This document shows, piece by piece, positions 1 through 32,366 of a stretch of 32,366 nt of DNA. The stretch is from Nitrospina sp. (GTDB taxonomy: Bacteria; Nitrospinota; Nitrospinia; Nitrospinales; Nitrospinaceae): assembly GCA_004357365.1 (NCBI GenBank), contig SMVT01000106.1:1-32366 (forward strand), given 5' to 3'. Below the pieces are notes generated by a model, which made no database searches, was not told the origin of the DNA, and worked only from the letters and a program-made list of their open reading frames with translations. Numbering within the stretch: position 1 is the first letter of the stretch; every line of letters begins with the position of its first letter. Position numbers and translations under genes: made by a program.

Positions 1-2
1 AT

Positions 3-146
3 GCCGACAGGATCATCGTCCTCGACAAGGGCCGGGTGGTGGAAACGGGAAACCACAAGGAATTTATGGCCAGCGAGGGTTTGTACTGCAAGCTTTATAC
101 CCTGCGGGCGTTCGAGGATCCCATTCCCGTGGAAGACGAAGGTTGA
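3..146 (+). CDS. ABC transporter ATP-binding/permease protein, C-terminal fragment (MsbA-like)
   Basis: Only the last 47 codons are in the window; the gene enters from the left edge. The translation begins ADRIIVLDKGRVVETGNHKE, the classic stretch just after the switch histidine of ABC ATPases of the exporter type (MsbA or multidrug/lipid half-transporters), where the protein carries membrane and nucleotide-binding domains together. It ends in an acidic tail (PVEDEG). This part has no Walker motifs, so the substrate cannot be told; a lipid A or peptide exporter is plausible. It is followed after 58 bases by the GH57 gene on the same strand. This frame is too short for the ORF track. Confidence 0.8.
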   Translation, partial: ADRIIVLDKGRVVETGNHKEFMASEGLYCKLYTLRAFEDPIPVEDEG

Positions 147-204
147 GGCCGGTCCGCTTCGCATTTGAAATACACTCCCGAATGGTTCCTGCCGTTGAGG
201 CGTT

Positions 205-2343
205 ATGGAAAAATTGAAATTTCTCTTCGGCATCCACAACCACCAGCCTCTGGGCAACTTCGATCATGTCTTCGAGGACGTGTATCGCCATTGCTACCAG
301 CCTTACTTTGAAGTCCTGCAACAGTTCCCACAACTGAAAACCACCGCCCACTTCAGCGGGTGCCTGCTGGAATGGCTGCAGGGGCATCACCCCGAATACC
401 TGGACGTGATTCGCGGCCTGGTGCAGGGCGGGCAACTGGAATTGTTGAGCGGCGGGTTTTACGAACCGATTCTGTCCAGCCTGCCGGAGGAGGACGCCGT
501 CGGACAAATCCGGATGATGAACGCCTTCCTCGAATCGGAGTTCGGTTGTACTCCGCGGGGACTGTGGCTGACGGAGCGCATCTGGTCGCCGCATCTGCCG
601 AAAATTCTCGCGCAGGCGGACATCCGTTACACCCTCGTCGACGACACCCATTTTTATTACGCCGGGTTGCAGGAAAAACAGATTCACGGCTATTACCTGA
701 CGGAGAGCGAAGGCTATGCGGTAGGCGTGTTTCCCATCAGCAAAAAACTGCGCTACTCCATTCCGTTTGAACTGCCGGAGGTGACCCTGGACCATTTGCG
801 CGGGTGCCGGGAGGATTCAGGTTTCAATTTGGTGACCTACGCCGATGACGGTGAAAAATTCGGTGGCTGGCCGGAGACCTATCAATGGGTTTACGAGGAA
901 CACTATCTTCAAAAATTTTTCAAAGCGCTGGAAGAACAGTCGGATTGGCTGGAAACCCTGACCTTCGGTGAAGCCTTCGACCGGTATCCGCCGACGGGGC
1001 GGGTGTATCTGCCCATGGCTTCGTATGAGGAAATGATGGAATGGTCTCTACCTTATGAAGCGCGCCTGCGTTTCCGCGAACTCCAGGAGGCATTGAAAAA
1101 TTCGGAGGTCCCGGAGGAGGAGTTCCGGATATTTTTGCGGGGCGGCCAGTGGGATAACTTCCTGACTAAGTATGAAGAGAGCAATCACCTGCACAAGCGG
1201 ATGCTGTACGTCAGCCGCAAAGTGAAACGGTTGCCGTCCGGCCATCGGGAGGGGAGCGATGCGTTGCGTGCCCTCTACCGGAGCCAGTGCAACTGCGCTT
1301 ACTGGCACGGCCTGTTCGGCGGGCTGTATCTGAATCACCTCAGGCATGGGTTGTATTCCGAGTTGATTGCAGCGGAAAACAGCGCCGATGATTTGCTCAT
1401 GGGAAAGGACCGGGGTTTGAGTGTGGAAGCGGTGGATTTCAATTGTGACGGGTTCGAGGAAGTGATCGTCGCCAATCCTCAAATGAGTGCGTTCATTTCA
1501 CCCGCGCGAGGCGGGGCGTTGATGGAACTGGATTACCGGCCGGCCTGCTTCAATGTCAGCAACGTGCTGCGCCGTCGGCCGGAGGTGTACCATCAGGATA
1601 TCCTTGAAACGCAAGCGCAGGATGATTCCCAAGGGGATCCACACCACTCGATTCACGACCGGGTGCAGAGCAAGGAGGAGGGGCTACAGAATAAATTGAT
1701 TTATGACCGGTGGGACCGGTATTCCTTCATGGACCATTGTCTGGCGCCCGGGACCGCTTTCGAGCCGTTCCAGACCAACCGTTTCGAGGAGTTGATAGCA
1801 TTTGCGGGCCAGCCTTATCAATGGGAAGGATTGGGACCTGCAGATCCGCATGTTCCGTATCGGTTGCGCCTGACGCGGGAAGGCATGGGGCATGGGCTTC
1901 ATTTAGCGGTGGAGAAAACCTATAGGTTTGATCCGGAGCAAGCGGGTTTGGAGGTGGCTTATTCCCTTCAAAACAAGGGTGAGAAATTTTTGGAATGCGT
2001 GTGGGCGGTGGAGCATAATTTCACTTTGCTGGCCGGAGATGCACCGGACCGGAGGTACACTGCCAACGATGTGGCCATCGAGGATGCGCGGTTGCGGAGC
2101 GATGGCGTTCTGCCGGAAATCCGGAAACTGGGCATGCGGGATGAGTTTTTCGGATTCGAACTGCAAATGCTATACAGTCCTGCGGTGGAATTGTGGCGGT
2201 TCCCGGTGGAGACGGTATCGCAATCCGAGAAAGGGCTCGAGAGCATCTATCAGGGTTCCTGCATTACCGGTTGTTGGCAGGTTCGGTTGGAGCCTGGACA
2301 GAGCCTGGAATTAAACGCCCGAGTGACGATACCAAAGATATAA
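205..2343 (+). CDS. GH57 family 4-alpha-glucanotransferase / alpha-amylase
   Basis: A 712-residue cytoplasmic enzyme (no signal peptide) acting on alpha-1,4-glucans, either transferring maltooligosaccharides or hydrolysing them. The N-terminus has the GH57 signature GIHNHQP (9-15). WLTERIW holds the probable nucleophile Glu124, and TYADDGEKFG holds the probable acid, Asp214 or Asp215. The order of a GH57 barrel (about 1-300), a helical linker region (DUF1925-like) and a long beta-rich C-terminal half (DUF1926-like, about 400-712) matches the Thermococcus litoralis 4-alpha-glucanotransferase and Dictyoglomus AmyA type, which are of similar length. The ATG has a GAGG ribosome site four bases upstream. 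Glycogen or maltodextrin turnover is the likely role. Which of the two activities it has cannot be decided from sequence alone. Confidence 0.9.
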   Translation: MEKLKFLFGIHNHQPLGNFDHVFEDVYRHCYQPYFEVLQQFPQLKTTAHFSGCLLEWLQGHHPEYLDVIRGLVQGGQLELLSGGFYEPILSSLPEEDAVGQIRMMNAFLESEFGCTPRGLWLTERIWSPHLPKILAQADIRYTLVDDTHFYYAGLQEKQIHGYYLTESEGYAVGVFPISKKLRYSIPFELPEVTLDHLRGCREDSGFNLVTYADDGEKFGGWPETYQWVYEEHYLQKFFKALEEQSDWLETLTFGEAFDRYPPTGRVYLPMASYEEMMEWSLPYEARLRFRELQEALKNSEVPEEEFRIFLRGGQWDNFLTKYEESNHLHKRMLYVSRKVKRLPSGHREGSDALRALYRSQCNCAYWHGLFGGLYLNHLRHGLYSELIAAENSADDLLMGKDRGLSVEAVDFNCDGFEEVIVANPQMSAFISPARGGALMELDYRPACFNVSNVLRRRPEVYHQDILETQAQDDSQGDPHHSIHDRVQSKEEGLQNKLIYDRWDRYSFMDHCLAPGTAFEPFQTNRFEELIAFAGQPYQWEGLGPADPHVPYRLRLTREGMGHGLHLAVEKTYRFDPEQAGLEVAYSLQNKGEKFLECVWAVEHNFTLLAGDAPDRRYTANDVAIEDARLRSDGVLPEIRKLGMRDEFFGFELQMLYSPAVELWRFPVETVSQSEKGLESIYQGSCITGCWQVRLEPGQSLELNARVTIPKI

Positions 2344-2374
2344 AGAAAAAGTTGGAAATGAAAAGCAGGAGGGA

Positions 2375-2797
2375 TTAATCCTCGCCCGGATCGGCGCCAT
2401 TGAGAAAACCGATCAAGTGGGCTCTTTTTTCCTGGTTGCCGCGGCGGTAAATGCGCACCACCTTTTCGATCACATCCCGTAATTTCCTATCCTCCCCATA
2501 ATCCTGGGCGGCCTCTTGGACCAGCGCGCCGTCATCCAGGTCGGACACGCCCTTGCGTTCGTAGTTCATAGGACCTTTGCCCAGCAACAGCCAGATGATG
2601 TTTAAATCGGAGTATTGGTAGAGTTTGGCGATGGTGTCTGCCGAGGGCAGGGATTTGTTGTTTTCAATGTCGGACAGGGAGCCCTGCGAGATTTTGATCA
2701 GTTTAGCCAGTTCATACGATTTGAGCGGGAGGGTTTTGCGCCATTGCCGGAGACGTGTCCCCAGGTTTTTTGCAGTCCCCTTTCTTTTATCTTGCAT
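2375..2797 (-). CDS. XRE-family helix-turn-helix transcriptional regulator
   Basis: A DNA-binding regulator of about 140 residues. The N-terminal half is a cro/C1-type HTH (LGTRLRQWRK, then ELAKLIKISQGSLSDIENNK and LPSADTIAKLYQYS), followed by NIIWLLLGKGP, a pattern common in phage-CI-like repressors. The remainder is short and acidic with a basic helix (VVRIYRRGNQEKRAHLIGFL); there is no LexA-type peptidase domain, so it is not an SOS-cleaved repressor. The ORF track starts at 2815; I prefer the ATG at 2797 (MQDKRKG), which has a weak ACAGG site upstream, while the 2815 start has none. A perfect palindrome 40-55 bases upstream is a good autoregulatory operator candidate. The gene converges on the GH57 gene with 31 bases between them. 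Targets are unknown. Confidence 0.85.
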   Translation of the reverse strand: MQDKRKGTAKNLGTRLRQWRKTLPLKSYELAKLIKISQGSLSDIENNKSLPSADTIAKLYQYSDLNIIWLLLGKGPMNYERKGVSDLDDGALVQEAAQDYGEDRKLRDVIEKVVRIYRRGNQEKRAHLIGFLNGADPGED

Positions 2798-2836
2798 GAT
2801 TCGGCCTGTCGACATATAGTTTTCAAAAAAATTAAA

Positions 2837-2852
2837 TACCCTGAAAAGGGTA
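2837..2852. promoter_or_regulatory. Palindrome TACCCT-GAAA-AGGGTA, candidate operator of the XRE regulator
   Basis: A perfect 6-4-6 inverted repeat lying in AT-rich DNA 40-55 bases upstream of the XRE start codon, where a promoter for that gene would be. XRE dimers typically bind short palindromes of this size. A related sequence (AAGGTATTA) follows at about 2858. Function as an operator is inferred. Confidence 0.45.
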
Positions 2853-3439
2853 ATTCAAGGTATTATTCCACAAAAGTATATTTATTTGATTTTTTTCTGC
2901 CTGGTTAAATGCCCAGCCATTTAAAAGTAATGTTTCATTGCTGTCTTAGAGAATGCATACTTTAGATTTTTTAAAGGATTGTGTCAACATAAAAATCCGG
3001 GAAACCCTTGATAAAAAAAGGGCTTGGGTCTACCAGAAGTTCGACACCTCTAATAAACTGCATTTTAAAATTGGATATCCGAAAACTTAAACCAGAAAAA
3101 AATCGCCATTCCTAATACCATATTTAGGGTATATCCTAATCCATTTTTCCGCCGGTTTGTGGCCAAAATATTTGCCCTTCCAGACCAATAAGAGGTTCAA
3201 TTATAAAAATTTTATGAGTCTGTGCCAAGCCGCCGGGACTGAGAATCAGGCAAAGAATGGCAAGTCCTTTAAAAGATGATCCATAGTAAATTATCACTAT
3301 ATCCAAAACATAAAATTCGGATTTTATTGGGTTGATCGAATTTGTTTTAATACAAAGTCCACTCTTCTTTGGGGGATAAAAAAATCTTCATAATTGTGAA
3401 AAATTTTGAAAAACCGGACCTTTCAAACCTAAAAAAGTA
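2853..3439. other. AT-rich intergenic region, no gene found
   Basis: About 590 bases lie between the XRE regulator (reading left) and the end of nagZ (also reading left). No credible ORF, tRNA or known RNA is visible. It contains a second palindrome, TTAGG-GTATAT-CCTAA at 3124-3139, resembling the operator candidate at 2837 (both have an AGGGTA core). There is also a TTTGAAA/TTTCAAA inverted repeat at 3405-3427 just beyond the nagZ stop, which could be a weak 3' hairpin but lacks a GC-rich stem. The composition is much more AT-rich than the flanking genes. Confidence 0.5.
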
Positions 3440-4570
3440 TCATCCCGGCAGATAGGTTTGCAGTTCCTGGGCCAGGGGGCCATGGGCGGCCCGCCAGCGA
3501 TCGGGATCGGGCGGGTTGGAGGGGGGAGACGTGAGGTTCTGTTTCAATCGCAGAATCCTCTCCACGGATTGTTGAACGCGGGCGAGAGCAATGGTTCCCT
3601 TGTCCACCTCCTGCGTCAGCCGATCATGCAGGGCGCGGGCTTTTTCCATATTGTTGCATATCAAAAACATATCCAGACCGGCGTCGATGCCTTTTCGGGG
3701 CAGGGCTTTGGAATCATAATAATCGTCCACCGCTTTCATCTCCAGGTCGTCGGACATGATGATGCCCTCAAACCCCAGCCGTTGCCGCAAAATATTCTGC
3801 AGAATGGTTTTGGAAAAGGTGGCGGGGTTTTTTTCATCCCAGGCGGTGTAGATCACGTGTGCGGTCATGATCACCTCCAGTCCCCGGGCGATGGTTTCTT
3901 TAAAGGGCAGAAGCTCCACCGCCTCCAGAGTCGCCGCATCCCTTTGGACGGTCGGCAGATCCAGATGCGAATCGAGACGGGTATCGCCGTGACCGGGGAA
4001 ATGCTTGCCCACGGGGATCACTCCCTTGTCCCTGAATCCCCGGATGAACGAGTTCGCCAGCCGGGCCACGGTTTGCGGGTCGGAGGCGATGGCGCGGTCG
4101 CCGATGATGGGATTCTCCGGATGGGTGTGAACATCCAGCACCGGCGCATAATCCATATTGATGCCCACATCCGCCAGCTCGGCCGCCAGCGCCTGGCCGA
4201 AGCGAAAGGCCAGATCTTCCGACTGGGCGTTACCCACGCAACACAGCGGCGGATATTTCGTGAAGGGTTCGCTCAGTCGGGCCACCCGTCCGCCTTCCTG
4301 GTCGACCGAGATAAAGAGGGGCAATCCCGTGGAGGTGGAGGCCGCCACTTCCTGGAGATTCCGGATGAGGGTGTGCAACTGCACCGGGTTTTCATAATTG
4401 CGGCTGAACAGGATCAATCCGCCGACATGATGATTACAAATGAGGTCTTCGGTTTCCCGGTTCAGGGTGGTGCCTTCGAATCCGACCATCAACATCTGGC
4501 CGGTCCATTCGGGAATTGCGGTGGGGGTTTCCAAAAAAGGTCGCTCCGCAAATAAAAGTGGGTCCACCAT
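3440..4570 (-). CDS. nagZ: Beta-N-acetylhexosaminidase (GH3, NagZ)
   Basis: A 376-residue cytoplasmic glycosidase that removes GlcNAc from 1,6-anhydromuropeptides in peptidoglycan recycling. GH3 hallmarks are clear: FISVDQEGGRVARL (87-99); KHFPGHGDT (189-197) with the following DSH dyad (Asp200-His202), typical of NagZ-type GH3 enzymes that use His as acid/base; and IMSDDLEM with probable nucleophile Asp274. Length fits a single-domain NagZ; there is no signal peptide. The start is the track's ATG; MLMVGFEG at residue 26 is an alternative but would cut off family-like sequence. It is divergent from the ketoacyl synthase gene with about 170 bases between them. Confidence 0.93.
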   Translation of the reverse strand: MVDPLLFAERPFLETPTAIPEWTGQMLMVGFEGTTLNRETEDLICNHHVGGLILFSRNYENPVQLHTLIRNLQEVAASTSTGLPLFISVDQEGGRVARLSEPFTKYPPLCCVGNAQSEDLAFRFGQALAAELADVGINMDYAPVLDVHTHPENPIIGDRAIASDPQTVARLANSFIRGFRDKGVIPVGKHFPGHGDTRLDSHLDLPTVQRDAATLEAVELLPFKETIARGLEVIMTAHVIYTAWDEKNPATFSKTILQNILRQRLGFEGIIMSDDLEMKAVDDYYDSKALPRKGIDAGLDMFLICNNMEKARALHDRLTQEVDKGTIALARVQQSVERILRLKQNLTSPPSNPPDPDRWRAAHGPLAQELQTYLPG

Positions 4571-4670
4571 TCAGTCCGGACAGAGTAGCATCAATCCGGC
4601 CGTTTTCAAATTGTTACCGGACGTCGGTCCGGGTACCGCGGCGCACCCGATTGCCGCCTCCGGATTTTTT

Positions 4671-4700
4671 TTGTCAGGCTCAAAACAGGTGTGATAAAAT
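4671..4700 (+). promoter_or_regulatory. Sigma-70-type promoter for the ketoacyl synthase gene
   Basis: TTGTCA (4671-4676), 18 bases, then TAAAAT (4695-4700) preceded by TG, giving an extended -10 (TGATAAAAT). Predicted transcription would start near 4707, about 35 bases before the ATG at 4742. That places the track's upstream GTG (4691) inside the promoter and supports the ATG as the true start. Confidence 0.55.
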
Positions 4701-4741
4701 CCATAAAAGTATTAGGAAAATTGTTTTCAGGCCAACGCATC

Positions 4742-5992
4742 ATGTCAAGACGAGTTGTCTTTACCGGGTTGGGAGTTATCAGTCCCAACGGCACCGGTCG
4801 ACAAAAATTCTGGGACAATACCTGCAACGGCGTCAGCGGCATTGATCGTATCAGCAGTTTTGATCCATCGGGGCTGGACTGCCAGATCGCCGGGGAGGTG
4901 CGCGGTTTTGTTCCGGGCGACTTCTATTCTGAAGCCGATTTGAAAAAACTGCCGCGGGCCGTTCCCTTGGGTGTGGCCGCGTCGCAGGAAGCTTTGAAGG
5001 ATGCCGGAATCGATTTCGATGAATTCGATGAGGAGGATTTTGAAAGTCTGGGTGTGCTGGTGGGCACCGGCGGCGCGGGTTTCGACTTTTCGGAAAAGCA
5101 GTTTGCTCATTATTATGCCGGGGACCTGCACAAGATCAGCCCCTACGCCATTCCTAATTCCCTGGTGGGGATGTTGTCGAGTGAAATTTCCATTTTTTTC
5201 GGCCTGCAGGGCCGCAGTCATGTGATTTCCAACGGATGCACCAGTTCGACCGACGCGATGGGCTATGCCTTCAATGCCATCCGTTCCGGGCAGGAGGATT
5301 GGATGCTGACCGGCGGCGTGGAAGCTTGTGTGACCCCGGCCATGATGACGGGGTTTCAGCGCCTGCGGGCCAACCCGATTCATTTCAATGAGGACCCCAC
5401 CCGCGGCTCGCGTCCTTTCAACCGCGACCGGGAAGGGTTTGTGCTGGCCGAGGGGAGCTGGATGCTGGTGATGGAAGAGCTGGAGCACGCCCGAAAACGC
5501 AAGGCTCCGATCTATGCGGAGTTGATCGGTTACGGCACCACCTGCGACGCCTATCACCGGGTGGCGATCATGCCCGACGGCCGGCAGTCCACCCGCGCAT
5601 TGCAATTGGCGATGAAAGACGCACGCGTTAACGAGGAGGAGGTGGATTACGTCAATTTCCACGGCACCTCCACCGTGATGAACGATCGGATCGAAACGCT
5701 GGCGGTGAAAGGCGCATTGAACGGTTATGCCATGAAGGTGCCGGTGAGCTCCACCAAATCCATGGTGGGGCATCCGCAGGGCGCTTCGGGAGCGCTGGGG
5801 GTGGCGGTGACGGCGCTGTCTTTACGGGACGGGGTGTTGACGCCGACCATCAACCTGGAGAACCCGGATCCGGATTGCGATATGGATTACATCGCCAACG
5901 AGAGCCGGGACCAGTCCGTTCAGGTCGCCATCAGCAATTGCATTTCCTTCGGGTCGAAAAACTCGGCCCTGGTCCTCAAAAAATTCCAATGA
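4742..5992 (+). CDS. Beta-ketoacyl-ACP synthase, FabF-like (divergent)
   Basis: A 416-residue condensing enzyme of the KAS I/II fold, using acyl-ACP and malonyl-ACP in fatty-acid or related chain elongation. The catalytic triad is intact: Cys166 in NGCTSSTDA, His308 in HGTST and His344 in GHPQGASG, with the usual spacing. I start at the ATG giving MSRRVVFTGLGVISPNG, the standard family N-terminus; the track's GTG adds 17 residues lying in the promoter. Two features are unlike housekeeping FabF: the residues after the catalytic Cys (TSSTDA rather than the usual small-residue ASGAH type) and the C-terminal loop SFGSKN (402-407) instead of GFGGTN. No acyl carrier protein, reductase or acyltransferase gene is adjacent. 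It may be a specialised KAS rather than the main FabF, hence no symbol. Confidence 0.88.
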   Translation: MSRRVVFTGLGVISPNGTGRQKFWDNTCNGVSGIDRISSFDPSGLDCQIAGEVRGFVPGDFYSEADLKKLPRAVPLGVAASQEALKDAGIDFDEFDEEDFESLGVLVGTGGAGFDFSEKQFAHYYAGDLHKISPYAIPNSLVGMLSSEISIFFGLQGRSHVISNGCTSSTDAMGYAFNAIRSGQEDWMLTGGVEACVTPAMMTGFQRLRANPIHFNEDPTRGSRPFNRDREGFVLAEGSWMLVMEELEHARKRKAPIYAELIGYGTTCDAYHRVAIMPDGRQSTRALQLAMKDARVNEEEVDYVNFHGTSTVMNDRIETLAVKGALNGYAMKVPVSSTKSMVGHPQGASGALGVAVTALSLRDGVLTPTINLENPDPDCDMDYIANESRDQSVQVAISNCISFGSKNSALVLKKFQ

Positions 5993-6011
5993 ACCGGGCG
6001 GCGGCTGTCAC

Positions 6012-6272
6012 TCAACGGTAGGGCATACTGTTGCCGGACAACTGCTGACTGATATCCCGCTCGAACTGGTTTTCCTGCGTGATAAAGGTTTCCAGTTCTT
6101 TTTCGCTGTTGAACACAAACAGGCGCGGCTCTTTCTGCCCGCAGATTTCCTCGTCCTGCTCGACGGTGATTTGATTGTCTTCTTCGATCGACTTGATGAC
6201 GAATTTTTTCCGGGTATTCAACCGGGCGAATATTTTGCGATAGCTGATTTCTATATTATGTTGATGATCCAT
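6012..6272 (-). CDS. Small hypothetical protein
   Basis: An 86-residue soluble, charged protein with no recognised domain, signal peptide or membrane segment. The ATG is preceded by a strong AAGGAG ribosome site with good spacing, and the frame is open for its full length, so I take it as real. The sequence alternates beta-like stretches (KKFVIKSIEEDNQITVEQD) with an acidic helix (SEKELETFITQENQFERD). A single cysteine is present. It ends 19 bases from the 3' end of the ketoacyl synthase, on the opposite strand. Function unknown. Confidence 0.6.
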   Translation of the reverse strand: MDHQHNIEISYRKIFARLNTRKKFVIKSIEEDNQITVEQDEEICGQKEPRLFVFNSEKELETFITQENQFERDISQQLSGNSMPYR

Positions 6273-6450
6273 GCCAGAACTCCTTGGAAAAATACCACAG
6301 GGTTTTTCGGGTGATGAATATCCTTCAATCTACTCATCTGACGAATCAAAATCAACCCCTTTCGCAGCCCGCCGGCAAAATTGTCCCGGAGCGGAATAAA
6401 GGGCTTGATCCCCGCTCGGTTTGTGTTAAGATTCCGGCAGATAGAAGAGT

Positions 6451-8004
6451 TTGACGCCTGATTTCAGGCGCCTTATTGAACCCACCTGGCAAGGGAATCC
6501 GGTTCCCGCTGTTCACCGTTATTTTCTTTCAATCCTCCCCAAGTGCATCGCCGGCATGCCTCACAAACTGACCCTTCAGACCCTGGCGGAAAACCTGATC
6601 CGGGAATCCCGTGAACCGTTTTCGATCGACCAGTATATAGAGGCGATTCAAAAACGCTGGCGCCGCCGGATTGCTCCCGCCACCCTGGACCATCTGAAAC
6701 AAACCTTGGCGAACCATTCTCAGGTGATCGAAATCAACGGCACCAGTTTTCTTCCCTATCAGGCGGTGCTGGACCGGGTGGGCCATATCCCCCTGGAAAT
6801 TCAACTGAGCAAGACGGAATGGCAAAGCAGAACGATGATTCCCGGCCACCGTCTGGTGCCCTTTATTTCACCGGATCTGGAAGAGAACGAACTGACCTTT
6901 CTCGACCCGAACGGCCGCGAAATTCCCAAACGGGAGCAATCCTTTTTCATCGAAGAGGCGATCAATCTGTACCAGTATTCACATGAGAAGCATTTCCCCT
7001 ACCGGATCAAAGTCAACCAGTGGATGCCCGGTAAAAGCACATTGAACCTGACCGTCTGGGATATCCGGGATCTGCTGGCGCAACTGGAGTTTCATCCGGA
7101 GGACCGGCTGAAGGTGCGCCTGGTCGATTATGACCGGGGGATTTATTCGGTCGGCGCCTATCCCGCGGCGATGTGGAGCCAGAACCGGTTGCGGTCGCGC
7201 TCCCTGTACGTGGCGCTCGAGAACGAACTGCTGGCGGGGCTGGACCGGACCGAGGGTATGGCCTTGTCGCTGGAGAAACAAATTCTGCAGGGGTTGTTCC
7301 ATCTGGACGCCGGCCTGTTGCAGGCTCCCGCGTTTTCGCTGACCGGGCTGGTGGAATCGATTCACAACATCACCATTGTGCGCAACGAGGAGGCGGGCGT
7401 GTATTTTGCGCTGGACGGGGATTCGCCGGTCAAACCCTATACCCTGGAAAGTGTCCACCGCACGCCCCAGGGTGGGACCGGATCGCTCCAGGAAATTTTC
7501 GAGGACATGGGGCTGGCGTTCTCCGAACTGGAATTCAAAGCCATCCTGTATTCCATGATGGGGACGGAGGAATTCAATCTGGAAGAAGTGTTCGATTTGT
7601 TGTTCGGGGCGAAGAAGGATGCCTTTTACGACCAGAAACAGCACCAGGCCTTTTACCGGATGTTGCGCAAAATGTTGAATCTCATCTGCGATGAACTCAA
7701 AGGTCCGGAACCGCGGCTGGTTTGCCAGTTGCGCAACAAAATCGTTTATATGAAACTGCGCCTGATCGAAATGCTGCGGTACATCGAAGCCCAGCGGGTG
7801 TGCCTGGAGGATTTGCCCGAAGAAGTCCTGGAGCACATGGCGGACCTGGACGGGTTTTGCCTGGAAGGGTTACATCATTTGTCGGACCGTCCCCACCCGC
7901 CCAATCTCAAAGTCATACACGATTTGCGCTTGGCCCTGCAGATGGTTCAGCCCAATCTGGATTATCTGGAGGAGACGATCTTTGACCGGTTGGGAGTTTA
8001 CTGA
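6451..8004 (+). CDS. Conserved-looking hypothetical protein, 517 aa
   Basis: I do not recognise a family. It is soluble, with no signal peptide or TM segment. Residues about 38-85 (LTLQTLAENLIRE, then EPFSIDQYIEAIQKRW and LDHLKQTLANH) look like a winged-helix/HARE-type helical unit. A mixed alpha/beta middle (about 100-340) follows, with a conserved-looking GHRLVPFISP block, and the C-terminal 170 residues are helical and leucine-rich. The track start is a TTG with only a weak AGAAGAG upstream, and it overlaps a perfect inverted repeat CGCCTGA/TCAGGCG. The first in-frame ATG (6556, MPHKLTLQ) begins right before the first predicted domain but has no clear ribosome site either, so the start is unsettled. 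Its stop overlaps the miaB stop by 7 bases, convergently. Confidence 0.75.
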   Translation: MTPDFRRLIEPTWQGNPVPAVHRYFLSILPKCIAGMPHKLTLQTLAENLIRESREPFSIDQYIEAIQKRWRRRIAPATLDHLKQTLANHSQVIEINGTSFLPYQAVLDRVGHIPLEIQLSKTEWQSRTMIPGHRLVPFISPDLEENELTFLDPNGREIPKREQSFFIEEAINLYQYSHEKHFPYRIKVNQWMPGKSTLNLTVWDIRDLLAQLEFHPEDRLKVRLVDYDRGIYSVGAYPAAMWSQNRLRSRSLYVALENELLAGLDRTEGMALSLEKQILQGLFHLDAGLLQAPAFSLTGLVESIHNITIVRNEEAGVYFALDGDSPVKPYTLESVHRTPQGGTGSLQEIFEDMGLAFSELEFKAILYSMMGTEEFNLEEVFDLLFGAKKDAFYDQKQHQAFYRMLRKMLNLICDELKGPEPRLVCQLRNKIVYMKLRLIEMLRYIEAQRVCLEDLPEEVLEHMADLDGFCLEGLHHLSDRPHPPNLKVIHDLRLALQMVQPNLDYLEETIFDRLGVY

Positions 8005-9329
8005 CCGGCCCAGCTTCCCCGCAACACATGGCCGCTGACCTCCTCGACCCGCACCCGGGCGAGGTCTCCGGGTTTTAAGCGGTCTTCCCCTCCCCGGAAC
8101 ACCACCATCCAGTGGTGCGGGTTTCTGCCTTTGAACGACATGCCCTGGCGCGATGTCCGGCTTTCGATCAACACCTCCACCTCCTCGCCCAGATAGGCCC
8201 GGCTGTTTTCTTCGGTGAGCCGGTTTTGCAGCTGGAGGGTTTGTTGCAGGCGGTCCTGCTTTGCTTCGTAGGGGATATCATCTGGCATCGCCAGTGCCGA
8301 AGTGTTGGGCCGCGGACTGTAGGTGAACATGTAGCTACTGGTGTAGCCCACCTGCTCCATTAACCTCAAGGTGTCCTCAAACTCCGCCGCCGTTTCTCCC
8401 GGAAAACCGACAATAATGTCTGTCGACAGGGTGATATCCGGCACCTCGCTTTTCAGTTGGGCGATCAGGTCCAAGTACCATTCGACGGTATGGCTCCGGC
8501 GCATCATCTGCAGAATGCGGTTGCTCCCGCATTGCACCGGCAGGTGCAGGTGGTTCATGAGGATATCGATGTCGCGGTAGGCCTGAATCAACTCGCCGGT
8601 AAAATCCATCGGATGGCTGGTGACGAAACGCAGGCGCTCCACGCCGGGAATGCCGGCGATGCCGTACAACAGTTCGTGGAAGGCCAACGGTTGTTCCAGC
8701 CCACGCTTGCCGTAGGCATTGACGTTCTGGCCGAGCAGAATGATCTCTTTCGCCCCGCGATCCACCAGCTGGCGGATTTCCGCGTAAATTTCCTCCGCTT
8801 CCCGTGATTTCTCCCGGCCGCGCGTGTAGGGGACCACGCAGAAACTGCAAAACTTGTCGCATCCCTTGATAATGTTCACGAAAGCGCTGGGGCCGGGGTC
8901 CTTGATCAGCGGTTGCTCCGGAATGGAATAGTTTTTCTGCGAGTCAAATTCCGTCCATAAGACCGGGCCCTCCCCCCGATTCACCCGGTCCACCACCTGC
9001 TGGATATGCTCTACCGCGTCGGGGCCGATAATGAAATCCAGGTAGGGCATCCGGTTCATAAGGGCCGATTGCTCCTGTTGGGCCAGACAACCCGCCACCC
9101 CGAGGATCAGGTCGGGATTGTCCTGCTTCAGGGGTTTTAGTCCGCCAAACAGGGAATACACCTTTTGCTCAGCCTTTTCTCTTATCGAACAAGTATTGAC
9201 CAGCACCAGATCAGCGTCTTCCACATGCGGGGTGCGCAGGTACCCGGATTGGAACAGCAAAAGCTCCATCCGGTCGGTATCCGCCACGTTCATCTGGCAT
9301 CCGAAGGTTTCCAAATAGACCTGTTTCAT
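7998..9329 (-). CDS. miaB: tRNA-2-methylthio-N6-dimethylallyladenosine synthase MiaB
   Basis: A 443-residue radical-SAM methylthiotransferase that converts i6A37 to ms2i6A37 in tRNAs reading UNN codons. The three N-terminal cysteines of the UPF0004 domain are at 11 (TFGCQMN), 47 (NTCSIRE) and 81 (AGCLAQ). The radical-SAM cluster CDKFCSFC gives Cys157, 161 and 164 and is followed by VPYTRGREKSR, diagnostic of MiaB rather than MtaB or RimO. The C-terminal 65 residues form a TRAM domain. Length is normal and the gene is complete. It converges with the 517-aa hypothetical gene with a 7-base overlap of the ends. Confidence 0.96.
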   Translation of the reverse strand: MKQVYLETFGCQMNVADTDRMELLLFQSGYLRTPHVEDADLVLVNTCSIREKAEQKVYSLFGGLKPLKQDNPDLILGVAGCLAQQEQSALMNRMPYLDFIIGPDAVEHIQQVVDRVNRGEGPVLWTEFDSQKNYSIPEQPLIKDPGPSAFVNIIKGCDKFCSFCVVPYTRGREKSREAEEIYAEIRQLVDRGAKEIILLGQNVNAYGKRGLEQPLAFHELLYGIAGIPGVERLRFVTSHPMDFTGELIQAYRDIDILMNHLHLPVQCGSNRILQMMRRSHTVEWYLDLIAQLKSEVPDITLSTDIIVGFPGETAAEFEDTLRLMEQVGYTSSYMFTYSPRPNTSALAMPDDIPYEAKQDRLQQTLQLQNRLTEENSRAYLGEEVEVLIESRTSRQGMSFKGRNPHHWMVVFRGGEDRLKPGDLARVRVEEVSGHVLRGSWAGQ

Positions 9330-9736
9330 AGGTTCAGAATTTTAACCAATTTTACCGGATTATCCAAACACGAATTTAAAAGACCGGATTTAATTTATAA
9401 CTTGTTGAAATTATAGACCTAAAATGGGCCACCCTTCGAGGCAATTTGCTCCGGAGGAGTGGGCGTTTTTGAACGGTTTTTGGCAGGGCCCTCCCTCACT
9501 CGTTTTCCCGCATAAAACAGGGCTGAAACGGGGGTTGTCTATTTAAAATCATTCCATCAAATTTATATAAATTTACTGTTATTTTAGTGTTTTTTAATAC
9601 CTATATTATTAAATTTTAAAATGTTATTGACTCTTTATATGAGTTCCCTTATATTGGAAATAATCCAGTAATAAATACAATTAGTTAGAGAATTTACAGG
9701 CAACACAGCCCAAGAAGTTTTTTGGGGAGGTAACGC
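9330..9736. other. Intergenic region between miaB and the pilus operon
   Basis: A divergent promoter region of about 400 bases. The miaB-proximal half is of mixed composition with an imperfect hairpin-forming stretch around 9430-9470. The half from about 9538 to 9660 is extremely AT-rich, with runs of A and T, and leads directly into the promoter at 9627. Such tracts act as UP elements or as targets of AT-binding nucleoid proteins in many bacteria; that is inference here. I see no gene in it. Confidence 0.5.
9627..9655 (+). promoter_or_regulatory. Sigma-70-type promoter for the XRE-pilMNOPQ unit
   Basis: TTGACT (9627-9632), a 17-base spacer and TATATT (9650-9655), close to consensus and inside a very AT-rich tract. 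Predicted initiation is near 9662, leaving an untranslated leader of about 75 bases before the GTG of the small XRE gene. The spacer and -10 include TTCC-N8-GGAA (9644-9659), a possible operator. Confidence 0.6.
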
Positions 9737-9985
9737 GTGTCCCAATTCAACAACGTTCGCAAAATTCGCGAATCCAAGATGATGAGCAAGGCCGAATTGG
9801 CTCGAAAAGCCGATGTTACGGTGCAGACCATCGACCGGATCGAAAAGGGGAACGATTGCCGTTTGGACACTAAGCGCAAGGTCATATTGGCCTTAGGGTA
9901 CAAATTGGGCGACCGGTCCAAGATTTTTGGGGACTTGGCAGAGACCGGGACCAGAAAGAAAAAAGGTCTGGCCAGCAGAAAATAA
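9737..9985 (+). CDS. Small XRE-family HTH protein upstream of pilM
   Basis: An 82-residue protein that is almost entirely one cro/C1-type HTH: VRKIRESKMMSKAELARKA, VTVQTIDRIEKGN, then RLDTKRKVILALGYKLGDRSKIFGD and a short basic tail (TRKKKGLASRK). It starts with GTG and has a strong GGGGAGG ribosome site. It lies 67 bases before pilM on the same strand, with only a small GC hairpin (GCCGC-N5-GCGGC, 9992-10006, no T-run) between, so it is probably transcribed with the pilus genes and may control them. With no sensor or dimerisation domain, any signal would have to come from DNA or a partner. The target is inferred from position only. Confidence 0.85.
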   Translation: MSQFNNVRKIRESKMMSKAELARKADVTVQTIDRIEKGNDCRLDTKRKVILALGYKLGDRSKIFGDLAETGTRKKKGLASRK

Positions 9986-10052
9986 GCCGGGGCCGCACAA
10001 CGCGGCGCCAGATAAGCAGTTTCCTAACATGGAAGAATTCAGGAGTTAATTG

Positions 10053-11132
10053 ATGTTCCTTTCAGCCAAAACACCACTACTGGCAGTAGATATCGGGTCA
10101 AATTCCATCAAGGTGGGCCGGTTGCTGGGGACCCCGGGCAAATTCGAGTTGTCCAATTTTGGAATGATGCCGCTGGATCCCGAATCGGTGGTCGAAGGCG
10201 TGGTGCAGGATGAGGACCACGTGGTCGACGCATTGACCCGCCTGGTGCATGCCGAGAACGTGGACACGCCTTACGCCGTCGCCTCGGTGGCCGGCGAAGC
10301 GGTGATGATCAAGAAGATCAAGGTCCCCATGATGTCCAAGGAAGAGTTGGAGGAGTTCATTCCCCAGGAAGCGGAGCAATACATTCCTTTTGACATCGAC
10401 GATGTGCGAATCGACTTCCAGATTCTGGAAGGCGTGTCCACCATGGAGGAACATGAATTCGAGGAAGAGGAAGATAAGCAGGAGATTCTCCTGGTGGCGG
10501 TCCAGAATGAAATAATCGACAGCCGGTCCAACGTGTTGACTGCAGCGGGGCTCAAGCCGTGCATCATCGACCTGGATGTGTTTGCCATTGTCAATGCCAT
10601 CAGTATTTCCAGAAATCTTCAGGATATGGGATCAGTCGCCCTGATGGATCTGGGTGGCGCGTTCACCCATCTCAACATTCTTATGGACGGCGTGACGTCC
10701 TACACCCGGGACATTCCCATCGGACAGGATGCCTGCACGACCCAACTGATGGCCAAATATGAGATGGAATACAGAGAATCGGAAAGCATTAAAGTGGGAG
10801 CGATTCCCGAAGATGCCAACAAGGAAGAAATCATTGATTTGATCATCGAATCCTACGAACCCATTCTGGAAGAACTGCACAAGTCGTTCGAGTTCTTCAG
10901 CACCACCTCCAACAGCCAGGTCGAGCGGGCCTTTCTGTGCGGGGGCGGGGCTATGATTCCGGGTGTGGATGGACTTTTGTCGGACCGCCTGGGAGTGCCG
11001 GTGGAGATTTTCAATCCCCTCGAGGCGGTTAAATTGGGAGCCAGAAAATTTGATCCCCAAAGTCTGAGCCAAATGGCTCCTATGGCTACCGTGGCACTCG
11101 GTCTGGCCACCCGAAGGTTTGATTACATATGA
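10053..11132 (+). CDS. pilM: Type IV pilus assembly protein PilM
   Basis: An actin-like (FtsA-related) cytoplasmic ATP-binding protein, 359 residues, that binds the cytoplasmic tail of PilN and anchors the inner-membrane alignment complex. Visible motifs are LLAVDIGSNSIKVG at the N-terminus (phosphate 1), the PilM-typical EEFIPQEAEQYIPFD, ALMDLGGAFTHL (phosphate 2), and LCGGGAMIPGVDG (adenosine motif). An acidic loop EFEEEEDKQE follows the third of these strands. I start at the ATG, seven bases after AGGAG; the track adds a preceding TTG codon. The stop overlaps the pilN start as ATGA, indicating translational coupling. Confidence 0.95.
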   Translation: MFLSAKTPLLAVDIGSNSIKVGRLLGTPGKFELSNFGMMPLDPESVVEGVVQDEDHVVDALTRLVHAENVDTPYAVASVAGEAVMIKKIKVPMMSKEELEEFIPQEAEQYIPFDIDDVRIDFQILEGVSTMEEHEFEEEEDKQEILLVAVQNEIIDSRSNVLTAAGLKPCIIDLDVFAIVNAISISRNLQDMGSVALMDLGGAFTHLNILMDGVTSYTRDIPIGQDACTTQLMAKYEMEYRESESIKVGAIPEDANKEEIIDLIIESYEPILEELHKSFEFFSTTSNSQVERAFLCGGGAMIPGVDGLLSDRLGVPVEIFNPLEAVKLGARKFDPQSLSQMAPMATVALGLATRRFDYI

Positions 11133-11764
11133 TTACGATCAATCTATACGATTATAAAACACTCGTCCGCGATGTCGGCATCCAGAAGAACCTGACCTGG
11201 GTGGCCATGGGGGTTACGATTTCCTCCCTCTTGTGCTTCATGATCTGGATATTCCAGAACATCCTGATCGGAGGCCTGGGAAGCGATTTGGCCGAATTGG
11301 AAACCCAGGTGGCCACCGCCACGCCGGACTATAACGTCGTCCAAAAGATGAAAGCCCAGAAAAAGAAATACGGGGAAATTATCACTGGCATCGATAAGTT
11401 GCGGTCGGGCCAGGCGCACACCACGGAATTTCTGGAGGACATGGGCCGGGCGATTCCGGAAGGCGTCTGGCTGAAATCCGTACAGCAGATGGATATGGAA
11501 GAAATCATGAAAGAGAAGATTCCATTTTTGTTTATTTCTTATGACAAAAAAAGCAAAAAAAAGGGGAAGGGAGACAGGTTCATCGAGTTGAAAGGCGTTT
11601 CCCAAAACGATCAACCGATTGTTCACTTCCTCGAGCAATTGAGAGCGTTTCCGTATATTGACGCCGTGGTGCTCCATGAGTCAAGCCGGAAATGGATCGA
11701 AAACGTACCGGTACAGGAATTTTCGATTTATTGTCATTTTCTGAAACCCGAATCTGCTGCCTGA
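11129..11764 (+). CDS. pilN: Type IV pilus inner-membrane protein PilN
   Basis: A 211-residue bitopic protein with a short cytoplasmic tail, one TM segment (about 23-45, WVAMGVTISSLLCFMIWIF) and a periplasmic coiled coil plus ferredoxin-like domain. It pairs with PilO and, through its N-terminal INLxP-type motif, with PilM. Here that motif reads INLYDYK, lacking the usual LP residues, which is a noticeable divergence. A lysine-rich segment KKSKKKGKGD sits in the periplasmic domain. Identification rests on position (pilM-N-O-P-Q order, ATGA overlap with pilM), size and topology more than on sequence signature. Confidence 0.88.
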   Translation: MITINLYDYKTLVRDVGIQKNLTWVAMGVTISSLLCFMIWIFQNILIGGLGSDLAELETQVATATPDYNVVQKMKAQKKKYGEIITGIDKLRSGQAHTTEFLEDMGRAIPEGVWLKSVQQMDMEEIMKEKIPFLFISYDKKSKKKGKGDRFIELKGVSQNDQPIVHFLEQLRAFPYIDAVVLHESSRKWIENVPVQEFSIYCHFLKPESAA

Positions 11765-11774
11765 AGGTGGATGA

Positions 11775-12422
11775 ATGAATCTGAACAAGTTGTTTGACAA
11801 AATACCTTACGGGACCTTCGCCAATTTCACGCCCGCGCATTTTTGGGGGATGGGCGCCGCGCTGGTCGTGGCGATCGTGGTGGCCAGTTATTTTCTGTTG
11901 CTCAGCCCCAATATCGATGAGATGGCGCAACTGGATAATAAAATAGAGGAGGCCAGCAAAAAGCTGGACCTCTACCTGACCGAGGGGGCTAAAAAAGAGG
12001 CGATCACCAAAGAGGTGGCGGCGCTTTCCGGAACCCTGGTGGAGAAAAAACGTCAACTGCCTCTGGCCAGCGAGGTCCCGCAACTGATTCATAAAATCGC
12101 CGACATTGGAGAGCTTCTGGGCCTGGATATTGTCGCCTTTAAACTGGAGCCGGCCAAAGACAATGATTTCTACAAATCCATTCCGCTGTCCGTGACGGTT
12201 GCCGGGAACTATTACCAGACAGCCGGATTTTTCGATGCCCTGCAGAACCTGTTGCGGGTCGTAAACATCGAAAAATTCACAATGGGCCTGAAGCCGGGTT
12301 TCAAGATCGTCACCAATGAGGAAGGCGAACCGGAGCAGGAGCAGATCAAAATCCTGCAAACGGAAATCAGCGCCAGCACGTTTGCTTATATCGAAGGTTC
12401 CGAGTTGTCAGACAAAAAGTAA
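11775..12422 (+). CDS. pilO: Type IV pilus inner-membrane protein PilO
   Basis: A 215-residue bitopic protein with one TM segment (about 24-45, FWGMGAALVVAIVVASYFLLL), then a coiled coil (DEMAQLDNKIEEASKKLDLYL) and a PilO-type ferredoxin-like domain (SVTVAGNYYQTAGFFDALQNLLRVVNIEKF). It would heterodimerise with PilN and dock PilP. The ATG follows a GAAGGTGGA ribosome site, 10 bases after pilN. The PilO signature of a small-residue turn before a phenylalanine-rich helix (YYQTAGFFDAL) supports the call. Confidence 0.9.
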   Translation: MNLNKLFDKIPYGTFANFTPAHFWGMGAALVVAIVVASYFLLLSPNIDEMAQLDNKIEEASKKLDLYLTEGAKKEAITKEVAALSGTLVEKKRQLPLASEVPQLIHKIADIGELLGLDIVAFKLEPAKDNDFYKSIPLSVTVAGNYYQTAGFFDALQNLLRVVNIEKFTMGLKPGFKIVTNEEGEPEQEQIKILQTEISASTFAYIEGSELSDKK

Positions 12423-12427
12423 AAATA

Positions 12428-13987
12428 ATGACCGCCATGAATGGGCACTCAATGAATCAATTAATGAAAATCAATAAAAAGTTCATCGTTGTTCTGGCGA
12501 TCGGGATGTGGGTTGCCACCCATAGCCTGTGGGGTGCGGATGCGTGGGCCAAGGCCAGCTCGAAAACCAAGCGAAGCCTGTCTCAAGAGTTGTATAACGT
12601 CGGTGGATTTGGCCGGGAAAAGCGAATCTTGTCCAAAAAAAGAGTGACCCCCAACATGCTTACCCAGCCGAGAATCCTGCGCGCTTTGGGAATGTCCAAC
12701 GAGCATGTGGCACTGGTCAATGATGTTTACAAACGTACGTTCAAGGCGAGTGACTTTTACAGTAAGAAATTAAAGCAGATTCGAAATAATTATAATCGCC
12801 GCCACATCACACAGAGCATCCGGTTTTTCCGGTCCGCCGTAGGGCGGAAATTTGTTCGCCTCAACGCCCAGAAATTGACCAAAAGCCAGAGGGCATACCA
12901 TAACTTTTTAAACAAAGTTGTTAAAAAGATGCCTAAAAATAAGCGCCTTCAACTTTTTGATCAGTTCGAGCGGGCCGTGAACGGAGTCGACCAGCTGTTC
13001 GATTACCAGAGCTCCATTCTGCGCCTGACCAACCCGGTGAATCGGCAGTTCAATGCCCCTCATGCGGATGTCCTGGTCAACCGGTTGCGGTCGGAACTCA
13101 GGGAGCAATTCCGCTCTTGGATGATACTGCGGTATATGTTCGATTACCAGTCGCTGTCCAACCGTGAACTCAAAAAACTGGTGGCTTTTTTCCGGTCTCC
13201 TGCAGGCCAATGGTTCAACAGTGTGGACCATAAGGGGAACCTCGCCGGGTTTGCCACCATCAATCGGAAAGCTCTGAGACGAATGGAAAAAATTCTCCGG
13301 GTTTTGGAATCCGGGCGCCAGGATATCCAGACCACCAAAGTGGTGTTTGCGCCCGGTCTTCGGTATATGTTTTCTGAGAAGCGCGATCCGTTTGATCCCC
13401 TGATCGTTCCTGAGGAAGAGAAAAAGAAGAAAAAAGGGAAGAGAGCGCCCGGCGCCGCGCCTAAGCCGAAAGACGGTAAACCCACGCAGTCGGCCGTGGT
13501 GGTCCTGGCAACCAAAATCGACGGCCTGCCGGCTATTCCTTTTGAATTGTACCGGAGAATCAAGGAAAGCAACCCGCGGCTGTATTCGGACCTGGAATAC
13601 TACGGAGCGCTGTTCAGAAACAAAAGAGGCCTGCAAGGTATGAAAATGTCCGAGCTTGAGGAAGAAATCAAGCAGTACAACAAATTGATCAATAGAGCAC
13701 GCGAGGAAACCGAACTGTTGGTGCAAACACCGTTGCAGTCCCGTTTTGGCCAATTGAGGCTCGCCGGAGTGATCTGGGATGAACAGGAAACCGTGGGTCT
13801 GATTCAAACTCCGGATGGTAAGGGCCATACCATCCGCGTGGGATCCTTTGTCGGCCCGGATTTCGGCGTGGTTCAATCCATCGGGCTGGACCGGGTGGTC
13901 GTGCTGGAACAGCTTCGAAAATATGATGGAAAAATTATTACACAAACACGATTTATTGAATTTCCCAAACCAGACGAAGAGGAGTGA
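12428..13987 (+). CDS. pilP: Extended PilP: secreted DUF2059-like double repeat plus C-terminal PilP domain
   Basis: A 519-residue protein in the pilP position of pilMNOPQ, about three times the usual PilP length (about 175). A signal peptide lies within residues 14-40. Two regions then carry matching motifs, RFFRSAVGRKF (132-142) and AFFRSPAGQWF (253-263), resembling the FYxSpxG signature of DUF2059. RDPFDPL (319-325) is the PilP-type motif, but a lysine/proline linker and a coiled-coil segment (about 330-435) separate it from the C-terminal PilP beta-domain (443-512: LAGVIWDEQETVGLIQTPDG, then VGSFVGPDFGVVQSIG and VVVLEQ). There is no terminal-lipid cysteine near the start, unlike many PilPs. 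Four in-frame ATGs (residues 1, 4, 9, 13) lack a clear ribosome site, so the start is uncertain. Linking the inner-membrane PilNO to the PilQ secretin is its expected role; the N-terminal half has no known function. Confidence 0.85.
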   Translation: MTAMNGHSMNQLMKINKKFIVVLAIGMWVATHSLWGADAWAKASSKTKRSLSQELYNVGGFGREKRILSKKRVTPNMLTQPRILRALGMSNEHVALVNDVYKRTFKASDFYSKKLKQIRNNYNRRHITQSIRFFRSAVGRKFVRLNAQKLTKSQRAYHNFLNKVVKKMPKNKRLQLFDQFERAVNGVDQLFDYQSSILRLTNPVNRQFNAPHADVLVNRLRSELREQFRSWMILRYMFDYQSLSNRELKKLVAFFRSPAGQWFNSVDHKGNLAGFATINRKALRRMEKILRVLESGRQDIQTTKVVFAPGLRYMFSEKRDPFDPLIVPEEEKKKKKGKRAPGAAPKPKDGKPTQSAVVVLATKIDGLPAIPFELYRRIKESNPRLYSDLEYYGALFRNKRGLQGMKMSELEEEIKQYNKLINRAREETELLVQTPLQSRFGQLRLAGVIWDEQETVGLIQTPDGKGHTIRVGSFVGPDFGVVQSIGLDRVVVLEQLRKYDGKIITQTRFIEFPKPDEEE

Positions 13988-13996
13988 GGACGTATC

Positions 13997-15961
13997 GTGA
14001 ATACACCAATTAAAAGTCAATTCATGTTTGGTTTGATTGCCATAATCCTCGGAGCGGGTCTGGTTCTTTCAACTGTTTATGGTGCCCAGGCGGACACCGG
14101 CTCAGGGAAGACCGCCCAATCTGCAATTGGAAACAAGGCGGTCGCCAAAAAATCGATTCAAATCATCCCGGCCAAGGGCAGTATGTCGCAAAGAATGCTG
14201 ATGGCGCAGGCGGCGGCAGACACGCCTGCCGGAACGCTGTCCCGCATTATCGATTTGCAGACCGCGCAGGAGAACGGCGAGGTTTCCATTCGGTTAAGGG
14301 CCTCACAGGGTTTGGAATACACCGCGTTCAAACTGGTGGATCCATTGCGTTTGGTGCTCGATTTCCCCAATATGGAAAAAGGTGAATTGAGCGGGATCAT
14401 GGAAGTGAATCAGGGCGTGGTCAATACCATCAAGCCTCTCTATTTTGAAGAAGCGAAGGTGTTGCGGTTGGAAATCGGGCTCAATAAAGCCGCCTCTTAC
14501 GAAATCCTCCGCCCCAGTTCCTACGAGATGGTAATTCGACTGAAAGACACCAGCGCGCCGGTCCTGGAAGCGCAGGCGCCGCCGGAACAACCGGACGCCG
14601 CTCCCGGACCGGAACCCATGGCGATGGCCCAAAGCGAACCGGCCACCGAACAGGACCTCCCGTTGGGAAGCAATGCCGCGGAGATGGATTCCTGTGCGCC
14701 CCTGTTGGGAGGTGTGAAAGACAGCTTCTCGATGGATTTCCAAAACGCCAATATCAAAAACATCTTCCGCATTATTGCGGAAGTCAGCGGATTCAACCTG
14801 GTGCTGTCTCCGGATGTCGCCGGCGAGGTGAACATCCGCCTGATCGATGTTCCGTGGAACCAGGCGTTTGAAATCATCCTGGAAAACAACGCTCTGGGAC
14901 GGTTGTGCGAAGGCAACATCATCCGCATCGTTCCCAATGCAACCCTGTTGGCCGCGCAGGTGGCCGAACCGTTGATCACGGAGATGATTCGGATCAATTA
15001 TGCCGATATCGCCGAAATGATCAAAAACCTGCAGGGGTTGAAGAGTCCCAGAGGCAGCATCATCGCCGATGTCCGGACCAATACCCTGATCTTGACCGAT
15101 ATTCCGGACAAAGTGGAAGAGATGATCTCGGTGATCAAAACCCTGGACGTGAGAACCCCGCAGGTAATGATCGAAGCCAAAATTATTGAAGTGGTAAGAG
15201 GTTATTCTCAGGAAATTGGAATTGAGTGGGGCTTCTTTACGGAAAGAGTTAATTTTGGTAGAACCGACGGTTTCCCCGCTGTCATTACGACGGGTGGCGA
15301 CCGTTTTGTCCGATTCCAGGACGATCAGGATGTTATTGACAATGGTGGACGCGATCCCGGGTTTGTTGTGGATTTGGGCACCGCCGGCACGCCCGCGGGT
15401 CAATTCGGTATCCTGCTTTCAACCTTTAATTCGGACCATATGTTGGACATCCAATTGGAAGCTTTGGAAGAGCAGGGTAAATCCCGGACTATCGCCAATC
15501 CCAAAATCACCACCCTGGATAACAAAGAAGCCAAAATCCAGAGTGGCCAGCGGATTCCCGTGCAGACGTCGTCGGCCAACGAAGGCACCAAGGTGCAGTT
15601 CGTGGATGCCAACCTGGAACTCAGGGTGACGCCGCATATCACTGCGGATGAGCACATCTATATGAAAATCCTCGCCACCCAGAACAACGCCGACTTCGGT
15701 AATACTGTTCTCGGTATCCCGACCATCATCACCAAGGAAGCCTCTACGGAAGTTCTGGTGGCCAACGGCGCCACCACGGTGTTGGGCGGGCTCTATCAGA
15801 AAGCGACCTCGGAAAGTAGTAGAAGTGTCCCTTTCTTTTCCGATATTCCCATCATCGGTTATCTGTTCAAAAACCGGGCCGAGACCGACGACATTTCCGA
15901 ATTGCTGATTTTCGTGACTCCCACCATCGTGAGGAGTGATATGTCGTTCTCCAAAAGATGA
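13997..15961 (+). CDS. pilQ: Type IV pilus secretin PilQ
   Basis: The outer-membrane pore through which the pilus passes, 654 residues. Domains: signal peptide (1-30, ending near VYGAQA); a single AMIN domain (about 84-183) that would bind peptidoglycan; a proline-rich linker (190-220); an STN-like domain (243-315, FSMDFQNANIKNIFRIIAEVSG); one secretin N/NolW domain (327-388); and the secretin beta-barrel core (395-645) with the family ending VPFFSDIPIIGYLF and LLIFVTPTIV. Many PilQs have two or more AMIN domains; here I see one. It starts with GTG, six bases after GAGGA, which overlaps the pilP stop. The stop overlaps aroB as ATGA. Confidence 0.95.
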   Translation: MNTPIKSQFMFGLIAIILGAGLVLSTVYGAQADTGSGKTAQSAIGNKAVAKKSIQIIPAKGSMSQRMLMAQAAADTPAGTLSRIIDLQTAQENGEVSIRLRASQGLEYTAFKLVDPLRLVLDFPNMEKGELSGIMEVNQGVVNTIKPLYFEEAKVLRLEIGLNKAASYEILRPSSYEMVIRLKDTSAPVLEAQAPPEQPDAAPGPEPMAMAQSEPATEQDLPLGSNAAEMDSCAPLLGGVKDSFSMDFQNANIKNIFRIIAEVSGFNLVLSPDVAGEVNIRLIDVPWNQAFEIILENNALGRLCEGNIIRIVPNATLLAAQVAEPLITEMIRINYADIAEMIKNLQGLKSPRGSIIADVRTNTLILTDIPDKVEEMISVIKTLDVRTPQVMIEAKIIEVVRGYSQEIGIEWGFFTERVNFGRTDGFPAVITTGGDRFVRFQDDQDVIDNGGRDPGFVVDLGTAGTPAGQFGILLSTFNSDHMLDIQLEALEEQGKSRTIANPKITTLDNKEAKIQSGQRIPVQTSSANEGTKVQFVDANLELRVTPHITADEHIYMKILATQNNADFGNTVLGIPTIITKEASTEVLVANGATTVLGGLYQKATSESSRSVPFFSDIPIIGYLFKNRAETDDISELLIFVTPTIVRSDMSFSKR

Positions 15962-17034
15962 AACAACTGAAGATCGATCTGGCCGACAGGAGCTACAACA
16001 TCCTGATCGGCCGGAACCTTCTTACCCGCTTGGGCGATCATCTCTCACATCTCAAATCGGCCCGCCGGGCGTTGGTGGTCACGAATCCCGCAATCAACCC
16101 GCTCTACGGGAAAGCTGTGTCCGAAGGACTCCAGAGCGCCGGCCTGGCCGTAGAATGTGTGGAAATCCCCGAGGGCGAAACCCATAAAACCCTGCAGGAC
16201 GCCCAGACCGTTTACAATCATCTGATCGCAAACCAGTACGACCGCAACACCCTGCTGGTGGCTTTGGGCGGGGGAGTCATCGGCGATCTTACCGGATTCG
16301 TTGCGGCGACATTTTTGAGAGGGGTGTCTTACATCCAGGTGCCCACCACACTCCTGTCACAAGTGGACAGCAGTGTGGGCGGGAAAACCGCCGTCAACCA
16401 TCCCCAGGGGAAAAACCTGATCGGCGCCTTTTATCAGCCCCGGCTGGTGGCGATCGATCTCGACACCCTGAGTTCCCTGCCGGCCGATGAATTCCGCGCG
16501 GGCATGGCTGAAGTCATCAAGTACGGCGTCATTGCCGATCCCCAACTGTTCGCCTTCCTGGAGAAGAACTCCGAGAAAATCCTGGCGAAGGATACCGAGT
16601 GCCTGGCCGCCATCATCGAAACCTCCTGCGCCATCAAGGCCCGCGTGGTGGAACAGGACGAACGGGAAAGCAGTTACCGCATGATCCTCAACTTCGGCCA
16701 CACCCTGGGACACGCCATCGAGGCGTTGACCCATTACTCCCGTTACAAGCACGGCGAGGCGGTGGCTATCGGCATGGTTTACGCCGCCAAACTGTCCCGC
16801 CAGCTGGGCCATTGCTCCGCTGACGTGGTGGGCCAAATCGCGGCTCAGGTCGAGCGGTTCGGCCTGCCCTCCGGCCTGCCGGAATTTTCCGCCGCAGACT
16901 ACATCGAAACCCTGTACCGGGATAAAAAAGTCCACGACAAAAACATCCGCTTCATTCTGGTCAAAGACATCGGCACCGTGGAAATCGTCGACCGCGTCTC
17001 CGAAGCGGATATCGAGAAAGCCCTGACCGCCTGA
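15958..17034 (+). CDS. aroB: 3-dehydroquinate synthase
   Basis: The second step of the shikimate pathway, converting DAHP to 3-dehydroquinate with NAD and Zn. It has 358 residues, normal length. The NAD-binding loop GGGVIGDLTGFVAATFLRG (104-122) and substrate loop VDSSVGGKTAVNHPQGKN (136-153) are intact, with metal ligands Glu185 (AEVIKYG), His248 (FGHTLGHA) and His265 (KHGEAVA). It starts within the last codons of pilQ (ATGA overlap), so it is the last gene of the pilus operon. The pilMNOPQ-aroK-aroB order is known from gamma-proteobacteria; here aroK is absent between pilQ and aroB. Confidence 0.97.
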   Translation: MKQLKIDLADRSYNILIGRNLLTRLGDHLSHLKSARRALVVTNPAINPLYGKAVSEGLQSAGLAVECVEIPEGETHKTLQDAQTVYNHLIANQYDRNTLLVALGGGVIGDLTGFVAATFLRGVSYIQVPTTLLSQVDSSVGGKTAVNHPQGKNLIGAFYQPRLVAIDLDTLSSLPADEFRAGMAEVIKYGVIADPQLFAFLEKNSEKILAKDTECLAAIIETSCAIKARVVEQDERESSYRMILNFGHTLGHAIEALTHYSRYKHGEAVAIGMVYAAKLSRQLGHCSADVVGQIAAQVERFGLPSGLPEFSAADYIETLYRDKKVHDKNIRFILVKDIGTVEIVDRVSEADIEKALTA

Positions 17035-17115
17035 TCCAAGTGGCGTCCCACGTCCCCCTTGGGGCATCTTGACTTCCCCCCACCTTTTGTTATATTCGAA
17101 AGTGGAGTTCATTTC

Positions 17116-17140
17116 CCGTTGAAAGCATCTCGTTCAACGG
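17116..17140. promoter_or_regulatory. Perfect inverted repeat CCGTTGAA-N9-TTCAACGG
   Basis: An 8-base perfect inverted repeat in the 235-base gap between aroB and the aldehyde dehydrogenase, 130 bases before the latter. A second pattern in the same leader is the direct repeat TGCATCAC at 17227-17234 and 17239-17246. No T-run follows, so it is more likely an operator or leader hairpin than a terminator. Function inferred. Confidence 0.35.
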
Positions 17141-17269
17141 TCCCGAAAGCGCGCCCCGGCACGCATTCAAAAGCATCAAACCCCACCAGTTTCCTGGATT
17201 GGGAGGCGGCATGATCCTGTCTTCAATGCATCACCGTTTGCATCACACCTGAAGGGTCGGAGGTGTCCC

Positions 17270-18757
17270 ATGGCAAAATTATTCAAAAACCACATCAATG
17301 GCAAATGGAAGGCCTCTGCCAGCGGAGAAATATTTGAAAACGTGAACCCCGCCAACTGCAACGAAGTGGTGGGACGGTTCCAGAAATCCAACGCCAAAGA
17401 CGTCAACGAAGCTATCGCCGCCGCCGAAGCGGCGCTTCCAAAATGGCGCGCCACCCCGGCTCCCAAGCGCGGTGAAATTCTGTTTAAAGTCGCCGAACTG
17501 CTTCTCAAGAACAAAGAATCCCTGGCGCGGGACATGACCCGCGAAATGGGCAAGGTCATCACCGAAACCCGCGGCGACGTGCAGGAGGCCATCGACCTCA
17601 CCTACTACACCGCCGGGGAAGGGCGGCGCCTGCTCGGCGAAACCGTTCCCTCCGAACTCAAAAACAAATTCTGCATGTCCGTGCGCATGCCCGTCGGCAT
17701 CGTTGCCGCTATCACCCCGTGGAATTTCCCCATCGCCATCCCGTCGTGGAAGCTGATTCCCGCGCTGATCTGCGGCAACACCGTGGTCATCAAACCGGCG
17801 ACGGACACGCCGCTGTCGGTCGTCAACTTCGTCAAAATTTTTGAACAGGCCGGCCTGCCCCCCGGCGTGCTCAACCTGGTCACCGGCTCCGGCACCGAAG
17901 TCGGCACGCCCATGATCGAACATGACAAGGTCAACCTCGTCTCCTTTACCGGGTCGACCGATACCGGCGCGGTGATCGCCTCCACCTGCGCTCGCAATAT
18001 GAAGCAGTATTCGCTGGAGATGGGCGGCAAGAACGCCATTATCGTGATGGACGACGCCGACCTCGATCTGGCGGTGGAAGGCGTCCTCTTCGGCGCCTTC
18101 GGCACCACCGGGCAACGGTGCACCGCCTGCAGCCGCGTTATCGCCCACAAAAAAATCGTGAAAAAATTCACCGACCTGCTGGTCAAGCGTACCCGGTCGC
18201 TGAAGCTGGGCGACGGCCTGCTCGCCAAAACCGACATCGGGCCCCTCATCAACGAAAGCCAGCGCACCAAGGTGCACAACTACGTACAGATCGGCAAGAA
18301 CGAAGGCGCCAAACTGCTCATCGGCGGCAACTACGCCACCGGCAAGGGTTGCAAGAACGGATCATTTTACCAGCCGACGATCTTCGCCGACGTGGCTTCC
18401 AAAATGCGCATCGCCCAGGAGGAAATTTTCGGGCCGGTGCTCTGCATCATCCCCTGCAACAGCTTCGAGCAGGCGGTGGAGATCGTCAACGATTCCAAAT
18501 TCGGCCTGTCGTCCGCCATTTACACGCGTGACGTCAACCGGGCCTTCCAGGCTATGGAGACTCTGGATACCGGAATCACTTACATCAACGCGTCGACCAT
18601 CGGCGCGGAAATCCAACTGCCGTTCGGCGGCACCAAGGGCACCGGTAACGGCCACCGCGAGGCGGGCACAGCGGCGCTCGAAATCTTCTCCGAATGGAAA
18701 TCGGTCTACGTCGATTACAGCGGCAAACTGCAGAAAGCCCAGATCGAGCACGATTGA
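17270..18757 (+). CDS. NAD(P)-dependent aldehyde dehydrogenase (ALDH superfamily)
   Basis: A 495-residue oxidoreductase turning an aldehyde into its acid. The catalytic set is complete: Asn152 (PWNF), Lys175 (IKPA, cofactor), FTGST (226-230, Rossmann turn), Glu250 (LEMGGKN) and nucleophile Cys284 (GQRCTA). The C-terminal substrate-pocket sequence [22 protein letters not shown] resembles the semialdehyde dehydrogenases of the alpha-ketoglutarate-semialdehyde and alpha-aminoadipate-semialdehyde types more than simple betaine-aldehyde enzymes. This points to a semialdehyde substrate but does not fix it. The ATG has GGAGG six bases upstream. It is not obviously linked to a pathway here: aroB lies upstream and a repeat zone follows. 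Confidence 0.92.
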
Positions 18758-18801
18758 TCGTTAATTAAAACAATAGACAGGATCAAGGATTAAGGAAAAA
18801 G

Positions 18802-18866
18802 CCCCCCAGCCCCCTTCGGAGAAGGGGGAGCTTTTATCCCCCCTTGTAAAGAGGGTTAGGGGGGAT
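18802..18866. repeat. GC-rich double-hairpin intergenic repeat
   Basis: Two adjacent perfect inverted repeats: CCCCCTTC-GGA-GAAGGGGG and, after a short spacer, ATCCCCCC-N15-GGGGGGAT (18836 region to 18866). Sequences of this form (ATCCCCCCTTGTAAAGAGGG and relatives) are dispersed intergenic repeats in several proteobacterial and candidate-phylum genomes (established pattern; I cannot count copies here). They may also end transcription of the dehydrogenase gene, 45 bases upstream. Confidence 0.7.
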
Positions 18867-18898
18867 TCCTTCTCTTGATTTTTATTTGAAGAGCCTGG

Positions 18899-18923
18899 CC
18901 TGAGCTTGCCGAAGGAAAGAATC
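18899..18923. repeat. Short dispersed repeat, CCTGAGCTTGCCGAAGG type
   Basis: CCTGAGCTTGCCGAAGG followed by AAAGAATCT. It matches, with one mismatch, the reverse complement of the inner part of the repeat at 19858-19907 (CCTTCGGCAGGCTCAGG). It therefore belongs to the same family and lies on the other side of the metallo-beta-lactamase-fold gene. Confidence 0.6.
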
Positions 18924-18946
18924 TGGGTGTTAGGTTCCCGCCGGGC

Positions 18947-19759
18947 GTGGCCCGGCCAGCGGAGGTACTCCGCGGAAAGGGGAGGACCATTTTTCAATTT
19001 TCCGTACTCGCCAGCGGCAGTAAGGGCAACGCCGTATACATCGAAAGCAAACAGGCGCGCATCCTGATCGACATCGGCCTCGGGCCGCACGTCCTCAAAA
19101 AGCGCCTGGCGCACATCCACCGCGAACCGCAGGATGTCACCGCCCTGTTTCTCACCCACGAACATACCGACCATATCAGCGGCGCCGGCGCCCTCACTAA
19201 AAAACACGAGACTCCGATCTACGGCACGCGCGGCACGCGCGAGGCGATGCGGCGGCACGTCCCCCCGCACGTCGACTGGCGGACCATCGGCTCGGCAGAC
19301 GAAACCGTGGTCGGGGATTTAACGGTTGAGTCGTTCCGCACCCCGCACGACGCGGCGGAATCGGTTGCTTACGTGGTACGGTGCGGTTCGCAGAAGCTGG
19401 GACACATCACCGACCTCGGGCGGATCACCCCGCTGATCGTAGACAAGTTGCAGGACTGCGACGTTCTGCTGGTGGAATCGAATCACGACGAACGCATGCT
19501 GGAGAACGGTCATTACCCGTGGCCGCTCAAGCAGAGGATCCAAAGCGACGTCGGGCATTTGTCGAACGAGGCCTGCGCGGATCTGCTGGCGCAGGTCAAA
19601 CATGACGCCCTCAAAACCGTGGTGCTGATGCACTTGAGCGAATCGAATAATCATCCGGAGATCGCGATGGACTCCGCCCGCCGGGCGCTGGGCGATCACC
19701 CCGCCACCCTCTTCCCCGCCCGCCAGAGCACCCCCACCGTCCTCATCCCTGTGGAATAA
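18947..19759 (+). CDS. MBL-fold metallohydrolase, YycJ/WalJ-like
   Basis: A metallo-beta-lactamase-fold phosphodiesterase/exonuclease-like enzyme. Metal ligands are visible in THEHTDH, then HDAAES, ITDLG and ESNHDE, and the FSVLASGSKGNA opening and YPWPLKQRIQSDVGHLSNE block are specific to the YycJ/WalJ group (roles in cell-wall or mismatch-repair-related processes in Firmicutes). I give the track's GTG, but it is a poor start: it lies in the loop of a perfect hairpin (CCGGGC-GTG-GCCCGG) with no ribosome site. Family proteins begin about where Ile15 is; that codon is ATT (18989) and is preceded by AAGGGGAGG three bases away. Initiation at ATT, giving 256 residues, is the best match to the family. 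There is no ATG or TTG alternative. Confidence 0.85.
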   Translation: MARPAEVLRGKGRTIFQFSVLASGSKGNAVYIESKQARILIDIGLGPHVLKKRLAHIHREPQDVTALFLTHEHTDHISGAGALTKKHETPIYGTRGTREAMRRHVPPHVDWRTIGSADETVVGDLTVESFRTPHDAAESVAYVVRCGSQKLGHITDLGRITPLIVDKLQDCDVLLVESNHDERMLENGHYPWPLKQRIQSDVGHLSNEACADLLAQVKHDALKTVVLMHLSESNNHPEIAMDSARRALGDHPATLFPARQSTPTVLIPVE

Positions 19760-19806
19760 ACTAAATTCATCAGACAGGGTTACAGGATTAGCAGGAGAGA
19801 TTACCC

Positions 19807-19841
19807 AGATTCTTCGTCGCTGATCGTTCCTCAGAATGACA
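19807..19841 (-). repeat. Dispersed repeat copy A (AGATTCTTCG...TCAGAATGACA)
   Basis: Reverse complement begins TGTCATTCTGAG and ends CGAAGAATCT, the same termini as copy B at 19858-19907 in opposite orientation. The two copies, 16 bases apart, form a large inverted arrangement between the MBL-fold gene and the ADP-ribosylglycohydrolase-like gene. Confidence 0.65.
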
Positions 19842-19857
19842 TTTAACTGTCACGTTC

Positions 19858-19907
19858 TGTCATCCTGAGTCCTTCGGCAGGCTCAGGATAAGCTCCGCGA
19901 AGGATCT
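19858..19907 (+). repeat. Dispersed repeat copy B (TGTCATCCTGAG...CGAAGGATCT)
   Basis: Same ends as copy A, with an inner palindromic element CCTGAG...CCTTCGGCAGGCTCAGG. TGTCATYCTGAG...CGAAGRATCT repeats of this kind are widespread short intergenic elements. Here it sits about 65 bases before the next gene and could act as a hairpin in its leader. Confidence 0.65.
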
Positions 19908-19973
19908 CGGTTTTGTTTGTATTTATCTCATGCGGTGGCAAAAGGGAGGCGTTCATGTTATTTTTCACGGATT

Positions 19974-21287
19974 ATGAACGATCTGCAGGACAAAATTCTG
20001 GGAAGCTGGTTCGGCATGGCGGTGGGGGATGCGCTGGGGCAGTCGGTCAAGGGTCTCAAGCCGGAGACGGTGAAGCAGTATTTCAAACAGGTCGACCGCT
20101 ACCACGATGTCCGGCCTTATATAGGAAAAGGCATCAAGCAGTATCGCATGGCGGGTCTGTACGGCGTGCAGACGCAACGCGCGCTGGCGGTGTGCGATGC
20201 TCTCCTGCAAACCAAAAAGCCGAACGGCGATGATATTTCCAATCTGCTGGTGACCTTGAGTGCCCACGGACCGGAAAACTATTTCGGCGTGTTCCGCCGT
20301 CCGGAAGGCTGCTTTTATAAAAGCGTGCAGGACATCCCCAACCGGGCCGAGCCGCTGAGGGCGGATCAGGTCTCGGCCTACGCCTGTTATTTTTCGATGG
20401 CGGTGCCGCTGGCGTTGTACCAGCAGAGACCGTCCAAAACCCTGATGCAATATGGTATTCAAACCGGCCTGTTGTTGAGCCGTCATCCGTGGGAAGTGAC
20501 GGGCACGGCGTTGACCGGGTTTATCACCGCACGGTTGTTGAATGAAAAAAGTTTGCCGGAGGCCGCGGCTTTATTGCATGAAGCGGCGGAGTTCTGCGCC
20601 ACCGCCGAAGCCTGGTACCGGGACAACTATCCCGACCGCTTTGGGTTGCAGGAAAAAGACCCGGAGGCCATGAGCCGCACGATTAAAGGCCTGGCCGATC
20701 AATTTAAGGGCGCACCCGAGAGTTTGCCCGCCTGGATTTGTGACAACGCGTCTTCTTATATCGGAACGAAAATTGTGCATGCCACGCAGGGTCATGCCCT
20801 CACCCTTCTGCCGCTGGCGTTGGGTCACTTGTTGACGCGCGGCGGGGACTTTGCCCCGGTGTTGACCGGGACCCTGAATCTGGGACGCGAGGCGGACAAG
20901 CTGGGTGCTCTGGTCGGGGCCTGGGCGGGAGCGCTGCACGGGTTTTCCGGCATCCCGGATTCGTGGAAATCGGGGCTGGTGAACGGCCGGGAAATCCGCC
21001 TGCGCGGCGAGGCTCTGGCGAAGCGGAAAAAGGGGTTGGCGGGCCGGGACCTGTTGGAGATGGAGCTGGGCCTGACCCAAAAAGAGGCCGAGGAGCGCCG
21101 CAAATATCTGCCGAAGGAGGCTCGAAAATCCGTCAATAAGTCCACTGTTCTGGAGGATTTATGGCTGGAGGGGGAGGCCGAAGACAGCCTCCCCCAGTTG
21201 AGAGAGGATCCCCGGCGCTGGCGCCAGTTTGAGAAGGACAAAACCCGCAAAAAAAGAGACCGCAGACGGAATCTGGCCTCCGAATGA
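19974..21287 (+). CDS. ADP-ribosylglycohydrolase-fold protein with degenerate active site
   Basis: A 437-residue soluble, all-helical protein of the ADP-ribosylglycohydrolase (DraG/ARH) superfamily. Family landmarks: KILGSWFGMAVGDALGQ (7-23); a middle block RAEPLRADQVSAYACYFSMAVPLALY corresponding to the usual NGxxMRxxPLG; and LGREADKLGALVGAWAGALHGFSGIP (303-328), aligned to the Gx-D-x-D-T metal motif. The first metal motif (usually TDDTQ) reads YGVQTQ (63-68), so both aspartates are missing; in the second, the D-x-D-T pattern becomes E-A-D-K. Canonical dinuclear Mg catalysis is therefore doubtful. The last 110 residues are very basic and helical (AKRKKGLAGRD, EKDKTRKKRDRRRN). I use the ATG of MNDLQDKILG; the track's earlier start overlaps a GGGAGG-ATG of another frame. 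Confidence 0.8.
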   Translation: MNDLQDKILGSWFGMAVGDALGQSVKGLKPETVKQYFKQVDRYHDVRPYIGKGIKQYRMAGLYGVQTQRALAVCDALLQTKKPNGDDISNLLVTLSAHGPENYFGVFRRPEGCFYKSVQDIPNRAEPLRADQVSAYACYFSMAVPLALYQQRPSKTLMQYGIQTGLLLSRHPWEVTGTALTGFITARLLNEKSLPEAAALLHEAAEFCATAEAWYRDNYPDRFGLQEKDPEAMSRTIKGLADQFKGAPESLPAWICDNASSYIGTKIVHATQGHALTLLPLALGHLLTRGGDFAPVLTGTLNLGREADKLGALVGAWAGALHGFSGIPDSWKSGLVNGREIRLRGEALAKRKKGLAGRDLLEMELGLTQKEAEERRKYLPKEARKSVNKSTVLEDLWLEGEAEDSLPQLREDPRRWRQFEKDKTRKKRDRRRNLASE

Positions 21288-21365
21288 GCCCCCAGCATGG
21301 TTGCCCCCCTACCGCCCAAAACCGCAGAAGTCCTTGAAAGTTTGGGGAGAAATGGCAAATTGACC

Positions 21366-21394
21366 TACCCATCCCGAAAAAAACCGCTTATAAT
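21366..21394 (+). promoter_or_regulatory. Possible promoter for the small exported protein
   Basis: A perfect TATAAT (21389-21394) with a weak TACCCA at -35 and a 17-base spacer, about 110 bases upstream of the GTG start. TTGACC lies further up but 23 bases away, too far. Only the -10 is convincing. Confidence 0.35.
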
Positions 21395-21501
21395 GGGTTA
21401 ATACCTTGAATCCAAAAAAGTTATACGATTCCGGCCCGGATCGGTGTGTGTTCGGGTTGGGCGTTTTCTGATCCGTTGTTAATCACATAGAGGAGAGCAT
21501 C

Positions 21502-22020
21502 GTGAGAACCGGAAAAACGTTAATTGGGGTCCTGTTGATGAGTGTGTTGGCCAGCGGGGCGTTTGCCGCCGATGAAAAAAAGCCGACTCTGGCTCCGGGT
21601 CAAATTGTAATCGGTGGGAACCTGTCGCCCGGCATGCCTTTGAACCAGGCGATCGAGGTGCTGGGCATTCCCGATAAGGTGAAAGTGGTTCGTGGCGCCA
21701 GCCAGGACCGCGACAGCATCAAGATCACTTATGCCCAGCACGGTCTGGTGCTGCGGGCTATGTCCAACGGCACCCAGATCGAAGGGATTGAAATCGGCCC
21801 TACCTTTAAAGGGACCTTCAAGTCCGAGAGCGGCATCAAGCTGGGCGTCAAATATGAGATGGTGATCGGCGAGTACGGCCTGCCCAGCTCGTTGACGGCG
21901 CAGGTGATGCGTTATCCCGAGCGGGGTATTTATTTTCAATTGAACAATGAGCGATTGCTGTCAGCGAAGACTTACGCCAAGGGCACCAAGCTGATGGACG
22001 CCAACTTGATGAATCCCTGA
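21502..22020 (+). CDS. Exported protein with two BamE/SmpA-like halves
   Basis: A 172-residue protein with a clear signal peptide (1-22, cleavage after AFA), so periplasmic. It starts with GTG with AGGAGAG upstream. The mature part has an internal twofold pattern: LSPGMPLNQAIEVLGIP (41-57) with ITYAQHGLVL (75-84), then IKLGVKYEMVIGEYGLP (112-128) with MRYPERGIYFQL (136-147). Each half (G-x-x-x-x-x-V/I-x-x-x-G-x-P followed by Y-x-x-x-G-hydrophobic) recalls the BamE/SmpA-OmlA fold, where a helix-turn and beta-hairpin pack together. No lipobox cysteine is present, unlike BamE. Function unknown; the fold assignment is inferred. Confidence 0.7.
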   Translation: MRTGKTLIGVLLMSVLASGAFAADEKKPTLAPGQIVIGGNLSPGMPLNQAIEVLGIPDKVKVVRGASQDRDSIKITYAQHGLVLRAMSNGTQIEGIEIGPTFKGTFKSESGIKLGVKYEMVIGEYGLPSSLTAQVMRYPERGIYFQLNNERLLSAKTYAKGTKLMDANLMNP

Positions 22021-22119
22021 AAATTTTTTGTGCTTTCCTATGACGCCAATCGGGTCGGCGCGGGTGGGCCCTCCCGGCGGCGTTCTTCCTGCCTGAGTTC
22101 CGTTGTCCCCCGTTACCCG

Positions 22120-23436
22120 TTACAGCGTTTGATGCAGGGCGGTATCGAGACTGTCCCACGCCTCACACTGCGGACACACCCCGGACCATTGTTCGAATTC
22201 CTCACGACATTGCCGGCAGATAAACCTGGAAAGTGAAGAGGTCACTTTTTTCAGGGCGGCGCGGATCACCTGATCGGCTTTGTCCTCCTGATTCTGGTCC
22301 TGGTGTGCCTTGATGAGGAGCAGGTGCGCCGAGATGGACGGGTCGGCAATGTTCCATAAGGTTTGCATGGCCTCTTCCATTTGGCCTTGGTCGATATACA
22401 TTTCCGCCAGGACCAGCGCCAGGGTTTCCTTTTCGGAATTTCTCGAAGCGCGGACCGCTTCCTGATAGAGCTTGATCACCTCATCCGGTTTTTCCGATTG
22501 TTCATAGGCCTGACGCAGGCGAAGCAGGCAAATGTGCGAGCCGGTTTGTTGGAAGCCGGATTTCCAGATTTTGATCGCGGCTTTCAGGTTGTCGGCTTCC
22601 TTGTACAGGTCTCCCAGTTGAATATACGGAGGGAGCGCCAGCGGGTTTTCCTTGATGGCGCGCTTGAATTCGGAAATCGCCGGCTCGATCATTTGTTGAT
22701 GAAGCCGTTCGCATCCTCTGAAATAGGCGATCTGACCGGAATATTCCTTTTCCCGTTCAAGGTCTTGGGGGTCCGAGACGTGCGACAGAATGGATTTTTG
22801 AATCTGCAGAACCTGGTTCCAGTCGCCCTGGTTCCGGTAGGCCTGGCGGAGTTTGCGCAGGATAAAGAGGGAATCGGGTTCCAGATGGCGCGCCTGGTTC
22901 AGGGTTTCGATAGCCTGTTCGGTTTGTCCTGCGGCGGCGAAATCTTCAGCCAGGCATTGCAGGGCCCGCGGGTTGACCCGGTCTTGGTCGACGGCCTGCT
23001 GATGGGTTTCGATCGCCTTCAGGGTTTTCCCCATGTGCCGGTACAGGTTGCCCAGGTGAATCAGCGAAGGGATGTGGTGCGGGTTGTCTTTCAGAATTTT
23101 TTTAAGAAGCGCGAGGCCCTTTTCGCGGTGTCCGCCCTCCACGGCGATTTCGGCTTTTTGAAACAGTTTTTCCCACCGCTGTTGCCGGTGCGTTCTGTTT
23201 ACCTGGGAGCGGGTTTTGAGAAACGATTTGAAAGATTTCCGGATGCGGCTGAAACCGGTGAAGACGGAGGTCAACAACGCCCCCACCAGAACCGAAGCCA
23301 GCAGAAACACCACCACCGGAACCTGGAGCGTCCGGTCCTGGGTCAGGCGGACTTCGATGTCTCCCGGATTCAGGAAAGTGAAGTAGGTGGTCAGCAGAAC
23401 GAATAGGATAAAGGTTATGATAAGCCTTAAAGACAC
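22120..23436 (-). CDS. LapA-LapB-like fusion: membrane hairpin, TPR array, rubredoxin-type zinc module
   Basis: A 438-residue inner-membrane protein. Residues 4-22 and 40-62 are TM helices joined by a short periplasmic loop (NPGDIEVRLTQD), matching LapA/DUF1049. Then come about eight TPR-like repeats (about 80-390; e.g. IHLGNLYRHMGKTLKAIETHQ, CLAEDFAAAGQTEQAIETL), and finally CRQC-x10-CPQC (Cys407, 410, 421, 424), the rubredoxin-like module that ends E. coli LapB/YciM. LapB regulates LpxC turnover and LPS assembly. In E. coli lapA and lapB are separate neighbours and LapB has one TM helix, so this looks like a fusion. The start is GTG (CAGGGG upstream). It is last in the nadD-rsfS-dksA-like row, 92 bases after the DksA-like gene. 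Confidence 0.85.
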   Translation of the reverse strand: MSLRLIITFILFVLLTTYFTFLNPGDIEVRLTQDRTLQVPVVVFLLASVLVGALLTSVFTGFSRIRKSFKSFLKTRSQVNRTHRQQRWEKLFQKAEIAVEGGHREKGLALLKKILKDNPHHIPSLIHLGNLYRHMGKTLKAIETHQQAVDQDRVNPRALQCLAEDFAAAGQTEQAIETLNQARHLEPDSLFILRKLRQAYRNQGDWNQVLQIQKSILSHVSDPQDLEREKEYSGQIAYFRGCERLHQQMIEPAISEFKRAIKENPLALPPYIQLGDLYKEADNLKAAIKIWKSGFQQTGSHICLLRLRQAYEQSEKPDEVIKLYQEAVRASRNSEKETLALVLAEMYIDQGQMEEAMQTLWNIADPSISAHLLLIKAHQDQNQEDKADQVIRAALKKVTSSLSRFICRQCREEFEQWSGVCPQCEAWDSLDTALHQTL

Positions 23437-23528
23437 GTGGCAGGCCCCTGTTTGAGTTGATTTATAATAGTATAACCAATTTTGGCCCGCAGGTGGGAAT
23501 TGCCCGGCGGGGCTCTGAAAAGGGGAAC

Positions 23529-23924
23529 TTAAAAGGCTTCGAAGGGGTCCGAACCGTTGCTCCGGTTGTTTTTCTGGTCCTGCTCGATTTCGTTAAGGCA
23601 GGCCACGCAATACTGGGCGAAAGGGACCAGGGTCAACCGGGCTTCGGGAATGGGCGCCTCGCACAATTTGCAGATCCCATACCCGCCGTTTTCGATTTGA
23701 TAGAGGGCTTCTTCCACCTGGATCAGTTGTTCGCGGTCCTGTTCTCCGAGGTTGAGCAGCATCTGCTGCGAACTGGACCGTGTGGCGTCGTCGGTGATAT
23801 CCGGAACGAGCTGGGTGAATTCCTCATCCTTGCTTGTTTTGAGGTTTTTTTCGATTCCGCCCAGCAGGTGGGCGCGAATATTCTGTAACTTGGATTTGAT
23901 TGCCGGCAGGTCTTTGTACTTCAT
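23529..23924 (-). CDS. DksA/TraR-type C4 zinc-finger protein
   Basis: A 131-residue protein of the DksA/TraR/YteA group. An N-terminal coiled coil (about 1-75, ending EQDREQLIQVEEALYQIENGGYG) leads to a C4 zinc finger C-x2-C-x17-C-x2-C (Cys85, 88, 106, 109: CKLCEAPIPEARLTLVPFAQYCVAC). DksA acts with ppGpp on RNA polymerase through acidic residues at the coiled-coil tip; here the region between helices holds VPDITDDATRSSS, with two adjacent aspartates like the DxxDxA tip motif, though not identical. It is 23 bases downstream of rsfS, in the same operon. Regulator versus general suppressor role cannot be decided. Confidence 0.88.
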   Translation of the reverse strand: MKYKDLPAIKSKLQNIRAHLLGGIEKNLKTSKDEEFTQLVPDITDDATRSSSQQMLLNLGEQDREQLIQVEEALYQIENGGYGICKLCEAPIPEARLTLVPFAQYCVACLNEIEQDQKNNRSNGSDPFEAF

Positions 23925-23947
23925 TTTTTAAAATTCTCCACATTCGA

Positions 23948-24301
23948 TTATCCACTCATCTCAGCGATCACGGGAACATCTCCCCACAAGCGTTCCAGGT
24001 CGTAATAAATTCGTGTTTCGTAATGGAACACATGGGCCATCAAATCTCCCAGATCCAGGATGATCCAGTTGCCGGTGGAACGGCCTTCCACGATAGACAC
24101 TTTATAGGGGCTTTGGTAGGATCGCTCCAGGATACTGTCCGCAATGGCCTGCACCTGAACCTTGGACCGTCCACTGCAAATGAAAAAAAAGTCCGTCAAA
24201 TCGGTTCGGTTTCTTAGATCAAGAATGATGATGTCGGAAGCTTTTTTATCGGTGGCGGCGTCCACCACCATTTGTTGAAGCTCGCTTAAAGGCTCTTTCA
24301 T
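23948..24301 (-). CDS. rsfS: Ribosome silencing factor RsfS
   Basis: A 117-residue protein of the DUF143/RsfS family, which binds uL14 of the 50S subunit and blocks subunit joining in starvation. Family blocks: ASDIIILDLRNRTDLTDFFFICSGRSKVQVQAIAD (38-72), then SVIEGRSTGNWIILDLGDLMAHVFHYETRIYYDLERLWGD near the end (NWILLD and HVF are typical). It starts within the last bases of nadD (ATGA), matching the widespread nadD-rsfS pairing. Confidence 0.95.
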   Translation of the reverse strand: MKEPLSELQQMVVDAATDKKASDIIILDLRNRTDLTDFFFICSGRSKVQVQAIADSILERSYQSPYKVSIVEGRSTGNWIILDLGDLMAHVFHYETRIYYDLERLWGDVPVIAEMSG

Positions 24302-25002
24302 TCAGGTTGCGGCTGGGGATTTGCTTGGTATAAAAGATGGGTCATGATATACCGTTCGACTTCGGGTGGCAACATCTTTTTGGCTGATAAATTGGACTTT
24401 ATCCGGCTTCTGATCTCGCTGGACGAAATGTCCAAAGGCTCGATGTCGCAAAAAATCACCGTCTTTTCTGTCTCCCGCAAGACAAAGGTTTGAGTCCCGT
24501 TGGCCTCCCGGTCCAATTGATAAGTGAAGGGCAGATTTTCCATTAGAGAGGACAGGGCTGTTGGTGTTGGGCTATCTGGATAACCGGGGCGGGTGGCGAC
24601 GACCAGGTGAACGGTGTTAAGGATGTCCCGGATCTGTTTCCACGAAGCGAAGTCGTGGAACGTATCCATCCCCAGAATCAAATACCAGTCGTGGTCGGGG
24701 TGCCGTTGATGAAGTGCGGTGAGGGTATTAATAGTATAGGAAATTTCTTTTTGGTGGAGCTCGATTTCGGAAATTTGAAACTTGGGGAACCGAGCCAGAG
24801 CTTCTTTCAGCATGTTAAGACGATGATCGGCCCCGGCTGAAACCCGGTCCGGTTTATGGGGGGACCGCCAGGCGGGGATAAACCACACCCGGTCCAGATG
24901 CATTTTTTCCAGAACGTCACACGCCAGACCCAGATGTCCCAAATGCACCGGGTCGAAGGTTCCACCTAAAATTCCTGATTTTTGTCTGGAGGAGCTGTTC
25001 AT
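24298..25002 (-). CDS. nadD: Nicotinate-nucleotide adenylyltransferase
   Basis: Adenylates NaMN to NaAD in NAD synthesis; 234 residues, slightly longer than E. coli NadD because of N- and C-terminal tails. GGTFDPVHLGHLGLA carries the HxGH motif (20-23), and SSSEIRSRIKS near the C-terminus is the ISSxxIR motif that binds the nucleotide phosphates. WFIPAWRSPHK is the usual substrate loop. First gene of the minus-strand nadD-rsfS-dksA-like-lapAB-like operon, divergent from the pilins with 266 bases between them. Confidence 0.95.
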   Translation of the reverse strand: MNSSSRQKSGILGGTFDPVHLGHLGLACDVLEKMHLDRVWFIPAWRSPHKPDRVSAGADHRLNMLKEALARFPKFQISEIELHQKEISYTINTLTALHQRHPDHDWYLILGMDTFHDFASWKQIRDILNTVHLVVATRPGYPDSPTPTALSSLMENLPFTYQLDREANGTQTFVLRETEKTVIFCDIEPLDISSSEIRSRIKSNLSAKKMLPPEVERYIMTHLLYQANPQPQPE

Positions 25003-25038
25003 GGTCGTTTTTGGCTTTTATTGCAAAACCTTACCCTG

Positions 25039-25082
25039 AATTGGGGCGGAGTCCAAGCTATTTGGGCGGGTCCTCCCCAATT
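25039..25082. promoter_or_regulatory. Inverted repeat AATTGGGG...CCCCAATT upstream of the first pilin
   Basis: Two 8-base perfect arms 28 bases apart, with further short repeats nearby (TTTGGGCGGG, CTCCCCAAATT). They lie 135-180 bases upstream of the sigma-54 promoter, the distance at which enhancer-binding proteins such as PilR act. Binding is inferred. Confidence 0.35.
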
Positions 25083-25215
25083 ACTCCCCAAATTTGTCAG
25101 TTGTAAGGGTGAAAGTGAGGTTTAACCTGAATTTAGCCCAAGGGTTATTGAAAAATCTATTATAACCATTTGAAATATTAACGTTTAGTTCTTATACTGG
25201 AAAGCAGGGCGAACA

Positions 25216-25232
25216 TGGCATTTCCTTTGCAT
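25216..25232 (+). promoter_or_regulatory. Sigma-54 promoter of the first pilin gene
   Basis: TGGCATTTCCTTTGCAT matches the -24 GG / -12 GC pattern with exactly 10 bases between GG (25217-25218) and GC (25229-25230); consensus is TGGCAC-N5-TTGCA. Initiation near 25242 gives a leader of about 27 bases with GAGGAGAG before the ATG. Pilin genes in many diderm bacteria are under sigma-54 and PilSR control. A 10-base inverted repeat spans the -12 element. Confidence 0.75.
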
Positions 25233-25255
25233 GGTTTATGTGAACCAAAGGAAAT
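25220..25255. promoter_or_regulatory. Perfect 10-base inverted repeat across the pilin start region
   Basis: ATTTCCTTTG (25220-25229) and CAAAGGAAAT (25246-25255) with a 16-base loop. The left arm covers the -12 region of the sigma-54 promoter and the right arm lies in the leader, just before the ribosome site. Predicted transcription starts in the loop, so the pair acts, if at all, on DNA rather than as an RNA hairpin. Confidence 0.5.
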
Positions 25256-25268
25256 TTGAGGAGAGAGA

Positions 25269-25670
25269 ATGAAAAACATTGCGCGATTGAAAGGTTTGGG
25301 AGGAAAAGTTACTGATTCTGAAAGTGGATTTACCCTGATTGAATTATTGATTGTTATCGCCATTATCGGTATTCTGGCGGCGATTGCCATTCCCCAGTTT
25401 AGTCAGTATAAAGTCCGCTCCTACGACAGTGACGCCAAAGCCAATTTGCATAATATTTACATCGCCTGCAAAGCCTATTGGGGAATTGATGGCTCCGGAA
25501 ACACTTGCACCTTAACCATAGCCAAGCAAACCACCTGGGGCTATATACAATCCTCTAATGTCAGCGTCACCTCCGGCGGAATCGACTGGAACTATTCGGC
25601 TTCCGCCATGAATATAAACAGTAGCAACTCGTTCTCTATCGATCATAGGGGAGATATCAATCTATTGTAA
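25269..25670 (+). CDS. Type IV pilin (PilA-like), copy 1
   Basis: A 133-residue prepilin. A 20-residue leader ends SESG before [24 protein letters not shown], the canonical class IVa cleavage site with Glu5, giving a mature pilin of 113 residues after PilD processing and N-methylation. The leader is longer than the usual 6-12. A short globular region holds a Cys pair ([14 protein letters not shown]) that could form the disulphide loop. It has a sigma-54 promoter and a good GAGGAGAG site. Mature length and the N-terminal 60 residues are nearly the same as in copy 2; the C-terminal half has diverged ([19 protein letters not shown]). Confidence 0.93.
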
Positions 25671-26136
25671 TCAGTCCATCCGGTGGTCCCTCCCGTTCCA
25701 ATCTTAACCCGACTGTTCGCCAGGCATCACCGGCGATGCTTTGTAAAGCCTGTTTCCCCCGAAAGAATCATACATGAATATCTCTAAAGTAATCTCCATT
25801 CTGTTTCGGTGCGAACCAGAGGGGAATCCCCTTTGGCCATTAAGAGTTTCCCAAATTTTGTCCCAGAGAGTGACAGAAATTGTCTATTTTCGGGTGAATC
25901 CGGCGGTCCACCGGCCGGCCACCACCGGGTTTAAAATTCACAACTATTTGAAAATTAAGGCAAATATCGATTTATATGGGATGTATCCAGTGAATGGCAT
26001 TGGTATTGCAACCTAATTACAAAACCGAATACGAGTTTAGAGTTTTGGGCGAGGACCCCAAGAAGTTTTAGGTTTTACCGCAAGGTTATTATATTTAACA
26101 GCAAGTATTATTGATGATTCAGGAGGAGTATTCAGC
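25671..26136. other. Intergenic region between the two pilin genes
   Basis: 466 bases. I see a GCATC-N6-GATGC hairpin (about 25719-25734) after the first pilin without a T-run, a GC-rich CCGG-laden stretch (25898-25930), the second sigma-54 promoter (25995) and a 115-base leader with blocks resembling the upstream region of copy 1 (TTTTGGGCGAGG, AGGTTTTACC, CAAGGTTATT). The ORF at 25774-26016 lacks a ribosome site and family features and covers the promoter, so I do not call it. Confidence 0.55.
25995..26011 (+). promoter_or_regulatory. Sigma-54 promoter of the second pilin gene
   Basis: TGGCATTGGTATTGCAA has the -24 GG (25996-25997) and -12 GC (26008-26009) with 10 bases between, as at copy 1; both begin TGGCAT and carry TTGCA. 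Initiation near 26021 leaves a leader of about 115 bases, much longer than at copy 1, with a strong AGGAGGAG before the ATG. Confidence 0.7.
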
Positions 26137-26505
26137 ATGTCAAAAATTAGAAACGAAAAAGGTTTTACCCTGATCGAACTGCTGATCGTTATCGCCATTA
26201 TCGGTATTTTGGCGGCCATCGCTATTCCGCAGTTCAACCAGTACAAAGCGCGGGCTTACGATTCCGACGTGAAGTCCAACATTCATAATATCTATCTGGC
26301 GTGTAAGGCTTACTGGGCCGACTCGGGTTCCGCCGGAGTTTGTACCCAAGCTACCGCTCTGTTAACCACTTATGGTTACATTCAGTCTGCCGCCGTGTCG
26401 ATTGACGTTTCTGCTGATGAAACTACTTGGACGGGTACCGGCATCAACATGAACAACACGGCAAAAGTATTCACGGTTAACTCTCTGGGTGCCATCTCCG
26501 GTTAA
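26137..26505 (+). CDS. Type IV pilin (PilA-like), copy 2
   Basis: A 122-residue prepilin with a short 9-residue leader (MSKIRNEKG) before [24 protein letters not shown]; mature length 113, identical to copy 1. It has a Cys pair ([14 protein letters not shown]), and the [20 protein letters not shown] block matches copy 1 with few changes. The C-terminus ([11 protein letters not shown]) is set by a 25-base tandem duplication that contains the stop. It is followed by a strong terminator. With two pilins, one may be the major subunit and the other a variant or condition-specific form; sequence alone does not say which. Confidence 0.94.
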
Positions 26506-26523
26506 CTCTCTGGGTGCTATCCA
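26474..26523 (+). repeat. 25-base tandem duplication at the pilin stop codon
   Basis: Two adjacent 25-base units beginning CGGTTAACTCTCTGGGTGC and differing at about two or three later positions. The second unit, read in a shifted frame, supplies the present TAA stop. Confidence 0.85.
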
Positions 26524-26570
26524 GAGATGAGTTGACTTAAAGTTTTGGATTCAGTTTAACCATTGAGAGG

Positions 26571-26608
26571 CTCTTCCCACCCCCCGGGGTGGGAAGAGTT
26601 TTCTTTTT
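26571..26608 (+). terminator. Strong intrinsic terminator after the second pilin
   Basis: Arms CTCTTCCCACCCC and GGGGTGGGAAGAG (13 bases, perfect, minimal loop) followed by TTTTCTTTTT. It ends 6 bases before the next ATG, so it separates the pilin unit from the glycosyltransferase genes unless read through. Confidence 0.9.
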
Positions 26609-26614
26609 AACCTT

Positions 26615-28858
26615 ATGTCATCCCACGACGATTCCCCTCCATTTAAGATATTCCTACCCCTTCTTTTAGTTATTTCCTGGTTCATTTATTTATCCACCCT
26701 GTCCCCCACCGTTTTCTACCGCGATACCCCGGAATTTGTGAATACAGCTTTTACGCTGGGGATCAGCCATCCGGCGGGGTTTCCGATTTACAACCTGATG
26801 GCCAAGGCGGTTACTTTCTTTCCGATGGGGTCGGTTCCTTTCAAGGTCAATCTGTTTTCCAGCCTGATGGCTTGTTTGGCCCTGCTGGTGTTATACGCGG
26901 CTTCGGTATCGTTTCTAAGAGTCCTGGCCGGCAAGGAGTCCTCGGAGTCCTTTCTATGGCCCGCGTTGATGCCGGTGGGATTTTTTGCCTTTTGCCTGCC
27001 GTTCTGGAGCAACACCATGCTGGCGGAGGTGTACACGCTCCACACTTTCTTTACCGTGTCCATCGTACTGGCCCTGTTGAAATGGAAAGAACAGGAGGAC
27101 ATCCGTTATCTGTATGCGGCGGCCCTGGTGTATGGATTGAGTGCCGGGAACCACGGCACGGTGGCATTTTATCTGCCCGCCATCCTGATTCTGTTTTTTT
27201 TCTGGTGCCGGCAAAATCCTTGGAAACATCTTTCCTTATGCATCTCGTTTTTCCTTTTGGGGTTTTTGGTGTATGCGTATCTGCCGATCCGTTCCTTAAC
27301 CGAACCGACTTTCGATTGGGGCAACCCCGAGACCGTTAAGGGATTTTTATTTCAGATTACCGACCGGAAAGACTCGCACAGTCACTTTAGCGTTTTAAGT
27401 CCCGCGGCGGGTGCCGCCGCAGTGGCGGAAACCGGCGCTTCAATGATGACCGGGATCGCCGGGTGGTTTTCCAAAACGGGGCATGTGATGAAGGTGTTTA
27501 TCGGGGATGTGGCCCATAGCTTGTCCTGGGCATCGGTTGTCGGGTTTTTAATTGGAGCCGTGGTGTGTTTCAGAAAAAGCCTGCCGCTGTTTCTGTTCTT
27601 TGCGGTGATCGTGGCAACCAATGCGGCTTTTTTTGTTTCCTGGCGGGGAGAGGCTTTTTTGCCTTCCTATGTCGTTGTGACTCTGCTGACGGCCTTGGCT
27701 CTTTACTATATCCTGTACACGGCATGGTGGCAACGGCCCAACCCGGACGCTTCGCGGGACCGACGCACAACAGGAATATCGAATGCATCCGGGGTGGTGG
27801 GCATGGTCGTTCTCATTGCACTCGGTCTATCCATTCCCTGGGCGATAGGGAAAAACTATTTTCGGGTGGACCACTCTTGGAATCATCTTTCCGAATCGAT
27901 GACCCGCAGCGTGTATTTGACCCTTCCCGACCGGGCGGTGTTCATTTCCGGCCTGTCGTGGTTTTTTTACAACTACAATCAGGATGTGCGGCGCCTGCGG
28001 GACGACGTGACGGCGGTCACCGTGTGGGATCTGATTTCACCTCACCGCACCGGTCTTATGACTCCCAGAAGATATCCGAACCTTTTCCTCCCGGATTCCG
28101 CGAAATATGATTTAAAAACTCTGGAGGGGATCTCGGATTATTCCCAGGAGTTTATTCAGCGGAACGCCGCGGCGGCTCCCGTGGTTCTGGAGGCGAACCA
28201 GACCCTGTTTGAGCAAACCAAGTTCACCGGACACTGGCAACCCTATCGCAATGTGTTATTGCAGTACGACTCCCCGGCTCTGGTGATGCAACACCCCCGG
28301 CCCACGCACCGGCAGTCCTGGCGGGAGTTTAAAAATTTACTGGAGATGGAACTGGCCCGGCCGGAGAGTGGTCGGGATGTGGACTGGATCCATATCCCCG
28401 TGGCCTGGATCATTTCGTTGAGAAATTACTTTCACGCTGCTGAAGAATATGATCTGGAACGGGAAGTTCTGGAAATGCAGAGAAGTTTTCTGGGGTATCG
28501 TAACCAGGAGTGGGGATTGAACTACCTGGACAATCTGGTATTGACCGGACGTTTGGGGAAGGCGCAGTTATGGATGGACCAATTCCAGCAGGAATTTTCC
28601 GGTACCTTTGAGGTCCACATGGGGCAGGGGTTGTTGCGGACGGCACAGGGCCGGTTGCAGGAGGGGTTGGAGTTCTTCAATCAGGCGGCGCGCCTCGACC
28701 CGTACTCCTTCAGGGTTCATCTGGAGTTGGCCGGAACCCTTAGAAAATTGCAGAAGGAACCGGAGGCCCGGTCGGCAATAATGAAGGCGCGAGACCGGAT
28801 CGGCAATGTCCGGCAGTTGATGGCCTACCGGAAAGCGTTGCGTCAATTTCCCGGGTGA
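26615..28858 (+). CDS. DUF2723 (GT117-like) membrane protein with C-terminal TPR
   Basis: A 747-residue polytopic protein. The N-terminal 35-130 block, STLSPTVFYRDTPEFV and GISHPAGFPIYNL, is the DUF2723 signature, with about 11 TM helices to residue 420. DUF2723 is related to GT-C protein O-mannosyltransferases (CAZy GT117), where an Asp in the first extracytoplasmic loop is catalytic, here in YRDTPEF. A periplasmic domain follows, then TPR-like repeats (MGQGLLRTAQGRLQEGLEFFNQAARLDP, about 670-700). The start ATG has no ribosome site and lies immediately after the terminator. Sugar transfer to exported proteins is the family-based expectation; the acceptor is unknown. Confidence 0.85.
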   Translation: MSSHDDSPPFKIFLPLLLVISWFIYLSTLSPTVFYRDTPEFVNTAFTLGISHPAGFPIYNLMAKAVTFFPMGSVPFKVNLFSSLMACLALLVLYAASVSFLRVLAGKESSESFLWPALMPVGFFAFCLPFWSNTMLAEVYTLHTFFTVSIVLALLKWKEQEDIRYLYAAALVYGLSAGNHGTVAFYLPAILILFFFWCRQNPWKHLSLCISFFLLGFLVYAYLPIRSLTEPTFDWGNPETVKGFLFQITDRKDSHSHFSVLSPAAGAAAVAETGASMMTGIAGWFSKTGHVMKVFIGDVAHSLSWASVVGFLIGAVVCFRKSLPLFLFFAVIVATNAAFFVSWRGEAFLPSYVVVTLLTALALYYILYTAWWQRPNPDASRDRRTTGISNASGVVGMVVLIALGLSIPWAIGKNYFRVDHSWNHLSESMTRSVYLTLPDRAVFISGLSWFFYNYNQDVRRLRDDVTAVTVWDLISPHRTGLMTPRRYPNLFLPDSAKYDLKTLEGISDYSQEFIQRNAAAAPVVLEANQTLFEQTKFTGHWQPYRNVLLQYDSPALVMQHPRPTHRQSWREFKNLLEMELARPESGRDVDWIHIPVAWIISLRNYFHAAEEYDLEREVLEMQRSFLGYRNQEWGLNYLDNLVLTGRLGKAQLWMDQFQQEFSGTFEVHMGQGLLRTAQGRLQEGLEFFNQAARLDPYSFRVHLELAGTLRKLQKEPEARSAIMKARDRIGNVRQLMAYRKALRQFPG

Positions 28859-28908
28859 GGTGCGCATCCCGCGAAAATCCTTTCCGCCGCTGTTAACGGG
28901 GCCCTGCA

Positions 28909-28937
28909 AAAAAAATCTTTTTTTGTTTTTTATATTC
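28909..28937 (+). terminator. A/T-rich hairpin with T-tract, weak terminator candidate
   Basis: GCAAAAAAAATCTTTTTTTGTTTTTTATA directly after GGGGCCCTGC. The A7/T7 stem is weak and the GC-rich base is short, but the T-tract lies 50-75 bases after the DUF2723 stop. Possible attenuator before the GT2 gene. Confidence 0.3.
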
Positions 28938-29019
28938 GTTACCATTAATAAATGGGGTTTTTAAGGTCCCGACGCCCTTTCAATGCGGTTCCAAATCCTG
29001 CCTGAGACACTGGAAGGCC

Positions 29020-29970
29020 ATGTTAGAAAATAAATCGGTTGCTGTGGTGGTGACCGCACATAATGAAGAGAAATTGATCCTCAAGGTCCTGACGACCCTG
29101 CCGCCCTGGGTGGACAAAGTATTTGTCGTCGACGATTGCAGTACCGATAAAACCGCGGATATCGTTGAGGAGTTTTTGCGCACGGACCGCCGTGTGGAAC
29201 TGATCCGGCATAAGGAGAACCGCGGGGTGGGAGGGGCCATTCAATCGGGATACCGGGCCAGCCTCGAAAACAAAATGGATATCACGGTGGTGATGAACGG
29301 CGATGCGCAGATGCATCCCGACGATCTGCCTCATATTGTCGATCCCATCGTCTCCGGCATCGCCGATTATTCGAAGGGCAACCGGCTGTTTCACGGTGAA
29401 GCGTGGAACATGATTCCGCATTACCGCTACATCGGCAATGCGGTGCTTTCCCTGTTGACGAAAATCGCCAGCGGTTACTGGCACGTGGCGGATTCCCAAT
29501 GCGGGTTCACCGCCATGTCGCTGAGAGCGTTACAGAGTATCGACATCGATAAGATTTTTCAGCGCTACGGCGTGCCGAACGATATTCTGGTCAAACTCAA
29601 TATTGAAAACATGCGGGTGGTGGATGTCCCCATCCGTCCGGTTTACGGAATTGGAGAACAGTCCGGAATCCGTCTGTACAAGGTGATTCCCGATATCTCC
29701 CTGTTGCTCTTCAGGTGTTTTTTCAAAAGGATGTTTGGCAAGTATGTGATCCGGGATTTTCATCCCCTGGTATTCTTTTATTTTTTGGGATTCATCGCCT
29801 TTCCCATCGGGTCGGGCATGGGGATTTATTATTTTTTCTACCGCATCTTTGTTGGCCATGTCACTCCGGTGACGGCTTTGTTCGCCGCGTTCCTGTCGTT
29901 GATGGGATTGCTGTTTCTTTTATTCGCCATGTTGTTCGACATGGAATACAACCGACAGTTGAGGGATTAA
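29020..29970 (+). CDS. GT2 family glycosyltransferase (dolichol/undecaprenyl-phosphate mannosyltransferase type)
   Basis: A 316-residue enzyme with an N-terminal GT-A domain (VVVTAHNEEKLI, FVVDDCSTDKTADIV, ENRGVGGAIQSGY, and DxD-type NGDAQMHPDDL) and two C-terminal TM helices (about 244-270 and 282-305). This is the arrangement of DPM1/GtrB-like enzymes that make polyprenyl-phosphate sugars for GT-C transferases. The ATG has GGAAGG upstream. It sits between DUF2723 and YfhO-family genes, so it could supply the lipid-linked sugar donor for either (inference). Confidence 0.9.
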   Translation: MLENKSVAVVVTAHNEEKLILKVLTTLPPWVDKVFVVDDCSTDKTADIVEEFLRTDRRVELIRHKENRGVGGAIQSGYRASLENKMDITVVMNGDAQMHPDDLPHIVDPIVSGIADYSKGNRLFHGEAWNMIPHYRYIGNAVLSLLTKIASGYWHVADSQCGFTAMSLRALQSIDIDKIFQRYGVPNDILVKLNIENMRVVDVPIRPVYGIGEQSGIRLYKVIPDISLLLFRCFFKRMFGKYVIRDFHPLVFFYFLGFIAFPIGSGMGIYYFFYRIFVGHVTPVTALFAAFLSLMGLLFLLFAMLFDMEYNRQLRD

Positions 29971-29988
29971 CCAGCGGGGCCGGGGTTC

Positions 29989-32292
29989 GTGCGCCTTCAT
30001 ACAGTGAATCTTTTTCAAAGAATTGTAGACAGAAATTTCCTGCGCGGTTCGGAGACCCTCCTGGGAATCGGGCTGCTGCTCCTCGCCATCGGGCTGTTTT
30101 TTAATTCCTTTATTTTTTCGGAACAGTTTCTCTTCTATAGCGATTTCGGTTTTGTCACTTACCCGATCAAATTCTTCCTGTCGCAGGCCTACCATGCCGG
30201 AAGTCTGCCTTTCTGGAATCCCTACCTGTATTCCGGTACCCCTTTCATGGCCGCGTTTCATCCGGGTGTGTTCTATCCACCGAGCGTGTTGTTTTTTTTA
30301 AACGACGTTTCGCTGGCCATCAACTGGTTTTATCTGTTCCATGTGATGATCCTGGGACTTCCCGTCTACGGTTTGGTCAAAAGTTGGGGACTGTCCTGGA
30401 CCGCCGCACTGGCCTCCGCGCTGACCGCCTGCCTGAGCTGTTTTTTTATTTCTTCAACGATGCTCAGCAATTTTTTTTTGGCGGCGGTCTGGCTGCCGCT
30501 GATTTTCCTGTTGTTCCAGGCGTTCATTTTAGAAAAGAGGATCGGCTGGCTGGCCGGAGCCGTTTTGGCCCTGGCGTGTCAGACCCTGGCCGCCTGCCCG
30601 GAAGTGTCCATTTTAACCGGCCTGCTGCTGGCCGCCTATACTTTGCTGTTGGTCCCCTATTATGAGGGCAGCCTGCACAAGCCGGGCAGGGTGGCCGCCC
30701 TGGGGTTGCTTTTGGTAATGGCGCTGGGGCTGTCGGCATTACAACTGGTGCCCACTTACCAGTTGACCCATTGGTCGGTCCGGGAGGGGGGAATGCCCTT
30801 TGCCGACCACGCCTACCGGTCCATGGCGGCGAGTCAGCTGGCACAGCTTCTGCTGCCCTTCGATTTTGACAAATACCTCAACGGAACCAGCGGCATTTTC
30901 CGCATTAACACTTTTTATATCAATATTTATATGGGGTTGTTTGCTGTGGTTTTTCTGGGCTTCTCGTTTTTGAACCGCAAAAACCCGGCGGTCTTGTTCT
31001 GGTTGCTGGTATTTTTTGCAGGGATTTTCCTGGCTTTGGGGAGCCATAACCCGGTGTATCGCTGGATTTATTCAGTGACGCCCTTTCTCGACCTGTTCAG
31101 ATTCCCGGAGAAATATTTTTTCCTGTCCGCGTTTGCATTGATCTTTTTAACAGGCCACATGTTCGATTATCTGATCCGGGTGGCACAAAACCGCGAAATT
31201 GGCATAAAAAGCATTGTGACTTTTTTGATTCTCATATTTTCAATATTGGGGATCGCCGCGGTGGTCCAGCCCAACTACCGGCCCGAGATTCCCATTCTCC
31301 TGCTGATGGTTTTCGGTTTGGGGTACACCCTGTTTTACTTTAAACGTTTAAAGGAGGTCTGGTTCCGGGCCGGCGTATTGCTGTTGATCGCGGTGGACTT
31401 GACCGCCAGCGGTTCTCAGGTCATGCCTTTGATGCCCCGCAGTTTTTATGAACAACCTCCACAATTGTTGGAGCGGATCAAACACAATAAGGAACCCGTC
31501 CGGCTTTACACCGGGAAAACGGAGAATCCCCTGTACAAGGGGTTTCCCAACGAGCCCGGCATCCGGGCGGGATATCTGGCGGCCAAGGAGCATTTTTATC
31601 CTTATTGGGGAATGATACATGAGGTGGGATATGTGAACGGCATCCCGGGCCTGGGATTGGAGCTGAAAGATCATCGACTCTGGGAAAAAATATTCCACAG
31701 CTCTTCCAGGGAGCGACGTCTTCGCATTCTCCAAAGGAGCAATGTCACCCATTGGATTGACGGGGACCGGCCCACCGAGTTTGCACAGGGCCGGCCGGTC
31801 ATACGGCCCGAACGGCTGCAGGCGCTTCCGGGAGCACTGCCGCGCGCTTATTTGGTGCCGCAGGTGCGCAGGGGACGGGAACCGCAACTGCTGAATACCT
31901 ATTACGACGAATCGTTCGACCCGCTCAAAGAAGTGCTGCTGAGCCAGCCGGTGGAGTTTGAGCCAACGGATCATTTTGAAGGAAAGGTGGAAGAAGTGAG
32001 TTACCGGCCCAACCAGGTCACCGTCAAAACCTCGCAGGAGGGTAATGGTTTCCTGGTCCTGATGGATTCCTATTTTCCCGGATGGACGGTGACCATCGAC
32101 GGACAGGAGGGATCCATCCTGCAGGCCAATCATTTTTACCGGGCGGTGCAATTGGGTCCGGGCCGGCATACCCTGGTGTTTGATTATTTTCCGGAAGGTT
32201 TCAAAGATGGCCTGACGATAAGCGGCGTCACGCTGGTTGCGGGACTGGCAGGAGCCGTCCTGTGGGGCAGATTTTCCACGCGTTCGATCTGA
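29989..32292 (+). CDS. YfhO-family polytopic membrane protein (GT-C-like)
   Basis: A 767-residue protein with about 12-13 TM helices, an N-terminal YfhO motif (FVTYPIKFFLSQAYHAGSLPFWNPYLYSG, with YSGTPFMAAFHPGVFYPP) and a C-terminal extracytoplasmic beta domain ending with the YfhO pattern DSYFPGWTVTIDG and LGPGRHTLVFDYFP. YfhO in Bacillus glycosylates lipoteichoic acid and uses polyprenyl-phosphate sugar; the family belongs to the GT-C superfamily. The start is GTG (MRLHTVNLF) with only weak GGGG upstream; the second GTG five codons later is an alternative. It is 18 bases after the GT2 gene, so the two are likely co-translated and may form a donor-transferase pair. Confidence 0.88.
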   Translation: MRLHTVNLFQRIVDRNFLRGSETLLGIGLLLLAIGLFFNSFIFSEQFLFYSDFGFVTYPIKFFLSQAYHAGSLPFWNPYLYSGTPFMAAFHPGVFYPPSVLFFLNDVSLAINWFYLFHVMILGLPVYGLVKSWGLSWTAALASALTACLSCFFISSTMLSNFFLAAVWLPLIFLLFQAFILEKRIGWLAGAVLALACQTLAACPEVSILTGLLLAAYTLLLVPYYEGSLHKPGRVAALGLLLVMALGLSALQLVPTYQLTHWSVREGGMPFADHAYRSMAASQLAQLLLPFDFDKYLNGTSGIFRINTFYINIYMGLFAVVFLGFSFLNRKNPAVLFWLLVFFAGIFLALGSHNPVYRWIYSVTPFLDLFRFPEKYFFLSAFALIFLTGHMFDYLIRVAQNREIGIKSIVTFLILIFSILGIAAVVQPNYRPEIPILLLMVFGLGYTLFYFKRLKEVWFRAGVLLLIAVDLTASGSQVMPLMPRSFYEQPPQLLERIKHNKEPVRLYTGKTENPLYKGFPNEPGIRAGYLAAKEHFYPYWGMIHEVGYVNGIPGLGLELKDHRLWEKIFHSSSRERRLRILQRSNVTHWIDGDRPTEFAQGRPVIRPERLQALPGALPRAYLVPQVRRGREPQLLNTYYDESFDPLKEVLLSQPVEFEPTDHFEGKVEEVSYRPNQVTVKTSQEGNGFLVLMDSYFPGWTVTIDGQEGSILQANHFYRAVQLGPGRHTLVFDYFPEGFKDGLTISGVTLVAGLAGAVLWGRFSTRSI

Positions 32293-32366
32293 TAAACACC
32301 GAAAGAAAAATAACAAGTGACACTCAAAAATATATTCTCGCTGAATTCGATTTCGTCCTCATCCAC

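Follow-up and report, generated by a model that had tools for sequence, protein, structure and literature searches.

PilP connects the inner-membrane motor platform to the outer-membrane secretin. In other bacteria its unstructured tail binds PilN and PilO and its β-domain binds N0 (PMC5285504, PMC5805733). Thermus PilW, a protein of 292 amino acids with an HR-type end, is an enlarged occupant of the pilP slot that sets a precedent for a periplasmic spacer, and cutting it by 54 residues brought the inner-membrane density about 7 nm nearer to PilQ (PMC13039148). In GspB/OutB, an HR-type domain combined with a wall-binding extension can serve as a secretin scaffold (PMC9239104). The window, which is the whole 32,366-nucleotide stretch of Nitrospina sp. 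DNA analysed here, encodes an enlarged PilP of 519 residues that is real and conserved in one order of Nitrospinota.

The locus and its 519-residue product

The gene is a single open reading frame with an ATG start and no internal stops (Table 1). Its placement by the initial annotation in the pilP slot of a canonical operon was borne out, with pilM, pilN and pilO upstream and pilQ downstream, each having a Pfam match, and with aroB coming next. The same order of pilMNO upstream and pilQ downstream surrounds the fused pilP at 18 of 18 fusion loci and also at L124, L128 and L129. The N0 domain of PilQ is matched by Pfam type_II_gspD_N0 at E = 2.2e-5, under that family's cut-off, and this PilQ is the expected partner of the PilP β-domain. 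The window's genome encodes PilT-type ATPases of 383 and 409 amino acids (C34). Elsewhere in the window, a 517-residue open reading frame (6451-8004, +) gives zero Pfam matches at E ≤ 1e-4 and adjoins a 443-residue frame (7998-9329, -) that reads as a radical-SAM methylthiotransferase. In genus g2 a tandem pilQ pair lies 3' of pilP in L038 (G011), L040 (G008) and L042 (G010); the match of the second pilQ begins only at the N0 domain, an AMIN match being absent, and two overlapping PilQ frames in L037 (G009) are a possible further case.

Table 1. Coordinates of the pil genes, the parts of their products and the N0-PilP chimaeras
Feature	Position	Strand	Basis or remark
pilM	10050..11132	+	Pfam PilM_2, E = 4.3e-64
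pilN	11129..11764	+	Pfam PilN, E = 3.9e-11
Lys-rich loop in PilN periplasmic domain, about residues 121-150	11489..11578	+	Order-specific; alignment of 33 PilN
pilO	11775..12422	+	Pfam PilO, E = 2.3e-21
Enlarged pilP, 519 aa	12428..13987	+	DUF2059-like x2 / RDPF / insert / PilP β-domain
Probable Sec signal peptide, residues 1-41	12428..12550	+	Sequence with AWA cleavage motif; without lipobox
N-terminal module, two probable DUF2059-like repeats, residues 48-312	12569..13363	+	Pfam DUF2059
First FFRSxxG motif, residues 133-139	12824..12844	+	
Second FFRSxxG motif, residues 254-260	13187..13207	+	
RDPF motif, residues 319-322	13382..13393	+	Invariant in 20/20 aligned order PilPs
Variable Lys/Pro-rich linker, residues 325-360	13400..13507	+	Order PilP alignment
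Conserved helical insert, residues 361-430	13508..13717	+	Also in f6, f7 and N0-PilP chimaeras
PilP β-domain (HR-type), residues 434-513	13727..13966	+	Pfam PilP; profile matches to solved PilP domains
pilQ, secretin with AMIN, N0 and N1	13997..15961	+	Pfam Secretin E = 4.5e-49, Secretin_N E = 1.9e-15, AMIN E = 3.3e-6
N0-PilP chimaera	L043:8963-10546	+	Without RDPF
N0-PilP chimaera	L047:6835-8478	-	Without RDPF
N0-PilP chimaera	L124:8881-10524	+	Without RDPF
N0-PilP chimaera	L048:7803-9326	+	Without RDPF
N0-PilP chimaera	L050:3432-4754	+	Without RDPF
N0-PilP chimaera	L125:1204-2505	+	Without RDPF
N0-PilP chimaera	L126:6281-7705	+	Without RDPF
N0-PilP chimaera	L127:4691-6133	-	Without RDPF

The assignment of the protein as a PilP rests on its β-domain and its operon slot. 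The HMM check of the C-terminal PilP domain gave a Pfam PilP match at residues 441-508 (E = 1.9e-10, 41.3 bits against a curated cut-off of 25.6), and the family was matched in 20 of 20 relatives. A profile of the β-domain recovers the solved PilP domain 2ivw at E = 1.4e-11, as well as 4av2, 3jc8, 2lc4 and 2y4x, and the invariant residues in the alignment of order PilPs are concentrated in RDPF and the β-domain. Membership of the GspC family is not indicated by Pfam T2SSC, which at 18.1 bits misses its curated cut-off of 27; an NCBIfam search of the protein found no family of any meaning, and a plasmid search with the 519-residue protein returned zero matches. Residues 1-41 are probably a Sec signal peptide, judging from the N-terminal sequence, and Met9 may be the true start. 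The initial annotation had remarked on a missing lipid-anchor cysteine, and the protein indeed contains zero cysteines, but this is no peculiarity of it, as a lipobox was found in 0 of 20 order members and none can be seen in the PilPs of families f7 and f8 or in those of three of the five f9 genomes. Since the short PilPs of the class also lack a lipobox, the lipid-anchor cysteine is taken as a common rather than a defining PilP feature; loss of the lipobox was rejected as a hallmark of the fusion, the majority of the class being without one.

The N-terminal module is taken as DUF2059-like and is probably made up of two diverged copies. The two FFRSxxG copies expected within residues 132-142 and 253-263 are there, at the exact sites given in Table 1, and among 200,000 shuffles of the protein a single copy arose in 92 and both copies in none. 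Pfam DUF2059 matches the whole protein at E = 4.4e-8 in two stretches (33.4 bits against a curated 23.6), with repeat 2 of the window protein alone reaching 24.0 bits and repeat 1 alone 17.1. The family was found in 18 of 19 aligned modules, with a best E-value of 3.4e-11; when the repeats were taken separately (E ≤ 0.01), repeat 1 was matched in 14 of the 19 and repeat 2 in 6. Comparison of repeat 1 with repeat 2 by hhalign gave E = 6.1e-5 over 36 columns, and this likeness, together with the Pfam matches in both repeats, upholds the double repeat first proposed. Matches of the module profile to solved DUF2059 structures are weak (6f03, E = 0.0066; 2x3o and 3oao, E = 0.057), and PDB matches to cytochrome and ubiquitin were rejected as chance-level. 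The module matched no known wall-binding family.

With KKKK at residue 332 and TPLQ, the start of the β-domain, at 434, the motif positions put about 112 residues between RDPF and the β-domain, close to the 110 first estimated. A similarly Lys-rich loop in PilN accompanies the Lys-rich linker of PilP. The insert carries the pattern LPxIPxExYxxIKExDPxLYxDLEYYGxLF, in which the final Phe (F396) is invariant. That it forms a coiled coil, as initially suggested, is unproven; the conserved pattern looks compact and helical, and a low-confidence AF2 model has three helices at about residues 372-428. With two alignment rows, AF2 gave pLDDT values of 38.5 for residues 39-319 and 41.5 for residues 312-519, at which only the secondary structure is readable.

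Distribution and order of events in Nitrospinota

A scan of genome contigs with a single-sequence query found one relative, 86% identical, in a Nitrospinota MAG. In the survey of 77 Nitrospinota genomes, the N-terminal module is present in 41, all belonging to one order and to families f1, f2 and f4, and the C-terminal part in 55, with Pfam PilP likewise in 55. The fusion occurs in 41 of the 44 order genomes that have a PilP other than the chimaera described below, and 40 of these 41 encode both parts in a single open frame of about 490-566 residues, the exception being G046, where the fused gene is divided between contig ends. The survey of related genomes thus found a genuine fusion and not two separate genes. 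The order genomes with a PilP lacking the module are G013 (f3, 278 amino acids) and G054 and G056 (g9, 245-250 amino acids), and in G030 the chimaera is the only PilP-type match found. Since the single-contig genomes G008, G017 and G031 have no second ordinary PilP, the second match of G017 being a chimaera, it is very probably the enlarged protein that works as the PilP in these bacteria. We are highly confident that the protein functions as a PilP and that its added module is genuine.

In families f8 and f9 (same class) the PilP β-domain occurs without the insert; f8 and three of the five f9 genomes encode a short PilP. Family f7 has the insert in proteins of 223-229 amino acids from which the module is absent, and f6 has it in proteins of 867-890 amino acids behind a different N-terminus of ~700 amino acids. 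In the f6 pilP-slot proteins L112:8459-11128(-) and L113:7928-10528(-), about 600 residues and a Glu/Pro-rich stretch precede the insert and β-domain, with a DUF3352 match to the N-terminal part in one of the two genomes. The f9 PilPs L118:5233-6375(+) and L119:722-1831(+) have an extra N-terminal domain of roughly 200 residues that follows a lipobox-like Cys and has no Pfam match; in G071 and G072 (f9) the β-domain lies behind a different N-terminal domain, itself placed after a lipobox-like Cys. On a tree of PilM, PilN, PilO and PilQ the module changes state twice, interpreted as a single gain followed by a single loss in genus g9. The tree places the gain within the order after f3, G013 being on a long branch with a placement that is not firm. 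The helical insert preceded the DUF2059-like module, as the insert is common to f6, f7 and the order and the module is found in the order only. Stand-alone DUF2059 proteins within the phylum are confined to the same order, which makes an in-lineage donor of the module plausible; their similarity to the module by hhalign is weak (E = 0.0093, probability 4%), too weak for them to be retained as the demonstrated donor. Among the papers searched, none makes a relevant connection between DUF2059 and PilP, and none mentions PilP together with Nitrospina or Nitrospinota.

N0-PilP chimaeras

Eight genomes carry a second gene in which secretin N-terminal domains, with no secretin barrel, are fused to the insert and PilP β-domain (Table 1), and the partial copy in G030 is additional to these. 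The front of the chimaera is AMIN-N0-N1 in G017, G021 and G052 and a double N0 in G013, G036, G048, G049 and G050. The gene lies between pilP and pilQ in g8 and f3 and is unlinked to pil genes in g4. In all of these proteins the insert accompanies the β-domain and RDPF is absent, which suggests that the insert and β-domain work together as a single unit, with RDPF being part of the docking end. A single clade for all chimaeras is rejected in the trees of both the PilP half (AU p = 0.0021) and the N0 half (p = 0.0165), and the g4 chimaeras nest with g4 PilP in the former and with g4/g14 PilQ in the latter. Both results indicate at least two separate origins of the N0-PilP fusion out of genes already present in the lineage, provided that gene conversion has not distorted the trees. 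The chimaera could serve as an adaptor in series, as a subunit of a mixed ring or as a decoy, roles that are conceivable because the PilP β-domain is known to bind the N0 domain of PilQ in other bacteria (PMC3441751). As an adaptor, it would take the β-domain of PilP with its N0 and the N0 of PilQ with its β-domain. A broader proposal, which we hold to be rather unlikely, is that the PilP-PilQ contact in Nitrospinota is a modular coupler, where folded N-terminal modules of PilP replace the flexible tail and, in some lineages, the chimaeras act as in-series adaptors that lengthen the bridge stepwise. The repeated N0-PilP fusions agree, from an independent evolutionary side, with the known contact between N0 and the β-domain.

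Proposed role of the module and known systems

By analogy with the Thermus PilW precedent, the Nitrospinales-type PilP is best viewed as a bridge with a folded-module tail. We give roughly even chances to the strut mechanism, in which the PilP of an otherwise ordinary type IVa pilus machine has exchanged its tail for a folded module that docks on PilN/PilO. Its origin would have taken two steps: a helical segment of roughly 70 residues was inserted between RDPF and the PilQ-binding β-domain, and, within the order, a secreted double DUF2059-like module displaced the short flexible tail ahead of RDPF. The enlarged PilP would be cleaved by signal peptidase I and remain unlipidated, and its helical module would dock on the periplasmic domains of PilN/PilO, or on the cell wall, as a thicker and possibly longer strut, with the insert giving reach or support beside the N0 ring. 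An altered geometry of the PilNO-PilQ bridge, as the initial annotation had supposed, is plausible by this analogy; the docking on PilN/PilO is a guess. In an alignment of 33 PilN, with no f8 member, the Lys-rich PilN loop is absent from f6, f7 and f9, short in f3 and longer in the remaining order, a distribution that weakly favors docking of the module on PilN/PilO. The loop is retained in genus g9 despite the loss of the module, which argues against a strict coupling of the two.

The module may instead have a separate periplasmic task, either wall binding or aiding PilQ to the outer membrane in the style of GspB/OutB and GspD, with the FPPGxRYLFxxKRDPF stretch doing the docking on PilN/PilO. 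The RDPF stretch is retained in every order PilP, including those without the module, f6 (with the single DUF3352 match) and two f9 genera have unrelated N-terminal modules at the corresponding position, and the GspB/OutB scaffold offers a precedent. A wall-binding task is countered by the lack of any known wall-binding family among the matches to the module, and PilQ has its own AMIN, which is the wall-binding domain in P. aeruginosa PilQ; we consider a separate task possible but on the unlikely side. Alternatively, the fusion could be neutral, with a module that was acquired by chance, has no role of its own and is simply tolerated. It is dispensable for PilP in the order, as genus g9, which kept the operon, and G013 do without it, and it evolves fast, with 17-27% identity to the window in more distant families. 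Against a neutral passenger, the module stays full-length and in frame, with residues that are invariant, across 41 genomes of three families, and we judge this explanation improbable. A frameshift or misassembly uniting two genes was rejected as the origin of the 519-residue frame and is barely credible, for although the window's genome is a fragmented assembly (78% complete), the fusion is present in 41 genomes, and the frame runs without a break both in single-contig genomes and in relatives with 86-87% identity.

The stepwise-enlarged PilP and the recurrent contact-domain fusions provide natural variants that could discriminate between tether, strut and spacer models. The PilP of Proteobacteria (PF04351; 2ivw, 2lc4, 2y4x, 4av2, 3jc8) shares with it the operon slot, the β-domain and a preceding RDPF-type motif, but is a lipoprotein of about 175 residues with an unstructured PilN/PilO-binding tail and has neither the DUF2059 module nor the helical insert. 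The DUF2059 proteins (PF09832; PA0856 in 2x3o/3oao, BPSL2520 in 6f03) are likewise secreted and helical with an FxxSPxG-like motif, but unlike the Nitrospinota fusion they stand alone, without a PilP domain. GspC and GspB/OutB of the type II secretion system resemble the enlarged PilP in having added extra modules, whereas they are anchored by a transmembrane helix and the enlarged PilP is only a weak T2SSC match. Thermus thermophilus PilW, compared by description only, differs in its length of 292 residues and its Gly/Pro-rich flexible stretch, with no DUF2059 module mentioned in the part of the description available, and is alike in that it too is enlarged, fills the pilP slot, has an HR-type domain at its C-terminus and has been proposed to bridge PilQ and PilMNO.
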